Assembly: GCA_902809825.1 (NCBI GenBank) | Contig: LR778114.1 | Span: 1 to 64,000, forward strand | DNA: 64,000 nt | Origin: Candidatus Hydrogenisulfobacillus filiaventi | Lineage (GTDB): Bacteria > Bacillota > Sulfobacillia > Sulfobacillales > R501 | Direction: 5' to 3' | Made by a program: the position numbers and the translations under genes | Shown here: piece after piece, positions 1 to 64,000 of the stretch | How the letters are laid out: each line of letters starts with the position of its first letter | How positions within the stretch are numbered: position 1 is the stretch's first letter | Notes under the pieces: model-generated | Told to the model about the DNA's origin: nothing | Database searches by the model: none | The model's input: the letters and a program-made list of their open reading frames with translations, nothing else

Positions 1-11
1 CGCCTCGGCTC

Positions 12-20
12 TGGTATGAT
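12..20 (+). promoter_or_regulatory. Candidate extended -10 promoter for dnaA
   Basis: A TGG plus TATGAT element (TG at 12-13, hexamer 15-20) forms an extended -10. The window begins too close to show a -35. The same TGn-TAtrnT pattern recurs upstream of gyrB, the esterase at 52.3 kb and the ALDH at 58.4 kb, which supports the call. It lies about 120 bases before the dnaA start, with DnaA-box-like sites in between. Confidence 0.45.
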
Positions 21-71
21 CGCCTTGCCTCTCCGCCACCGGCCCGAGGGGTCGTTCTTTTTATAGCGCAC

Positions 72-104
72 TTATCAACAGCTTGTGGACAAGGTTGTGG
101 ATGG
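72..104. promoter_or_regulatory. DnaA-box-like cluster upstream of dnaA (origin part 1)
   Basis: Three 9-mers resemble the consensus TTATCCACA or its complement: TTATCAACA at 72-80, TGTGGACAA at 84-92 and TGTGGATGG at 96-104. Each has one or two mismatches. Their position between promoter and dnaA start fits autoregulation by DnaA and a bipartite origin, as known in Bacillus. Confidence 0.6.
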
Positions 105-141
105 CTTGTGGGTACTTGTCGGATAACAGGAGGAGTGCCGC

Positions 142-1506
142 ATGCTTGAGCTCGGCCTGGACGCCCTTTGGGTGGAGGCCACGGACCGTCTGCAACAAGA
201 GCTCAGCACGCCCAGCTTCGAAACCTGGGTCAAGGTAACCAGGCCCCAAGGGCTGGCCGGAAACACCCTTACCTTGGCGGTACCGTCGGAATTCATCCGG
301 GAAATGGTCGCCACCCGCTACCAGAGCATCCTGCGGGAAGTGCTGCGTCAGGTCAGCGGACGCGACCTCACCGTCCGGCTGGTGGTCCATCCCGACGCCG
401 CCGGCCCGGCCCCGGCCGCCGCCCTGCCGGCCCGCCCCCCGGCTTCCGCGCGCACCCCGGCGCCGGCGGCGAATGAATACCGGGCGCGCCTCAACCCGAA
501 GTACGTCTTTGAGGCCTTCGTGGTCGGTTCCTCCAACCGCCTGGCCCATGCCGCCTGCATGGCGGTGGCGGAGATGCCGGCCCGCGCGTACAATCCCCTG
601 TTCCTTTACGGCGGCGTAGGCCTAGGCAAGACCCATCTCATGCACGCCATCGGCCATCAGGTACTGACCCGCAGCCCGGAGGCACGGGTGCTGTACGTTT
701 CGTCCGAGAATTTCACCAACGAGATGATCAACGCCATCCGCGACGACCGTATGGAGGCCTTCCGGCAGCGCTACCGGGGCATCGATGTGCTGCTGATTGA
801 CGACATCCAGTTCGTAGCCGGCAAGGAACGGACCCAGGAGGAATTCTTCCACACCTTTGAAGCCCTGCATGGGGCCCGTAAGCAGATCGTGATCTCCAGC
901 GACCGCCCGCCCAAGGACATTCCCACCCTCGAGGACCGCCTGCGCTCCCGGTTCGAATGGGGGCTCATCACCGACATCCAGCCCCCGGATATGGAAACCC
1001 GGGTGGCCATCCTGGCCAAGAAGGCCCAGATGGAGGGCCTACCCTTCCCGGATGCTGTCCTGACGTACATAGCCATGCAGATCGACTCCAACATCCGGGA
1101 GCTGGAGGGCGCTCTGATCCGGGTGACCGCCCTGGCGTCCATCACCGGCCGGAACATCACCGTCGAACTGGCCCGGGAGGCGCTGAAGGACGTGGTCACG
1201 GCCGCCCGGCCCCGGGCCATCACCATCCGCACCATCCAGGAGGAGGTAGCCCGCTACTTTGAGATCGCCACCGACGACCTGAAGGGCAAGAAGCGGAACC
1301 GGGCCCTGGCCTGGCCCCGGCAGATTGCGATGTACCTGGCCCGGGAGCTCACGGACGCCTCCCTGCCCAAGATCGGCGAGGAGTTCGGCGGCCGGGATCA
1401 CACCACCGTCCTTCACGCCTGCGACAAGATCGGCACCGACCGGACCCGCAACCCGCAACTGGCCCAAATCCTGGAATACCTGGTCAATCGCATCAAATCC
1501 CACTGA
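142..1506 (+). CDS. dnaA: Chromosomal replication initiator protein DnaA
   Basis: Initiates replication by binding DnaA boxes and melting the origin. The 454-residue protein has the family's four domains: an N-terminal DnaB-interaction domain, a proline/alanine-rich linker (about residues 93-115), an AAA+ ATPase with Walker A GGVGLGKTH near residue 157 and Walker B LLIDDIQ near 217, and a C-terminal helix-turn-helix with the signature GGRDHTTVLHACDKI near 417. The ATG is preceded by the ribosome site AGGAGG at 128-133. It is the first gene of the origin block, with DnaA-box-like sites on both sides. Length and motifs are ordinary for the family. Confidence 0.98.
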   Translation: MLELGLDALWVEATDRLQQELSTPSFETWVKVTRPQGLAGNTLTLAVPSEFIREMVATRYQSILREVLRQVSGRDLTVRLVVHPDAAGPAPAAALPARPPASARTPAPAANEYRARLNPKYVFEAFVVGSSNRLAHAACMAVAEMPARAYNPLFLYGGVGLGKTHLMHAIGHQVLTRSPEARVLYVSSENFTNEMINAIRDDRMEAFRQRYRGIDVLLIDDIQFVAGKERTQEEFFHTFEALHGARKQIVISSDRPPKDIPTLEDRLRSRFEWGLITDIQPPDMETRVAILAKKAQMEGLPFPDAVLTYIAMQIDSNIRELEGALIRVTALASITGRNITVELAREALKDVVTAARPRAITIRTIQEEVARYFEIATDDLKGKKRNRALAWPRQIAMYLARELTDASLPKIGEEFGGRDHTTVLHACDKIGTDRTRNPQLAQILEYLVNRIKSH

Positions 1507-1783
1507 TGCCGGACTGGGGACAAGCGGCGGATAAGCATGTCGAAAGGGTGTGGATAGGCACAGGGTTATACACAGGCCGGCACGGTCCGACACCTGCGGC
1601 TAGGGAAACGGGGGATATCCTGCCGGGTTATCCCCAATCCCTGCCGCACCTGGAGACGGCCCGGCACGAGGGCGAGCGGACTTTTCCCCAACATCCCCAG
1701 CCCTTATGAAGATTACGAACAAGGTTTATACCATAGAACCGGAACCCGGGGATCGGTCCCCCTGGGTCGAACGGAGGCACACC
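1507..1783. other. dnaA-dnaN intergenic origin region (oriC part 2)
   Basis: This gene-free stretch contains several DnaA-box-like 9-mers: TGTGGATAG at 1549-1557, TTATACACA at 1566-1574, TTATCCCCA at 1628-1636 and TTTTCCCCA at 1682-1690, plus TGGGGACAA at 1515-1523. Position between dnaA and dnaN is the usual site of the main origin in Firmicutes. An A/T-richer segment around 1703-1735, just before dnaN, could be the unwinding element. Assignment as oriC is inference from box clustering and synteny. Confidence 0.75.
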
Positions 1784-2896
1784 ATGCATTTCACCGCTGA
1801 ACAAGAGGCCTTGACCCGCGCGCTGGGCCAGGTGGCCCGGGTGGTGGCGGCTCAGAACACCCTGCCCGTCCTGGCAGGCATCCAGCTCCAGGCGGAGGGG
1901 GACACGCTGCGCGTCTCCGCCACCGACCTCACCACCCTGCTGGAAGCCGAAATCCCGGTGGAGGTGCGGGAACCCGGGGTGGTGGTCATCCCGGCCGCCA
2001 CCCTGCATGACCTGGTCCACCGCATTCCGACCCCGGCCGTCGAATTCCATCAGGCGGATCCCCAGGGTCCGGTCACGGTGCGCTACGGCCGCAACCGGGC
2101 CACGCTGCATGGCTTCGGCGCCGAACGTCTGCCGGCGTTTCCGGTCCCGGAAGGGGAACCTAAGGCCCTCAGTCTTCCGCCCACCGCCTGGGCCCAGGCC
2201 CCCCAGCAGCTGTTGTTCGCCTGCGCCCGGGACGATTCCCGGCCTATCCTGAAGGGGGTCTCGCTGACCCTGGGTGAGGGGCGGGCCGTGTTGGCCGCCA
2301 CCGATGGCAGCCGTTTGTCGCAAAGCTGGTTCCCGGCGCCGGAGCAGTTGGGGGCACCGGTCCGGGCGGTCCTGCCGGCGCGCACCGTCGCCGAATTGGC
2401 CCGGCTCAGCGCCGGTTACGAGCGCCTAGAGGTGCTGGTCACCGACAACCTCGTCCTGGCCCGGGTGCCGGGTCTGACCCTGACTTCGCGGCTCCTGGAC
2501 GGCACCTTTCCGGATTACGAACGGGTGATTCCTCGCGAGTACCTGGTCACGGTGCGGGTTCGCCTCGCGGACCTGCGGGGGGCGGTGGAACGCGTGCACG
2601 TCATCACCGGGCGCGACCACACCGCCTCCCTCCGCCTCCACCACCAGCCGGGGCTGCTGGAGGTTTCGGCCAGCTCGCCGGAATACGGTCAGGCCTTCGA
2701 GGAGGTCGAGTGTCAGAGCGAGGGGGAAGCGATGGACATCCTCTTCAACCCGGCCTATTTCCTGGAGGCCCTGAAGTCACTGGACGACGGCGAGGCGATG
2801 CTGGAGTTCGCCGGCATTCATGCCGCCGCCCGCTTCCGCTCCAGCGCCGCCCCCGGGTACTTCCATATCCTGTTGCCGTTACGCCAGGCGGTCTAG
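1784..2896 (+). CDS. dnaN: DNA polymerase III beta subunit (sliding clamp)
   Basis: Forms the ring-shaped processivity clamp that tethers the replicative polymerase to DNA. The 370-residue product begins MHFTAEQEALTRALGQVARV and ends with a motif typical of the clamp C-terminus (YFHILLPLR). The ATG at 1784 was preferred over an in-frame codon at 1706 because ACGGAGG (1771-1777) sits at good spacing and family proteins start here. recF follows two bases after the stop, so the two are probably co-transcribed. Confidence 0.97.
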   Translation: MHFTAEQEALTRALGQVARVVAAQNTLPVLAGIQLQAEGDTLRVSATDLTTLLEAEIPVEVREPGVVVIPAATLHDLVHRIPTPAVEFHQADPQGPVTVRYGRNRATLHGFGAERLPAFPVPEGEPKALSLPPTAWAQAPQQLLFACARDDSRPILKGVSLTLGEGRAVLAATDGSRLSQSWFPAPEQLGAPVRAVLPARTVAELARLSAGYERLEVLVTDNLVLARVPGLTLTSRLLDGTFPDYERVIPREYLVTVRVRLADLRGAVERVHVITGRDHTASLRLHHQPGLLEVSASSPEYGQAFEEVECQSEGEAMDILFNPAYFLEALKSLDDGEAMLEFAGIHAAARFRSSAAPGYFHILLPLRQAV

Positions 2897-2898
2897 CC

Positions 2899-3981
2899 AT
2901 GCGCCTGGCCACCCTGCGCATGGAGGGGTTCCGTAACCTGGCGCCGGCCGAACTGGTGCCCGGTCCCCGCCTCACCCTGCTGGTAGGGCCGAATGGCCAG
3001 GGCAAGACCAACGTGCTGGAGGCCGTGCACCTCCTCCTCACCGGGCAACCGCTGCGTACCGAGCAGGCGCGGGAATGCATCGCCTGGGATGGCGACCATT
3101 TCAGCCTGGCCGGGGTGGTGGACTCGGACACCGCGGGGCGGATACATCTGGCCCATAGCCTGTCCCGTCAGCCTCACAGCCGCCGGCGGACGGGGCCGGT
3201 CCTGCCGGTGGTGGCGTTCCGGCCGGATGACCTGGAGCTGGTGAAAGGGGGGCCGGAAGGACGCCGGCGTTATCTGGATCTGGCCATCGCGCCGGTGGAT
3301 GCCCGCTACCGCACCGCCTGGCAGCGCTACCAGCGTGCCCTCGCCCAGCGCAACCGCAGCCTGCGCGACTGGGCAGCCGCCACGGGTTCCCCACGACACG
3401 CCCTGGAGGGGGTACTGGAAGGTTACGCCCGGCTGCTGGCGGCGGAAGGGGCGTATGTCTGGCGGGCGCGCCGCCAGTTTCTGGAGGCGCTGGCCCCGTA
3501 TGTCGGGGAGGCATCGGCCCAGGTCGGGGCCGGGGAGCGCCTCCGTCTGCGGCTGGTTCCCGGCGGCACGCGGGAGCCCGCAGAGGAGCCGGCCGCCTTC
3601 CTGGCCGCGCTGGCCAGCCGCGGCGTCGAGGAACGGCAACGCGGCGTCACGCTGGTCGGTCCTCACCGGGATGAGGTGGTGCTGGAACTGGACGGCCGGG
3701 AGGCGGGCCGGTTCGGCTCCCAGGGTCAGCAGCGGACGGTGGCTCTGGCGCTGCGGCTGGCGCTCTTCCACTGGTTCCGCAGCCGGTGGGGGGAAGCGCC
3801 GATGGTCCTGCTGGATGACGTGTTTTCCGAGCTGGACCAGGAGCGGCGCCGACGGCTGCTGGCTTTCGTAGCGGGAGCCGAGGCCCAGACCCTGGTCACC
3901 GATACCGAGGGCGGGCGCTACCGGGATCTGCGGCCGGTTGTGCTGGCGGTGGAGGCGGGTCATCTTGTCCGGGAGGCATGA
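2899..3981 (+). CDS. recF: DNA replication and repair protein RecF
   Basis: SMC-like ATPase that loads RecA at single-strand gaps. The 360-residue protein has Walker A GPNGQGKTN near residue 30, an ABC-type signature in GSQGQQRTVALALRLAL near 275, and Walker B LLDDVFSELD near 304. The ATG lies two bases beyond the dnaN stop, so no earlier start is needed. Its 3' end overlaps the next gene (DUF721), suggesting one dnaN-recF-DUF721-remB transcript. Confidence 0.97.
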   Translation: MRLATLRMEGFRNLAPAELVPGPRLTLLVGPNGQGKTNVLEAVHLLLTGQPLRTEQARECIAWDGDHFSLAGVVDSDTAGRIHLAHSLSRQPHSRRRTGPVLPVVAFRPDDLELVKGGPEGRRRYLDLAIAPVDARYRTAWQRYQRALAQRNRSLRDWAAATGSPRHALEGVLEGYARLLAAEGAYVWRARRQFLEALAPYVGEASAQVGAGERLRLRLVPGGTREPAEEPAAFLAALASRGVEERQRGVTLVGPHRDEVVLELDGREAGRFGSQGQQRTVALALRLALFHWFRSRWGEAPMVLLDDVFSELDQERRRRLLAFVAGAEAQTLVTDTEGGRYRDLRPVVLAVEAGHLVREA

Positions 3982-4633
3982 CCGCAGGGCGGGGGACGGG
4001 CGGGAACCGGTGCCGGTAGGCCGCATCCTGGAGGCGGCCGCCGCGGCGTACCGGTGGACGGACCTGGTCCGTCTCAACCGCCTCCGCTGTGTATGGGAGG
4101 AGGCGGCGGGGCAACCTCTGGCCGGAAGGGTCCGCCTCCTCTCCTGGCACGCCGGCGTCCTGGAGGTGGCGGTGGAAAACTCGGTCTGGGCTCAGGAGCT
4201 GACCTATTGGCTGCCGTCCCTGACGGAGCGGCTCCGCCAGGCAGCGGACGGTGACGGCACGTGGCTGGAACGGATCCAGGTCAAGGTGCGTCCCGGGCTT
4301 TTCGGCGTTCCGGAGGGGCCGTCTCCGGCCCGCCCGGGCCTCCCGGCCCGGGGCCGGGGAGTGGAACAGGTGCCGCTGGAGGAGCTGGGCCGCCGCCTGG
4401 CGTCCCGCCACGCGGCCCTGGTGGCCGCGGACCCGGGGCTTCACCCCTGCCGGGACTGCGGTGCGCCGACCGACCGCGACCATCTCCGCTGCAGTGCCTG
4501 CGAGGCAGCCCTGCAGGCGGGGCGGGCCCCTTCCCGGGAGGGGGCGGCAGGCGGCTATGTTCCTGCATCTGGGCGGGTTCCGGGTGGTGCGGACGCGGGA
4601 GATCATCCTGCTGCTGGACCCGGCGGTGATTAA
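3965..4633 (+). CDS. DUF721 (DciA-like) protein with C-terminal zinc ribbon
   Basis: The first ~110 residues match the DUF721 family (RILEAAAAAYRW ... VWEEAAG ... LRLL-type segments; 'VAVENSVWAQELTYW'). Members next to recF/gyrB are thought to interact with the replication machinery (DciA, the helicase loader partner, is a relative). The C-terminus carries a possible zinc ribbon: CRDCGAPTDRDHLRCSACE, a CxxC/CxxC pair near residues 162-178, which is not standard for DUF721. The start is uncertain: TTG 3965 (used here) overlaps recF; GTG 4010 is an alternative. The 3' end overlaps remB by 77 bases in another frame. Confidence 0.75.
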   Translation: MSGRHDRRAGDGREPVPVGRILEAAAAAYRWTDLVRLNRLRCVWEEAAGQPLAGRVRLLSWHAGVLEVAVENSVWAQELTYWLPSLTERLRQAADGDGTWLERIQVKVRPGLFGVPEGPSPARPGLPARGRGVEQVPLEELGRRLASRHAALVAADPGLHPCRDCGAPTDRDHLRCSACEAALQAGRAPSREGAAGGYVPASGRVPGGADAGDHPAAGPGGD

Positions 4634-4805
4634 AGAGGTGGCGGTTACGCGGCAGTGGTACCTCCGGGAGCGGGCCCGGGGCCGGGTGACCGGGGAGGAG
4701 CCGGAGGCCCGGGCGGTGGTCGTTACCGACGGCGGGCTTTTCCTGGTGCCGGTTTCGCCGGCCACCGTGGCCCGGCGGCTCGGGCGCGCACCCGGTGGCG
4801 CCTGA
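4557..4805 (+). CDS. remB: RemB-like regulatory protein (DUF370 family)
   Basis: 82-residue protein starting MFLHLGGFRVVRTREII. It belongs to the RemA/RemB family; Bacillus remB (yaaB) sits at the same place between recF and gyrB. RemA relatives bind DNA as rings and activate matrix genes. The start codon lies inside the DUF721 gene, giving a 77-base overlap in a different frame, and a G-rich sequence (gggagggggcgg) about 10-20 bases upstream may serve as ribosome site. The C-terminal half (VVVTDGGLFLVPVSPATVARRL) shows the conserved end of the family. Confidence 0.85.
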   Translation: MFLHLGGFRVVRTREIILLLDPAVIKEVAVTRQWYLRERARGRVTGEEPEARAVVVTDGGLFLVPVSPATVARRLGRAPGGA

Positions 4806-4812
4806 GCCGTCA

Positions 4813-4821
4813 TGGTATACT
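4813..4821 (+). promoter_or_regulatory. Candidate extended -10 promoter for gyrB
   Basis: TGG followed by TATACT (4816-4821) is a good extended -10 in the 148-base gap between remB and gyrB. No clear -35 is visible at 17 bases upstream, as usual for extended -10 promoters. Confidence 0.5.
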
Positions 4822-4905
4822 AAGAGGTAGAATCCGGCCCGAAGCCGGAGACGGAAACAGCCACGCATGACCGGGAAGACCCCTCGCGGCGACGCCGTGG
4901 TGTGA

Positions 4906-6870
<1,965 letters not shown>

Positions 6871-6900
6871 GCCGGGCCGGAGGGGCTGGAGGGAGCTAGC

Positions 6901-9342
6901 GTGGCGGACGCGGGACGGGTGCTGCCGGTCGATATCCAGGAGGAGATGCGCCGCTCCTATATCGACTATGCCATGAGCGTGATTGTAGGCCGGGCGTTGC
7001 CGGACGTGCGCGACGGCCTGAAGCCGGTGCACCGGCGCATTCTTTATGCCATGCACGAGATCGGCAACCTCCCCACGCAGCCGTACAAGAAATCGGCGCG
7101 TATCGTGGGGGAGGTGCTGGGCCGTTACCACCCGCATGGGGACGTTGCCGTCTACGATGCCATGGTACGCATGGCCCAGGATTTTTCCATCCGCTATCCG
7201 CTGGTGGACGGCCACGGCAACTTCGGTTCCCTGGACGGTGATGCCCCTGCCGCCATGCGCTATACCGAGGTGCGCCTCTCGCGCCTGGCGATGGAGATGC
7301 TGGCCGACCTGGACAAGGAGACGGTAGATTTCGTCCCCAACTTTGACGAGTCGCTGCAGGAACCTCTGGTCCTGCCGGCCAAGGTACCCAACCTGCTCAT
7401 CAACGGTTCCGCCGGCATTGCGGTGGGCATGGCCACCAACATCCCTCCCCATAATCTAGGCGAGGTGGTGGATGCCCTCGTCTACCTGATTGAGCATCCG
7501 GACGCAGGCTTTGAGGAGCTGTGGGAACGCCTGCCGGGACCCGATTTTCCGACCGGCGGGCAGATCCTGGGCCGGGACGGCATCCGCGCTGCGTATACCA
7601 CCGGCCGCGGCATCCTGACCATCCGTGGGCAGGCCACGGTGGAGGAGACGCGACAAGGGCGGCAGCAGATCGTCATCACGGAGATCCCCTATCAGGTCAA
7701 CAAGGCCCGGCTGGTGGAGAAGATCGCCGAACTGGTGCGGGAGCGGCGCATTGAGGGGATCGCCGACCTTCGGGACGAGTCGGACCGGCACGGGGTGCGG
7801 GTGGTTATTGACCTCAAACGGGACGCGGTACCCAAGGTCATCCTGAACCAGATCTACAAGTACACCCCCATGGAGCAGACCTTCGGTATCATCCTGCTGG
7901 CCCTCAAAGGCGGCCGGCCGCTGGTGCTTACCCTGCGCGAAATGCTGGAGGCCTTCCTGGACCATCGCAAGGAGGTGGTGGTGCGCCGGACCCGGTTCGA
8001 GCTGCGCAAGGCCGAGGCCCGGGCGCACATCCTGGAAGGCCTGCGGATTGCCTTGCAGTTCCTGGATGAGGTGATCGCCCTCATCCGGGCGGCGGCGTCG
8101 GTGGAGGCCGCCCGTACGGGCCTGATGGAACGCTTCGGCCTCACCGAGGTGCAGGCCACCGCTATCCTGGAGATGCGGCTGCAGCGGCTGACGGCGCTGG
8201 AGCGCGAAAAAATCGAGGCCGAGTACCAGGACCTCCTGACCCAGATCAGCCGGCTCAAGGCCATCCTGGCCGATGAACGGCTGGTCTACGACCTCATCAA
8301 GCAGGAACTGCTGGACCTGAAACAGCGGTTCGGGGACGCCCGGCGGACCAAAATCGGGCCCAAGGCCGCGGAACTCACCGACGAGGACCTGATTCCTGAA
8401 GAGGACATGGTGGTGACCGTTACCCATCGCGGCTACATCAAGCGCACGGCGGTCAGCACCTACCGGGCCCAGCGCCGGGGAGGGCGGGGGGTCACCGGCA
8501 GCCAGCTGCGGGAGGACGACTTCATCACCCAGCTGTTCGTGGCCTCCACCCACACCTATCTGTGCTTCTTCACCAACCGGGGGCGCATCTACCGGCTTAA
8601 GGTCCATGAGATCCCGGAGGCGGGCCGGCAGGCCAAAGGGACGGCCATCGTTAACCTCCTGGCCCTGGAAGGGGGGGAGCGCATCACGGCCGTGCAAACC
8701 TTGGCCGCGGACGGGGAGGGCGGCTACTGGCTGTTCGCCACCCGGCGGGGAGTGGTGAAACGGACGCCCCTGACCGAATACGACAGTTGGCGCGGTGGCG
8801 GCATCATCGCCATCGACCTCGACCCCCAGGACGAGTTAATCGGGGTGAGCCGCACCGACGGGTCCAGCGAGGTCATCCTGGGCACCCGCGACGGGCAGGT
8901 CATCCGGTTTGCGGAAGAGGAGGTGCGGCCTATGGGCCGCACAGCCCGCGGGGTGACCGGCATCCGTCTGCGGGGGGAGGACGAGGTGGTATCCCTGGCC
9001 GCCATCCATGACCATCCCCAGCTGCTCATCATCAGCCGGCGCGGCTTCGGTAAACGCACCCCTGTCGACCAGTTCCGGCGCACAGCCCGCGGGGGCATGG
9101 GGGTCCAGGGTCTGCGGGTCACCGCCAAGACCGGCGGCATCGCCGGCATTGCAGCCGTGTCGGGCCCGGAGGAGTTCATGGTGGTCTCTTCGGATGGTAC
9201 CCTCATCCGGCTGGCGGTTGCGTCGGTGTCCGAGCAGGGCCGGAGCACCCAGGGTGTGACCCTCATGCGCCTGGAGGAGGGCCAGGAGGTGGCGGCGGTG
9301 GCGGTGCTGGTGCCGGAGGAGGGCCACGACCAGGGGCTGTAA
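6901..9342 (+). CDS. gyrA: DNA gyrase subunit A
   Basis: Breakage-reunion subunit of gyrase, 813 residues, GTG start preceded by GGAGGGAG. The catalytic tyrosine lies in [11 protein letters not shown] (about residue 121). The C-terminal beta-pinwheel contains the GyrA box QRRGGRG near residue 524, which separates gyrase from topoisomerase IV ParC. Repeated pinwheel blades (for example [12 protein letters not shown]) follow. Forms an operon with gyrB. Confidence 0.98.
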
Positions 9343-9438
9343 CTGACCGGATCAAGCCCGGCCCGATACGGTACTATGAAAAAACCAGATCCGGACGGAG
9401 TTCCGGCCGGTGGAGCACGCAGGGAGGATCGAACGGGC

Positions 9439-10329
9439 ATGACTGAGCGGCAGGAAGGCACCTATGGGGTCAAGGCCGGCTTGGCGGAGATGCTGAAGGG
9501 CGGCGTCATCATGGACGTCACCACCCCGGAGCAGGCCGAGATCGCGGAAAAGGCGGGCGCAGTGGCGGTCATGGCCCTGGAGCGGGTGCCGGCCGATATC
9601 CGTGCCGCCGGCGGGGTGGCCCGTATGGCCGACCCGGCGGTGGTCAAGCGCATCATGCAGGCTGTCTCCATCCCCGTCATGGCCAAGGTGCGGATCGGCC
9701 ATTTTGCCGAAGCGCAGGTGCTGGAGGCGCTTGAGGTCGACTACATCGATGAGAGCGAAGTCCTGACTCCGGCTGATGAGCAGTATCACATCGACAAATG
9801 GGCCTTCAAGGTCCCCTTCGTCTGCGGCGCCCGGGACCTGGGCGAGGCGTTGCGGCGCATTGCGGAAGGGGCCGCAATGATCCGCACCAAAGGGGAACCC
9901 GGCACCGGCAATGTGGTGGAGGCGGTACGCCATTTGCGCACCGTCAATGCCCAAATCCGGCGGGTGGTCTCCACCCCGGCTGATGAGCTGCCGGACCTGG
10001 CTAAGGAACTGGGTGCGCCCCTGGACCTGGTGCGGCGGGTGAAGGAGTTGGGCCGGCTGCCGGTGGTCAACTTCAGCGCCGGCGGGATCGCAACCCCGGC
10101 GGACGCCGCGCTCATGATGCAGCTGGGGGCGGACGGGATCTTTGTGGGTTCCGGCATCTTCAAGTCCAAAAATCCCGAAGCCTATGCACGGGCCATCGTG
10201 CGGGCCACCCTCCACTACAAGGATCCCAAGATCGTGGCTGAGGTCTCCGAGGGAATCGGGGAGCCCATGCCCGGCCTGGAGATGGCCACCCTGGGGGCGG
10301 CTGACCGGATGCAGGAGCGTGGCTATTAA
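9439..10329 (+). CDS. pdxS: Pyridoxal 5'-phosphate synthase subunit PdxS
   Basis: Makes PLP from ribose 5-phosphate, glyceraldehyde 3-phosphate and ammonia supplied by PdxT. The 296-residue TIM-barrel protein shows the family signature [20 protein letters not shown], the [13 protein letters not shown] active-site lysine region and the C-terminal [17 protein letters not shown] 9439 follows AGGGAGGA (9421-9428). pdxT starts on the base after the stop codon, which indicates translational coupling. Confidence 0.97.
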
Positions 10330-10962
10330 ATGACCGCCTACCAGGAACCGGTGCGCGTCGGGGTGCTGGCCATTCAGGGGGACGTCCGGGAACACCTGCA
10401 CCACCTGGAACGGGCGGGGGCCCGCCCCCAGGAAGTCCGGACGCCTGCCGACCTGGACGGGCTGGCCGGGCTGATCATCCCGGGCGGGGAGAGCACCACC
10501 ATCGGCATGCTGATGGAGGAAGCGGGACTCACCCAGGCGGTGCGGGAACGGGTGGAACGGGAAGGGTTCCCGGTGTACGGGACCTGCGCGGGGCTGATCC
10601 TGCTGGCCCGTAGGGTGGTGGGAGGGCCTTCGCCGGCCCGTATCGGAGTGATGGACCTCACGGCCGACCGGAACGCCTATGGCCGGCAGGTGGCATCGTT
10701 TGAGGTCCGCCTGCCGATTCCGGTGCTGGGGCCGGAGTTATTCCCGGCCGTTTTCATCCGGGCGCCCCGCATTACCGCCGTGGGCCCGGGGGTGCAGGTG
10801 CTGGCCACGTTGGATGGTGAGCCGGTCATGGCGGAATCCGGGGGGCTGTTGGTCTCGGCCTTCCATCCTGAGATGAGCGACGACCTGCGCATTCATCGTT
10901 ATTTCCTGGAGAAGGTGCGGGCCTTCGCGGCCCGGGCCGGGGCCGCCACCGGCGGCCCGTGA
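10330..10962 (+). CDS. pdxT: Pyridoxal 5'-phosphate synthase glutaminase subunit PdxT
   Basis: Class I glutamine amidotransferase that hydrolyses glutamine and channels ammonia to PdxS. 210 residues, with GGEST (52-56), the nucleophile Cys86 in GTCAGL, and the His/Glu pair in FHPEMSDD near residue 178. The ATG abuts the pdxS stop codon with no gap. Family length and motifs are normal. Confidence 0.97.
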   Translation: MTAYQEPVRVGVLAIQGDVREHLHHLERAGARPQEVRTPADLDGLAGLIIPGGESTTIGMLMEEAGLTQAVRERVEREGFPVYGTCAGLILLARRVVGGPSPARIGVMDLTADRNAYGRQVASFEVRLPIPVLGPELFPAVFIRAPRITAVGPGVQVLATLDGEPVMAESGGLLVSAFHPEMSDDLRIHRYFLEKVRAFAARAGAATGGP

Positions 10963-10984
10963 GCTGCGCCCTCCCTTGCCCTGC

Positions 10985-11000
10985 GGCCGCTGGAGCGGCC
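10985..11000 (+). terminator. Short hairpin between pdxT and serS
   Basis: GGCCGC/GCGGCC with a TGGA loop, followed by CTCTAAA. It may be a weak terminator after pdxT or part of the serS leader. No T-box features are seen; the 90-base gap is too short for one. Confidence 0.3.
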
Positions 11001-11052
11001 CTCTAAACGGAGGCCATCGCCGTCGCCATGGCCACTGCGAGGTGAAATCCCG

Positions 11053-12327
11053 GTGTTGGATCTGCGACGTATCCGTCAGGACCCGGAGACCGTGGCCCGC
11101 CTGCTGGCCAAGAAGCATGTGGCCGTGGATCTGGAGGCGGTACTGGAGCTGGATCGGCGCGCCCGGGCCATCCGGCGGGAGCTGGAGGAGCTGCAGGCGC
11201 GGCGCAACCGCGGTAGCGAAGCGGTGGCCCGGTTGAAGCGGGAACAGCGGGATGCGGAGGAGCTCATCCGGCAGGTGCGGGCGGACGGCGAACGGATTGA
11301 CGCCCTGGAGGCCGAGCTGGAGCCGTTAGAGGCGGAGCTGCGGGCACGGCTGCTGGAGATTCCCAACGTGCCCGATCCCGACGTTCCGGAGGGGGAGGAC
11401 GCCGGCAGCAACGTGGAGGTCCGCCGCTGGGGGGAGCCCCCCAGCTTTGCCTTTGCCGCCCGCCCCCACTGGGACCTGGGGGAAGCCCTGGGCATCATGG
11501 ATTTCGAGCGGGCGCACAAGATTTCCGGATCGCGCTTCAGCGTGCTGGCCGGGGACGGTGCCCGCCTGTCCCGGGCCCTGATCAACTTCATGCTGGACCA
11601 TGCCCGGGAGGCCGGGTACCGCGAAATGGCGGTACCCTACCTGGTCAACCGGGATTCCATGATCGGTACCGGACAGTTTCCCAAGTTTGAGGAGGATGTC
11701 TACCGCGTCGTCCCGCACGAGTATTACCTGATCTCCACCGCCGAAATTCCCCTGACCAACCTGCACCGGGAGGAGATCCTGGAGGAGGCCGAGCTGCCCA
11801 TCAAACTGGTCGGGTACACGGCGTGTTTCCGCGCCGAGGCGGGCGCGGCCGGCCGCGACACCCGCGGCCTCATCCGGCAGCACCAGTTTGACAAGGTGGA
11901 ACTGGTGCAGCTAGTCCGGCCGGAGGCGTCGCCGGCGGCCCTCGAGGAGATGGTGACCACCGCCCAGGGGGTCCTGGAGGCCCTGGGGCTGCCCTACCGG
12001 ACGGTGCTGCTGTGCGGCGGTGATATGGGGTTCGGACAGGCCCGTACCTACGACCTTGAGGTGTGGATGCCGTCCTACGGGCGCTATGTGGAGATCAGCT
12101 CCTGTTCCAACATGACCGACTTCCAAGCCCGCCGGGCCGGCATCCGCTACCGCCCCCAGGGGTCCAAACGCACCGAATACGTGCACACCCTGAATGGCAG
12201 TGCCCTGGCGGTGGGGCGGACGCTGGCGGCCCTGGTGGAGAATCTGCAGACGGAGGACGGGCAGGTGCGGGTGCCGGAGGTGCTGGTCCCGTATCTGGGC
12301 GGACAGACCCTGGTCGGCCGGCCCTGA
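11053..12327 (+). CDS. serS: Serine--tRNA ligase
   Basis: Class II aminoacyl-tRNA synthetase charging tRNA-Ser (and tRNA-Sec where present). The 424-residue protein has the N-terminal antiparallel coiled-coil arm (about residues 30-105), motif 2 around [20 protein letters not shown] (259-278) and motif 3 [17 protein letters not shown] near 382. The GTG start is preceded by GAGGTG at 11038-11043. A tRNA-Ser gene lies 58 bases downstream, a natural functional pairing. Confidence 0.97.
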
Positions 12328-12348
12328 CCGGCCGGGGGGCCCTTTTCT
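12315..12348 (+). terminator. Probable terminator after serS
   Basis: CGGCCGG/CCGGCCG stem (12315-12321 with 12328-12334) overlapping the serS stop codon, followed by GGGGG, CCC and a TTTTCTTCC tract. The spacer between stem and T-run is longer than usual. Confidence 0.4.
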
Positions 12349-12385
12349 TCCCCGGCCGCGTCGGCTACACTCGGAATAGGCACGC

Positions 12386-12469
12386 GGAGGGGTAGCGTAA
12401 TCGGTAACGCAGCGGTCTTGAAAACCGCCGCCTTCGGGCTTGCAGGTTCGAGTCCTGTCCCCTCCGCCA
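12386..12469 (+). tRNA. tRNA-Ser(TGA)
   Basis: Acceptor GGAGGGG pairs with CCCCTCC, discriminator G, encoded CCA. The anticodon stem GCGGT/ACCGC holds loop CTTGAAA with anticodon TGA (reads UCA). A long variable arm (hairpin GCC-TTCG-GGC) and the T-loop TTCGAGT fit serine tRNAs. Anticodon TGA, not TCA, excludes selenocysteine tRNA. A TACACT at 12366-12371 could be its -10. Confidence 0.95.
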
Positions 12470-12472
12470 GTT

Positions 12473-12805
12473 TTATGTCCCTGCCTCCGCTTCCTTCAGC
12501 ACTTCCTGGATCCACCCGAAGGCCGCGGTGGTAGCGGTGATGCCGCTGGTGGTCAAGGCCAGCAGCGCCGCCTGCAGCAGGGCGTCCGCCTCGATGCCTT
12601 CGGCCAGCGCGCGGCGGGCATGCGACCGGACGCCGCCCGGGGAGCGGGCGCCGATGGCGATGCCCAACTGCACCAGATGGGCTTCCCGGGGCGTCAGCGG
12701 CCCGGCGCTATGGGTAGCGGCCGCCACCCGGTCCCAGGCTTCGAGCACCGCGGGATACCGGGTACGCAACGCCTGATAGACAGGCGGTAAATAGTCGGCC
12801 GGCAT
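12473..12805 (-). CDS. Carboxymuconolactone decarboxylase / AhpD-like family protein
   Basis: 110-residue all-helical protein with the CMD-family core (LTPREAHLVQLGIAIGAR ... GVRSHARRALAEGI ... ALLALTTSG). AhpD-type members use a CxxC pair for peroxide or disulfide chemistry; this one has no cysteine at all, so a thiol redox role is excluded and the true function is unknown. AAGGAGGGG precedes the ATG. Its stop lies 3 bases from the tRNA-Ser end on the opposite strand. Confidence 0.75.
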   Translation of the reverse strand: MPADYLPPVYQALRTRYPAVLEAWDRVAAATHSAGPLTPREAHLVQLGIAIGARSPGGVRSHARRALAEGIEADALLQAALLALTTSGITATTAAFGWIQEVLKEAEAGT

Positions 12806-12980
12806 GGGTCCCCCCTCCTTGCTGTCGGACCATCCTGAAGGACACTCCGGCTTTCAGTGTATCCCGCTTCTCCGGGCCTCACCAGTCCCCGGGTTGCGTG
12901 GCGGCCGATATATGAGTAACATGATCATGTATAACAAAAAGAGCGGGCGCCGGCCGCGGTGGGGAAGGGACGGGAACGGC

Positions 12981-14513
12981 ATGGCGGGAATCCTCGGCAT
13001 CACATTGGCCCTGTACGGGGCCCTCATGACCTGGTTGGGCGCCCGGGCGCGGCGCCGCACCGGAACGGCAGGCTACTTTGACGGCCGGCATGCCCTGGGA
13101 GGCGGGGCGGTATTCGGCCTGGTGACCGCGCTCTGGACCTCCTCGGCGGTGGCGGTGGAACTGGATACCGCCTATCGCAGCGGCTGGGGGGCTGCCTGGT
13201 TCGGGGGATCGGTCGCCCTGATGTCGGTCGCAGTCACCTTCTGGTTCCCGGTGATCCGGCGGTACGGCTATCTGACGAACAGCGACCTTATCGGCCGCGG
13301 CTTCGGGACGGCGGCCCGCCGCCTGGCCGGCGGGGTCATCGCCCTGACCTTTCCCGTCTTTGCCCTCTCCAATGCCCTGGTTGCGGCCGTCTTCCTGCAT
13401 GTAGCCCTCGGTTGGCCCCTGGGGCTGGGCCTGGCGGGGGTAACGGCGCTGGTGCTGCTCTATGTCCAGTTTGCAGGGTTGACCTCCCTGGCTGCTACCC
13501 AAGCCGTCAACCTGGGTCTCATGCTGGCGGGCCTGGCGGCCGCCCTGTGGCAGGCGGTGCATTCCCCCCTGCCGGTCCATCCCCTGCCGGCAGCCGTCCG
13601 CGGCTGGCAGGGCGTGCCGGCGGCGACCGTCCTGGTGTGGCTGACCATGAACCTGTTAAACGGTCTGGCCGCCCAGGCCGAACTGCAGGCGCTGGCCGCC
13701 GCCCGTCGCCCGGCCGAGGCCCGCTGCGCGGTGGTCGCCTCCTCCCTGTTGTTGTTGGGCATTGTGGTCGCCAGCGCCTGGCTGGGCATTTTGGTCCGGC
13801 AGCACTGGCTGCCGGGGCCGGGGGGCGGACTGGGGGCCTTCGCCCGGGTCATGCTGACCGGCAGCCCCTGGTGGGTGCAGGTGCTGGTGGCAGCTGGGGT
13901 CTGGGCACTGGCGCTCACCTGGTGCGCGCCCCTTCTCTTCTCAGGGGCGGTCAGCCTGGGCCGGGATGTGGTGCGCCCGGCAGAGGCGGTGCGATGGACA
14001 CGCTGGGCGTTGGTGGCGGAGGGAGTGCTGCTGGTGGGATTCGGGCTGCTACGGCCCGGCGACCTGGCCTGGTGGCGGGTGTTCGGGCTTACCCTGCGCA
14101 ACGCGGCAGTGGTCACCCCTACTGTGGCCTTCCTGCTTTGGCCCGACCTGCCCCGGCGGTGGGTGCTGGCGGCGATGACCGCCGCAGTCGGGATGGGTTT
14201 GGGGCTGAACCTGGTGCAGGGCTTCAGTGCCGGGGCCACCGCCCTCAGTCCGATGTGGCCGGCGGCCGCCACCGGGCTGGGGGTGCTCAACCTGGGCCGG
14301 CTGTGGACGGACGGCCGCCGCCTGGAGGGGGCGGTCACCGGCCTGCTGACCGCAGCGGCAGCCTGGGGGGCCCTGCCGGCGGCGCGGGCACTGGATGCGG
14401 TCCCGCTGGCCGGGCCGGTGGTCCTGCTGGTCCCGGCCCTGGTGACGGGCGGCTTATGGGCGTTCCGGCGCGCGGTGTTGGCGCAGCCGCTGGCCGTCTG
14501 GGAGGAGGATTAG
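12981..14513 (+). CDS. Sodium/solute symporter (SSS)-like membrane protein
   Basis: 510-residue polytopic protein with about 12-13 hydrophobic segments and an arrangement like the SSS family: TAGYFDGRHALGGG after helix 1 (compare the family's 'ff.ggrslgw'), then ALWTSSAV. The substrate cannot be told. ATG 12981 was chosen because GGAAGGGA sits about 10 bases upstream; an in-frame extension back to 12804 would add a non-conserved, charged N-terminus. The next gene, an Rrf2 regulator, begins 3 bases after the stop, so the pair is almost certainly one operon. Confidence 0.7.
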   Translation: MAGILGITLALYGALMTWLGARARRRTGTAGYFDGRHALGGGAVFGLVTALWTSSAVAVELDTAYRSGWGAAWFGGSVALMSVAVTFWFPVIRRYGYLTNSDLIGRGFGTAARRLAGGVIALTFPVFALSNALVAAVFLHVALGWPLGLGLAGVTALVLLYVQFAGLTSLAATQAVNLGLMLAGLAAALWQAVHSPLPVHPLPAAVRGWQGVPAATVLVWLTMNLLNGLAAQAELQALAAARRPAEARCAVVASSLLLLGIVVASAWLGILVRQHWLPGPGGGLGAFARVMLTGSPWWVQVLVAAGVWALALTWCAPLLFSGAVSLGRDVVRPAEAVRWTRWALVAEGVLLVGFGLLRPGDLAWWRVFGLTLRNAAVVTPTVAFLLWPDLPRRWVLAAMTAAVGMGLGLNLVQGFSAGATALSPMWPAAATGLGVLNLGRLWTDGRRLEGAVTGLLTAAAAWGALPAARALDAVPLAGPVVLLVPALVTGGLWAFRRAVLAQPLAVWEED

Positions 14514-14515
14514 GC

Positions 14516-14974
14516 GTGTGGCAGCTGACAACGGCGGTGAAGACAGGCCTCCGGATGATGGTGCGCCTGGCTCAGGAGCCGGCCGGCCGGCCCTTATCGG
14601 CCGCGGGGCTGGCCCGGGAATTGGGGGTTTCCCCACCCTACCTGGAGCAGCTAAGCCTGCCCTTGCGGCGGGCGGCCCTGGTGCGGAGCGTGCGGGGGAC
14701 CCGGGGGGGCTTTGTGCTGGCGCGTCCCGCCGAGGCGATTACGGTGGGGGAGATCGTGGCGGCCTTTGAAGGGCCGGGGCCGGTATGTGGCTGCCGGGAG
14801 CCTGACTGCCGGGACTGTCTGCACCCCGAGTTCTGGCAGGCGTTGGAATCGTGCTGGGAGTGGGAACTGGGCGGCGTCACCCTGGCCCGCTTTGCGCAGG
14901 CCGCCCCGCTAGAGCCGACCCATGCCTCGACGGTGCCGGTCTGGCCCCTGTGGGAACAGGGGGCCGGCATCTAA
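14516..14974 (+). CDS. Rrf2-family transcriptional regulator with cysteine cluster
   Basis: 152 residues; N-terminal winged helix typical of Rrf2 (YLEQLSLPLRRAALVRSVRGTRGGF, residues 42-66) followed by a cysteine motif C91-x-C93-x4-C98-x2-C101. Rrf2 proteins such as IscR and NsrR bind a [2Fe-2S] or [4Fe-4S] cluster through three such cysteines and sense iron-sulfur status, NO or redox state. Cluster binding here is inferred. GTG start with GGAGGAGG (14501-14508) upstream; only 3 bases after the symporter stop, hence likely control of, or control by, that operon. Confidence 0.85.
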   Translation: MWQLTTAVKTGLRMMVRLAQEPAGRPLSAAGLARELGVSPPYLEQLSLPLRRAALVRSVRGTRGGFVLARPAEAITVGEIVAAFEGPGPVCGCREPDCRDCLHPEFWQALESCWEWELGGVTLARFAQAAPLEPTHASTVPVWPLWEQGAGI

Positions 14975-14988
14975 GCGCCCACGCAAGG

Positions 14989-15198
14989 TCAGTGGGCCGC
15001 CGTGGCCCAGAACGTGCGGCAGCCGCAGCCGGGGCAGACCTCCGGCGGCACGAACTGCGGCGTCCCGTAGCGGCAGCGGACAACGGGCAGCAGGCGTTCG
15101 TGGCATTCGGGACAATAGGCGCAGACGGTACTCCCGCACTCCGGACATAAGGTCTCGGAGGCCAGGGTTAAGTGACCGTTGCGGCAAAAGGCAAACAT
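14989..15198 (-). CDS. Small multi-zinc-ribbon protein
   Basis: 69-residue protein with four cysteine pairs or knuckles (C5..; CPECGS; CAYCPEC; CPGCGC), i.e. a row of rubredoxin/zinc-ribbon-like knuckles, probably two zinc sites. No enzymatic domain. GAGGGAGGG precedes the ATG at 15198. The longer in-frame ORF back to 15375 overlaps the neighbouring gene's 3' end and is less likely. Function unknown; might bind nucleic acid or protein. Confidence 0.65.
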   Translation of the reverse strand: MFAFCRNGHLTLASETLCPECGSTVCAYCPECHERLLPVVRCRYGTPQFVPPEVCPGCGCRTFWATAAH

Positions 15199-15326
15199 GC
15201 CGGGTTCCCTCCCCTCTCGGATGGATGCATCCGGCCATCCGTAATTACTATAAACTCCTGGCCGATAAAGTCCAGGGAGTACAGCTGCAGCCGGAAGCGA
15301 TCCCATCCGGGGTAGAGGAATCCTGC

Positions 15327-16097
15327 TCAGGATACGGGGGTGCGGCTGGTGGCCTGGTAAAGGGCCAGGCTCCATACCCCGCCGATCACCTGCAGGGCAG
15401 CATCTGCCACCAGGACAAGCACCGGACCCAGGATGGGGAGGAAAGCGGCTATCCCGGACAGGACCAACATGGCCAGGAAGGCCAGGACCCCATAGGCGAC
15501 CAGCCCCGCCCAGAGCGCACCGTAACCGGCCGGGAGCCAGGTTTCACGCAGGGCCTCCCCCCAGGCCAGGCCGCGCAGAAACAGGCCGCCCACCATCCGC
15601 ACCGGCAGCGCCAGGGCTGCCAGAACCAGCAACCCGGTGAGGATGGCCCCGACCACATGCAGGACCACGCCCAGCACCAGGGCGACGATCAAAACTGCGA
15701 CCGTAAACAGGACAGAATACAGGATGGCACCCCAGGCCCGCCCGTACTGCCGGCGGGCGTTACTCCAGAAGCTGGACCAGTCGAGAGGGGTGCCGAGCAC
15801 CGCGTCGGCCAGGGTGCCGTAGGCGCCGGCCATCCAGAAGGGGCCGGCTGCCACCGCCAGCAGCAGGATCAGGAACATGGCGGATACCACCCGCAAGGGG
15901 TTAGGGGGGTACATAGGGAAGAAGGGACGGGGATGAAGGCTGAAGGGATGCAGCAACGGCACCGCTGCAGCGGCGCCCATGGTCAGGGTCATCACCAGCA
16001 GAAACAGAAGGAAGAACACCAGCGACCATACGGCTACGCTCCAGACTGCGCCCTGCCGCAGGGCGGCACGGGTGAGGGCAAAGGCCTGGTCGAACAT
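15327..16097 (-). CDS. Multi-pass membrane protein, function unknown
   Basis: 256 residues with about six hydrophobic helices (for example SVAVWSLVFFLLFLLVMTL and AILYSVLFTVAVLIVALVLG), a proline-rich loop (HPFSLHPRPFFPMYPPNP) and glycine-rich final helices. The pattern resembles poorly characterised membrane families (DUF-type, GlpQ membrane-domain-like). ATG 16097 is preceded by GGGGAGGTG. It does not look like a transporter I can name. Confidence 0.6.
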   Translation of the reverse strand: MFDQAFALTRAALRQGAVWSVAVWSLVFFLLFLLVMTLTMGAAAAVPLLHPFSLHPRPFFPMYPPNPLRVVSAMFLILLLAVAAGPFWMAGAYGTLADAVLGTPLDWSSFWSNARRQYGRAWGAILYSVLFTVAVLIVALVLGVVLHVVGAILTGLLVLAALALPVRMVGGLFLRGLAWGEALRETWLPAGYGALWAGLVAYGVLAFLAMLVLSGIAAFLPILGPVLVLVADAALQVIGGVWSLALYQATSRTPVS

Positions 16098-16349
16098 CCC
16101 GGACACCTCCCCGGCAATGAATGGGGCCACACCGTCGCCCGGCCCGGCCGGGTGCGGTGACGGATCCGGATACCTGGTGTCACATTCTCGCTATGTGAGC
16201 GGCCTTCCTGCTATGCCTGGCCGTTTCCTAGCAAAAATCCCCAGCCGGGGCCCGGAGGGCCGGCTCAGCGCTTCGTCGCCGCTCGGGAATGTCCGCAGGG
16301 TGTAGTATGCTGAACCGGAGACAGCGCCGGTGAGAAGGGGAGCGGAGCG

Positions 16350-16922
16350 ATGGACCGGGAGGCGCGGGCATTCTGGAAACAGCGCCGGCGGGAAATGCTG
16401 CGGCGCGAGCGGCGGCAGCGGGGCTTGGGCGGGGGGACCAGGATCACCTGGGGTCTGATCGGCCTGCTGGCGGCGGGATGGCTGCTGGAAACGGTGGCGC
16501 CCGGGATACCGGTTTTCCTGGCCGCGGCCGGGGGACCGGTGGTGCGGCTGCTGCTGGCCTGGTGGCTCCCGGGCGGGCTTTTGGGACTGGTGTTCGCGGG
16601 CGCATTCGTCTGGTTGATCGGCTCCCAGCTGGAGGCGGTCCTGCCCGCCTGGCAGTACCTGCTGCTTTTCATCCTCCCCGGTCTGGCGGGGGCGCTGGTG
16701 ACCTCCATCGCGGGCGGGTTTGCCGGGGGCTTGGCCCCGTTCGGGCTGGCCGGGGGTTACGTGGCCCTGCTGCGCCGCATCTCCCCGGAAGGGGCGGCGC
16801 AATGGGCGCTGGGACTGCTCTTGATCAACGTCCTGCTGACCGGCCTGAACTGGCCGGTCCTGGCGGCGATGGCGGTGACCTTCGGAGCTGGATATGGGCT
16901 AGCCCGGCTGTGGGAAAACTAG
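16350..16922 (+). CDS. Rhomboid-like membrane protein without obvious catalytic serine
   Basis: 190 residues: a basic cytosolic N-terminus rich in arginine, then about five to six transmembrane helices. The overall plan and the GGFAGGLAPFGLAGGYVALL helix recall rhomboid proteins, but the catalytic GxSG is absent at that place, so it would be an inactive rhomboid if related. A TATGCT at 16306-16311 may be the -10. The MacA gene follows after a 120-base gap on the same strand. Family assignment is weak. Confidence 0.5.
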   Translation: MDREARAFWKQRRREMLRRERRQRGLGGGTRITWGLIGLLAAGWLLETVAPGIPVFLAAAGGPVVRLLLAWWLPGGLLGLVFAGAFVWLIGSQLEAVLPAWQYLLLFILPGLAGALVTSIAGGFAGGLAPFGLAGGYVALLRRISPEGAAQWALGLLLINVLLTGLNWPVLAAMAVTFGAGYGLARLWEN

Positions 16923-17042
16923 GCGCCCTTAGCGGCCGTTTGGTAACAATCTTGTAATATGCAAACGATAGGATCGAGCACCGGCCGGACCAGCAGGTGG
17001 CGGCGCGCCCGCGGGGTAGTCCGGCCGGAAGGAGTCGCCCGC

Positions 17043-19106
17043 ATGAATCCTCTGCCCCTTGGCACCGGCCTTCCCCCGGCGCCCCCCCGAACTCGGCGCT
17101 GGTGGTGGGCGGCTGGTACAGTACTGCTAGCCGGGATAGGGGCCGGCTTGTGGCAGCTCACTCACCGTGGTCCACACATTCCACCTTCGGACGTGTACAC
17201 CGTTCGCCTGGGGGATGTCGTGCGCACGGTCGCGACCACCGGCACCCTCCAACCGGCGCAACAGGTGTCCTTGAGTTTTCCCGCTGCCGGGCAGTTGAGC
17301 GCCCTGAACGTGGCGGTGGGGCAGACGGTAACTGTTGGCCAGGTGCTGGCCCGCCTCAATGACACCACCATCGCACCGCAGGTGGCCCAGGCCCAGGCGC
17401 AGGTGGCGGAGGCCCAGGCCAACCTGGAAAAGGCACAGGAGGGACCGAGCCCGCAGGCGGTAGCGGTAGCCCGGGCCGCCGTTCAGCATGCGCAGGTGGT
17501 GCTGGCTGGGGCCGAAACCCAGTACCAGGACGAGGAAGCCATCTACAACGACCGCCTCAGTGCCCAGCAGAGCGTGGATCAGGCCCGGAATCAGGTGAAC
17601 CAGGCAGCTGCAGCCCTGCAGGTGGCCCAAGCCAACGTGCAAGCGGCCGAAAACAAGCTGGCGCAGGCTCAGGCCGGCGTCAATACCTCGGCCCTGAATA
17701 CCTTGAACGATACCATTGAGGCCGATGAAACCGCCCTTAATGAGGCTCAGAACCAGCTCAGCCTGGATCAGAACACCTTGAACGCGGCCCAGCAGGACCT
17801 GAATAATGCCCAGGCGCTGTATAATGCCGAGGTTGGGCTATGGGGGCTGATTACGCCCGCTCAATACGTCCAGGCGGAAAATGACCTTATCTCCTCAGGA
17901 TGCAGTCCCAATAGCACCAGCACCGGGTGTGCGGGCTATCAGGCGACCGTTTCGGAGTACAACCTGGAAAGCGGCGCCCAGCAGCAGGTGAATCAGGCCC
18001 AGTCCGCCGTTAGCGCGGCCCAGAAGGCAGTAAACGCCGACAACACCCAGGTCCAGCAGGCCGAGGCCGCCCTGGCCCAGGCCCAGAACCAGCAGGCCAA
18101 TCTGCAGGCGTTGAATCCCCTCTCTGTGCAGGCGGCGCAAATCGGCGTGCAGCAGGCGCAGGCGGCCCAGGCCCAGGCCGAGGCTGCCTATCAGGCGGCC
18201 CAAAACAGCCTGTCCCTGGCCCAGGCGCTGTACAACGACCGCACTGCCGCCAAGGCCCAGCTGGACCAGGCGAAAAACGCGGTTGCCCAGGCTCAGAACG
18301 GGGTGACCACCGCGCAGGCGCAGCTGGCGGAGACGGAGGCGCCGCCCGATCCCGCTACCGTGGCCCAGGCCGCCGCCCAGGTCCAGGCGGCCCAGGCCTC
18401 CCTGATGGCGGCGCAGGCGGCGGAGGCCAATACCATCCTGAAGGCTCCCATCTCCGGGGTGGTGGTAGCCGTGAACGGGACCGTCGGGGCCCAGACGACC
18501 CCCGCCACCCCGGTGGTGGTGATCGATGACACCGTCAAAACCGACCTCCAGGTGAACGTCACGGTGCCGGAGGCCGACATCGGCCAGGTCCATCCCGGGG
18601 AAACCTTGCAGCTCACCGTCCCGGCCTACCCTTCCACCACCTTTTCAGGAACGGTAACCCAGGTGTACCCGGTGCCCCAGCTGGTGAACAACGTCCCCGA
18701 ATATACCGTGCTGGGCGTCGTGCATGACCCCGCCGGCCGTCTGACCCCCGCCATGACCGCCAACGTAACCCTGATTACCGCCCGGGCCCGGGGTGTGCCG
18801 GTGGTGCCGCCGGTGGCGCTCCATACCCTGGGCAGCCGTACCGGGGTCTATGTCGAGGGCGCACCCGGCCGGGCCCGGCGCCGGGCCGGGTCGCGGCCGC
18901 GCCATCTGCCGCCGGGGGTCTATTTCCAGCCGGTCCAGGTAACTTTATTCGGGACCAGCAGCGTCGAGGTTTCCGGCTTGCGACCGGGGACCCGCATCCT
19001 GCTGATCCTGCCGGGTCAGACCGCAGCCCTGCCGAACAGCGGACCCCTACCGGGCGGGCCGGGCGGTCTCTTCCGGGGTGCGCAGCGCGCCCTTAAGGGC
19101 GGGTAG
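17043..19106 (+). CDS. MacA/HlyD-type periplasmic adaptor protein with very long coiled coil
   Basis: Membrane-fusion/adaptor subunit of an ABC export system. Residues ~18-40 form one membrane anchor; a lipoyl half-motif follows (VGQTVTVGQVLARLNDT), then roughly 350 residues of alanine/glutamine-rich heptad sequence (many AQAQ repeats) forming a long helical hairpin, the second lipoyl half (ILKAPISGVVVAVNGTVG) and beta-barrel domains. At 687 residues it is much longer than typical MacA (about 370-400), almost all from the hairpin. Two cysteines near residues 283 and 293 (CSPNSTSTGC) could close a hairpin tip. ATG 17043 follows GGAAGGA; an in-frame ATG at 16959 is less likely. Confidence 0.88.
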   Translation: MNPLPLGTGLPPAPPRTRRWWWAAGTVLLAGIGAGLWQLTHRGPHIPPSDVYTVRLGDVVRTVATTGTLQPAQQVSLSFPAAGQLSALNVAVGQTVTVGQVLARLNDTTIAPQVAQAQAQVAEAQANLEKAQEGPSPQAVAVARAAVQHAQVVLAGAETQYQDEEAIYNDRLSAQQSVDQARNQVNQAAAALQVAQANVQAAENKLAQAQAGVNTSALNTLNDTIEADETALNEAQNQLSLDQNTLNAAQQDLNNAQALYNAEVGLWGLITPAQYVQAENDLISSGCSPNSTSTGCAGYQATVSEYNLESGAQQQVNQAQSAVSAAQKAVNADNTQVQQAEAALAQAQNQQANLQALNPLSVQAAQIGVQQAQAAQAQAEAAYQAAQNSLSLAQALYNDRTAAKAQLDQAKNAVAQAQNGVTTAQAQLAETEAPPDPATVAQAAAQVQAAQASLMAAQAAEANTILKAPISGVVVAVNGTVGAQTTPATPVVVIDDTVKTDLQVNVTVPEADIGQVHPGETLQLTVPAYPSTTFSGTVTQVYPVPQLVNNVPEYTVLGVVHDPAGRLTPAMTANVTLITARARGVPVVPPVALHTLGSRTGVYVEGAPGRARRRAGSRPRHLPPGVYFQPVQVTLFGTSSVEVSGLRPGTRILLILPGQTAALPNSGPLPGGPGGLFRGAQRALKGG

Positions 19107-19120
19107 GAGGGAACCCCGGC

Positions 19121-19849
19121 ATGGCTGAGCCGCCGCTGATTGTCCTGGATGGCATCCAGAAGGTGTTTCCGATGGGCGGGGAGGTGTATGTCGCCCTCCG
19201 CGGCATCGCTCTCTCGGTGCAAGCCGGGGAGTACGTGGCCATCATGGGGCCGTCCGGATCCGGCAAGTCGACCCTGATGAGCCTGATCGGCTGCCTTGAC
19301 CGGCCGACTGCAGGCCGCTACACCCTGGCCGGGGTGGAAACCGCCGGGCTGCCGGATGACGCCCTGGCCCATGTCCGCAACCGCTACATCGGATTTGTGT
19401 TTCAGAACTTCTTTCTGCTGCCCAACGTGCCGGCGGTGGAGAACGTGGAGCTGCCGTTGCTGTATGCGGGGGTACCACCCGGGGAACGGCGCCGGCGCGC
19501 CCTGGAGGCGCTGGAGGCCATGGGATTGGCCCATGTAGCCCGCCACCGGCCGCACGAACTGTCCGGGGGCCAGCAACAACGGGTGGCGATTGCCCGGGCA
19601 GTAGTGAACCGTCCGCCGCTCATCCTGGCCGACGAGCCGACCGGCGCGCTCGACACCCGCACCACTGAAGAAATCCTGCGCCTGTTCGCGGAGCTGAATG
19701 CGGCTGGCCATACCGTCGTCATGGTCACCCATGAACCGGAGGTGGCGGCCCATGCCCGGCGGCTGGTGCGGCTGCGGGACGGCTTGATTGAAGAGGACCG
19801 CGTCCTGCCCGCCGGGGGGAAGGGGGAGGGCCCGGATGCCCTTCGGTGA
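19121..19849 (+). CDS. ABC transporter ATP-binding protein, MacB/LolD type
   Basis: 242-residue nucleotide-binding subunit: Walker A GPSGSGKST (residues 45-53), Q-loop in FVFQNFFLL, signature LSGGQQQR, Walker B LILADEPTGALD and switch His in MVTHEPE. The subfamily motif GALDTRT and the neighbouring adaptor and FtsX-like permease identify a MacAB-like system. It starts 14 bases after the adaptor stop, and its end overlaps the permease gene by 14 bases. Confidence 0.95.
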   Translation: MAEPPLIVLDGIQKVFPMGGEVYVALRGIALSVQAGEYVAIMGPSGSGKSTLMSLIGCLDRPTAGRYTLAGVETAGLPDDALAHVRNRYIGFVFQNFFLLPNVPAVENVELPLLYAGVPPGERRRRALEALEAMGLAHVARHRPHELSGGQQQRVAIARAVVNRPPLILADEPTGALDTRTTEEILRLFAELNAAGHTVVMVTHEPEVAAHARRLVRLRDGLIEEDRVLPAGGKGEGPDALR

Positions 19850-21053
19850 AACCGTGCGCATGGCCCTCCGCAGCCTGGGCCGCAACCGCCTGCGGGCCGC
19901 CCTCACCATGCTGGGCATTGTCATCGGGGTGGCGGCGGTCATCCTGCTCACGGCGGTAGGGCGGGGGGCCACCGACCTCATCACCAGCCGGATTGATCAA
20001 CTGGGCGCCAATACCCTGACCGTCCTCCCGGGCTCGGCTACCGTGGGCGGGGTGCGGTTGGGCCAGGGCGCGGCGCAGACCCTGACCCTGGCAGACGTCC
20101 AGGCCATCCGGCAACAGGACCCGGCGGTGGCGCAGGTGGCGCCCATGAGCAGTCGGCCGGCGCTGGTGTTATGGGGACCGGATAACTGGACCACCACCGT
20201 GCAAGCCACCACCGCCAACTACCCGCTGATTCATCCCACCCCTATGGCCGAGGGGCGCTTCTTCACCGCCCAGGAGGTGACCGCGGATGCCAATGTGGCG
20301 GTGCTGGGTCCTACCACTGCCGCGGAACTGTTTCCCCCCGGCGTGAACCCGGTGGGCCAGACCATTGACATCAACGGGGTACCGTTCACCGTCATCGGGG
20401 TCACCGTCAGTCAGGGCACCAATGGCCTCCTGAACGAGGACGACCGGGTAATTGTCCCCATCACTACCTACATGAACGTGCTGTCCGGCTCGCCTTATGT
20501 CGGTTCCATCCAGGTGGCAGCCCGTTCGGCGACCGTGATGGATCTGGCCCAGGCGGAGATCACAGCCACCCTGCGGGCGAGTCACCATCTGGCGCCAGGG
20601 CAGCCGGACGACTTCAACGTGTTCAACCAGGCCACCGTCCTTAATGCCTTGACCAGCATCACCGGCATCCTCACCCTCATGCTGGCCGGGGTGGCCGGGA
20701 TTTCCTTAGTGGTGGGAGGAATCGGGATTACCAACATCATGCTGGTGTCGGTTACCGAACGCACCCGCGAAATCGGGATCCGCAAGGCGGTGGGCGCCAC
20801 CCGCGGCGCGATCCTCCAACAGTTCCTGGTCGAGGCAGCGACCCTGAGTGTGGTGGGTGGGGTCATCGGGGTCCTGCTGGGGGTGGGCGCGGCGTTAGCC
20901 GGGGGCTGGGCGCTGCATCTGCGCGGGCTGGTCTCCTTGCCTGCGGTCGGGATCTCGCTCGGCTTCGCCCTGTTGGTGGGCATCGGGTTCGGGGTGTATC
21001 CGGCCCGTCGGGCCGCCCGCCTGCATCCGATGGAGGCCCTACGGTTCGAGTAG
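19836..21053 (+). CDS. ABC transporter permease, MacB/FtsX family
   Basis: 405 residues: N-terminal helix (LRAALTMLGIVIGVAAVILL), a large extracytoplasmic MacB-core domain and three C-terminal helices with the family signature VSVTERTREIGIRKAVGAT. The ATG at 19836 has GGGAGGG upstream and lies within the ATPase gene, a 14-base overlap that couples translation. With the adaptor it probably exports a peptide, lipid or drug; in a Gram-positive cell no outer-membrane partner is needed. Confidence 0.93.
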   Translation: MPFGETVRMALRSLGRNRLRAALTMLGIVIGVAAVILLTAVGRGATDLITSRIDQLGANTLTVLPGSATVGGVRLGQGAAQTLTLADVQAIRQQDPAVAQVAPMSSRPALVLWGPDNWTTTVQATTANYPLIHPTPMAEGRFFTAQEVTADANVAVLGPTTAAELFPPGVNPVGQTIDINGVPFTVIGVTVSQGTNGLLNEDDRVIVPITTYMNVLSGSPYVGSIQVAARSATVMDLAQAEITATLRASHHLAPGQPDDFNVFNQATVLNALTSITGILTLMLAGVAGISLVVGGIGITNIMLVSVTERTREIGIRKAVGATRGAILQQFLVEAATLSVVGGVIGVLLGVGAALAGGWALHLRGLVSLPAVGISLGFALLVGIGFGVYPARRAARLHPMEALRFE

Positions 21054-21263
21054 AACGGCACCGGACCGCCGGTTGGGAGCCGGTACCGGCGCCCAGCCCG
21101 AGGTGCCTCACAAGTTTTTCCGGGCCTTCCCGGAGCCCACTTCGAGCGTTGCCGAGCGAGTTCGGCTGTGTTTTGTTTTGCATCGCGGATCCCGGCGGCA
21201 GGAAGTTCGCATCGCGTGGCGAAAATTCCGGTACACCAAACTGCAGAAGAGGGTGCCGGAAAG

Positions 21264-21878
21264 ATGGCCGGGAAGGATTCGATCAGGGCTCTGGATCAGC
21301 AGGTCCGGACCGAAGTGGAGGAACTGGTGCTGGATTGGTTGGAGCCCCGTATCCGGGCCTTGCGGGAACGGGCGGAGGCGCTCCGCCGGGAATTACCGCT
21401 GCCGGCCCAGGCCCTGCCGCTTATCCGGGACACCCTGGATCCGGTCCACTGGCGCGCTTGGCATGAGATCCGCCGGCAGGTGCCGGCCGGAGTGTCCGAC
21501 CGGGCCCTGAAGGAAGGGCTGGACATTCTGGAGACCCTGGGCGTCGTCCGGACCCACCGCCTCTCCACCGGGTCGCGCCAATATCGGCTGGCAGTCCCTC
21601 CACCGGCCCGGGAGGAGCGGCCGCCGGCCCGTCCCGTGGGGGAGCAATGGCTGGAGCCGTTGTCCCGTTATTTCCGTGATCATCCGGAGGCGATTATGAC
21701 CCGCCGCGAAATCGGGGAGCAGGTCCTCGGCCGCGCCGCCTCCCCCCTGATCCTCAGCCGCAGCATCCGCCAGGCCTGTGATGCCGGCATCCTGGAACCC
21801 GCCGGGGTGCGCCGGGAAGGCAAGGGGGGGCGGCCCGCGCAGTGCTACCGGGCAGGAGCTGCACTGCGCAAAGCCTGA
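21264..21878 (+). CDS. Winged-helix-like hypothetical protein
   Basis: 204 residues. The middle part (LKEGLDILETLGVVRTHRLSTGSRQYRL) and the end (GREIGEQVLGRA-like stretch; GRPAQCYRAG) both read like winged-helix DNA-binding modules, with an N-terminal helical, arginine-rich segment that may form a coiled coil. I do not recognise the family. ATG 21264 is preceded by GAAGAGGG. It stands alone between the MacAB operon and a gene-poor region. Confidence 0.6.
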   Translation: MAGKDSIRALDQQVRTEVEELVLDWLEPRIRALRERAEALRRELPLPAQALPLIRDTLDPVHWRAWHEIRRQVPAGVSDRALKEGLDILETLGVVRTHRLSTGSRQYRLAVPPPAREERPPARPVGEQWLEPLSRYFRDHPEAIMTRREIGEQVLGRAASPLILSRSIRQACDAGILEPAGVRREGKGGRPAQCYRAGAALRKA

Positions 21879-23322
21879 ACTCCAGGGTGGGCACAGCGGC
21901 TGAGTGCGTGTCCTCTTCCGGGGCGGTTCGTGTTCACGCGGTCGGGCGTTTGAGTAAGAACGCGCTGCCGGGCACAGCTCGACTCCTGCCATCCGGGAGA
22001 GAGGGGACCCATGGGTCTTTATCCCTCAATACAGCAGTAGGTGGCTGACAGGCTCCGGGCGAAGGGTTGGAGCTCGGTCGAGCTTCTACCCGTGACCCGG
22101 CTCCGAGGGGCTGACAGGCTGGCGACGGATCCCCAAGGTGATCACTGGGGTCATTCGGGTGAAGGTGTCCTCCCATCAGAACAGCCTTCGCGCGGTGTAT
22201 GAGGTGGCCCTGGGCCACAACAGTCCGGCGATCACGAAGGGAATCATTTCGCCGTGCCCGGCTTTGCGCCCTTCACGGGGCCCGCGGAGAAGTGGGACCG
22301 ACAGGGCGGGGTGCAGTGGTGGGGTCTCAGCCTGTTGCTTAACGGGGATGCCCACACCGTCTGGCCGGCGGTCCCGCAACCGCCTCTCTTGACCCGGCTG
22401 GGGAACGCGCTTGCCTTATGGTTCCGGAACCGGTCCAAAAACTTCGGGCCATAGGGGGCTTTGGGCCCGGAATTTTCCGCAGGATGCCTGGACAGGTGGT
22501 AAGAGCTTTCTTCCAAGGCCGGCTACGGGGTGGCAGGCCGCTCTGACCTAGTCCTCGCGATCCATCGCCCTGCCTGCCCGAATGACTGACCGCTGGCCGT
22601 CCCGCCACGGTTCCATCCGATGACCTGAGCGACGTCGCAGGTTCCACCCGGCGGACCGCCCGCCGGGACAATGCCAATGACAACGCGCCGCGCCCGAACG
22701 GTTCCCTGCCGGAAGTGTGTTGAATCGTGGCTGGACGGTCGCGGGTTGAGGGGTCCGGAAAACTTGTTGCGACGCTGGAAGCGGTGGTGTCTCCAGCGTG
22801 GGAGGCGGCCAACCTTCATCGCATTGCTCACGAGATCCTCCGGTTAGGCAGCTTGGTAGCCGACCACATCCTTGCGCCCTGGTGCGTATAACCCCTACAC
22901 CAAAGGAGCCGCGGCTGTGTGTCGGATGAGCCGCGCCACGGGGTCACGCTGTCACGGCCCTCCGGAGGGTCTCCCGCTTTCCGTCCTCTTGGCCGCCGGG
23001 CGTGTAGTCCTTGTTGAGATCTCTCGCCGGGCAGACGACCGCCACCCCGCTAATGGCGCCGCCTTGGGGCCAGGCGAAGCCCTCTTAGTCGTCCGCTGTC
23101 GTCCATCCCGTTCGGGTCGGGGCTACGGTGCAGGCAGGCCGGCGGTGCCCTGCAAAGCGACGAACCGGCTCGGCGCCCCCGCCCTTCCTGGGTCCGGATG
23201 GGGTCAATCCCCGTGTTGCATTCGCATCCAAAAGCAGCGGGGCGCACCCTGCCTCATGGCCAAAAACGGTGTCCACCTCGGTTTTGCCTCCGGTCGCAAG
23301 CCCGGCGGCCGCTGGCAGCTGT
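21879..23322. other. Gene-poor region upstream of the tRNA-Arg/tRNA-Ser pair
   Basis: About 1.45 kb with only short, overlapping, low-quality reading frames on both strands. A 12-base direct repeat (GGCTGACAGGCT) occurs at 22043-22054 and 22109-22120. The only frame that reads like protein is the short one at 22727-22891. It may be the decayed remains of a tRNA-associated element; I see no transposase, integrase or structural RNA that I can name. Confidence 0.5.
22727..22891 (+). CDS. Possible small protein or gene fragment
   Basis: GTG-started frame of 54 codons with a protein-like helical composition (KLVATLEAVVSPAWEAANLH, then AHEILRLGSLVADHILAP). The ribosome site is weak (GGAAG). Could be the remains of a larger gene in the gene-poor region. 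No family recognised. Confidence 0.25.
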   Translation: MAGRSRVEGSGKLVATLEAVVSPAWEAANLHRIAHEILRLGSLVADHILAPWCV

Positions 23323-23368
23323 CTGGAAATGGCGAACCCCGCAGCCCTTGCGGGGTGCGGGGTTCAGG
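23323..23368 (-). repeat. Hairpin element directly downstream of tRNA-Arg(ACG), copy 1
   Basis: Read on the minus strand, the sequence right after the tRNA CCA end is nearly the same as that after tRNA-Arg(CCT) at 62382-62427. It contains an inverted repeat (AACCCCGCA with TGCGGGGTT, at 23335-23343 and 23356-23364). It could be a shared tRNA terminator or an attachment-site remnant; there is no clear T-run. Confidence 0.65.
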
Positions 23369-23444
<76 letters not shown>

Positions 23445-23457
23445 ATGTGCGCAAACA

Positions 23458-23551
23458 TGGCGGAGGGAGTGGGATTCGAACCCACGCCAGGTCTGTTGAC
23501 CTGCTAACGGTTTAGCAAACCGTCCTCTTCGGCCAGCTTGAGTATCCCTCC
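23458..23551 (-). tRNA. tRNA-Ser(GCT)
   Basis: 94 bases with acceptor GGAGGGA/TCCCTCC, discriminator G and encoded CCA. Anticodon stem ACGGT/ACCGT encloses TTGCTAA, anticodon GCT (AGC/AGU codons). The long variable arm (AGCAGGTC ... GACCTG-type stem) is typical of class II serine tRNA. Confidence 0.96.
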
Positions 23552-23563
23552 GCAGCACGGGTC

Positions 23564-23593
23564 ATTGTACCATATGGCCCGAGCGACAGGCAA
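23564..23593 (-). promoter_or_regulatory. Promoter of the tRNA-Ser/tRNA-Arg pair
   Basis: On the minus strand TTGCCT (23593-23588) and TACAAT (23569-23564) are 18 bases apart, with TGG just before the -10. The start would fall about 6 bases from the tRNA-Ser 5' end. Confidence 0.65.
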
Positions 23594-23787
23594 GCGAGGC
23601 CGGCTGCCGTTTTTTCCCGGACGCACCGGTCTGCGGGCAATCGGCGTTGTGGTTCCTCCGGTCGGGCAGCGCATGCACATCGGTATTCCATAGGGAGGAA
23701 GGGGGCGGACGGTCCTCCGGGACCCGAGCCGCTGGCCCCTGGATTAACGATATAAAGACCAGCGGGCGCGAAGCCGAAGGAGGGCAC

Positions 23788-24030
23788 TCAGCGGGAGACG
23801 AGGCCCGCGCGGGCCATGCGCTGGGTGAGGATGGCGGCGGCGCTGAAGGTGGTACCAAGCCAAGCCGCGCTCTCGCTCACCGTCATGGCACCCGGTTCCT
23901 TCAGCACCAGGTACTGCTCCAGCTCAGCCCGCCCCGTCCCGCCGGCCCACCTGGTGCCAGCGGCTCCAGAGCTCCTGCAGCCGGCCGCCCCTGCTGCCAC
24001 CAGCAGCGAGGCGGGCGTCTGCGAGCCCAT
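23788..24030 (-). pseudogene. Frameshifted, truncated MarR-family regulator
   Basis: The last 44 codons (LEQYLVLKEPGAMTVSES ... TQRMARAGLVSR) closely match the MarR protein at 55.2 kb. The upstream match (GRLQELWSRWHQVGRRDGAG versus LLQELWRQWFRLTRQEQGAD) lies in another frame, so a one-base shift near 23920 separates the halves. A stop right after GLVSR removes the wing and dimerisation helix, and three codons are missing before MTVS. Clearly a decayed paralogue. It lies downstream of the MFS gene on the same strand, so the pair may once have been a regulator-exporter operon. Confidence 0.85.
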
Positions 24031-24107
24031 CCTCCTACCCCCTTTTTTGCGCGCCCTAGCGCCGGGGGAACGCGGTAGTGAAAGGGTAAAAGTCCGCCTT
24101 TGGCCCC

Positions 24108-25289
24108 TCATCGGGCCCCGCGGGCCAGCTGCACCAGGCGCAGGGTGGCCAGGGCGGCCAGGACAGCGGCGGTCAGGAAGGCGGGCGGGGCGTGGAAGGC
24201 GCTCCACAGTCCGGTGACGAGGAGGTTGCCCGCCAGCTGTGCCAGGCCCAGACCGACCGCCAGGTAGCCGAAGCCCGCCCCCCGGGCTTCCGGGTTCAGG
24301 GTGCGCAGGATCCAAGGCTTCTGGGCCGTCTCCCAGAGGGCGGTGACCATCCCGGCGGCCACAAAGGCCAGGGCCCAGAGGGCCGGATGCACCCCCGGCA
24401 GTGCGAAGACGGCCAGGAGCAGCGTGGCGAGGCCCCCACCCAGGATCAGGGCGGACTCGGGGGTATGGCGGTCCACCCAGGCCCCCACCGGGAAGGCGGT
24501 CACCGCATAGGCCACGTTGTGGAGCACGTACAGGCCGACCGCCAGGGCCACGGCGGGGTGGCCCCCGGGCTGGCTGCGCTCTACGCGGAGGATGAAGAGG
24601 GTCGGGGCGACCCAGGCGAGCTGGAACTGAATGAGGGCGTGAGCGGTGCGGCGGAAGGCCGGCCCCAGAGGGACAAGCCGGTCCCTGTCGGCCGCGGGTG
24701 CGGACGACGGCGGGCGGGGGTGGATCCAGACGGCGACGGCCAGGAGCGCGGCCACCCCCGGGAGCGCGCTGAGCGCCAGCTGCGGGCGCAGGGCCAGGTG
24801 GGGGAGCAGCACCAGGGCCACCAGGGGGCCCAGCACCGCGCCGGCGGTGTCCCAGGCCTCCCGGAAGCCGAAAGCCTTGCCCCGGTGCTCCGCGGGGACC
24901 TCCTCCGCCAGCACGGTGTTGCGCAGGGGCCCGCGCAGGCCGCGGCCGATCCAGGCCAGGGTGCGCAGCACCACCACCCAGGGCCACAGGTAGACCCACG
25001 CCAGGCCGGCCTTCAGGGCGGTGGCCACGTAGCCCAGGAGGATCCAGGCCTGGCGGTGGAGGCTCCGGTCCGCCAGCTGGCCGCCCCACCAGCCCGCCAG
25101 GGCCTGGCCCAGGTTGGAAATCCCCTCTACTACGCCCAGCGCCACCGGCGGGGCGTCCAGGCCGGCAAGAAAGCCCGGCAAGAGCGCGGTGACCCACTCG
25201 TGGCCCAGGTCGGAGAAGAGGGAGGCCACGGAAAAGCCCACCACGGCGGGGGTTAGCCAGCGGACGCGCCCGCGCGGGTCTGCGGCCAT
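24108..25289 (-). CDS. MFS transporter
   Basis: 393 residues, 12 predicted helices. The helix 2-3 loop motif appears as GGQLADRSLHRQAW (family consensus GxLaDrxGrr), followed later by WVDRHTPESALIL at the equivalent loop in the second half, a clear major-facilitator duplication. Substrate unknown; several such proteins act as drug or metabolite exporters. GAAGGAGG precedes the ATG. It is next to a broken MarR gene, which fits exporter regulation. Confidence 0.85.
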   Translation of the reverse strand: MAADPRGRVRWLTPAVVGFSVASLFSDLGHEWVTALLPGFLAGLDAPPVALGVVEGISNLGQALAGWWGGQLADRSLHRQAWILLGYVATALKAGLAWVYLWPWVVVLRTLAWIGRGLRGPLRNTVLAEEVPAEHRGKAFGFREAWDTAGAVLGPLVALVLLPHLALRPQLALSALPGVAALLAVAVWIHPRPPSSAPAADRDRLVPLGPAFRRTAHALIQFQLAWVAPTLFILRVERSQPGGHPAVALAVGLYVLHNVAYAVTAFPVGAWVDRHTPESALILGGGLATLLLAVFALPGVHPALWALAFVAAGMVTALWETAQKPWILRTLNPEARGAGFGYLAVGLGLAQLAGNLLVTGLWSAFHAPPAFLTAAVLAALATLRLVQLARGAR

Positions 25290-25574
25290 GGGCGGCCTCC
25301 TTCCTCACCCTCCTGGCTCCGGCGGGTCCCCTGGACGCGCTCCGGCCGCCGGGCCGCAGGCACCTGCCCGGTCCCGGACCGCTTAGGGGATTGTCAGACG
25401 ACACCATCCACTAAACTAGGGCCCAGTCAAGTGCAATAGGGCGATGGAGGTCCGCCCAGGGCAGTGCTCGGCTGCCCTAAAGCGCCGCGAGGCTGATGGC
25501 TCCTGGTCACGGGTGTGGCCGGGAGCCTGTGCGTTTATACGCGCTCGGCTGGGCGGCCCTGGGAGGTGGTAGTG

Positions 25575-26519
25575 TTGGCCAACTGGCTCACCCAGCTCGC
25601 GCAGGTACTGTTTGTGCTGGGGTTTGCCCCCCTTCTCCGGGGACTGCTGGAGCGGTACAAGGCACGGCTGGCCGGGCGGCCCGGTCCCCCGGTGTGGCAG
25701 CCTTATCGGGACCTTCGCAAGTGGTGGCACAAGGAGACGGTGCGCACGCAGTCCAGCACCTGGATTGCCGGATTCGCGCCGGTAACTTACTTCCTTGCCC
25801 CACTAGTGGTCACCCTGCTCATCCCTGCGCTCACGGCCTTTCCACTGCCTCTGGCGTGGATGGGCGACATGCTGGCGGGGGGCATGATCCTGGGAGCCGG
25901 CGGCTTGAGCCTGCTCCTGGCGGCGCTGGATGCGGGGAGCGTCTATCCGGCCCTCGGGGTCAGCCGCATCCGCCTCATCGGGGTCTTCACGGAGCCGTTG
26001 GCCCTGCTGGTGGTGTTCGGCGCCGCCAGCGCCGCGGGCGCCACCATCCCCTTTGTGGTCAACCGCACCCTAACCGGTCCGGCCTGGCGATTCTCCCCCA
26101 CCCACGTCCTGCTGGTGGTCGCCTGGTTCCTGCTCCTCATTGCCGAGACCGGCCGCATCCCCGTGGACAACCCGTCCTCCACCCAGGAGCTGTCCCTCAT
26201 CGACCCGGCGCGCACCTTCGAGGCCAGTGGCCCCGACCTGGTCTTCTACGAGTGGGGCGGCTGGATGAAGTTCGTGGTCCTGAGCCTCATCCTCGTCAAC
26301 GTCCTCCTCACCCCGTGGGGGCTCGCCACCCGGGCGCAGCTGGGGGCTGTACTCGCGGCCATGGTGCTGGTGGGCTTCAAGATGCTGCTCCTGGGTCTCT
26401 TTCTGGTGACAGTGGAGGCGGGATTCGCCAAGCTGCGTCTGCTCCGCAATGTCGACTTTGTGGCGGTGGGCATCATGCTCGCGGCGCTGGGGGCGGTAGG
26501 GGCGATCTTCAGCCTCTAG
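25575..26519 (+). CDS. HyfC/HycD-like (NuoH-type) membrane subunit of Ehr complex
   Basis: 314-residue hydrophobic protein with about eight helices and the NuoH/HycD signature ETGRIPVDNPSSTQELSLID near residue 190, the loop that contacts the catalytic module. It also has WQPYRDLRKWWHKE after helix 1, typical of HyfC. The TTG at 25575 has GGGAGG (25561-25566) at 8 bases; GTG 25572 or 25566 are alternatives. First gene of a six-gene cluster encoding a proton-pumping complex related to group 4 hydrogenases. Confidence 0.88.
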   Translation: MANWLTQLAQVLFVLGFAPLLRGLLERYKARLAGRPGPPVWQPYRDLRKWWHKETVRTQSSTWIAGFAPVTYFLAPLVVTLLIPALTAFPLPLAWMGDMLAGGMILGAGGLSLLLAALDAGSVYPALGVSRIRLIGVFTEPLALLVVFGAASAAGATIPFVVNRTLTGPAWRFSPTHVLLVVAWFLLLIAETGRIPVDNPSSTQELSLIDPARTFEASGPDLVFYEWGGWMKFVVLSLILVNVLLTPWGLATRAQLGAVLAAMVLVGFKMLLLGLFLVTVEAGFAKLRLLRNVDFVAVGIMLAALGAVGAIFSL

Positions 26520-26633
26520 GTGGGCCCTCGGAGGGCCGGCCGACGGGCCGGCGGGGCCCCGCGCCGGCGGGTCCCGCGTGGTCCGGATGCCGGGTCCGGC
26601 TGGCCCGGCGCAGGCAGGGAAGGGGTGGCGACC

Positions 26634-27260
26634 ATGGTCACGCGCCTGGCGGTGGTGTTGATTTGGGCGGGTGCCGTCGGCCTGCTCCTGGTCCGCTCCC
26701 CGCACGGCGGGCGGCGCGTGTACCAGGCGATGGCGGCGGCCCAGGTGGTGCTCCTGGCCGAGCTGGCTTGGTGGGAACGGAACCTCGTCGGCGCCGGGGT
26801 GGTGGCGCTGGAAGCGGTGCTCAAGGTGGGGGTCGTGCCCTGGCTCTTAAGTCACGGGGCGCCCCTGGCGGAGGAGCAGTACGGGGCCCGGGGCATCTGG
26901 GGCGCCAGCGGGCTGGTGTGGGGGGCGCTCGGGTTCACAGGGTTAGGGCTCGCCAGCGGCTACCGGCTGGGCGTCCCGGCCTCGGGGCTGACGGGGGCGG
27001 TCCTCGCGGCGGGGTTGATCCTTCTGTGGGGGCTGGCGATGCGACGGGATCCCTGGGTTCAGGCGGTGCAGCTCCTGGCCCTGGACACGGTGCTCGGAGC
27101 TCTGGCCTTCCTCGCCCTGCAAGGCCTGCCTCCGGTCGCCGACGGCCTGGCACTGGCCGACCTGGTGGGGATGGCGGCCATCCTGGCCGCGCTGGAGCGG
27201 ACCAACCGCATCCGCTTCGGCGTGGTGGACACGACCCAGCTGAAGGAGTTGAAAGGATGA
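26634..27260 (+). CDS. HyfE-like (NuoK-type) membrane subunit of Ehr complex
   Basis: 208 residues, about six helices. Placement between HyfC-like and HyfF-like genes, size, and the family-like glutamate in a helix (ALEAVLKVGVVPWLL) support a hydrogenase-4 component E/NuoK-like subunit. The end matches HyfE (ERTNRIRFGVVDTTQLKELKG). ATG chosen because AAGGGG lies upstream. Its stop overlaps the next start as ATGA. Confidence 0.8.
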   Translation: MVTRLAVVLIWAGAVGLLLVRSPHGGRRVYQAMAAAQVVLLAELAWWERNLVGAGVVALEAVLKVGVVPWLLSHGAPLAEEQYGARGIWGASGLVWGALGFTGLGLASGYRLGVPASGLTGAVLAAGLILLWGLAMRRDPWVQAVQLLALDTVLGALAFLALQGLPPVADGLALADLVGMAAILAALERTNRIRFGVVDTTQLKELKG

Positions 27261-28660
27261 GGGTCCTGGCGGAGGTGTGGCCCGCGCTCATCCCGGCGGT
27301 CGCCGGCGCCTTCCAGTGGCGCGGCTGGCCGGCGCGCTGGTCCGTGTGGGTATGGGTGGAGGTGCTGGCGGGGTGGGCCGTGCTGCTGGTGAGCGCCCTG
27401 GGCGGGTTCCACCCGCCAGGGCCGCTGGCGACCTGGTACTTCTGGCCGGCGGAGGCCCTGGGCGGGCTGGCCTTGGCTGTGTCCCTCCCCTACATCCGGC
27501 GCGAGGCGGAGCGCGAAGGCTGGTCCCCCAGCCGGGTGCGGGGGTACTTCGCCCTCTTCTCCCTGTTCTGGGCCACGGTGCTGGGAATGGCACTGGTGCC
27601 GAACTACTTGGCCCTGTGGGCCGATGTCGAGGGCTCGACGGTGGCCTCGGTGCTCCTGGTGGCCGTACACGGTTACCGGCGCAGCGTGGAGGCGGCATGG
27701 AAGTACCTACTGGTGGCGGGCAGCGGCGGCCTGGTGGCCCTGGCGGGCCTGATCCTGACCCTTCATGGCCTGGGGCTGCCCTTGGGAGCCTGGTCCCTGC
27801 ATCCGCGGCCCGTGGCCCCGGTCCGAGGCGGGGAAACGGCCCTGGGCCTCGTCCTGGCGGTGGTGGGCTTCGGTACGAAGGCGGGCCTGGCTCCCTTCCA
27901 CACCTGGCTCCCCGACGCGCACAGCGAGGCGCCGGCGCCGGTGTCGGCCCTGCTCTCGGGCGTGGAGCTGGCCGGGGCGGCGCTGGTGCTGCTCCGGCTC
28001 CTCCGCCTGGCTCCCGCTCCGGCGGCGGGCCTGGCGCACGGCCTGCTGGTGGGGATGGGACTCCTGTCCCTGGCCGTGGCAGCGGGGGCAATGGGGTTTC
28101 AGACCGACCTGAAGCGCCTGTGGGCCTATTCCTCCATTGAGCACATGGGCCTCATCGCCCTCGGCTTCGGATTCGGGGGAGTGGCTCTGGTCGGGGCGCT
28201 CCTCCACATCTGGACGCACGCCGTCACCAAGACCCTGCTCTTCTACGACGCCGGGCAGGTGCGGCTGGCCTACGGGGGCTCCACCCTCGGCCGTGCCCGC
28301 GGGGTACTCCGCCAGCTGCCCTGGACGGGGGGGCTCCTGGGCCTGGGGGCCGCCGCCATCGTGGGGTTGCCCCCCTTCGCCCCCTTCTGGAGCGAGTGGC
28401 TCATCCTGGCCGGCGGCTTCTCCCGTTCCCCCTGGGCGGCGGGCATCGCCCTGGCCTTGTTGATGGGCGCCTTCATCGCCATCGGCCGCCGGGTTCCCGT
28501 GTGGCTATTTGGGGGCCGGACGGCGGTATGGGAAGGGGAGCGCTGGGCACTGGTGGTCCCCATGCTGGTGCTGGCGGCGGCAGTGACGGGGGGCGGGGTC
28601 GGTTTCGCCGCCGCGCTGCAGCACACGGTCCTGGCGACCCGCACGGCGTGGGTGCCTTAA
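27257..28660 (+). CDS. HyfF-like antiporter-type (NuoM/N) subunit of Ehr complex
   Basis: 467 residues, about 14 helices. The antiporter-family core is intact: GTKAGLAPFHTWLPDAHSEA with the essential lysine near residue 207, PVSALLSG, and the second lysine region FQTDLKRLWAYSSIEHMGL near 290. This is a proton-pumping subunit. It starts inside the ATGA overlap with the HyfE-like gene. Confidence 0.92.
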   Translation: MRVLAEVWPALIPAVAGAFQWRGWPARWSVWVWVEVLAGWAVLLVSALGGFHPPGPLATWYFWPAEALGGLALAVSLPYIRREAEREGWSPSRVRGYFALFSLFWATVLGMALVPNYLALWADVEGSTVASVLLVAVHGYRRSVEAAWKYLLVAGSGGLVALAGLILTLHGLGLPLGAWSLHPRPVAPVRGGETALGLVLAVVGFGTKAGLAPFHTWLPDAHSEAPAPVSALLSGVELAGAALVLLRLLRLAPAPAAGLAHGLLVGMGLLSLAVAAGAMGFQTDLKRLWAYSSIEHMGLIALGFGFGGVALVGALLHIWTHAVTKTLLFYDAGQVRLAYGGSTLGRARGVLRQLPWTGGLLGLGAAAIVGLPPFAPFWSEWLILAGGFSRSPWAAGIALALLMGAFIAIGRRVPVWLFGGRTAVWEGERWALVVPMLVLAAAVTGGGVGFAAALQHTVLATRTAWVP

Positions 28661-28689
28661 GGGACTGCAAGACCGGGAGGGTGGCGACG

Positions 28690-30069
28690 TTGGCGTGGAC
28701 GTGGTTGGACCCCGATATGTGGGCGGCGACGTTGTGGCGGGAGCGCGAAGCCGGGGGCGAGCTGCTCCTGCTGGCACCGGTGCCCGGCGGCATGGCGGCC
28801 TGGGTTGACCGGGGCGGAACTCTGCGCGCTTGGGCGCGCCCGTGGAAGGGGGAGGCGGTGCCCCGTCTCTCCGCCCGCGGCTTTGGGGAAGCCCGCGCCC
28901 TGGAGGCCGACTTGGCGCGCGACCACGACGTGGCCTGGGAGGGAGGCGCCCCGGACAAGCCAATCACCGGCACCGGGGTGTTCGTCTACCCCCTGGGCCC
29001 CGTGCACGGCGATGTCTCGGAAAGCCTGCTCTACCGCCTGGCGGTCCTGGGGGACGAGATCCTGGGCCTGGATGTGGTGGCGGGATTCAAGCACCGCCAC
29101 CTGGCGGAACGGGTGCGGGGCCGGGATCCGGCCTGGGCGGCCCGCTTGGCGGGCCTGACCACCGGCACCTCCACGGTCGCCCACACCTGGGCCGCCAGCG
29201 CCGCCCTCGAGGCTGCCCTGGACTGGCCCGTGGCGGAAGCGGCGCGGCACCTGAGACCGGTGGCGGCGGAGGTGGAGCGCATTGCCAGCCACCTGGGAGA
29301 CCTGGCCCAGCTGGCGGCGGCCACCGGGCTGCCGGTGGCGCAGATGGACCTCCTGCGGCTGAAAGCGCGGGTGCTGGACTGGGCCGGCTGCTGGGCGGGC
29401 CACCGCTACCTCCGGGGCCTCATCGCCCCCGGAGGCATGGCCCGAGCGCCGGCCGCCGATGCCCTGGCCCAGGGACAGACGGTGCTGGCGGAGGTGGAAG
29501 AGCGGGCCCGCACCGCCGTGGCCCGGCTAGACGCCACCGCCTCGTTCTTGGACCGGTTGCACGGCGCGGGGCGCATCCCGGAGACGGTGGCGGCGGCCGT
29601 CCGGCCCCTGGGGCCGGTGGGTCGCGCCTCCGGGCATGCCTACGACGCCCGCGCCGGCGGCGGGCCCGCGGCCTACGGCCGGCGGACCCCCGGCTGGGCG
29701 GCGGTGTTGGAACGGGACGGGGACGCCTGGGCCCGCTACCGGGTGCGAGTGCAGGAGCTGTGGGTGTCGCTGGCACTGGTGCGCCGGGCCCTGGCCGACG
29801 GGGTGAGGTGCGGGGAAGGGCGCTGGCACCTGCCGGCACCGGACCCCGCTGGCAGCGGCACCGGGTTTGCGGTGGTGGAGGGCCCGCGGGGGGCCGTCGC
29901 CTACGCCGTGACGGTGGAGGACGGCCGGGTCGCTGGCTGGACGGTGGCGACGCCTTCGCAGCGCAACTGGGGGGTGGTGCCGGCGGCGATGGCCAACGGC
30001 AACATCCTGCAGGACTTCCCCATCATCGATGCCAGCTTCCACCTCTCGGTGGCGGGATGGGACCGGTAA
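28690..30069 (+). CDS. ehrL: EhrL: hydrogenase-type large subunit lacking NiFe ligands
   Basis: 459 residues; related to HycE/HyfG and NuoCD, with a short NuoC-like N-terminus and large-subunit fold (LGPVHGDVSESLLYRLAVLG; EVERIASHLGDLAQLAAATG). The first NiFe ligand motif (RxCGxC...H) is replaced by RLAGLTTGTSTVAH (152-165), and the C-terminal DPCxxC is replaced by IDASFHLS. No CxxC exists in the protein. It therefore cannot hold a NiFe centre. This matches energy-converting hydrogenase-related (Ehr) complexes. The TTG start 28690 has GGGAGG at nine bases. The redox or substrate partner is unknown. Confidence 0.85.
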   Translation: MAWTWLDPDMWAATLWREREAGGELLLLAPVPGGMAAWVDRGGTLRAWARPWKGEAVPRLSARGFGEARALEADLARDHDVAWEGGAPDKPITGTGVFVYPLGPVHGDVSESLLYRLAVLGDEILGLDVVAGFKHRHLAERVRGRDPAWAARLAGLTTGTSTVAHTWAASAALEAALDWPVAEAARHLRPVAAEVERIASHLGDLAQLAAATGLPVAQMDLLRLKARVLDWAGCWAGHRYLRGLIAPGGMARAPAADALAQGQTVLAEVEERARTAVARLDATASFLDRLHGAGRIPETVAAAVRPLGPVGRASGHAYDARAGGGPAAYGRRTPGWAAVLERDGDAWARYRVRVQELWVSLALVRRALADGVRCGEGRWHLPAPDPAGSGTGFAVVEGPRGAVAYAVTVEDGRVAGWTVATPSQRNWGVVPAAMANGNILQDFPIIDASFHLSVAGWDR

Positions 30070-30160
30070 CGCAATCCTGTCTGCTACCCGCTCCGTCCCG
30101 GTCCGGGGAAGCGCCGGCGGCCGGGACACACGTGAAGAGACCGGAAAGGACGGTGCCGGG

Positions 30161-30697
30161 ATGTACTACTGGGGCTGGATCCGCAACCTGGCGGCCCGGG
30201 CGCGCGCGGTTCCGCCCACCGCCCTCTGGGCGGAGGCCCAGAGGGCGGTGGAGGCCCGTTTCACCCTCCCGGGCCCGCTTCGGCGGTCGCTGGCCGTGCG
30301 CCACGTCGACGGCGGGTCGTGCAACGGCTGCGAGTCGGAGCTCAGCCTGCTGCCCAGCCCGGTATACGACTTCAGCCGCTTCGGGTTCGTGTTCACGCCC
30401 TCCCCGCGTCATGCCGACGTGCTGGTAGTGACCGGGGTGATCACCCCGGCGTTGGCCCCCGTCATTGCCCGGGTGTACGGGGAGATGCCGGGGCCGAAGG
30501 CGGTGGTGGCGGCGGGCGACTGCGCCCTCGGGCGCGGGGAACTGGGCGAGGCGGGGTGGGAGAGACTGGAAACACTGGCGCCGGTGGCGGTGCGGGTAGC
30601 CGGCTGCCCGCCTTCGCCGGACGCCCTGCTGGCGGCCCTGCTGGCGGTTGCCGGCCGCCTGGGGGAACCGGACGGGTCGGGGGGGGATGGCGAGTGA
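30161..30697 (+). CDS. ehrS: EhrS: NuoB-like small subunit of Ehr complex
   Basis: 178 residues, homologous to NuoB/HyfI. The four ligands of the proximal [4Fe-4S] cluster are all present: C54 and C57 (GSCNGCESE), C121 (GDCALG) and C149 (GCPPSP). So the electron-transfer centre nearest the active site is kept even though the large subunit has lost its metals. ATG 30161 follows GAAAGGA. Stop overlaps the next gene by one base. Confidence 0.9.
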   Translation: MYYWGWIRNLAARARAVPPTALWAEAQRAVEARFTLPGPLRRSLAVRHVDGGSCNGCESELSLLPSPVYDFSRFGFVFTPSPRHADVLVVTGVITPALAPVIARVYGEMPGPKAVVAAGDCALGRGELGEAGWERLETLAPVAVRVAGCPPSPDALLAALLAVAGRLGEPDGSGGDGE

Positions 30698-32763
30698 TGA
30701 CCGCAGGAATGGTGATGGGGCTTTGGGGCCTGTTTCTGGCCCTGAGCCTGGGCGTGGGCGCGGCCGGCGGCCGCCGGCTTCTCCCCACCGCGGTGGCGCT
30801 GGGGGGCGCCGGCCTGGCCGGGGAGGGGGTGCTGCTGGCGGCGGGGCAGCTCCTCCCCAGCCGCGTGGCCCTGCCGGCACCGTTCCCGGCCCTGCACTGG
30901 GGGCCGGGACTGGTCGGGGCGGGGGTCTGGGGTGCGGTCGGGGGGGGCCTCTTCCTGGCCGCCGGCCTCTGGCTGCTGCAGACCGAGGGGGGCGTGGCCG
31001 TGGCCTGGGCGCTGATTCCCCTGGAGGCGGCGGTGGGGGCCTACCTCCTGAGCGACGACGGCTGGTCCCTGCTGGCCAGCTGGGAACTGGTGTCCACCCT
31101 GGCTTACCTGGGACTGGTCACCAGCCGCACCCAGGCCAAGGTCCTGCGCGTGGGCTGGGTGCTGCTGGCCTTGTCCGAGTTTGGCGGGGTCCTCCTCTTG
31201 GGGGCCCTGCTGCTGCTGATGCCGGCCCCGGCGCACGGCCATCTGGAGGCCGGGTTCACGACCCTGGCCCGGGTGGGGGCGGGGCTCAGTCCGGGGCTCC
31301 GCCTCACCCTGGCCCTGGCTGTGCTCCTTGCCTTCGGGGTCAAGGCGGGGCTGTTTCCGGTCATGGTGTGGATGCCAATGGCGGAGCCGGAGGCACCCGG
31401 GGTCGTGGCCGGGCTGTTTTCCGGGCTGTTGAGCCCCCTGGCGCTGGTGGGCCTAGTGAGCACTTGGCGGCTCCTAGGTCCCCTGGGCGGGGCCTGGGGG
31501 CAGGCCTGGGGGTGGACCCTGGTAGTGCTCGGCGTGGCCGGGGCCCTCTCTGCAGCCCTCTACGGCATGTTGGAGCGGGATGTGAAGCGGGTCCTGGCCT
31601 ACTCCACTCTGGAGGTGCTCGGGGTGGCGTTCGCGGGGCTGGGGACCGGCCTGTTGACGGCGCAGGCGGGGAACCCCGTGGCGGCGGCGCTGGCCGCCGA
31701 CGGGGCCTGGGTGCTGCTGCTGACGCACGCCGGGGCCAAGTTCGTGCTCTTCGTCCTGGGTGACGAAGTGGCCGGCCGCCTCGGCCGCCGGTTGGACCGT
31801 CTGGGCGGGGTGACCCGGGTGGCCCCCGGGCGGGGCGCGCTGGCCCTGTTAGGGGTGCTGGCCCTGGCGGCGGTGCCGCCCACTGGCGGCTTCGTCGGGG
31901 AGTGGATGGTGTTTGAGGGCATCCTCATGCCCCTGCACGCCGACCCCGTGCGCCACCTCCTGCTGATGGCGGCCGGTGCCGGGCTGGCCCTGGCCACGGC
32001 CCTGGGGGTGACCCTGTACCTGCGCTGGTACGGGTGGACCTTCCTGGGACCCCGGTGGGCTTGGCGGACGGAGGCTCCGCCGGCGTTCCCCCCGTTGGGC
32101 GGGCTGCGCGGAACCGGGCTGGGCCTTGCCGCTCTGCCTGTCTTGATTGCCGGGCCCGGGATTCCCTGGCTCCTACCGGTGGTGGAACACGGCTTCACCT
32201 GGTGGCGGTCGGCGGCACCCGTCCTCATTGCTCCTACCCTAGTGCGGCCGGCCAGCGCCGCGCCTCTGGTGGCCATCGGCGCGAACCTGGTGCCGGCACC
32301 CGGGGCCGCCGGCACGGTCTTCTTCCCGGCGGCTTTCTCCGTAGGCGATCCCTACGTGCTGTTCTGGGTCGCGGTGGCGCTGTTTGCGGTGGTGGTGGGG
32401 ATGCGGCGGGTAACGGGCCGCCACCGCGTGCGGCGCGTGCCGGCCTGGACGGGGGGCGCCCTGCCGGCCGGGCCTCCGTTCGTGTTCAGCGCCGAGGGGA
32501 TGGTGCACCCCCTGCGCCTGGCCTTCGCGGCCTTCTTTGGCCTGCGGCGGTGGCGCGAGGAGCGGGACGAGGCCCGCTACTACCGGCACACCGTCGTCTA
32601 CCGGCTGGAGGCCCACGTCTACGCCCCCCTGGTCCGGGCCGCGCGGGCGCTGGCGCGGGTGCTGCGCTCGGTGCAGTCCGGGGACGTGAACTGGTACCTC
32701 GGCCTGCTCCTGGTAGCGGTCACCGGGGCGCTGCTGGCGTTCAACCTGGGCTGGCTGCCCTGA
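30697..32763 (+). CDS. HyfB-like (NuoL-type) antiporter subunit of Ehr complex
   Basis: 688 residues, about 15-16 helices. Antiporter motifs: FGVKAGLFPVMVWMPMAEPE with lysine near residue 212, GVVAGLFSGLLSP, and ERDVKRVLAYSTLEVLGVAF. Length agrees with HyfB. It overlaps the ehrS stop codon by one base (TGATG). A strong terminator follows. With the HyfF-like protein, the complex has two antiporter-type pumps. Confidence 0.9.
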   Translation: MTAGMVMGLWGLFLALSLGVGAAGGRRLLPTAVALGGAGLAGEGVLLAAGQLLPSRVALPAPFPALHWGPGLVGAGVWGAVGGGLFLAAGLWLLQTEGGVAVAWALIPLEAAVGAYLLSDDGWSLLASWELVSTLAYLGLVTSRTQAKVLRVGWVLLALSEFGGVLLLGALLLLMPAPAHGHLEAGFTTLARVGAGLSPGLRLTLALAVLLAFGVKAGLFPVMVWMPMAEPEAPGVVAGLFSGLLSPLALVGLVSTWRLLGPLGGAWGQAWGWTLVVLGVAGALSAALYGMLERDVKRVLAYSTLEVLGVAFAGLGTGLLTAQAGNPVAAALAADGAWVLLLTHAGAKFVLFVLGDEVAGRLGRRLDRLGGVTRVAPGRGALALLGVLALAAVPPTGGFVGEWMVFEGILMPLHADPVRHLLLMAAGAGLALATALGVTLYLRWYGWTFLGPRWAWRTEAPPAFPPLGGLRGTGLGLAALPVLIAGPGIPWLLPVVEHGFTWWRSAAPVLIAPTLVRPASAAPLVAIGANLVPAPGAAGTVFFPAAFSVGDPYVLFWVAVALFAVVVGMRRVTGRHRVRRVPAWTGGALPAGPPFVFSAEGMVHPLRLAFAAFFGLRRWREERDEARYYRHTVVYRLEAHVYAPLVRAARALARVLRSVQSGDVNWYLGLLLVAVTGALLAFNLGWLP

Positions 32764-32777
32764 CAGCGGCCGCCGGC

Positions 32778-32810
32778 GGGCGGGGTCCGGCACGCGGGCC
32801 CCGCCCTTTC
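32778..32810 (+). terminator. Rho-independent terminator after the Ehr operon
   Basis: GGGCGGGG (32778-32785) pairs with CCCCGCCC (32799-32806), loop of 13, followed by TTTC. Fifteen bases after the last stop codon. Confidence 0.75.
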
Positions 32811-32934
32811 TGTGCGCTGGCCCCGCCCGGGGGAGCCGGGCTGGGAGCGTAGGCTGGAAGGGCACAGACCCCGGACGGGCGGGAACGAGGGGTAGGGAAC
32901 GCAGGGCAGGCGAAAATCGGGCCGACCTGCGCCT

Positions 32935-33300
32935 ACCTGCGTCTACGGGGGCGGGGCCTGGCAGGAGACCGACCGGCGGTTTGCGGTGGTGAACCCGGCC
33001 AGCGGGGCGGTGGTGGCGGAGATGACCGACGCCGGCCCGGGGGCCCCGGGGGCGGCCCGGGAAGCGGTGGCCGCCGGGTCCCTAGCCCGGCTGATGGCGT
33101 CGGAAATGGGCAAGCTGCTCCGCGAGGCGCGGGCCGACGTGCAGTGCGCAGCCCGGTTTGTGAAGTGGTACGCGGAGGAGTGGAACGGCATCGCGCCGGG
33201 CGCATTACCGGCGCGCTGCAATTGCCGGCGCACCTGCCGCGAGAACGGGCCCCGACCGGCGCGCGCCCTATGGCTTCCTCCCCCGGCCTTTTCCCTGGAG
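32935..33300 (+). pseudogene. Decayed aldehyde dehydrogenase fragment
   Basis: The frame from 32944 (GAWQETDRRFAVVNPASG, then ASEMGKLLREARADV and FVKWYAEEW) parallels the N-terminus of the intact ALDH at 58.4 kb (GAWRETASRFPVVSPVDG; AREMGKPVSEGRAEV; FVEWYAEE). About 30 residues are deleted after the first segment, and the match continues only in other frames beyond 33200. No catalytic domain remains. It is the second decayed paralogue flanking the Ehr block. Confidence 0.8.
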
Positions 33301-34495
33301 GACCCAGGGCTTCCGTTTTTGCGAGTGCATCGACCCCTGCTGCGGCGGCCATGCCTCCGCCGTCCCTAAAGAGCGCCATGGGGGGCCGCATGCGGTGGTG
33401 GTCACCATTGAGGGCCGTGTGCCGGCCGGATCCCGCAGGGCGGATGTCCGATTCGTCCCGGGCGGGCAGGCGGTTTAACCCGGGTCCGGGGCGTCAGCTG
33501 GGCCACGGTCCTGGTGCTGGCAACCCCGGCCTGGCAAGAACGGCTCCTCTCTCGGATTGCATGGAAGAGTCTCGCGGTTTAGCGGCGCGGCGGAATGTTC
33601 GCCCGGCAGGGCCAATGCCGCCCGGGGGCCGGTAAGCCCACCCTACCTGACGACGTGACCGCGGCGGATGCCGCAGGGCCTGCGAGACCCTGCACCCCGC
33701 CCAACCCAGGGCCGTCAGGCCCACTGCCACCCATATCACCGTGAGATCTTATAACCGCCGATAGCCGCTTGATGGGCTATGGGCTATCAGTACTTACCTC
33801 GGTAGAAGCGGGAAGGAAGGCAGCCGTCACACGCACGACGCGTCGTTGGGTCTTGGGGAGCGTTTATTTTGCCGTGGTTCCCTTCGCGGCCAGAAAGGCG
33901 ACCTTGGCGCTGCTGTCCTGGAAAACCTGGCTGTTCCTGGGGCTGATGGAGGGCGCCGGCGTGATGATCTTCGTAACGACGGCTCTGTGATTCCAGGGCC
34001 CGCCTGACGGCCCTAGCGTTTGCCCCGAGGCGTGTGCTCCCGACAGCGCCCAGTTGTAGGCCGGGCCGCGGATGGGACTGCCACGAACGCAATGGATCCG
34101 GCTAGCGTGAACCGCTGCCGTCTCTCCACAGGGAGGGCCGGGTTCTCCCGGCGGAAACCGGCGTCCAGGCGCAGGGGACCGGCGACACAGGCCAACCTTT
34201 ACTGCATTTGGGGTGGGAATCGTTCGCAATCCTGAGAAGGGCGCCGGCATCGGTTTTGAGAACCGATAGCACGTGAAAAAGGATCGGCCGTCTGGCCCTG
34301 AATCCGACCGGCCACCTGGACGAAGAGCAATCGGGGGGCGGTTTTTATACTCATGGTCAAGTTGCCGCGGGCCAGACGGACTCTGCCTGCGGCAACGGAG
34401 TCTCCCAAACGGACCATCGCAATTCGTGCAGGACGGTTGATTTGTACAGACAGCCGTGACGCCTGCCGGGGTTGCGTCCAGGTCACCTGTCGCTG
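33301..34495. other. Gene-poor region upstream of the oxidase gene
   Basis: No convincing complete gene. A frame ending at 33478 (stop TAA) reads GFRFCECIDPCCGGHAS, then HAVVVTIEGRVPAGSRRADV without a good start; it looks like a gene fragment. A 73-codon frame at 33769-33990 has one hydrophobic segment near its end. A dyad GATAGCC...GGCTATC lies near 33760-33790, in an A/T-richer patch. TATACT at 34346-34351 could be a -10 for the oxidase but lacks a -35. Confidence 0.5.
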
Positions 34496-34512
34496 AAAGG
34501 AGGCGCACCTCC

Positions 34513-36432
34513 ATGGCCACCGTCCGTTCCGCGCCGACACCCGGTTCGCAATCCGAAGCCGTGCCGGGACGCCGGCCCATGCCGCCGGTCCTACGCGGCG
34601 TGCTATGGGCGACCATCGGCTTTGTGGTCGTCGACCTGCTGGTGAGCCAGCTCTTTGACCCCTTCCGGGGCCGCCCGCTGGTGACCACCGTCTCCGGCAC
34701 CATCGCCTGGCTGTTCGGCTTTGTGGGCTGGCTGTTGGGCGTTGGCGCCTGGGAGGGCTTCGTCCTGCCCGTGCTGGGCTACCGGGAACCGGTGGAGGCG
34801 ACGGACTGGCGCCGCTACTTCCAGTACAGCACCGACCACAAGGTCATCGGCCTGCAGTACCTGGGTTCCGCCCTGGGCGGTTTCCTCATTGCCGGCCTGG
34901 ATGCCATGATCTTCCGCCTGGAGCTGATGAAGGACCACCTCTGGATCTTCAGCAACCCGGGCGCCTACCTCACCGCGGTGGGCATCCATGGCAGCATCAT
35001 GGTGTTCTCGGTGGCCAACGTGGCCCTCATCGGGGGACTGGGCAACTACTTCATCCCCCTCATGATCGGCAGCCGCAACACCGTCTTCTCGCGGCTTTCG
35101 GGCCTCAGTGTCTGGATGGTGCCGGCAGGGATCCTGACGGTGGTCTTCAGCCCCCTGGCGGGGTACTGGGACACCGGGTGGCGGGCTTATGAGCCCCTTG
35201 CGGCCCAGGACCCGGGTGGCATCGTTTTCTTCTACCTCGGCATCTTTGCCATCACCCTGAGCTCGCTGCTGGTGGCCTTGAACCTCACCGCCACCATCAT
35301 CTTCCGGCGGGCACCGGGCGTGACCTGGTCACGGCTGCCGATGTACGCCTGGGGCCTGCTGGTAGTCAGCCTGCTCAACCTCATGTGGCTGCCGGAGATC
35401 CAGACCACCTTCGTACTGAGTCTGCTGAACCGCATCGTGCCGTTGCCCTTCTTCTCCTCTGTGGGCAGCCCGCTCACCTTCGTGGACCTGTTCTGGCTCT
35501 TCGGCCACCCGGAAGTCTACATCATCGTGGTGCCAGTGCTGGCGCTATGGCAGGAGATTATCCCGGTCATGACCCGCAAGACCTTGTTTGCCCGCCAGTG
35601 GGGCGTGGTAGGGGTCATCTTCGTGATGATGCTGTCGGGGATGGTGTGGGCGCACCACATGTTCACCAACATCCGGAACAGCGAGATCCTGCCCTTCTCC
35701 TTCTTCACGGAGATGATCTCGGTCCCGACCGGCTTCGCTTACATGACTACCATCGGCACGATGTGGAAGTCGCGTATGCGGTTAACGGCACCCATGGTGC
35801 TGGTGCTGATGAGCATGTTCAACTTCTTCATCGGCGGGATCACCGGGGTGTTCCTGGCCGACCCGGCCGTGAATCTGCAGCTGCACGACACCTTCTGGGT
35901 GGTGGGGCACTTCCACTACACCATCATCGGCAGCCTGGTGTTCACGGGTCTGGCGGCGTTGTACTACTGGCTGCCGAAGCTAAGCGGCGGGCGCACCTAC
36001 TACGAAAAGCCGGCCATCTGGGGGGCCATCTGGATCTTCGTGGCTTTCAATGCCACCTTCAGCCAGATGTTCCTGCTGGGCCTGCAGGGTATGAACCGGT
36101 GGGTGGCGGTTTACCCCCCGTACCTGCAGCCGCTGAACTTCGAGGTCTCGCTGTGGGCTTTCCTGCTCGGGCTTGGTTTCATCTACAACATCGGGTACAT
36201 CATCTGGTGCTGGGCGGCCGGTCCCAAGGCGGCGGAGAATCCCTGGCAGGCCAAGACCCTGGAGTGGACCACGGCCACTCCTATCCCGCGCCACAACTTC
36301 GACCGCATCCCGCGGGTGGTGGCGAGCTTCTACCGCTATGGCGAATCCACCCCGGATTCGGTGGTGGCGGCCGAGGAAATGGCGGCCACCGTGGCGACGG
36401 AGGATCAGCCGGGCGGCGGCGGACGGGCCTGA
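34513..36432 (+). CDS. Heme-copper oxidase subunit I
   Basis: 639-residue catalytic subunit of an aa3-type terminal oxidase. The low-spin heme ligand is in GIHGSIMVF, CuB ligands in FGHPEVY (with the cross-linked tyrosine and the proton-channel glutamate, so A1-type) and WAHHMF, and the heme ligands in VVGHFHYT. The N-terminal extension of about 75 residues includes two extra helices, and a charged C-tail follows helix 14. AAAGGAGG (34496-34503) fixes the ATG. No subunit II or III gene adjoins it; only an unknown membrane protein follows. Confidence 0.95.
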   Translation: MATVRSAPTPGSQSEAVPGRRPMPPVLRGVLWATIGFVVVDLLVSQLFDPFRGRPLVTTVSGTIAWLFGFVGWLLGVGAWEGFVLPVLGYREPVEATDWRRYFQYSTDHKVIGLQYLGSALGGFLIAGLDAMIFRLELMKDHLWIFSNPGAYLTAVGIHGSIMVFSVANVALIGGLGNYFIPLMIGSRNTVFSRLSGLSVWMVPAGILTVVFSPLAGYWDTGWRAYEPLAAQDPGGIVFFYLGIFAITLSSLLVALNLTATIIFRRAPGVTWSRLPMYAWGLLVVSLLNLMWLPEIQTTFVLSLLNRIVPLPFFSSVGSPLTFVDLFWLFGHPEVYIIVVPVLALWQEIIPVMTRKTLFARQWGVVGVIFVMMLSGMVWAHHMFTNIRNSEILPFSFFTEMISVPTGFAYMTTIGTMWKSRMRLTAPMVLVLMSMFNFFIGGITGVFLADPAVNLQLHDTFWVVGHFHYTIIGSLVFTGLAALYYWLPKLSGGRTYYEKPAIWGAIWIFVAFNATFSQMFLLGLQGMNRWVAVYPPYLQPLNFEVSLWAFLLGLGFIYNIGYIIWCWAAGPKAAENPWQAKTLEWTTATPIPRHNFDRIPRVVASFYRYGESTPDSVVAAEEMAATVATEDQPGGGGRA

Positions 36433-36455
36433 GATAGCCGGGAGGAGGAACCTTC

Positions 36456-37637
36456 ATGGCGGGCAACGCGGCCTGGGCACGGGCGGTGGCGGCCCATCCC
36501 TGGGCCTGGCAGACGGTCGACCACGTCTATGTGCCCAACCTCCTGGCCCTGCTGTGGATCGTGCTGGGGGCGGGACTGGTCACGGGTTTGGCGGCCTACA
36601 TGCTGGCCTGGGTGAATGCCGTGGAGGCCGAAGCGGAGGGCCGGGGGCTCCCGCCCGCGCGTCCCTTTCTGGCTGTCTGGCGGCCGGGAGGCCGGGTTCC
36701 CTCCCCCCGGCGCCCGGTTGCCGGCCTCATGCGGGGCCTGGGTGTGGCCTGGCTGCTGCAGGCGCTGCTGGCCGCGCAGCCCCGGATTCCCAGCCCCGCG
36801 ACGTGGGCGCTGGCCCTGGCGCCCCGCTGGCGGTTATGGCCGCATTGGCTGGCCGGGCCGCTGGCGGGCGTCGCCGGGCTGTGGCGGGTGCATCCCGCCG
36901 GGTTGGCCCTCCTGCTGCTCCTCCTCGATGTGATCGTAGGCCTCCTGCTGCTGTGGGCCCCCTCCGGGCCGCGGGGACGGATGGTCCTTGCAGGTGCCGG
37001 GCTCTGGGGCCTGGGGGTATCGGTTCTGCAGCTGGAGTTGGGGACCCTGCTGCGGACGGGAGCCGGCCTGGCAGCGGGGTTCGGGGGCGCGGCGCTGGTG
37101 TGGGCGCTGGCGGCCGTGGCCCTGCTGGCCCCTGACCCGCGGCGGGCCTGGCGGCGGATGGTGGCCGGGGTGTGGGGCCTGGCTGCCGGCTGGCAGCTGG
37201 TGCCGGTAGGCGGGCACTACGCGGCCGGCGTCCTTTCCGGCCTCTCCCCCTGGGGGTGGGGCTGGGGTCATCCCGGCCCGTTGGCCGCCTGGGCGGCAGC
37301 CGTGGCCGGGGTCTGGGCGGCTCATCCCGTCGCGGCCAACCTGATGGTGGCCGGGAGCGGGCTGGCCCTGGCCGGGGCCCTGTGGCGCAGCGGACACCCG
37401 GCGCTGGTATGGGTGGCCGCAGTCTGGCTGGCTCTATGGGGGGCCTGGACGCACGGCTGGGGGGATCTGGCCACCGGCCTGGCCCTGGACCCTGGGGGAG
37501 CGATGGCCCTGGCTCTGATGCTGGGGATGTGGCTCCTGGACGGGCGCCGCCGCCGCGGGCCGGCCCGGGCTCCGGTGCTGGACCTCGCGCCGCTGCGGGC
37601 CGAGCGGCCGGCCGACCGCCGGCGGTCGGGCGACTGA
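36456..37637 (+). CDS. Unrecognised multi-pass membrane protein co-transcribed with oxidase
   Basis: 393 residues, about ten hydrophobic helices, rich in Trp, Ala, Leu and Gly. Several histidines sit at helix ends (HWLAGPLAG, WRVHPAG, GGHYAAG, GWGHPGPLA, AAHPVAAN, RSGHPAL), which might bind heme or metal. It starts 23 bases after the oxidase stop with GGAGGAGG, and a strong terminator follows, so the two genes form an operon. It could be an oxidase accessory subunit or assembly factor; no family recognised. Confidence 0.65.
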   Translation: MAGNAAWARAVAAHPWAWQTVDHVYVPNLLALLWIVLGAGLVTGLAAYMLAWVNAVEAEAEGRGLPPARPFLAVWRPGGRVPSPRRPVAGLMRGLGVAWLLQALLAAQPRIPSPATWALALAPRWRLWPHWLAGPLAGVAGLWRVHPAGLALLLLLLDVIVGLLLLWAPSGPRGRMVLAGAGLWGLGVSVLQLELGTLLRTGAGLAAGFGGAALVWALAAVALLAPDPRRAWRRMVAGVWGLAAGWQLVPVGGHYAAGVLSGLSPWGWGWGHPGPLAAWAAAVAGVWAAHPVAANLMVAGSGLALAGALWRSGHPALVWVAAVWLALWGAWTHGWGDLATGLALDPGGAMALALMLGMWLLDGRRRRGPARAPVLDLAPLRAERPADRRRSGD

Positions 37638-37652
37638 CAGCCTGCTCCGGGC

Positions 37653-37686
37653 GGGGGCCGCCGGCACCGGCCGGCGGCCCCCTTTC
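37653..37686 (+). terminator. Rho-independent terminator after the oxidase operon
   Basis: Perfect 12-base-pair stem GGGGGCCGCCGG (37653-37664) with CCGGCGGCCCCC (37671-37682), 6-base loop, then TTTCC. It also separates this operon from the convergent ptsI. Confidence 0.85.
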
Positions 37687-37690
37687 CGTG

Positions 37691-39355
37691 TCAGGGGGCG
37701 GAATGGGCCCGACGGAAGTCGTCCACCAGACGTTTCACCTGATCGGGACCGGCGGCGGCCAACGCCGTCGTCGCCAAGGCTTCCGCATCCGTCACCGTGA
37801 AACGGCTTAGCTCTCCCTGGAAAGCCGGCAAGCGTGACGGGCTCATGCTGAATTCCCGCAGGCCGAGTCCTATCAGCAGGGCGGCCGCAGCGGGGTCTCC
37901 CCCCATTTCCCCGCAAATCCCGGCGGCGATGCCGGCTGCCCCGGCGGCCCGGCTCACCTCCCGGATCAGACGCAGCACAGCCGGATGCTGCGGCTGGTAT
38001 AAACCGGCCACGGCTGGGTTTCCGCGATCCACCGCCAGGGTGTACTGCACCAGGTCATTGGAGCCGATACTGAAGAAGTCGGCGCGGACGGCCAGCGCAG
38101 CAGCGGTGAGGGCCGCCGCCGGGGTTTCCACCATGATCCCGAAGGCCACCGGGGGGGCGGCCGGCACCTGGCGCCGCGCTTCCTCCCAGATGGCGCGGGC
38201 CGCCTCCACCTCTTCCACGGTGCTCACCATGGGCAGCATCACCCGCAGAGGGGCGGGGCCGGCGGCGGCGGCGCGCAGGATGGCACGGAATTGGATCAGC
38301 AGGCGGGCGGGGTGCCGGAAACCTAGCCGGATGCCGCGCAGGCCCAGGAACGGGTTGGGTTCCGCCGCGGAGCTTTTGTCGCCCCCATAGTCGAACGTGC
38401 GGATGGTCACCGGCCGGGATCCCGCCTGCCGGGCCACGGCAAGGTAAGCCTGGAACTGGACCTCCTCCGGCGGGTCGTCGGTATCCTCCCACAGGAACTC
38501 GGTGCGCAGGAGGCCGATGCCTTCGGCACCGGCGGTGAAGGCGGCCGCCGCCTCCTCCGGCCGGTTGAGGTTGGCCAGCACCGTGATCCGGGTGCCGTCC
38601 CGCGTGCGCGCAGGCCCCGGGGCGCGGGCCGGACGGGCGGCGGCCTGGCGGCGGGCTTCCAGCAGGCGTCGGGTGGCGGGATCGGGGTCGACCCAGACCA
38701 GGCCTTCCCCGCCCTCCACCCAGACCTGGCTGCCGGGCCGGACGGCGGCCAGGAAGGCGGGGCCCAGCCCGAAGACCGCCGGCAGGTCCAGGGCCCGCAC
38801 CAGGATGGCCAGGTGGGAGGCCGGTCCGCCTTCCGCCAGGGCCAGGGCAGCCACCGTTCCCGGCGGCCGCTCCAGCAGCCAGGCCGGCCCAAGGTCCCCG
38901 GCACACACCACCGCCCCGGCCGGTACCGTTTCGGGTGCAGCGCCGGCCAGGGCACGCTGCAGGAGGCCGGCCACGGCCTCCACATCGGCGGCACGTTGCT
39001 GCCAATACGGCTCGGGCAGGCGGCGTAAAGCCCCGGCGAAGCCGGCGGCGGCGGCCTGCAGGGCCTCCGGAGCGGACCGGCCCTGCCGGACACCATCGCG
39101 GACCTGCCGGTCCAGCGAGGGATCAAGGGCCATGAGGCGCTGGGCCTCCGCCATTTCGCGGCCGGTCCCGGCTTCCCGGCGGGCGAGGGCGGCTAGGTGC
39201 GCAGCCACTGTCTGGCGTGCCTGCTCCCAGCGGGCCTCCTCTTCGGCAGGGGTACCGGCCGGCCCGGGGCCGGCAGCCGGGGCGGCGGGGAGCCAGGCCG
39301 GCCCTGTGGCCAGCCCGGGCTGGATGGCGATTCCGCGGAAGGGGGCGGTGCTCAT
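37691..39355 (-). CDS. ptsI: PTS enzyme I (phosphoenolpyruvate-protein phosphotransferase)
   Basis: Transfers phosphate from PEP to HPr. 554 residues with phospho-histidine domain GGPASHLAILVRALD (His181), PEP-binding motifs GIGLLRTEFLW, RTFDYGGDK, FFSIGSNDLVQYTLA, and active Cys in GICGEMGG. ATG 39355 overlaps the ptsH stop (ATGA). Slightly shorter than Bacillus enzyme I (about 570). The last gene of the GntR-EIIA-nagA-ptsH-ptsI cluster. Confidence 0.96.
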   Translation of the reverse strand: MSTAPFRGIAIQPGLATGPAWLPAAPAAGPGPAGTPAEEEARWEQARQTVAAHLAALARREAGTGREMAEAQRLMALDPSLDRQVRDGVRQGRSAPEALQAAAAGFAGALRRLPEPYWQQRAADVEAVAGLLQRALAGAAPETVPAGAVVCAGDLGPAWLLERPPGTVAALALAEGGPASHLAILVRALDLPAVFGLGPAFLAAVRPGSQVWVEGGEGLVWVDPDPATRRLLEARRQAAARPARAPGPARTRDGTRITVLANLNRPEEAAAAFTAGAEGIGLLRTEFLWEDTDDPPEEVQFQAYLAVARQAGSRPVTIRTFDYGGDKSSAAEPNPFLGLRGIRLGFRHPARLLIQFRAILRAAAAGPAPLRVMLPMVSTVEEVEAARAIWEEARRQVPAAPPVAFGIMVETPAAALTAAALAVRADFFSIGSNDLVQYTLAVDRGNPAVAGLYQPQHPAVLRLIREVSRAAGAAGIAAGICGEMGGDPAAAALLIGLGLREFSMSPSRLPAFQGELSRFTVTDAEALATTALAAAGPDQVKRLVDDFRRAHSAP

Positions 39356-39615
39356 CCGCTCTGCCTCCCTATTAACAGTCCGCGGAGCGTCGTCAGGGCT
39401 GCCTCGCTGTCTGGTCCGTCGCACAGCAAGGTGAGGGTGGTGCCCTCCCGGGCACCTAAGCTCAGGACTTCCAGGATGCTCTTGCCGTCGACCTCCCGGT
39501 CCCCCAGCCGCAGGCGGACCGAACAGGCAAAGCCGGCGGCTGCCCGCACGAACTCGGCCGCCGGCCGGGCGTGCAGGCCCTCGGGATGGGTGATGGTCAC
39601 GGTGGTCTGGCGCAT
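39352..39615 (-). CDS. ptsH: Phosphocarrier protein HPr
   Basis: 87 residues. Phosphorylatable His15 lies in EGLHARPAAEFV and regulatory Ser46 in GKSILEVLSLGA, the site used by HPr kinase in Firmicutes, so catabolite regulation is possible. It starts 1 base beyond the nagA stop and overlaps ptsI by 4 bases. Confidence 0.95.
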   Translation of the reverse strand: MRQTTVTITHPEGLHARPAAEFVRAAAGFACSVRLRLGDREVDGKSILEVLSLGAREGTTLTLLCDGPDSEAALTTLRGLLIGRQSG

Positions 39616-39616
39616 C

Positions 39617-40822
39617 CTAACCCTCCCGCTGGTAGGCCACCTGGCCCCGCACCCACACCTGCTGCACATGGCCTTCGGCGTCCAATGCCACCAGATCGGC
39701 ATCCATCCCCCGGGCCAGTTGCCCCTTGCGGCCCCACATGCCGGCGATCTTGGCCGGGGTGAGGGTGACCATGCGAATGGCGTCGGCCCAGCCCACACCG
39801 GTCAGCCCCACCAGGTTACGCACCGCGCGGTCCAGGGTGAGGGTGCTGCCGGCCAGGGTCCCGTCCGGCAGGCGGGCAATCCCTTCATGGACGATGATCT
39901 CCTGCTCACCCAGCACATAGGTCCCGTCCGGCATCCCGGCCCCGGCTACGGCATCGGTGACCAGGGCGATGGCCTCCGGCCCGCGCGCCATCACCGCCAG
40001 TTTCAGGGCGGCCGGGTGCACATGCACCCCGTCGGCGATGAGCTCGACCGTCACCCGGCGGTCGGTGAGGAGGGCTCCGACCGCTCCCGGTTCCCGGTGA
40101 TGGAACCCCGCCATGCCGTTGAAGAGATGGGCACAGTGGGAGAGCCCGCGGTCGATTGCCTGATGGAGGTCCTCGTACGAGGCTAGGGTATGCCCGGCGG
40201 AGGGTCTGAGCTTGTACTTGAGGAGGGCCTCCAGGAAGCGGCCTTCAGGGTCGAGCTCCGGGGCATAGTCCACGATGCGCAGCCAACCCCGGTCCACCGT
40301 CATCCAATCGTCGAGTTCCCCTACGTCCGGCGCGCGCAGGTGTTCCGCCGGCTGGGCGCCGCGCCGCCCGGGGTTGAGGAACGGCCCCTCGAGGCGGATG
40401 CCGACCACTTGCGCGGCATTGACCGGCATGCCGCCTTCCGCCAGCCCGGCCCAGCGGCGGATCTGATGGATGGTCGCCTCGCGGTCGCCGGCCACCAGGG
40501 CGGGCACGAAACCGGTGACCCCGGTGGGGATCAATTGTTCGGCCAGCCCCTGCAGGGCGTTCATGTTGCCGGTGGAGGCGTCGTAGCCCCCGAAGCCGTG
40601 GATGTGCAGGTCGATGAACCCGGGGGCGAGGCGCAGGGGCCGGAGGTCGACGACGTCGGCCTGGTTGTGGCCCAGTTCGTTGCGGACCCGCTCGGCCGCC
40701 GCCTCGGCGTCCGCCACCGGCCATACGGCGGCAATTTTGGGACCATTCAAAACCACCGCTGCCGGCCCTGGAACTTCCTCGGGAGTAAACAAGGTATCCG
40801 CCACCAGGATCTTGGTGCGCAC
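39617..40822 (-). CDS. nagA: N-acetylglucosamine-6-phosphate deacetylase
   Basis: Removes the acetyl group from GlcNAc-6-phosphate, feeding amino-sugar catabolism or wall recycling. 401 residues of the amidohydrolase fold: HIHGFGG (His73, His75), LEGPFL, the metal ligands in SAGHTLA and HLFNGM, and the catalytic Asp in LVTDAVAGAG. Sits in a PTS operon, so its substrate probably enters as a phosphosugar. No nagB lies in the window. Confidence 0.95.
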   Translation of the reverse strand: MRTKILVADTLFTPEEVPGPAAVVLNGPKIAAVWPVADAEAAAERVRNELGHNQADVVDLRPLRLAPGFIDLHIHGFGGYDASTGNMNALQGLAEQLIPTGVTGFVPALVAGDREATIHQIRRWAGLAEGGMPVNAAQVVGIRLEGPFLNPGRRGAQPAEHLRAPDVGELDDWMTVDRGWLRIVDYAPELDPEGRFLEALLKYKLRPSAGHTLASYEDLHQAIDRGLSHCAHLFNGMAGFHHREPGAVGALLTDRRVTVELIADGVHVHPAALKLAVMARGPEAIALVTDAVAGAGMPDGTYVLGEQEIIVHEGIARLPDGTLAGSTLTLDRAVRNLVGLTGVGWADAIRMVTLTPAKIAGMWGRKGQLARGMDADLVALDAEGHVQQVWVRGQVAYQREG

Positions 40823-40864
40823 CGCCCGATCATCCTTCCGCTTGCCTAAGGTTCCCGCCGGGGA

Positions 40865-41305
40865 TCAGTGGCGGGCCGGGCGTTGCCCGTGTTTCAAGGA
40901 TGCCTCCACGTCCAGGATACTGTCGCGCCCGGCTTCAATGGCGGCGGCCACCAGCTCCGTCAGGGGAGCCGCCTCCTCCCGCCGGATGAGCACCGTCAGG
41001 AGCATGGCCAGATTGAGACCGGCCACCAGGGCCAGTTGTCCGGGCCGGGCCTGCACCAGGGGGAGCGGGGCGCTGCTGGCGCTCCCACCGGCCAGGTCGG
41101 CCAGGATCAGGGCGGGGCCGGTACCGCCGGTCGCCTCCTCCACCAGGGCCGCCACCCGGTTGCGGAAGGCGGCCGCCGGTTCCTCCGGGTCGCGGCCGGC
41201 CGCCCATAGCGCCGCCTGGGGCCCAAGAATGTCTTCGGCCGCCGCTTTCAGGGCTTCACCCACTGTTCCATGTGTGACCAGGACCACCGGGGTCGGGGTG
41301 TCCAC
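40865..41305 (-). CDS. PTS EIIA component, mannose family
   Basis: 146-residue cytoplasmic domain with the phospho-histidine near the N-terminus (VTHGTVGEAL, His12 from this start), LILADLAGGSASSAPL and ALVAGLNLAMLL, all typical of EIIA-Man. ATG 41311 would touch the ribosome site AAAGGAGG, so GTG 41305 is preferred. No EIIB, EIIC or EIID gene is in the window. Relatives such as DhaM also use this fold, so a regulatory or non-transport role is possible. Confidence 0.85.
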   Translation of the reverse strand: MDTPTPVVLVTHGTVGEALKAAAEDILGPQAALWAAGRDPEEPAAAFRNRVAALVEEATGGTGPALILADLAGGSASSAPLPLVQARPGQLALVAGLNLAMLLTVLIRREEAAPLTELVAAAIEAGRDSILDVEASLKHGQRPARH

Positions 41306-41384
41306 CGGCATCCTCCTTTCCGGCCAGGGCTGGCATGCGCTTTAGGGCACCGGATGTATCGTACCGCTCCCGCGGGCAGGCGGC

Positions 41385-42119
41385 TCAGGTCAGCTCCACT
41401 ACAAACCGGTACCGGTCGGCCCGCAACCACGCCACCGTGTACTCGAAGGGGCGGCACAACAGGTCGCGGGTGGTACGGGTCAGCCGGAATACCGGCACGC
41501 CGGGCCGGATTTCCAATGGTCCGGCCACGGCGGCCGGAGCCCGGGCGGCCTCCAGGGTCTGGGTGGCTTTGCCGAAGGGCACCCCGCAATTCTCGCGCAG
41601 GAACCGGTAGAGGGAGCCGCCGGGATCGAAGCGGGCCGGATCCGGGCAGAAGTTCAAGGGGATGACGGTCTCCTCCACCGCCAGGGGCAGCCCGTCGCCG
41701 GTGCGCAGGCGGCGCAGGATCCACACGGGGGACGACACCGGCTGCTTGAAGATGGCGGCCAGCTGCGGGTCCGCCTCCGCGATGCGTTGTCCGAGCAGGC
41801 GCGCGCCCGGCGCCATCCCGCGCAGCAGCAGGGCTTCCGAGAAGGAGAGGAGCCCGCTCAGGCGTTCCTCCAGCCGGGGCCCCGCCACCCGCCATCCCCG
41901 ACCGGGGATGCGTTCCAGCCATCCGGCCGCCGTCAGCTCCGCCAGGCCGGCGCGCACCCGGGTTCGGCTTATCCCCAGGCGGGCGGCCAGCTCCTCGGCG
42001 GACGGCAGCGGATCCCCCGGCCGCAGCTCATGCTGGTCGATACGGGTGCGGATCCAGTCGCGGAGGCGGGCCAGGGCCGGGCCCGGTCCCGGCTGTCCGT
42101 CGAGTGCCAAGGCGGCCAC
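41385..42119 (-). CDS. GntR-family (HutC/NagR type) transcriptional regulator
   Basis: 244 residues: winged helix at the N-terminus (LPSAEELAARLGISRTRVRAGLAEL) and a chorismate-lyase-like UTRA effector domain (WILRRLRTGDGLPLAVEETVIPL). Members of this subfamily (NagR/YvoA) repress amino-sugar genes and bind glucosamine-6-phosphate. Position at the head of the nagA-PTS cluster fits. GTG 42119 is assumed; TTG 42110 is an alternative with a better ribosome site. Confidence 0.88.
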   Translation of the reverse strand: MAALALDGQPGPGPALARLRDWIRTRIDQHELRPGDPLPSAEELAARLGISRTRVRAGLAELTAAGWLERIPGRGWRVAGPRLEERLSGLLSFSEALLLRGMAPGARLLGQRIAEADPQLAAIFKQPVSSPVWILRRLRTGDGLPLAVEETVIPLNFCPDPARFDPGGSLYRFLRENCGVPFGKATQTLEAARAPAAVAGPLEIRPGVPVFRLTRTTRDLLCRPFEYTVAWLRADRYRFVVELT

Positions 42120-42143
42120 CTCGCAGGCAGGGACTTGATGCCA

Positions 42144-43103
42144 TCATAGTGAACCGGTTCCGGGCCCGTCAACCGCAACCCGGGCCGGGGCGGGCGCCAG
42201 CAGGAGCACGGTGGCGATGATGGCCCCGGCTCCGGCCAGCCCGGCCGGGCCCAGGCGCACCCCCAGAAAGGCCATGGCCGCGCCGGTGGCGGCCAGGGGT
42301 TCCGCGCTGGCCAACAGGGCGGTGTCGGTGGCGGGGAGATAGACCCGGCTGGCGAGGTACAGGTAGAAGGGCAGCAGGGTGCCGAGCACCACCACCCCTG
42401 CCGTCAGCAGCCAGGCGGCGGGCGGCAGATGCGGCCACAGCGGGCGGGGCGCGTGCACCACCAACAAGAGACCGGATCCGGTCAGCATGCCCCAGCCCAT
42501 CGTGGCCGCGGGGCCATAACGTTGGAGCAGGGGCTGGGGATAGACGGTGTAAAAGGCCAGGGCCGCGGCCGAGGCCAGGCCCCATCCCAGTGCTGCCGGT
42601 GCCAGCGCCAGGCGGGCCCAGTGGCCGCCTGTGACCAGGAGGGCGGTGCCGGTGGTGGCCAGCATCACCGCCAGCCCTTCCCGGCGGCCGGGCAGGCGCC
42701 GGCGAACCACCGCCCGCCCGCCCACCAGCAGCGCGGGGGCCAGATACTGCAGCAGGGTGGCGGTGGCGGCGTTGCCGGCGGCGATGGCGGCTAAGTAGGC
42801 GTATTGCACCCCCAGCATGCCGCCGGCGGCAAAAGCCATCAGCCGCCACCGGTCCCGGGGGTGGCGCCAGACGGCGGCTCCCCGCCGCCCTTCCCGCAGC
42901 AGGGTGAGCAGGGTCAAGGCCGCGCCGGCCAGCAGCAGACGCACGGCGGTCAACCAGCCGGGAGCCAGGTGCAGGTCCTGGAATAGCACCTGGGCTGCGG
43001 TACCGGATAGCCCCCAGAGGACGGAGGCGGTCAGAACCATCCACGCACCCCGTCTGCGTCCCGGGTACGCAGGCCGGGGGTGTTGCACCCGATCGGTCGC
43101 CAT
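42144..43103 (-). CDS. EamA/DMT-family transporter
   Basis: 319 residues, ten helices in two five-helix repeats, each ending in the EamA motif (WLSGTAAQ-type start; LLASAEPLAATGAAMAFLG in the second). Probably exports an amino acid or metabolite. GGAGG precedes the ATG. Confidence 0.88.
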   Translation of the reverse strand: MATDRVQHPRPAYPGRRRGAWMVLTASVLWGLSGTAAQVLFQDLHLAPGWLTAVRLLLAGAALTLLTLLREGRRGAAVWRHPRDRWRLMAFAAGGMLGVQYAYLAAIAAGNAATATLLQYLAPALLVGGRAVVRRRLPGRREGLAVMLATTGTALLVTGGHWARLALAPAALGWGLASAAALAFYTVYPQPLLQRYGPAATMGWGMLTGSGLLLVVHAPRPLWPHLPPAAWLLTAGVVVLGTLLPFYLYLASRVYLPATDTALLASAEPLAATGAAMAFLGVRLGPAGLAGAGAIIATVLLLAPAPARVAVDGPGTGSL

Positions 43104-43178
43104 GAGGCCGCATCGCCTCCTGCCGGATTCCCCTCCAGGGTACGGCAGCCGGCTGCGCAGGACCAGGGGGGCGCCTGT

Positions 43179-43646
43179 TCAGTGGTCCTGGTGATGATCC
43201 TTCTTCGGCGAGCTTCCGGCCGCAGGGGGCGCAGCCAGGGCGCTGCGGACCAGGGTCCGGGACGGCGGCAGGAAGGGCAGGGGAATGGGGGATCGGTAGG
43301 CATAGCGGACGGTGAGTTGCTTCATGCCATGATCGGACAGCCGGTCTCCACTGGCCGGGGGATCCTGGGCGGCCCGCCTGCAGGTCACCTGCGCCCGGGC
43401 GGGCTGGAGGCCGATGCCTTCCCCGACCGCCTCGCGGCCGGCCTGTTTGGCCTCGGAGCAGCTGCCGGTGGCCGAATAGGCGGCCGCGGCCACATCGGCG
43501 GCATGCTGCACGGTGTAGGCGGCATCCACCAGCAGCATGAGGGCCAGCACCCCCAGGGCCAGGAACAGGGCCACCGGCAGCAACAGGGCAAACTCCACCA
43601 GGGCCTGGCCTTTCCGGCCCGACCGGGGCCCGAACCGCAGTCGCAT
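43179..43646 (-). CDS. TadE-like pilus assembly protein
   Basis: 155 residues. The N-terminus (GQALVEFALLLPVALFLALGV) is the TadE signature: a glutamate at +5 of the prepilin-like helix, followed by a periplasmic region with three cysteines. Such pseudopilins help build Flp/Tad pili. No other tad gene is nearby, so it is an orphan. TAGGAGG precedes the ATG at 43646. The C-terminal tail is rich in Pro, Ser and His and not conserved in composition. Confidence 0.75.
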   Translation of the reverse strand: MRLRFGPRSGRKGQALVEFALLLPVALFLALGVLALMLLVDAAYTVQHAADVAAAAYSATGSCSEAKQAGREAVGEGIGLQPARAQVTCRRAAQDPPASGDRLSDHGMKQLTVRYAYRSPIPLPFLPPSRTLVRSALAAPPAAGSSPKKDHHQDH

Positions 43647-43807
43647 ACCCGCTCCTCCTAGGACGGAAACCTGTCGGGGTTTTCCTGACAACGATAGAAG
43701 GTGGTTTCGCGACACCGGCCTGGGATTCCTGCTTCCCGGTTCCCGGCCTCCGCAAAAAACCGGCGCCCGCGGCCGGAATGCGCGGGCGCAGGCGGCGGAG
43801 GCCGCTC

Positions 43808-44233
43808 TTACGATTCCACCGGGGCGGGGGCGGGCTCCTCCTGCGGCGGGGTCCCGCCGGTCTCCACCAGCTCATACACCCCGCGGCTCACCTGCCGGAA
43901 CTCATGGGAGCGGCGCAAGGTTTCGCGGACCACGTTCTCCACGTGCTGGGCATGGCTGATCCCCATCTCCCGCAGCTGGCGGGCCGCCTCCCCGATGCGG
44001 ATGCGGCCGCCGGACGCCCGGGCCAGATCCCGTAGCGCTTCAGCGATGGGCGGTTTTCCTTCCCCGGTCCGCCGGCCGTGGGCCCGTGCGGCCCGTGGCG
44101 CCGCCGCCGGGGCGGGCTCGGAGCTCACCAGGGCAATGGCCCGGTCAATGGCCCGCAAATCCTCCTCCAGGCGGGAGATTTCCATTTGTAATTGTTGCCG
44201 GCGTTGCAACAGGCGTTCCCATTTGTCCGCCAT
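43808..44233 (-). CDS. HARE-HTH-like protein with N-terminal coiled coil
   Basis: 141 residues: a short coiled coil (LLQRRQQLQMEISRLEEDLR, residues 6-25), an alanine-rich linker, and a C-terminal winged-helix-like region (ISHAQHVENVVRETLRR ... FRQVSRGVYELV) like the HARE-HTH domain of RNA polymerase delta subunit. Regulation of transcription is plausible but unproven. GAAGGAGG precedes the ATG. Confidence 0.55.
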   Translation of the reverse strand: MADKWERLLQRRQQLQMEISRLEEDLRAIDRAIALVSSEPAPAAAPRAARAHGRRTGEGKPPIAEALRDLARASGGRIRIGEAARQLREMGISHAQHVENVVRETLRRSHEFRQVSRGVYELVETGGTPPQEEPAPAPVES

Positions 44234-44570
44234 GGTTCGGTGCCTCCTTCGTTTGTCCGGGACCGGTCCGGCGCAGTTTCGGGCGCCCGGATGCCGGCTC
44301 GGCCCATGACGGACCATGTCCAGACCGGCGCCCGGACGGTGCGGGACACCACAACACCAGTGTGTGCCGACGGGTCACGGTTCAATTCCATGGTAATGTG
44401 TTGCCGCCGGGGCAACAAGAGGTACCCCCTGGAGGATGCGGAACGCCGACGTTGTGCAAGAGCCCGGGAGCGGTCTGCCATGGTGGAATCTTGCGGGGCT
44501 TGTAGCCGATCGAATGTTGTGGAAAAACCGGGCAGGCCTGTCCGCAACATGCCCGGGGCGGCCGGGTCCC
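44234..44570. other. Intergenic region upstream of the HARE-HTH gene
   Basis: 337 bases without a gene. It holds the perfect dyad TGTTGCC...GGCAACA at 44399-44417 (7 bp arms, 5-base loop), which could be an operator or weak terminator. I see no good -35/-10 pair for the gene read leftwards. Confidence 0.4.
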
Positions 44571-44608
44571 CAACAAACGAACGGGGCGGCGGCTGCTGCC
44601 GTCGCCCC
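44571..44608 (-). terminator. Rho-independent terminator after the DUF1641 gene
   Basis: An 11-base-pair stem (44583-44593 with 44598-44608, one G-U pair), 4-base loop. On the minus strand it is followed by GTTCGTTTGTTG. It ends the tusA-SQR-DUF1641 transcript. Confidence 0.75.
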
Positions 44609-44634
44609 GGTGGGGACTGCGGGTCCGCGGCCGG

Positions 44635-45990
44635 TTACTGAGGGGCCGGTGTGCCTACGGCACCCGGGGCCCGGCGCAAGAGTGCCAGCGACCACTTGAC
44701 CCCGCGGGCGACTTCCGGATCCTTGAGGCGCCGGTTGAGGGCCATCAGCCCCAGCGGGGCCCGGTCGGATTCGGCGTCTGCCACCGCCGCCTCCATGGCC
44801 TGCATCAGGTGGTCGAGGCGGCGGAGGGTGTCGCCCGCCAGCAGGCGGCTGACGGCCTCCCAGGTGCCGTCGGCCTGCCACGCCGCCATCTGCTGCAGCA
44901 CCGGCAGGGCGCCGTTAAGGACCTGGATACCCTGCAGCAGGGCGGCCCGGGTGTTGGGCTCGTTGATCCAGCTGCCCAGTTCCCCCAGGCCAGCCGCCAT
45001 GCTCGCCAGGCGTTCCACCATCCCCGGCACTACCCCGTCCAGGGCGGCCTGACCCAGGGCTACGGCCGGTTTCATCAACCGGACCAGATCCGGCAGCTGA
45101 TCCAGCGCCTCCAGCAGGGCCTCCTGGATGCGCGGTTCCTGGATGCGGGTCAGGACGCCGCTCAGGCTGCCGACCAGGCTGCCCATGCGCTCCACCATGC
45201 CCGGGGTGATGGCGGCGGAGGCGGTTTCCAGGAGGCGCAGCACCGGCAGCAGGGTGTCGCTGACCGCCGGCAGCACCTCGATCAGGCGCAAGGCGGCGTC
45301 CCGGACGGGGGGTTCGTTGAGGCGTTGGGCGATCTCCCCCAGCCCGGCCAGCAGGCCGGCGGTGCGCTCGATCATGCCCGGACTGATGGCATCATTCAGC
45401 CCCCGCAGCAGGCTGAGGAGCGGCAGCAGGGTGGCCTGGACGTCGGGGAGGGCGGCGATGAGCTCCTGGGCAGCCGCTTTGGCGCGCGGTTCCGCCACCC
45501 GGTCGGCGATCTCCCCCAGGCTGGTGACCAGCTGCATAGCCCGTTCCACCATCCCGGGGGTGACCGAGTCCTGGGTGGCTTTCAGCCAGGACAGCAACGG
45601 CAGCAGGGTGGCCTGCACGTCGGGCAGCCGGTCGATCAGCGCCTCCAGGGCGGCCCGGTTGGCTGGCTCGGCGGCCCGGCGCGCCACCAGCCCCAAATCG
45701 GCCAGCAGGGCCGCCGCCCGGGATGCCATCTCCGGGGTGACCGAGTCCTCGAGGCCGCCCAGGAGGTCGACGGCCGGCTTCAAGGCGGCGGTCAGCTCCG
45801 GCAGCATGCGCAACAGCTGCAGCACCGCGGTGCGGGTGGCGGTGTCCTCCACCTGCCCGGCGATCTCCCCCAGGGCTTCCACCACCTTGCCCAGCCGCTC
45901 GACCATGCCCGGGGTGACGCTGTCGCGCACCGCGGCCAGCAGTTCCTCCAGCTCTTTGAGCTGGCGCTCGAGTTCCAGATCGATTGCCAT
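44635..45990 (-). CDS. DUF1641-family protein with six 59-residue repeats
   Basis: 451 residues, all-helical. The motif 'D-S-V-T-P-G-M-V-E-R' and variants occur at residues 23, 82, 141, 200, 259 and 318, exactly 59 apart. Each repeat continues with a helix (GLGEIA), an EP turn and LPDVQATLLPLL. The C-terminus (GLMALNRRLKDPEVARGVKWSLALLR) is the conserved end of DUF1641, whose members accompany SQR or formate dehydrogenase genes. Role unknown; probably a scaffold or membrane-associated partner of the flavoprotein. Starts 11 bases after the SQR stop. Confidence 0.85.
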   Translation of the reverse strand: MAIDLELERQLKELEELLAAVRDSVTPGMVERLGKVVEALGEIAGQVEDTATRTAVLQLLRMLPELTAALKPAVDLLGGLEDSVTPEMASRAAALLADLGLVARRAAEPANRAALEALIDRLPDVQATLLPLLSWLKATQDSVTPGMVERAMQLVTSLGEIADRVAEPRAKAAAQELIAALPDVQATLLPLLSLLRGLNDAISPGMIERTAGLLAGLGEIAQRLNEPPVRDAALRLIEVLPAVSDTLLPVLRLLETASAAITPGMVERMGSLVGSLSGVLTRIQEPRIQEALLEALDQLPDLVRLMKPAVALGQAALDGVVPGMVERLASMAAGLGELGSWINEPNTRAALLQGIQVLNGALPVLQQMAAWQADGTWEAVSRLLAGDTLRRLDHLMQAMEAAVADAESDRAPLGLMALNRRLKDPEVARGVKWSLALLRRAPGAVGTPAPQ

Positions 45991-46001
45991 GGGGCGCCCC
46001 C

Positions 46002-47144
46002 TTACATGACCCCCGCCGAGCTCAGCCAGTACATGCGGTTATAGGCCAGCTTGAAGTAGTGGACCATCTCCGAGGGGGCCTTCGGCGCCGGCGGGTTGGT
46101 GTAGGTGAAGCTGATGTAGGTGGCCTTGTCCCCGCCTGACTCGATGAAGCAGAACACCTTGCCGTCATACCGCCGGGTCCCGAGTCCGCCGCGCAGGCGC
46201 TGGGCCAGGTTGGCCGCCACCACATCGGCCTCGAAGTGGGCGGTGGAGCCGGCCTTGCTGATGGGCAGGGCGGTGGCGTCGCCTACCACGAAGACGTTCT
46301 CGGTGCCCTCCGCCAGGAGCGAGTGGCGGTCGACCGGAATGAAGCCGCCCTTGTCGCCCAGGCCGCTGTCCATGATCACCTTCTGCCCGGTGTGGGGCGG
46401 GATGGTGACCAGCAGGTCGTATTTGAGGGTCTTGCCTTCCAGGCTGGTGATGGTACGGGAGGCAGGGTCAACCGACTCCATGTTGAAGAAGACCTCCGGC
46501 CGGATGTTGCGCTCCGTCATCACCGGGGCCGCCCAGTTGGCCACCGGTTCCAGGGAGTGGACGCGGCCGATGGGGTAGGTGTAGACGATTTCGGTCTTCT
46601 CGCGCAGCCCCCGTTCCCGCAGCCAGCTGTCCAGCATGAAGGTGAACTCCAGCGGGGCCACCGGGCACTTATGCGGCAGGCCTACCGTGAGCACCACCCG
46701 CCCGCCGTCGAACTGGGCCAGGGCGTCCCGCAGCTTGAGGGCCGGCTCTTCATCATAGAACCAGTGGGCGGCCTCCGCCAGGCCCGGAATGAGCTCGGGG
46801 GAGGGCTTGCTGCCGGTGGCGATGACCAGGAAGTCGTAGTGGAGGGTTTGCCCGTTCTTGAGGGACACCGTCTGGGCCTTGGTATCCACCGCGGTGGCAT
46901 CCTCCACAATCAGGGAGATGCGGGGATCGAGGATGCTCCGCTCCGGCCGCTTGGCCTCGGCCGGCACCGCCTGGTCGAAGGCCATGTAGAGGAACAGAGG
47001 CTGATAGACATGATCGGGCCGCGAAGAGATGACGGTGATGTGCACCGCTCCTTTGTTGACCTCCTCGCTGACCGCGTGCACCAGCTGGTTGGCGACGATG
47101 CTGCCGCCGACCCCGCCGCCCAACACCACGACTTCCTGGCTCAT
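46002..47144 (-). CDS. Sulfide:quinone oxidoreductase-like flavoprotein
   Basis: 380 residues. The FAD-binding N-terminus VVVLGGGVGGSIVANQL, ATGSKPSPE and the C-terminal FVVGDATALP fit the SQR/NDH-2 family. Just two cysteines exist, Cys160 (PHKCPVAP) and Cys332 (KVFCFIE), equivalent to the redox pair of SQR; the third canonical cysteine (near residue 128) is missing. It probably oxidises sulfide or another sulfur donor and reduces quinone at the membrane. Between tusA and the DUF1641 gene. GAAGGAGG precedes the ATG. Confidence 0.88.
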   Translation of the reverse strand: MSQEVVVLGGGVGGSIVANQLVHAVSEEVNKGAVHITVISSRPDHVYQPLFLYMAFDQAVPAEAKRPERSILDPRISLIVEDATAVDTKAQTVSLKNGQTLHYDFLVIATGSKPSPELIPGLAEAAHWFYDEEPALKLRDALAQFDGGRVVLTVGLPHKCPVAPLEFTFMLDSWLRERGLREKTEIVYTYPIGRVHSLEPVANWAAPVMTERNIRPEVFFNMESVDPASRTITSLEGKTLKYDLLVTIPPHTGQKVIMDSGLGDKGGFIPVDRHSLLAEGTENVFVVGDATALPISKAGSTAHFEADVVAANLAQRLRGGLGTRRYDGKVFCFIESGGDKATYISFTYTNPPAPKAPSEMVHYFKLAYNRMYWLSSAGVM

Positions 47145-47189
47145 ACCGCTACCTCCTTCATCCGGCTGGCGCGCCGGGGCCCGGAGGGC

Positions 47190-47423
47190 CTATTTGACGC
47201 GCCGCACCTGAATTTTGAACACCTCATTGTCCTGAAAGGTTTTAACGACATCGTGCCCGACCTTTTTGGCCCATTCCGGGATGTCCTTGGCCGAGCCGGC
47301 ATCGGTGGCCCAGACCTCGAATACGGTCCCGACCGGTTCGGTGCGGATGCTCTTAATGAGTTCCATCAGGGGGCCGGGACAGTAGGAGCCGCGGGCATCG
47401 ATGACCTTGACTTCCTCACTCAT
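47190..47423 (-). CDS. tusA: TusA/SirA-family sulfur carrier protein
   Basis: 77 residues with the active cysteine in SYCPGPLMELIK (Cys15). TusA-like proteins carry persulfide sulfur; in sulfur oxidisers they pass it from SQR products to the heterodisulfide-reductase-like or rhodanese system. First gene of the tusA-SQR-DUF1641 operon. GAAGGAGG before the ATG at 47423. Confidence 0.92.
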   Translation of the reverse strand: MSEEVKVIDARGSYCPGPLMELIKSIRTEPVGTVFEVWATDAGSAKDIPEWAKKVGHDVVKTFQDNEVFKIQVRRVK

Positions 47424-47487
47424 GAAGGACGGACCTCCTTCTGTCGGTCGGGGGCGCACCGACCAGCGCCGGACGCGAACGGACCTT

Positions 47488-47507
47488 CCGCCCCTGGCGG
47501 GGGGCGG
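47488..47507 (-). promoter_or_regulatory. Leader hairpin before tusA
   Basis: CCGCCCC (47488-47494) pairs with GGGGCGG (47501-47507) in the ~160-base leader between promoter and tusA. It might stabilise the mRNA or attenuate transcription; no T-run follows on the minus strand, so it is probably not a terminator. Confidence 0.4.
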
Positions 47508-47589
47508 TCATCCGTTCCGCCCTAGCCCTCCGGTGGGCCCGTATTCGAAGCAGGCTACGCAGGTAGTCCCACCGCTTCGGGCTAGCGTA

Positions 47590-47618
47590 ATTATATTTGT
47601 CCCCGAAATTATCTTCAA
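47590..47618 (-). promoter_or_regulatory. Strong housekeeping promoter for the tusA-SQR-DUF1641 operon
   Basis: On the minus strand TTGAAG (47618-47613) and a consensus TATAAT (47595-47590) are 17 bases apart. The stretch is A/T-rich in an otherwise very GC-rich region. The start would fall near 47583. Confidence 0.75.
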
Positions 47619-47763
47619 CGAGTTTTTACCGGCGGCCGTAATCGTTTAAAGTGGATGTCTCGTCGAACTACTGCAACAATTGAGCCGCTTTGCCGGTGCC
47701 GGAAACCGTCCGTCGGCGATGGGCGTAAACAGGGCAGAATCCGGATCGGCAGGAGGCGGAGCC

Positions 47764-48867
47764 ATGGCAGACCTCCTTCAGCCCGCCGGCGGGACGCCGG
47801 CCCCCTTCGGCGTGCGTCACCGGCGCCACGCCTGGGCGGTGGGCCTCCTCTACCTGACGGGCCTTGTGCTCTATCTTCCCGGCTGGCGGACGGCCGCCGG
47901 GGGCAGTCTTCCCCTGGTGCAGGCGGTGCATACCGCCGGCGGGGTGCTGTATGTCCTAGCCACGGTGGGTTTGGGCGCCCGCTTCTTCCCCTGGCCGGGG
48001 GCCGGCCGTCCCGGCTACGGACGCTGGGGCTTCTTTCTCCTGGTCATGACCGGCCTCACCGGGTTCGGACTCCTGGGGGGCGGGGGCGCGGTCCGGCAGG
48101 CGGCGACGGTGGGGCACGCCGGCTTTGCCGCCGCCTTCACCCTTTGGCTGGCGTGGCATCTCTGGGCGCGGCGGCCGCGCCGGCTGCCCGTGGCCGGGGG
48201 GATCAGCCGCCGCCGTTTCCTGGGCTGGGCCGGCTCGGTGCTGGCGGCAGCGGTGCCGCTGCGCTACCTGCCCGGCATGCTGCGCATGGTGGGAGGCAGC
48301 CTGGCCGGGCCCGCGGGCGGGCAGGTGGCCGGGGCCCTGCCCGGCTTTGTGCCCTACACGGTGGTCAACGGCTATCCCGACCTGAACGCCGCCGCGTGGC
48401 GGCTGACCCTGGAGGCCCCCGGCCGGCCGCCCCGGATATGGGACCTGGCCGCCTTGCAGCAGCATCCGGCGACCCGTACGCGGGTGTTCCGGTTCCAATG
48501 CGTCACCGGCTGGGCGGTGGATCAGGTTGCGGCCACCGGGGTGGACCTGGCGGCGTGGCTGGCGGCCCAGGGCTGGGATCCGGCCCGGGAGCCCTGGGTG
48601 GTCTTCTTCTCCGGGGACGGGGTGTACACGGAGTCCCTCAGCGCCTCCCAGGTGCTGCATTACCGCCCGCTGCTGGCCTGGGCCCTGGACGGCCGGCCCC
48701 TTGCCCGCTCGCAAGGATTCCCGTTGCGGCTCATCGTGCCGGGCATGTACGGCTACAAGTCCCTCAAATGGCTGGTGCGCATCCGCCTCCAGGCCGGGCG
48801 CGAGGACGGCTACTGGGAACAGCGCGGCTATCCCGAGGATGCGTATCTCGGCAGCTATCCGTTGTAA
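47764..48867 (+). CDS. Cytochrome b-like / molybdopterin oxidoreductase fusion with internal Tat signal
   Basis: 367 residues. N-terminus: four helices with conserved histidines (AVHTAGG, GHAGF, AWHLWARR) as in b-type cytochrome MsrQ/YedZ families. Then ISRRRFLGWAGSVLAAAV, an internal twin-arginine signal, and a sulfite-oxidase-type molybdopterin domain with Mo-ligating Cys246 (RFQCVTGW) and GYKSLKWLVRI near the end. It resembles a YedZ-YedY (MsrQ-MsrP) fusion. The molybdo-domain probably reaches the outside and passes electrons via heme to or from quinone. Substrate unknown. AGGAGG before ATG 47764. Confidence 0.85.
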   Translation: MADLLQPAGGTPAPFGVRHRRHAWAVGLLYLTGLVLYLPGWRTAAGGSLPLVQAVHTAGGVLYVLATVGLGARFFPWPGAGRPGYGRWGFFLLVMTGLTGFGLLGGGGAVRQAATVGHAGFAAAFTLWLAWHLWARRPRRLPVAGGISRRRFLGWAGSVLAAAVPLRYLPGMLRMVGGSLAGPAGGQVAGALPGFVPYTVVNGYPDLNAAAWRLTLEAPGRPPRIWDLAALQQHPATRTRVFRFQCVTGWAVDQVAATGVDLAAWLAAQGWDPAREPWVVFFSGDGVYTESLSASQVLHYRPLLAWALDGRPLARSQGFPLRLIVPGMYGYKSLKWLVRIRLQAGREDGYWEQRGYPEDAYLGSYPL

Positions 48868-50345
48868 ACAGCCTGCCGGGCCCGGCGGAGGGAGTCCTCC
48901 AGCCGCGGCCCCAGCCCCGCCAGGTTGAGCCGCCTGCGGGCGCGGGTCACCGCCACATACCAGAGATGGGCTTCCGCGCGGTCGATCCGCACGGTGCCGT
49001 CTCCCGCGGTCCGGGCGAAGGGGGGGAAGTCGTCCCATAGGCGGACGTGGTCCCACTCCCCGCCCTTGGCGCGGTGGACGGTGGCGATGGTCACCTCGGC
49101 AGCGGAGGGCGGCACCGTGGCCGTAGCCAGCCGCCGGGTCACCTCAGGCAGCTGCCGGCCGTAGTCGTGTACCAGTTGGACCACCGGCCGGAAGCCGGAA
49201 CCCAGTTCGGTTTCCGCCATCATCTCGAGCTCCTGCCAGTCGTTGAAGGCCAGCAAGTCCGGATGACGGGCCGGTTCCCCCCGGGAAAAGGCGTAGGCCG
49301 CTTCTACCAGGCGCACCAGGTGGGCCACCCCGCCCGCGACCGCCACCTTGCGGCCCTTGTCCAGCCGTTCCAGGGCGGCGGCCACCGCCCCCGCGTTGCT
49401 GCGGGTGAGCACCGCGGTTTCCAGCCCGAGGTCCGGCCGGTCCAGGACGGTGGCGGTGGCAGGCCCGCCGCCGACCAGCCGGCGGCGTTCGCCCAGGATG
49501 TCCAGGATGCGGTTGGCGGTGGCGGCAACTGCGGGGCCGAAGCGCCAGGAGCGGGTCAGCGCCAGTTCCGGCCCCGGGAAGGCCTGGAGGGCGTTCACCG
49601 CCCCCCGCCATGCATAGAGCTGCTGATAGGGGTCGCCGACCACCACCCGCGGCACGGGCTGGTCCAGTAGCAGGGCCCGCACCACCGGGTCGGCATCCTG
49701 GGCCTCGTCAAACAGGATGGCATCAAAAGGCAGGCGCGGCCGGGAGAGCTGCCAGAGCTTCAGGTAGACGTCATGGGTGACGGGCAGAGTGGCGGCGGGA
49801 TCGGTCAGTGCCCGCCAGGCGCTGCGGGCGGCCTGGGCGGCGGCGGCCGCGAATCCCGCCTGTTCCGCTTCCGGGAGGGCACCCACCAGCCAGGCGGGGA
49901 CGTGTGCGGGCCCCGGGAGTGCGGCATCCGACCGGCAGAAAGCCTCCAGCGTCTCGAGTACGGCGAAAGCGGCCGCGGCCCGCCGCCGGCCGAAGCCCTG
50001 GAGCACCCGCAGGGAGTGCGGCAGCCGCTCCTCCAGGGCCCGGCGCAGGGCGAGGGGAGTGGTCACCAGCCGGCTGCGGTAGCGGTACCCGACGGCAGCA
50101 TAGGCCAACGCGTGGGGGGTGCGGGCCGTTACCCAGGCCGGGAAACGGTGCCGGGCCTCTTCCGCCACGGTCCGGTTGAAGGCCAGGTAGAGGATGCGCC
50201 GGCGGGGCAGGGCCTCACGGGCAATCCCCTCCAGGGTCGTGGTCTTGCCGGTGCCGGCAAAGGCTACCACCTTCACGTCCCCGCTCGCGGCCGCACGTTC
50301 CAGGACGGCTGCCTGTTCCGGGGTCCACGGCCCTGCTGGTTGCAA
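48855..50345 (-). CDS. UvrD/REP-like superfamily 1 helicase
   Basis: 496 residues with SF1 motifs: Q-motif WTPEQAAVLE, Walker A AFAGTGKTTTLEG (residues 28-40), DEAQDADP (motif II), VVGDPYQQLYAWRG (III), TVHRAKGGEWDHV (V) and WYVAVTRARRRL (VI). It is short, without large 1B/2B insertions, and looks like the FBH1-type or AddA-like minimal helicases. TTG start with AAAGGAGG at nine bases. It overlaps the preceding convergent gene by 13 bases. Confidence 0.88.
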   Translation of the reverse strand: MQPAGPWTPEQAAVLERAAASGDVKVVAFAGTGKTTTLEGIAREALPRRRILYLAFNRTVAEEARHRFPAWVTARTPHALAYAAVGYRYRSRLVTTPLALRRALEERLPHSLRVLQGFGRRRAAAAFAVLETLEAFCRSDAALPGPAHVPAWLVGALPEAEQAGFAAAAAQAARSAWRALTDPAATLPVTHDVYLKLWQLSRPRLPFDAILFDEAQDADPVVRALLLDQPVPRVVVGDPYQQLYAWRGAVNALQAFPGPELALTRSWRFGPAVAATANRILDILGERRRLVGGGPATATVLDRPDLGLETAVLTRSNAGAVAAALERLDKGRKVAVAGGVAHLVRLVEAAYAFSRGEPARHPDLLAFNDWQELEMMAETELGSGFRPVVQLVHDYGRQLPEVTRRLATATVPPSAAEVTIATVHRAKGGEWDHVRLWDDFPPFARTAGDGTVRIDRAEAHLWYVAVTRARRRLNLAGLGPRLEDSLRRARQAVYNG

Positions 50346-50516
50346 TCCGGTCCGCCTCCTTTGCTCCGGCTGTCATGGTGCCACATCGCAGGCCGGGGAA
50401 CCAGGGGAAGGGAACTGGACACCGGCACAGGCCTCCGGTAGCATGGGAACTACATCACACGCGTCGGAGGGAACAACACGGCGCACCGGCCGGGCCGGTG
50501 CGGGAAGGGGGCCATC

Positions 50517-51395
50517 GTGGCAGGGGGCGAGGAACGGACGACGGCCGGTGCCCCCTACCCGGTCGTGCTGGTGGTGGGACCCAGCGGGGTAGGCAAGAAC
50601 GCCGTCATCCGGGCAGCCCTGGCACAGGGCTGGAATGCGGAGTATGTCCCGTCGTATACCTCGCGTCCTCCCCGCAGCGGGGAGCGTGAAGGCGATCCCT
50701 ACCACTTCGTGAGTGAAGCGGATTTTCAGGCCCTGGCTCAGGCCGGGGACCTCTGGGAATGGACGCAGGTGCACGGCAACTGGTACGGGAGCGGCAAACG
50801 GGCCCTGGCGGCCCCGCGCGCCTATGCGTATGCCGTGACCGACATGGACCTGATCGGTGCCTGGTTTGTCAAGACCCAGATCCCGCACGACGCCATTCTG
50901 GTGTTTGTGCTGCCGCCCTCCTGGGCGGAGCTGCGGCGGCGGATGGCGGGCCAGGCAGGCAGCGCCCAGGATCTCTACCGGCGTTGGGGCCGGGCCATGC
51001 GGGAGATGCAATGGACCTCGGCCGCCGACCTGCTTATCGTGAATCAGGATGTGCAACAGGCGGCCCGGGCCTTGCGGACGGGGGTAGAGGCCTACCGGCG
51101 ATCCGCGTCGGTGGATCCGCCTTTGCCGGCCACGTGTGTGGTCGAGTTTGAGGGCGGGCAGGTTCCGGTGCCTGCGCTGGTGCGGGCGGGCGACGACCCC
51201 GAATGGGTGTGCCGTCGGGCCTTGGCTCTGGCCGGTCCCACCCGCCTGCCCCAGCTGATCCAGGGCGACGGCCTGTTCGACCCCGACGGGGGGGAACTGG
51301 CCCTGGAAGCCTGCTGGGAGGAGGAGCCGGGCCGCTACCGGGCGCGGGTGACGGTGGTGGCCTCCCCGACCCGTCCGCCCCGGGTATCCGGCTAA
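50517..51395 (+). CDS. Guanylate-kinase-like protein with C-terminal extension
   Basis: 292 residues. The first ~185 residues match guanylate kinase: P-loop GPSGVGKN (21-28), the GMP-binding motif SYTSRPPRSGEREGDPYHFV and WGSGK-like HGNWYGSGKR. About 105 further residues of unknown fold follow (VVEFEGGQVPVPALVRAG onward). The canonical gmk is shorter and lies elsewhere in most genomes, so this is probably a second, specialised kinase. GTG start with GGAAGGGGG upstream. Converges with the next gene, overlapping by 4 bases. Confidence 0.8.
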   Translation: MAGGEERTTAGAPYPVVLVVGPSGVGKNAVIRAALAQGWNAEYVPSYTSRPPRSGEREGDPYHFVSEADFQALAQAGDLWEWTQVHGNWYGSGKRALAAPRAYAYAVTDMDLIGAWFVKTQIPHDAILVFVLPPSWAELRRRMAGQAGSAQDLYRRWGRAMREMQWTSAADLLIVNQDVQQAARALRTGVEAYRRSASVDPPLPATCVVEFEGGQVPVPALVRAGDDPEWVCRRALALAGPTRLPQLIQGDGLFDPDGGELALEACWEEEPGRYRARVTVVASPTRPPRVSG

Positions 51396-52168
51396 AACCA
51401 GCGGGGTACCAGCCGCGGGAGCACCGCTTCCAGGCGTTCCTCCACCAGCGCCGGCGGGTAGCGCGCCGGTTCCCGCTGGCCTACTGCCCGGCCGAAGAAG
51501 CGGCCCCCGTCATCGGGGGCGGCCCGGTTAGCGGCCGGGGCCCCATCCGGCAGCCAGGGGGAGCGGAACCGGGCCTCCCCGATCCCCGGAAACTGCAGCC
51601 GGATCCCGCCCGCCGCATCCGGGGCCCGCCAGGCCTCCCGTTCCGCTGTCGGGGTGGTCTCCCACAGCAGGGGCAAGACGCGGCGCTTGGCCGCAGCCAA
51701 CTGTGGCGGGTCCGCCTCCCAGCCCAGCAGGAGGAGCCAGAGGGCGGCCAACGGCCGGGGATCGGCCAGGCGTTCCAGGCGGGCGGTCACGGCCCGCAGC
51801 CGGCGGCTGTCTCCGGCCGCCCGGGCGGGCCGGGCATGGCGGAGGCCGGGATGGGCGTCCAGGTACGCCTGCAGGCGGGACAGCGGCAGCAGCCGCATGG
51901 GGGCAAAGCCGGGGTCGTGCGGATTGGGTGCCGGCAGCCAGGGTAGGGCACCGGTCTGCCAGAGAGAGCGGATGACCTCCGGGGAGACGTGGGTCAGTTC
52001 CGCCGCATGGCGGGCGGTGACCCACACCTCCTCCTCCGCCGCCAGGCGGATGAGGCCGGCCTCGGGCGGGACGGGCAGGCGGTCCCAGGCGAAACGGGCC
52101 AGGCGCCGGCGGCGCTCGGCGGTCACGGCCAGGCCGGCGGCAGCCAGGAGCGGATCGGTGTCCGCCAC
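51392..52168 (-). CDS. Hypothetical protein with MerR/excisionase-like helix-turn-helix
   Basis: 258 residues. Residues ~48-78 (VWVTARHAAELTHVSPEVIR, then SLWQTGALPWLP) look like a helix-turn-helix of the excisionase/MerR type; the rest is arginine-rich and helical with no domain I can name. GTG start at 52168, AAAGGAGGG upstream. Divergent from the esterase. Confidence 0.6.
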   Translation of the reverse strand: MADTDPLLAAAGLAVTAERRRRLARFAWDRLPVPPEAGLIRLAAEEEVWVTARHAAELTHVSPEVIRSLWQTGALPWLPAPNPHDPGFAPMRLLPLSRLQAYLDAHPGLRHARPARAAGDSRRLRAVTARLERLADPRPLAALWLLLLGWEADPPQLAAAKRRVLPLLWETTPTAEREAWRAPDAAGGIRLQFPGIGEARFRSPWLPDGAPAANRAAPDDGGRFFGRAVGQREPARYPPALVEERLEAVLPRLVPRWF

Positions 52169-52266
52169 GGCGGTTCCCTCCTTTTTGGTTCCGGTTTGCG
52201 GTTTCCATGATAACCCGGGCGTTCCCGCGGCGGACACCCGGCCGGCCCGCGGGCAGGCGGGGGTTG

Positions 52267-52275
52267 TGGTATGCT
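52267..52275 (+). promoter_or_regulatory. Candidate extended -10 promoter for the esterase
   Basis: TGG followed by TATGCT (52270-52275), 67 bases before the GTG start. No good -35. Confidence 0.4.
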
Positions 52276-52341
52276 CCTTGCGGAACACGCCCGCGGGGGC
52301 CCCCGCGCCGGGCTGCCCGGAAGCAAGGGAGGCTGAACAAC

Positions 52342-52964
52342 GTGCTGGAAACCGTCCGCATCCCCCCCGCCGCCCCCGGATCACCGCATCCGCTCCTGGT
52401 ACTGCTGCATGGTTATGGGGTGGACGCCCAGGACCTGGTCCCCATGGTGGAAGCCCTGGCTTACCCGGCGGGCGCGGTGCTGCCGCAGGGGCCCTACCGG
52501 GTTCCCGGCGGCAACGGCTACCGCTGGTATCTGCTAATGGAAGCAGGAGAGCCCGAGTTCAGCAGCTGGCAGCACAGCATGGAACTTCTGAAGGAAACGC
52601 TGGACGAGCTGGCCGCGGCCCATCCGGCCGGCCTCATTCTGGGCGGGTTCAGCCAGGGGGCGGCCATGGCCGCCACCTTTGCCTGTCGCTATCCGGCCTT
52701 CGGGTTAAAGGGGTTGGTGGTGCTGAGCGGCTACCTGCCGGCGGAACTGCCGGTGCCGCCCCTCCCGGGTCTGCCGGTGTTTGTGGGGCACGGCCGGGAG
52801 GACAGCGTGCTGCCCTTGACCAAGGGCCGGGAGCTGGCCGACCGTCTGCAGGCGGCGGGAGCGGCGGTGGACTTCCATGAATATGGGATGGACCATGCCG
52901 TCACCGAGGAGGAAATGGAGGACGTCCGCCGCTTTCTGGCAGGGAGGGGGCGGCGGGGCGGTAG
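52342..52964 (+). CDS. Carboxylesterase/phospholipase family hydrolase (probable one-base indel near the end)
   Basis: Alpha/beta hydrolase of the YpfH/acyl-protein thioesterase family. Oxyanion motif LLHGYG (near residue 21), nucleophile Ser in GGFSQGAAM, acid in GREDSVLP, base in YGMDHAV. As written, the frame runs past the natural end for 170 more codons, antisense to the next gene. One extra G in the G-run 52941-52950 would lead to TAG 52962-52964 and a normal 207-residue protein. GTG start with GGGAGG upstream. Confidence 0.85.
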
Positions 52965-53322
52965 GGGCCGCCTGCCGGCGGGCCCAGGCCAGCCAGGGGT
53001 CCAGCCAGGGCCGGAGGTCGCGGGCGGGGTCCAGGGGTGTGCCCCGCGCCAGGCGGGCCAGGACCCCGGCCCGCCAGCGGTCGAAGCCGGGCGGAACCGC
53101 CCCGCTGCGGCGGGCGCCGGCGGCGAGGCGGTCCAGCAAGCACAGCGCCCGCCAGGGGTGGCCCCGTTGCCAGTGCACGAACAGGGCCGCCCATTGGATC
53201 AGCAGGCGTACGCGGGGGTTGCGGCCCCGTCGCCAGACGCCCTCCAGGATCTCGTGGGCGGCAAAGTAGGCCCCCCGGCGCATCGCGCAGCGGAAGCCCT
53301 GCCAGGGGCGGTCCGGGTTCAT
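52901..53322 (-). CDS. DUF309 family protein (probable one-base indel near the end)
   Basis: N-terminus FRCAMRRGAYFAAHEILEG is the DUF309 signature; the family is all-helical, function unknown, about 130-150 residues. As written, the frame reads on far beyond, into the antisense of the esterase. The same one-base insertion that repairs the esterase leads to a stop at 52901 and a ~140-residue protein. ATG 53322 overlaps the SufD-like stop (ATGA), so the two form an operon. Confidence 0.8.
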
Positions 53323-54566
53323 GGCGCCACCGGCGCGGGCTGTGCCCGCTCCCATTTCGCAGCCACCAGCCGGCCGACCTCGATGGCGAACTCCATCGGC
53401 AGGCGCCGGCGTACCGGCTCGGTGAAGCCGTCCAGCCAGAGGGCGGCGGCCGCGTGCCGGTCGAGGCCGCGGGAGACCAGGTAGAAGAGGGTTTCGTCGG
53501 TGAGGGGGATGCGGTGCACCCCGGTGCCGGCGCGGGTGTCCGGGGCGGCCACCAGCCGTTCGCAGCTCACCGTCCAGGCCGCCCGGGCTGCGGCCGCCTC
53601 CTCCACCTGCACGCGTGCTTCGCTGCCCTCTGACCCGGGCAGGCAACATACCCGGGCCGCAAAGGACCCTTCGGCCCCCGGCACGGCGATGAGCCGCGCA
53701 TGGACCTCGCTGGCGCCTTGGGGAGCCTGGTGGTAGACGGCCGGGGCCAGCCGGAGACGCTGGCCGGCATTGCCCATGCCCAGGAGGTAATACCGGGCCT
53801 CCGCCCGGCTCCCGGTGAGGAAGGTCTCCAGACGGGAGTCGAGCTCGCCCCCGCCGAACTCCGCCAGACGCACCTCCACCGCCGCGCCTTCCCCGGCCCG
53901 GATGCGCACCAGCCGGTGCACCTGCACCGAAGGGGCCCAGTTATTGACCAGGGTATAGGTGAACCGGGCACCAGGGCCCAGGACCACCTCCATCACCGGG
54001 GCATGCAGGGGGGTGTAGGTCAGGGAGGGCCGGCCCTCCACCAGCTCCGCCCGGGCGCCCTCCTCCAGCACCACCAGCACCCGATCGAACTGGCCAGGAT
54101 TGCGGGCGGTGCGGTAGAAGGACAGCGGGGCGGGGGCGGTAACGCCGGCAGGCACGTGCGCCACGATCCCCCCGGTCCAGAGGGCGGCATTCAAGGCCGG
54201 GGCCGGACCCGGGCCCTCCTCAGGCGGCACCAGGGTGGCCAGGTAGGGCCGGATGCGCTCCTCCGCCCCCGGCCGCGCCAGGGCCGCGTACAGGTCGTCG
54301 AACAGGATGCCGCTGGCGGCAAAGGCCCGCCGCCGGTTGTCAAAGACCACCTCGGCGTCATCGTCCGCCTCGGTGTGGTCCGCCGGCAGGGCGACGGGCA
54401 GGGCGTCCCAGGCGGCGCGGGCCCCGGCCGGTGCCTGGTCACGCCATGCCTGATACCGGCTCCAGCCCGCCCGCCGCTGGGCAGCCAGCCAGTCCGGCTC
54501 CCCCCGTTCCCGGGTCCAGGCGGCAAGGCGGTCGAGGTCAATCGCGCCCAAGGGGATGGTGGCCAT
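53319..54566 (-). CDS. sufD: SufB/SufD-family Fe-S assembly protein
   Basis: 415 residues. The C-terminal beta-helix core is characteristic: FDNRRRAFAASGILFDDLY, then SQIHRL-type segment PSVQVHRLVRIRAGEGA and the conserved C-terminal FYLVSRGLDRHAAAALWLDGF. It stabilises the SufBCD scaffold. No sufC, sufB, sufS or sufU is in the window, so it is apart from the main suf operon or is a divergent paralogue. ATG 54566 follows GGAGGTG. Confidence 0.85.
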   Translation of the reverse strand: MATIPLGAIDLDRLAAWTRERGEPDWLAAQRRAGWSRYQAWRDQAPAGARAAWDALPVALPADHTEADDDAEVVFDNRRRAFAASGILFDDLYAALARPGAEERIRPYLATLVPPEEGPGPAPALNAALWTGGIVAHVPAGVTAPAPLSFYRTARNPGQFDRVLVVLEEGARAELVEGRPSLTYTPLHAPVMEVVLGPGARFTYTLVNNWAPSVQVHRLVRIRAGEGAAVEVRLAEFGGGELDSRLETFLTGSRAEARYYLLGMGNAGQRLRLAPAVYHQAPQGASEVHARLIAVPGAEGSFAARVCCLPGSEGSEARVQVEEAAAARAAWTVSCERLVAAPDTRAGTGVHRIPLTDETLFYLVSRGLDRHAAAALWLDGFTEPVRRRLPMEFAIEVGRLVAAKWERAQPAPVAP

Positions 54567-54676
54567 GGGGTTCACCTCCGGCACTGAACTATTCCGGCCA
54601 TAAGTTTAAGCCAGCCTGGCCGCAAAGACTAGGTCGCGCGTCCGCCGGATTGGGTCCCCGCCCAGCGGGCCGCCTG

Positions 54677-54685
54677 TGTTACGAT
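54677..54685 (+). promoter_or_regulatory. Candidate extended -10 promoter for the 54.7 kb membrane gene
   Basis: TGT plus TACGAT (54680-54685), 45 bases before the ATG. Same extended -10 pattern as others in the window. Confidence 0.35.
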
Positions 54686-54729
54686 ACCCATATTTGAAGG
54701 CGCGCCTTGCGGCGGAAGGGACGGCGGTT

Positions 54730-55206
54730 ATGGCGGAGGCGGGATCCACCCGGCCGGCCATCCGGGTCTACCGGTTCAGTTTCGTGTGGGGGGCCGTGAT
54801 CTTTGTGGCCGTGCAGCTGCTGGGCATCTGGGGGCCGCTGCCCCAGCTGGCGGATGATATCGGGTTGTTGGGCGCGGTCCTCCTGGCGGGCTGGGCCGGG
54901 TACGAGGCCGGCCGGACCGGGGCGCGGGGCTGGACGGCGGGGCTGGGCGCCGGCCTCAGCTTTGCCCTGCCCCTGGTTTTCCTGCGGCTGGTGGTGCCGG
55001 TCGACACCGCCACCCTGCGCACGGCTGTGCTGCACGGGTACCTGACCCTGAACGAGGCGGTCTACGTGGTCAGTGCCGGCGGCCGCCTGGCCCAGGCCGT
55101 TTACGACCTGGTCCTCATCCTGCTGTTCGGGCTGCTGGCAGGGCTGGCCGGCGGCTTCGCCGGACGCCGGCGGCGGGTCCCCCCGGCAGACCGCGCCGGC
55201 CGCTAG
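54730..55206 (+). CDS. Membrane protein, function unknown
   Basis: 158 residues, four predicted helices (VWGAVIFVAVQLLGIWGPL; LLGAVLLAGWAGYEAGRTG; AGLSFALPLVFLRLVV; YDLVLILLFGLLAGLAGG). A glycine-rich end and basic tail suggest a small integral membrane protein. ATG 54730 with GAAGGGA upstream. It overlaps the convergent MarR gene by 4 bases. Confidence 0.6.
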   Translation: MAEAGSTRPAIRVYRFSFVWGAVIFVAVQLLGIWGPLPQLADDIGLLGAVLLAGWAGYEAGRTGARGWTAGLGAGLSFALPLVFLRLVVPVDTATLRTAVLHGYLTLNEAVYVVSAGGRLAQAVYDLVLILLFGLLAGLAGGFAGRRRRVPPADRAGR

Positions 55207-55649
55207 TCCCCGTTGCCGGTCAGCCGGCGGAGGGTACGGACCAGCTCCGCCAGTTCCGCGGCCTCCAGGCGGGCGACCAGCTTGCGCAGGGTCGCCTGGC
55301 GATGGCGGTCCCAGGCGGCCATGCGCCGGATCCCTTCCGGTTGGGCCTGGACAAAGACCACCCGGCTATCCGGACCACCCCGCCGCCGGCTGACCAGGCC
55401 GTCGCGGGCCATCCGCTGGGTCAGGACGGTGGCGGCGCTGACCGAGGTCCCGACCCACTGGGCGATACCGCTCACGGTCATGGGCCCGTGCTTGGTGAGG
55501 GCCCGTAGTACCAGGTACTGTTCCAGGCTGAGCGGATCGGCGCCCTGCTCCTGACGGGTGAGCCGGAACCATTGCCGCCACAGTTCCTGCAACAGCCCGG
55601 CCGCTTCAGCTACCGGATCCGCGGACGGCTCCCGCGACGTCGGCTCCAC
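55203..55649 (-). CDS. MarR-family transcriptional regulator
   Basis: 148 residues. The winged-helix region MTVSGIAQWVGTSVSAATVL, the recognition helix end TQRMARDGLVSR and the wing RRRGGPDSR are MarR-like. GTG 55649 is used because GGGGAGG lies upstream and the promoter -10 at 55714-55709 overlaps the other candidate start (TTG 55709). An intact paralogue of the decayed gene at 23.8 kb. Ligand unknown. Confidence 0.9.
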   Translation of the reverse strand: MEPTSREPSADPVAEAAGLLQELWRQWFRLTRQEQGADPLSLEQYLVLRALTKHGPMTVSGIAQWVGTSVSAATVLTQRMARDGLVSRRRGGPDSRVVFVQAQPEGIRRMAAWDRHRQATLRKLVARLEAAELAELVRTLRRLTGNGD

Positions 55650-55708
55650 GGTCGGGCCTCCCCGGCGGCGCCCTGCCCCTGCCTGAGCAGGGCGCGGAAT
55701 TGCTTTCA

Positions 55709-55737
55709 AGGGTATGAAGGCCGGCCGGGGAAGTCAA
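55709..55737 (-). promoter_or_regulatory. Promoter of the MarR gene
   Basis: On the minus strand TTGACT (55737-55732) and TACCCT (55714-55709), 17 bases apart, 60 bases before the GTG start. Confidence 0.6.
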
Positions 55738-55755
55738 ATCCCGGCCGGCCCGGGG

Positions 55756-58200
55756 TCAGGAAGGGGCCGCCAGCGTCGCCTCCATCTCGGCAATCCGGCG
55801 TTTGGTGCGCAGGAAGGCGTCGGGATTCAGGCTGATGGAGTCGATGCCCTCCTGCACCAGGAAGGCTGCGAAATCCGGATAGTCGGAAGGGGCCTGCCCG
55901 CAGATGCCCACCTTCCGGCCGGCGTCGTGGGCGGCATGGATGAGGGCGGCACAGGCCCGCTGCACAGCGGGGTTGCGCTCGTTAAAGAGGGGGGCGACCC
56001 GTTCGGAGTCGCGGTCGACCCCGAGGGTAAGCTGGGTGAGGTCGTTGGACCCGATGGAGAAGCCGTCGAAAATGGCGGCGAATTCGGCTGCCAGGGTGAT
56101 GTTGGAGGGGATTTCCGCCATCACATAGACCTCGAGCCCGTTTTGGCCCCGCTCCAGGCCGCCTGCCCGCATGACCTCCAGCACGCGGGCGCCCTCCTCC
56201 GGCGTGCGGCAGAACGGCACCATCACCTTCAGGTTGGTCAGACCCATGGTGTCACGGACCCGTCGGACCGCCTCCACCTCCAGCAGGAACCCGTCCCGGT
56301 AGTCGGGATGGTAATAGCGGCTGGCCCCCCGCCACCCCAGCATGGGGTTGTCCTCCTTGGGCTCAAAGACCGCCCCGCCCAGCAGGGTGGCGTATTCGTT
56401 GGTCTTGAAGTCGCTGAAACGCAGGATGACCGGTCGGGGATAAAAGGCGGCCGCCAGCACGGCAATCCCTTGGGAGAGGCGGTCCACGAAGTAGGCGTGG
56501 CCGTCCGGGTAGCCATGAATGCGGGCTGCCAGCTGCCGCTGCTCGCGCGGGGACAGGCGGTCCGGATGCAGGAGGGCCAGGGGATGAATCCCCACCCATT
56601 CCGCGAAGATGAACTCCATCCGGGCCAGGCCCACCCCGTCGCCCGGCAGCAGGGCCAGGCCGAAGGCCTGCTCGGGATTGGCCACATTCAGCATGACCTG
56701 GGTACGGGTGGGAGGCAGGGAACCGGGGTCCACGGTGTCGACCTTGAAGCGGAGGGCGCCCTGGTAGATACGGCCCATCTCCCCTTCGGCACAGGAGACG
56801 GTGACGGTCTGCCCGTCACTGAGGAGCCGGGTGGCGTCCTTCACCCCTACCACCGCCGGGATGCCCAGCTCGCGGGTGACGATGGCGGCATGGGAGGTCC
56901 GCCCGCCGCGTTCGGTGATGATGGCCTTGGCGATGCGCATGATGGGCTCCCAGTCGGGGTTGGTGGTTTCCGTCACCAGGATCTCCCCTGGCTGGAAGCG
57001 GTCCATCAGGCGCGGATCTTTAATCACCCGCACCGGGCCGCTGGCGATGCGCTCGCCGATGGCGAGGCCCTCCGCCAGGACGGGGCCCCGCTCCTCCAGT
57101 TCGTAGACTTCGAAACTGGGGGTGCGGCGGGTGCTGTGCACCGTCTCCGGCCGCGCCTGGACGATGTAGAGGCCCCCGTCCGGGCCGTCTTTGGCGAACT
57201 CCATGTCCATGGGGGTCGGTTTGCCGTTACGGGCCGAGTAGTGCGCCTCCACCTGCACAGCCCAGCGAGCCAGTTGCAGGACCTCTTCATCAGTGAGACA
57301 GAAACGGGCGCGATCGGCCTTGGGCACGGGCCGGTTGTGGTGCCGGCGGGTGGAGCGGTCAAAGGTCAGCCGGAACTCCTTGGTGCCAAGCTTTTTCCAG
57401 ATGAGGGGCCGGTAACCGGCCTGTAAGGTCGGCTTGTGCACGTAAAATTCGTCCGGTCCCACCCGGCCCTGCACGATGTTCTCCCCCAGGCCCCAGATGG
57501 CATCAATCTGAACCACGTTCCGGAACCCGGTCTCGGTGTCCAGGGTGAACATGACCCCCGAGGCGGCCTCGGAGCTGTTGAGCATTTTCTGCACCCCGAC
57601 CGACAGGGCAGCCTGGCCGTGGGCGAAGCCCATATCCTCCCGGTAGCGGATGGCCCGGGGGGTATACAGACTGGCGAAGCACTGCTTGACCGCTTGCAGG
57701 AGGGCGGCCGGACCTTGGATGTTGAGATAGGTTTCGTGAGCCCCGGCGAAACTGGCTCCGGGCAGGTCCTCCACCGTGGCCGAGGACCGCACCGCCACCT
57801 CCAGGGCGTCGGTGCCGTATTCGGCGGAGAGTTCCCGATAGGCGTCCAGGATCTCGGTCTCCAGGTCGGCCGGCATGTGCCCGCCCAACACCAGTTCGGC
57901 TGCGGCGCGGCTGGTCCGCTCCAGGGTGTCGACATCATTGCCCTGCACACCGTTCAGCAGGTCCAGCAGCGGCTGCTCGATGGCGTTCTCCCGCAGATAA
58001 TGGCGGAAGGCGTCGGCGGTGATGGCGAACCCGTCGGGAACCGGTACCCCCGCCGCCGCCAGTTCCCGGATCATCTCCCCCAGGCTGGCGTTCTTGCCCC
58101 CCACCAGAGGCACATCCCCGATACCGACCTCCCGGAAGCGGCGGATCCATTGCCACGGGGACGCCGCTCCGGCGGCGCCCTCCTTGTTCCCCGCCTGCAT
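55756..58200 (-). CDS. ppsA: Phosphoenolpyruvate synthase
   Basis: Makes PEP from pyruvate and ATP for gluconeogenesis. 814 residues: N-terminal ATP-grasp domain (VGGKNASLGEM, AVRSSATVEDLPGASFAG), phospho-histidine domain GGRTSHAAIVTRELGIPAVVG, and C-terminal PEP-binding TIM barrel with SIGSNDLTQLTLGVDRDS and active Cys in VGICGQAPSD. ATG 58200 follows GAAGGAGG. The Ala/Gly-rich first 20 residues are ordinary. Confidence 0.97.
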   Translation of the reverse strand: MQAGNKEGAAGAASPWQWIRRFREVGIGDVPLVGGKNASLGEMIRELAAAGVPVPDGFAITADAFRHYLRENAIEQPLLDLLNGVQGNDVDTLERTSRAAAELVLGGHMPADLETEILDAYRELSAEYGTDALEVAVRSSATVEDLPGASFAGAHETYLNIQGPAALLQAVKQCFASLYTPRAIRYREDMGFAHGQAALSVGVQKMLNSSEAASGVMFTLDTETGFRNVVQIDAIWGLGENIVQGRVGPDEFYVHKPTLQAGYRPLIWKKLGTKEFRLTFDRSTRRHHNRPVPKADRARFCLTDEEVLQLARWAVQVEAHYSARNGKPTPMDMEFAKDGPDGGLYIVQARPETVHSTRRTPSFEVYELEERGPVLAEGLAIGERIASGPVRVIKDPRLMDRFQPGEILVTETTNPDWEPIMRIAKAIITERGGRTSHAAIVTRELGIPAVVGVKDATRLLSDGQTVTVSCAEGEMGRIYQGALRFKVDTVDPGSLPPTRTQVMLNVANPEQAFGLALLPGDGVGLARMEFIFAEWVGIHPLALLHPDRLSPREQRQLAARIHGYPDGHAYFVDRLSQGIAVLAAAFYPRPVILRFSDFKTNEYATLLGGAVFEPKEDNPMLGWRGASRYYHPDYRDGFLLEVEAVRRVRDTMGLTNLKVMVPFCRTPEEGARVLEVMRAGGLERGQNGLEVYVMAEIPSNITLAAEFAAIFDGFSIGSNDLTQLTLGVDRDSERVAPLFNERNPAVQRACAALIHAAHDAGRKVGICGQAPSDYPDFAAFLVQEGIDSISLNPDAFLRTKRRIAEMEATLAAPS

Positions 58201-58340
58201 GGTCAGGCCTCCTTCCCGTTTAGGGCCCGAATCGCAGCGATCCGCTTTGGTTGTAATCCAACCGCCGGAGCCGGACAACGGCCGGCGCGGGGCCAAGGGG
58301 TCCTTCCGGCCGGGTCCGGCCGTCCCGCCCGCGGCGGTCG

Positions 58341-58349
58341 TGGTACAGT
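58341..58349 (+). promoter_or_regulatory. Candidate extended -10 promoter for the ALDH gene
   Basis: TGG plus TACAGT (58344-58349), 75 bases before the GTG start. The -35 side is very GC-rich and unclear. Confidence 0.4.
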
Positions 58350-58423
58350 TACCGGCAGGACAAAGGAGGAGGCCCAAAGAGCGATTCCCCGGCGGGACGG
58401 GGGCCGGAAAGGGGGCGCCGTTA

Positions 58424-59860
58424 GTGGGCGGACAGGAGGAAGGCCCGCGGGAGGCCTTTATTGCAGGGGCGTGGCGGGAAACTGCAAGCCGGTTTCCGGT
58501 GGTGAGCCCGGTGGACGGGACGGTAGTGGCGGAGGTCAGCGATTGCGGACCGGCGGAGGCGCACGCGGCCATTGCGGCTGCGGAGGTGGCCTCCGGACCC
58601 TGGGCTGCGGCCACTGCCTATGAACGGGCACAGGTGCTGCGGCGCTGGTTTGAGGCCATCGGGCGGCATCGCGAGGATCTGGCGCGCACCATGGCCCGGG
58701 AGATGGGCAAGCCGGTCAGCGAGGGCCGGGCGGAAGTGGATTACGCGGCCGGTTTTGTGGAGTGGTATGCGGAGGAGGCCAAGCGGGTTTACGGCACGGT
58801 GGTGCCGAGTCAGTTTGCCGGCAAGCGGTTGTGGGTGCGGCCGGAGCCGGTGGGGATTGTCTACGGCATCACCCCCTGGAACTTTCCGGCCGCCATGGTC
58901 ACCCGGAAGGCGGCCCCGGCGCTGGCAGCCGGCTGCCCCTTCATTCTCAAGCCGGCGGAAGAGAGCCCCCTCACCGCCCTTTGGCTGGCACGCCTCTGGG
59001 AGGAAGCAGGGGGACCGCCGGGCACCTTGCAGGTGCTGCCGGCCCGCGATCCCGAGGCTCTTTCCCGGCCTTTTTTCGAGGATGCGCGGGTGCGCAAGCT
59101 GACCTTCACCGGCAGCACCGCGGTGGGCCGCGCTCTCTATGCCCAGGCGGCGCCCACCCTCAAACACGTCTCCCTGGAACTGGGCGGCCAGGCGCCGTTC
59201 CTGGTATTCGAGGATGCCGATATCCCGCGGGCGGTGGAGGAGGCGATGCGGGCCAAGTTCCGCAACATCGGCCAGAGCTGCGTCGCCGCCAACCGCCTCT
59301 ATGTCCACCGGGCGGTGGCGGCGGAGTTTGTGCGGGCGTATACCGCCCGGGTGCAGGCCCTGAAGACCGGCGACCCCCTGGCGGAGGACACCCAGGTAGG
59401 GCCGCTGGTCAACCGCCAGGCGTTGGAAAAGGTGGCGGCGCATGTGGCGGATGCCCTACAGCGGGGTGCCACCCTGGTCACAGGGGGTGCGGCACAGGGC
59501 TTGATTTATCTGCCCACCGTGCTCACCGGGGTTGACCCTGCGTCCCGCATCCTGCATGAGGAGACCTTCGGCCCGGTCGCTCCGGTGGTGGTGTTCGACC
59601 AGGAGGAGGAAGCGGTTGCCTGGGCCAACGCCACCGAATACGGCCTCGCCGCTTATCTGTGGACGCGGGACCTGGGCCGCGCCTTCCGGGTGGCGGAAGC
59701 CCTGCGCTACGGCATTGTGGGCGTCAACGACGGGGTGCCCTCCACCCCGCAGGCCCCCTTCGGGGGCGTGAAGCAGTCGGGTCTGGGCCGGGAGGGCGGC
59801 CGCTGGGGGATTGAGGAGTTCCTGGAGCCGAAGTACATCTCCCTGCATCTGCCTGATTAG
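58424..59860 (+). CDS. NAD(P)-dependent aldehyde dehydrogenase (succinate-semialdehyde type)
   Basis: 478 residues. Rossmann and catalytic motifs: TPWNFPAAMVTRKAAPALAA, KPAEESPLTAL, FTGSTAVGR, LELGGQAPF (Glu252), NIGQSCVAANRLYVH (Cys286), and QAPFGGVKQSGLGREGG. The closest type is succinate-semialdehyde dehydrogenase, but other aldehydes are possible. GTG start with GAAAGGGGG upstream. Divergent from ppsA. Its N-terminus has a decayed paralogue at 32.9 kb. Confidence 0.93.
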   Translation: MGGQEEGPREAFIAGAWRETASRFPVVSPVDGTVVAEVSDCGPAEAHAAIAAAEVASGPWAAATAYERAQVLRRWFEAIGRHREDLARTMAREMGKPVSEGRAEVDYAAGFVEWYAEEAKRVYGTVVPSQFAGKRLWVRPEPVGIVYGITPWNFPAAMVTRKAAPALAAGCPFILKPAEESPLTALWLARLWEEAGGPPGTLQVLPARDPEALSRPFFEDARVRKLTFTGSTAVGRALYAQAAPTLKHVSLELGGQAPFLVFEDADIPRAVEEAMRAKFRNIGQSCVAANRLYVHRAVAAEFVRAYTARVQALKTGDPLAEDTQVGPLVNRQALEKVAAHVADALQRGATLVTGGAAQGLIYLPTVLTGVDPASRILHEETFGPVAPVVVFDQEEEAVAWANATEYGLAAYLWTRDLGRAFRVAEALRYGIVGVNDGVPSTPQAPFGGVKQSGLGREGGRWGIEEFLEPKYISLHLPD

Positions 59861-59893
59861 GGCCATCGCTACAATAGGCCGGGAGGGACGGGC

Positions 59894-61291
59894 ATGCATG
59901 CCGGAACTGCTTCGGCGGAGGTGATCGATGCCGCCTGGCTGGCGGCGGGACTGGTGCTGGGGCTGCTGGCAGCCTGGGCTTACTGGGGCCGGTTGCTGGC
60001 TGCGGCCGGTGAGCGGGAGCGCTTCCGGCGCGAGGAGGCGGAACGCCACCGCCAGGCCCTGGCGGACGCCGAAGCCCGCCTGCGGGAGCTGGACGCGGCC
60101 CGGCTGCGGCTGGAGGCGGAGCGGGCCCGCCTGGAGGCGGAGATGGCGGGCTGGAAAAGCCGCCTGGAGGAATCGGCGCAGCGGGCTGAGCAGACGCGGA
60201 ACGATCTCCTGACGGTCTTCCAGAGCGCAGCGGCCGAGGCCCTCGGCCGGAACAGCCGCCAGTTCCTGGACCTGGCGGAAGCCCGGCTTAAGGAGCAGGA
60301 AGCCGCCAGCCGCAGTCTGTGGGACAGCGGCCGGCGGGTACTGGAGGACCTGACCCGGCCGTTGCAGGAGACCCTGGAAAAGATGCAGGCCCGGATTCAG
60401 GAGCTGGAGGGCCGCCGGGAGCGGGCCTACGGAGAGCTCGCCCAACAGGTGGAGGCGCTGGCCCGGGCCCAGGGCCAGTTGCTGCAGTCCGGCCAGGAGG
60501 TGCGCGAGGCGGCCCAGCGCCTGCGGGAGGCGTTGCGCAGCCCCCAGGTACAGGGCCGCTGGGGCGAGATGCAGCTGCAGCGGGTGGTGGAACTGGCGGG
60601 CATGGCCGAGCACGTCGACTTCGAGCTGCAGCCGGCTATGGAGGCCCAGCGCCCGGATATGGTGGTCCATCTGCCGGACGGTAAGCAGCTGGTGGTGGAT
60701 GCCAAGGTGGCCCTCAACGACTTTCTGGCGGCGGCCGAGGCGGAGGACCCGGCGGCCCGCCAGGCGGCCCTCAAGGCGCATGCCCGCCGGGTGCGGGAGC
60801 ATGTCAACAGCCTGGGAGACAAGGCCTACTGGCGGCGCCTGCCGGTCAGTCCCGAGTTTGTGGTGCTTTTCCTACCCACGGATGCGGTGCTGTCCGCCGC
60901 CCTCGGGGACGACCCGGAATTGCTGGATTACGGTTTCCGGCGGGGGGTCATCCTGGCCACGCCTTCCATCCTGGTCGGCCTCCTGCGCACGGTGGCCTAT
61001 TCCTGGCGCCAGCGGGCGATGGAGGAAAACGCCCGCCGCATCGCGGAGCTGGGGCGGGAGCTCTACCAGCGCATCCATAAACTGGCCCGGGACTGGGAGG
61101 CATTGGGACGGCACCTACAACGTACGGTAGAGGCCTACAACACCGCGGTGGGCAGCTTCGAGCGGCGGGTGCTGGTGACCGCCCGCCGGCTTAAGGAACT
61201 GGGGGCGGCCGATGAAGGGCATGAGGTGGCCGGGCCCGAACCGGTCGCGGAGATGCCGCGGGAGCTCACGGTGCCGGAAGCCGGGCCCTAA
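59894..61291 (+). CDS. rmuC: DNA recombination protein RmuC
   Basis: 465 residues: N-terminal membrane helix (AAWLAAGLVLGLLAAWAYW), a long coiled coil (residues ~35-190), then a PD-(D/E)XK nuclease-like domain with GRWGEMQLQRVVELAGM, VDAKVALNDF and VNSLGDKAYW. RmuC limits recombination at inverted repeats. A TACAAT at 59870-59875 may be the -10. GGGAGGGA is upstream of ATG. Confidence 0.92.
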   Translation: MHAGTASAEVIDAAWLAAGLVLGLLAAWAYWGRLLAAAGERERFRREEAERHRQALADAEARLRELDAARLRLEAERARLEAEMAGWKSRLEESAQRAEQTRNDLLTVFQSAAAEALGRNSRQFLDLAEARLKEQEAASRSLWDSGRRVLEDLTRPLQETLEKMQARIQELEGRRERAYGELAQQVEALARAQGQLLQSGQEVREAAQRLREALRSPQVQGRWGEMQLQRVVELAGMAEHVDFELQPAMEAQRPDMVVHLPDGKQLVVDAKVALNDFLAAAEAEDPAARQAALKAHARRVREHVNSLGDKAYWRRLPVSPEFVVLFLPTDAVLSAALGDDPELLDYGFRRGVILATPSILVGLLRTVAYSWRQRAMEENARRIAELGRELYQRIHKLARDWEALGRHLQRTVEAYNTAVGSFERRVLVTARRLKELGAADEGHEVAGPEPVAEMPRELTVPEAGP

Positions 61292-61801
61292 GACCCTCGG
61301 GGGCTGATACGGACCCGTTCAGCGAACCACATGGTGGTGGTCCGGACGTAGGCCTTGCCGACGCCGAGTTCCTCGAGCAGACGGGCCCCCCACGGCCGCG
61401 CAGGACTGTCCCGGCATCGCGCAAATATGGTGTCAGCCTGTGGGTAGATGGAAGTCGCCGACGCCCTGACTGGCACTACCGTGCCCTGAGCTGATGGCGA
61501 CCGGTAAATGTCCCGACCGCTTGTGGTCGTGCCACGCCGGCTATTGACGCCCTGGACCCGGCGGCAGAGCTACACCGCTATCCGGCGACGGCGGCTCGGG
61601 CGCTCTCCAGCTTCTGCTGTCCCCGGCAGGATCGCGGTGCTATTGCAGTTCGGGCATATCGCGGCGGTCGCTCGGGGGCCTTCCGGCGTGCCCATCGCGA
61701 GGACATCCTAGTCCCTATGTACTATCCGGGAGGCACCTTGTATACTGAAGTTTAAACCCGGGCTGACTCGGTCCGGCCCGCGCGGGGAGGAGGGGAAATT
61801 C
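61292..61801. other. Gene-poor region with possible gene remnants
   Basis: About 510 bases. On the minus strand a frame gives LLEELGVGKAYVRTTTMWFA; on the plus strand a frame ending at about 61494 gives RKYGVSLWVDGSRRRPDWHY. Both read like protein but have no proper start, so they look like fragments of decayed genes. TATACT at 61741-61746 is a likely -10 for the next gene. Confidence 0.4.
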
Positions 61802-62230
61802 GTGACCCAAGAGTCGTCGGGCACCCACCCGGCCATTCCGACCCGGCCGCCCGCCCGCCGGATCCTGGAGGGTAACCCCGGCCTGGAGGCGTACTACCAG
61901 CAGCTGGCTGCCATGCCGGTGGGGTCGGAGCTCCGGTTCCGGACCATCACGGCGGCCCTGGTGCATCCGGCACCGTCGCCCGAAATCGAGATGGGCGTCC
62001 GCTCGTTGACCGTGACGACCTATAAGCTGGAGCGGCTCCATGACGGCGGCACCGATATTGATGCCCTGGACTGGCTCCTGACGGTGACCATCATGCACCT
62101 GCACGCTGAAAGCCTTACCCGTTCCCATGAGGTGAACTATTATCCCTGCAACACGCACAAGGCGGCGGTATCGACTTTCGGGCTACCGCGGCTGCCCGAA
62201 GGGATCCCGGATCCGTTTCCCGGTGCCTGA
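61802..62230 (+). CDS. Hypothetical protein next to tRNA-Arg
   Basis: 142 residues, GTG start with GGGGAGGAGGGG upstream. Globular; features are RFRTITAALVHPAPSPEIEM, WLLTVTIMHLHAESLTRSHE and an HEVNYYPCNTHKAAV stretch with two histidines and a cysteine that could bind metal. No family recognised. Confidence 0.6.
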   Translation: MTQESSGTHPAIPTRPPARRILEGNPGLEAYYQQLAAMPVGSELRFRTITAALVHPAPSPEIEMGVRSLTVTTYKLERLHDGGTDIDALDWLLTVTIMHLHAESLTRSHEVNYYPCNTHKAAVSTFGLPRLPEGIPDPFPGA

Positions 62231-62243
62231 ACCGGAGGGAGGT

Positions 62244-62272
62244 TTGACGGCCCCCGCGGGGGTTCTTAGAAT
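62244..62272 (+). promoter_or_regulatory. Promoter of tRNA-Arg(CCT)
   Basis: TTGACG (62244-62249) and TAGAAT (62267-62272), exactly 17 bases apart, with the tRNA 5' end 34 bases downstream. The GC-palindrome CCCCCGCGGGGG fills the spacer. Confidence 0.7.
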
Positions 62273-62305
62273 AAGGGGAGGGAGAAAACCGGCAAGCCGG
62301 CGTCT

Positions 62306-62381
62306 GCGCCCGTAGCTCAGGGGATAGAGCAGCAGTTTCCTAAACTGCGTGTCGGTGGTTCGAGTCCTCCCGGGCGCACCA
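62306..62381 (+). tRNA. tRNA-Arg(CCT)
   Basis: 76 bases. Acceptor GCGCCCG/CGGGCGC, discriminator A, encoded CCA. Anticodon stem GCAGT/ACTGC with loop TTCCTAA, anticodon CCT (AGG codons). The T loop TTCGAGT is normal. The acceptor stem is the same as tRNA-Arg(ACG). Confidence 0.95.
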
Positions 62382-62427
62382 CCTGAACCCCGCATCCGGC
62401 AAGGGATGCGGGGTTCGCCGTTTCCAG
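62382..62427 (+). repeat. Hairpin element downstream of tRNA-Arg(CCT), copy 2
   Basis: A perfect 11-base-pair stem (62386-62396 with 62405-62415), 8-base loop CGGCAAGG. Its ~46 bases nearly equal those after tRNA-Arg(ACG) (copy at 23368-23323, minus strand), with six to nine differences. Could be a terminator shared by duplication or an attachment-site relic. Confidence 0.65.
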
Positions 62428-62613
62428 GTGGCTGGAAACCCGCCCACGGCGATCCCCACGACGATCCCCACGGCCTCCGCAGGGCGTGGAGAGGCTCTTC
62501 GGCGATCCGCCGGGGGACGTTCGCTGGGCCGCCTCCGCCTGCGTATCGACGAGTTGCAACCCAACCGATGCGCACGTATATTGGGAGCAGACGAGGGGCG
62601 AGGAGGTGCTCCC

Positions 62614-62784
62614 ATGCGCAAGGTGCTCACCCACGAATGCCAGTCGGAGACTCGCTCGGCTTCGCTGCGGGAGCTGGCAGATCGCGGCGTCATCCGGCCG
62701 ATCCCTCCGGATCAGGCGCTGGCCGGCAGTCGGCGGCTGCAGGAGCGCCTCCCGCGGGTGTTTGATGCCTTGCGGAGGCTCTGA
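62614..62784 (+). CDS. Small protein, possible antitoxin upstream of Doc
   Basis: 56 residues (MRKVLTHECQSETRSASLRE onward), ribosome site GAGGAGG. Its stop lies 20 bases inside the Doc-like frame, an overlap typical of antitoxin-toxin pairs. The sequence does not match the Phd family I know, and it is shorter than usual, so it may be a remnant. Confidence 0.4.
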   Translation: MRKVLTHECQSETRSASLRELADRGVIRPIPPDQALAGSRRLQERLPRVFDALRRL

Positions 62785-63106
62785 TCCGATATCCAACCCC
62801 TGGTGGCCGTCCATAGAGGCGGCCGTTTCTGTGCATGACGACATTGCCGCCAAAAGCCATGAGCCGATCGGTTTTATCGGAGGAACAACCGCCCGTCTGG
62901 GAGCGGCCCTGGCGACTCCTCTCCAAGAGTTCGCGGGCTTGGCGCTGTGCCCCACCATATGGGACAAGGTCGCGGCGTTGATTTTTGGTGTGGCGGTGGG
63001 GCATCCGTTCATTAGCGCCAACAAGCGAACGGCGACGGCGCTGGGCTTTTTGACCTTTCCCGCATCATCATTCGGCGGATCGCGGAAGACGGCGTGCCCA
63101 CCGTGA
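62765..63106 (+). pseudogene. Doc/Fic-family toxin, probably broken at the 3' end
   Basis: 113 codons. Central residues match Doc: SVHDDIAAKSHEPIG near the N-terminus, DKVAALIFGVAVGHPFISANKRTATALGF near residues 67-95. The Fic motif (Doc HxFx[D/E]ANKR) reads HPFISANKR, with serine at the acid position. After LGFLTF the frame changes character; in the +1 frame the sequence continues as SRIIIRRIAEDGVPTVRSFA. The C-terminal Doc helices are therefore lost. A frameshift or a join with another gene is likely. Confidence 0.6.
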
Positions 63107-63138
63107 GATCGTTCGCTCGAACGATGCGCGGCTCGTGC

Positions 63139-63705
63139 CTACTCATCCTGTGGGCGGTCGAGGCGCCACATTTCCTGGGGCAGTCCGAGCGCCTCGGCCA
63201 GATCCCGCCAGGCCCAGGCGATCCATCGGGGATCGCCGACGTAGTCCGGCAGGGCGTTCAGCACCCGTCGCCGCAGTTCGACCGCGTCCACCAGTCGTGC
63301 GACGGAGAGGGCGTCCTCGGGATCCTGCTTCTGCCATCTCCCAAGCTTGGAGACGATCCAATCGATGGGATCCAGCCAGCCGACGGTCAGGTGCTCGAAA
63401 CGGGCGGGTGACCACCGCGCCCGCTCCTCCCAGCCGGCTGGCAGCCAGGCCACTCCCTCGGCCCGGAACGAGAGGCCGAGGCGCTCGGCGATCTGCCGCA
63501 GGCGATCCGGCAGCGCGTCCGACGTGCGCAGCAGAGCGTCGATGTCCTCCGTAGATCGAGCGGATCGCCCGAGATAGAACGGCAGAGCGCTGGCACCCAT
63601 TAGCACGATTATCGCATGGGCACCCGACGGCCATTCCTCGGCGGCGTCCCATGCCCGCAGGGCGTCCAGCACGGCCTCCTGGTCCGGAAACCCGAGATGG
63701 GTCAT
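63139..63705 (-). CDS. Nucleotidyltransferase-like protein (DUF6036/AbiEii-type)
   Basis: 188 residues. Residues 33-60 carry the nucleotidyltransferase core: GASALPFYL and STEDIDALLRT with the D54-x-D56 pair. Such proteins act as toxins or defence factors that modify RNA or proteins, or as housekeeping transferases. Start overlaps the upstream gene's stop (ATGA). RNA binding or toxicity is inference. Confidence 0.75.
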   Translation of the reverse strand: MTHLGFPDQEAVLDALRAWDAAEEWPSGAHAIIVLMGASALPFYLGRSARSTEDIDALLRTSDALPDRLRQIAERLGLSFRAEGVAWLPAGWEERARWSPARFEHLTVGWLDPIDWIVSKLGRWQKQDPEDALSVARLVDAVELRRRVLNALPDYVGDPRWIAWAWRDLAEALGLPQEMWRLDRPQDE

Positions 63706-64000
63706 TCCACGCCTCCCGTCCGCAGCAGGGGGCCGCAGTCCAGCCATCCAGCCCCCCACCGCGCCCGCGCGCGCCCCTCGGCCGCGCAGGCCACCATCGC
63801 CCACAGCACGGCACCCAGGCGCTCCAGCCGCAGCCAGTCCGCGACCGGACGTCTGGGCTCGCGCTCCCAGGCCTCGGCCAGGGACGACGGCCAGACGTCC
63901 TGGGTCAGCCACGCCACGATGGCCCAGGTCTCCGGCCGGGCGTACGGCCCCCATTCCAGGCTGCGCCAAAACCAGGCCGCCTCATGCCGCGCCAGCGCCT
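63702..64000 (-). CDS. Unknown partner of the nucleotidyltransferase (5' part outside the window)
   Basis: Open frame from the window edge (first codons ALARHEAAWFWRSLEW) to the stop at 63702, 98 codons or more. Tryptophan-rich helical protein: ETWAIVAWLTQDVWPSSLAE, ADWLRLERLGAVLWAMVAC. It overlaps the nucleotidyltransferase by 4 bases, so the two are co-translated. Its place before the enzyme fits an antitoxin or regulator, but no family is recognised. Confidence 0.55.
   Translation of the reverse strand, partial: ALARHEAAWFWRSLEWGPYARPETWAIVAWLTQDVWPSSLAEAWEREPRRPVADWLRLERLGAVLWAMVACAAEGRARARWGAGWLDCGPLLRTGGVE

Follow-up and report, generated by a model that had tools for sequence, protein, structure and literature searches.

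Energy-converting hydrogenase-related (Ehr) complexes have been reported from many bacteria as well as some archaea; the studies consulted still give their function as unknown. The closest described systems are those of Sulfobacillus, in which a six-gene complex devoid of the NiFe motifs was found in every species studied and was likened to Ehr, itself of unknown function (Justice et al. 2014, PMC4378227). Those complexes and the one described here are of identical family and identical order, and the bare observation of a motif-less six-gene cluster is therefore not new. The same six-subunit make-up and loss of NiFe motifs characterise the Geobacter ehr complex and the group 4-like complexes of Sulfobacillus. 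Formate hydrogenlyase and hydrogenase 4 of Escherichia coli (HycE, HyfG) are alike in their types of membrane subunit and in their proton path, and the sulfane sulfur reductase MBS of Pyrococcus has, as here, proton machinery of the complex I kind and has lost its NiFe site. MBS has features of its own, namely a catalytic proximal cluster held by three cysteines, no equivalent of E21, Mrp subunits and extra FeS clusters. A 'formate hydrogen lyase' is also listed among the common targets of the fluoride riboswitch, or crcB motif (Weinberg 2010, PMC2864571; review PMC11139923), and has been placed with shifts to anaerobic, fermentative metabolism (PMC11139923).

We analysed a window of 64,000 nucleotides from Candidatus Hydrogenisulfobacillus filiaventi, a member of the order of Sulfobacillus with a closed 2.57-Mb chromosome. 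Six tightly spaced and in part overlapping genes occupy positions 25575-32763 of the forward strand, in the order HyfC-E-F-large-small-HyfB; gene calls and domain searches agree with the cluster, the coordinates and the order given by the first-pass annotation. The HyfC/HycD/NuoH-like membrane anchor (25575..26519, TTG start; Pfam NADHdh, E 1.6e-25) is followed by a HyfE-like membrane subunit (26634..27260), which had no match in Pfam or NCBIfam and was called only from its position and from counterparts at the equivalent place in relatives with the same kind of cluster, hereafter type A. Both antiporter-type subunits, HyfF-like (27257..28660; Proton_antipo_M, E 1.2e-44; hydrogenase 4 subunit F, E 6.7e-73) and HyfB-like (30697..32763; Proton_antipo_M, E 2e-28; hydrogenase 4 subunit B, E 1.5e-68), retain the key Glu and Lys. 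Between them lie the large subunit (28681..30069), which joins a NuoC-like to a HycE-like part, and the NuoB-like small subunit (30161..30697; Oxidored_q6, E 1e-20), the start of which is backed by a MYYW motif conserved among relatives. A terminator-like hairpin 3' of hyfB (32778..32806, forward strand; 12-pair stem with 11 G-C pairs) is a consensus match only, as such hairpins are no more numerous in this region than in shuffled sequence. Among genomes of the order with a completeness of 80% or more, 35 of 38 were found to hold a type A cluster.

Positions of NiFe ligands and of the proton path were taken from the paper on the E. coli formate hydrogenlyase structure (PMC9474812) and mapped onto 22 type A sequences. 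In the alignment, HycE C241, C244, C531 and C534 correspond to T161, S164, S456 and G459 of the large subunit. The first two positions are Thr and Ser, respectively, in 22/22 sequences; the third is Ser in 19 and Ala in 3, and the fourth Gly in 19 and Ala in 3. T161, T163 and S164 are invariant in type A. The canopy Asp529 of HycE is missing from every type A sequence compared, its place in the host protein being taken by His454, and the 32-residue stretch that follows the C-terminal motif of HycE is missing as well, leaving no C-terminal maturation extension. Both NiFe motifs are thus gone from the large subunit, as the first-pass annotation had claimed. Its pairing of the N-terminal motif (RxCGxC) was right, while its pairing of IDASFHLS with DPCxxC was not: a gap-free alignment sets DPCYSC against H454-L-S-V-A-G459, a few residues downstream, a shift that leaves the predicted loss of the ligands standing. 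Sequencing error or a frameshift at the motifs was rejected, as the replacements are common to all 22 relatives; the uniform change of C241 to Thr and C244 to Ser, in a cluster carried by nearly the whole order, argues that the loss is neither chance nor error.

The proton path is kept. The proton-gate Glu193 of HycE is E114 here and is present in 22/22 type A sequences, as are Ser283, His284, Glu437 and the canopy Arg478 (invariant S203, H204, E359 and R403), and the position of Arg395 holds Arg in 17 and Lys in 5. The protein lacks the quinone ligands of complex I: Nqo4 H38 corresponds to S113 (Ala or Ser in type A) and Nqo4 Y87 to G162 (Gly or other small residues in type A). The closest structural match of the predicted large subunit is HycE (7z0s_E). 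Because the model is poor around the two motifs (mean pLDDT 60.8; C-terminus below 30), we used its overall fold and read no cavity from it.

In trees built without the motif columns, the large subunit groups with other Ehr proteins (100/100), and the Ehr superclade, which also contains proteins with all four cysteines, is sister to true HycE/HyfG (100/100), with NuoD far apart. Neither of the two placements that the first-pass annotation had named as contrary to its view was recovered, the tree ruling out a position inside NuoD of complex I and the protein falling outside true group 4 hydrogenases with motif errors. Its assignment to Ehr therefore holds, as does its reading of a retained pump with an active site that is not that of a hydrogenase; what it overlooked was the fluoride riboswitch in the 5' leader. 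Several independent losses of the NiFe ligands are favoured by the best tree and are not claimed here, a single loss not being rejected (AU p 0.355). HypD is present in 17/18 genomes with the four-cysteine protein but is less frequent in those with type A (6/35), with type C, the Ehr variety in which HyfB comes first (5/16), or with the SESG/CCFC group (6/13) (p ~0.004 or less for each comparison, uncorrected for relatedness). An ArsR-like gene lies upstream in most type C loci examined. Elsewhere in the host genome, NuoD and NiFe hydrogenase large subunits are each encoded at two loci and HypD by two genes, so that the cell can probably make NiFe enzymes; the Ehr large subunit is not among them.

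The small subunit holds four proximal-cluster cysteines with a CxxC spacing like that of HycG, and its fold matches 6cfw_J and complex I subunits. We found no ferredoxin-like subunit in the cluster and none recurring beside it in relatives, and a search of about 25 loci for a conserved electron-donor neighbour gave none; in this the results bear out the first-pass annotation, which had described a small subunit with all four 4Fe-4S cysteines and no NuoI-like ferredoxin subunit. HycB/HycF-type FeS relay subunits and formate dehydrogenase are likewise absent from the cluster and not conserved nearby. The proximal 4Fe-4S ligands are retained in nearly all members of the family, and the small subunits of type B, the sister type, carry an N-terminal CxxCxxC ferredoxin-like stretch, an extra FeS stretch also being seen in some others. 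The relatives L056 and L058 have three proximal cysteines instead of four. All four were lost in Meiothermus, where no switch was found, and in the switch-linked Mycobacterium branderi, which implies that a redox step cannot be general.

The strongest functional clue for the operon is a fluoride riboswitch aptamer (RF01734, crcB motif) at 25431..25512 on the forward strand, 63 bases before the hyfC start codon. It scores 32.4 bits in cmscan (E 2.9e-7), slightly below the curated cut-off of 34, contains the aptamer core and both pseudoknot strands, and is the only RF01734 match across the 2.57-Mb genome. A 13-bp hairpin at 25498..25527 (forward strand), a candidate off-state element from the MFE fold, engages the aptamer's 3' pseudoknot strand (GGCUCC) and is longer than hairpins in shuffled leaders (p 0.02). 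T-runs follow the hairpin in several relatives, and a weak one does so in the host; apart from that weak run, an aptamer with a competing hairpin is the layout expected of an on-switch.

The sub-threshold match is syntenic across the order, in which a co-directional fluoride riboswitch at a nearly fixed upstream distance precedes 33/36 type A clusters; of the three without it, G008 begins at a contig end. The switch also lies upstream of 11/13 type B clusters, the exceptions being G057, whose switch is closer to the cluster, and a cluster arranged in tandem after one that has the switch. By the same test it was found at 0/17 type C clusters and 0/35 NuoD loci, and neither six HyfB-first proteobacterial clusters nor 30 other Bacillota genomes with four-cysteine or SESG proteins had one near the cluster. 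Linkage is thus confined to one Ehr clade, setting it apart from the HyfB-first types. Beyond the order, Ehr genes with the switch in front of them occur in Burkholderia, Caballeronia, M. branderi and Alicyclobacillus. The switch-linked large subunits (Bacillota, Actinomycetota, Pseudomonadota) form a single clade (100/99) on which the trait changes once, so the counts represent one origin with strong retention and not dozens of independent events. In G016 and G017, members of the order without type A, no fluoride riboswitch was detected either. Taken at the level of sequence, regulation of the operon by a fluoride riboswitch is well supported. We did not find this linkage reported in the Ehr literature that we searched.

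Genes beside the cluster in relatives, mostly draft genomes, include CrcB, DUF190, CLC, enolase and pyrophosphatase, the last two being fluoride-linked genes (PMC11139923). A Burkholderia plasmid cluster is flanked by inorganic diphosphatase, HAD hydrolase, DUF190 and crcB, a Mycobacterium plasmid cluster has enolase and DUF190 alongside, and in two genomes of the order (G013, G028) a CLC-family gene lies after hyfB in the same orientation. DUF190 adjoins the cluster in 11 of the 21 genomes of the order that bear a DUF190 gene. In the host, a CrcB pair with DUF190, where no riboswitch was detected, lies at 1.70 Mb, about 0.9 Mb from the operon around the circle; DUF190 was therefore rejected as a subunit or general partner and is treated as fluoride context. 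CrcB went undetected in at least 13 type A genomes, three of which (G003, G018 and G025, drafts 95-97% complete) had no detectable CLC either, and in G018 and G025 the sole fluoride riboswitch is the one on the Ehr operon.

A hydrogenase-like complex without its NiFe site, placed behind a fluoride switch, is probably a proton pump that aids survival in fluoride. The entry of HF lowers internal pH and the proton-motive force on which fluoride exporters rely, and, exporters aside, no class is linked to the riboswitch more often than Na+/H+ antiporters (PMC11139923); a fluoride-induced proton-translocating complex fits this logic. From these features we infer induction by fluoride in the cell, proton pumping, a donor, an acceptor and a benefit. 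HF would diffuse into the cell and release H+ and F-, acidifying it and draining the membrane potential that the exporters need. Fluoride binding would stabilise the aptamer pseudoknot and block the competing hairpin, so that the operon is read, and the complex would then move protons outward through HyfF, HyfB and HyfC. Pumping would most likely be driven by electron transfer: a soluble donor would reduce the small subunit's only 4Fe-4S cluster, which would hand the electrons on to an acceptor lodged where the NiFe centre used to sit, and Glu114 would act as proton gate. That the Ehr complex serves in this way to sustain pH and membrane potential during HF influx is the reading we prefer, and we consider it about evenly balanced between right and wrong.

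A broader proposal, which we regard as less likely than not, is that this member of the complex I superfamily, its NiFe pocket rebuilt, is a machine dedicated to fluoride resistance that exports fluoride directly or powers its export and acts as the main riboswitch-controlled defence in genomes without CrcB and CLC.

As a rival explanation, the complex itself would expel fluoride, the former NiFe pocket or an antiporter-like subunit binding F-/HF and coupling export to proton flow. The pocket is now lined with the hydroxyls of invariant Thr and Ser residues, the operon is under riboswitch control, G018 and G025 have no detected CrcB or CLC, and the proximal-cysteine loss in M. branderi suggests that redox chemistry is dispensable there. 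However, CrcB or CLC is also present in most genomes, the Thr/Ser pattern is absent from type B, and the drafts may simply miss genes. Moreover, we know of no complex I relative that acts as a halide carrier. Direct export by the complex is accordingly unlikely.

Alternatively, the complex could be a redox bypass that oxidises ferredoxin or a different carrier and reduces menaquinone or some other common acceptor, placed under fluoride control since a parallel enzyme is fluoride-sensitive, with pumping secondary. The widespread proximal ligands and the extra FeS stretches of type B and some other small subunits agree with this, and occurrence in nearly all members of an aerobic order points to an acceptor that is common, whereas the equivalents of Nqo4 H38 and Y87 and a conserved donor gene are wanting. 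We judge this role improbable.

An MBS-like sulfane sulfur reductase, with the proximal 4Fe-4S cluster as catalyst, seems very unlikely. The habitat of the order is sulfur-rich, the NiFe site is lost in both, and the three-cysteine small subunits of L056 and L058 recall MBS. Nevertheless, the host small subunit keeps four cysteines in HycG spacing, the proton-gate Glu that MBS lacks is conserved, no subunit is present for medial and distal clusters, and the fluoride switch would be left unexplained.

Finally, a true formate hydrogenlyase or hydrogenase supporting a fermentation shift, as named in the riboswitch lists, is scarcely credible: sequence and fold resemble HycE, and other parts of the host genome encode HypD and, at two loci, NiFe hydrogenases, but the four ligands, the canopy Asp and the maturation extension of HycE are lost, HypD is rare among type A genomes, and assignment to group 4a [NiFe]-hydrogenase/formate hydrogenlyase fails for want of the four cysteines of RxCGxC and DPCxxC. 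Every riboswitch-linked large subunit examined, from three phyla, lacks a four-cysteine NiFe site, so a fermentation shift is not the explanation. The listed 'formate hydrogen lyase' targets are very probably the same kind of cluster as the Ehr described here, which differs from a formate hydrogenlyase in having no NiFe ligands, no HycB/HycF-type subunit and no recurring formate dehydrogenase nearby.

These results correct the fluoride literature, in that the riboswitch-linked 'formate hydrogenlyase' is a complex without a NiFe site in all cases examined. The presence of a riboswitch before a whole Ehr clade provides a concrete and cheap way to test the purpose of Ehr. If the proposed role is confirmed, the defences against fluoride, namely CrcB, CLC and Na+/H+ antiporters, would gain a relative of complex I that works by energised proton pumping or by exporting ions.

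Riboswitches were also present at other loci of the energy-converting hydrogenase-related (Ehr) complexes. In genome G052, a c-di-AMP riboswitch (80.9 bits, L066:2795-2918) lies immediately 5' of a HyfB-first Ehr cluster whose large subunit has all four Cys residues. On a plasmid of Alicyclobacillus sp. ALC3, a solitary Ehr large-subunit gene (L094:8393-10095) has its own upstream fluoride riboswitch, in surroundings rich in fluoride riboswitches, DUF190 and CrcB; no other Ehr subunits were detected within 9 kb of it.

Transporter genes adjoin some clusters. In two genera (genomes G013 and G028), a CLC-family transporter gene lies 3' of hyfB on the same strand (L053:5063-6463 and L167:14600-16108), and probably shares a fluoride-switched operon with it. 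In the window, an MFS transporter gene (24108-25289, minus strand) is divergent from and adjoins the six-gene Ehr operon. Its product, which may be a fluoride-linked transporter, resembles (E 8.7e-11) an MFS protein encoded close to the Ehr cluster that a Mycobacterium branderi plasmid carries (L095).

Type C large subunits (L067-L073, e.g. L071:9255-10706) retain three of the four NiFe-site Cys plus one Asp, in the motif RxCGxDxVSH ... ELCYSC, and may hold a metal site other than NiFe(CN)2CO. The NiFe maturation protein HypD was undetectable in 11 of the 16 type C genomes.

Small subunits vary as well. Those of type B (L055, L056, L060, L061 and L063-L065) carry an N-terminal CxxCxxC ferredoxin-like stretch, absent from types A and C, which could be a built-in electron entry site. 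Within type A, one genus has small subunits (L056:10151-10696 and L058:8997-9548) with Ser in place of the first proximal-cluster Cys, leaving three Cys, a likeness to the Pyrococcus sulfane sulfur reductase MBS. All four are gone from the plasmid-borne small subunits of M. branderi (L095:9165-9956) and Allomeiothermus silvanus (L155:6647-7684), where the corresponding residues are NDDA and TDES, respectively. Despite this loss, both plasmid clusters retain the remaining Ehr complex. These are complex I relatives in which the canonical electron path is broken.
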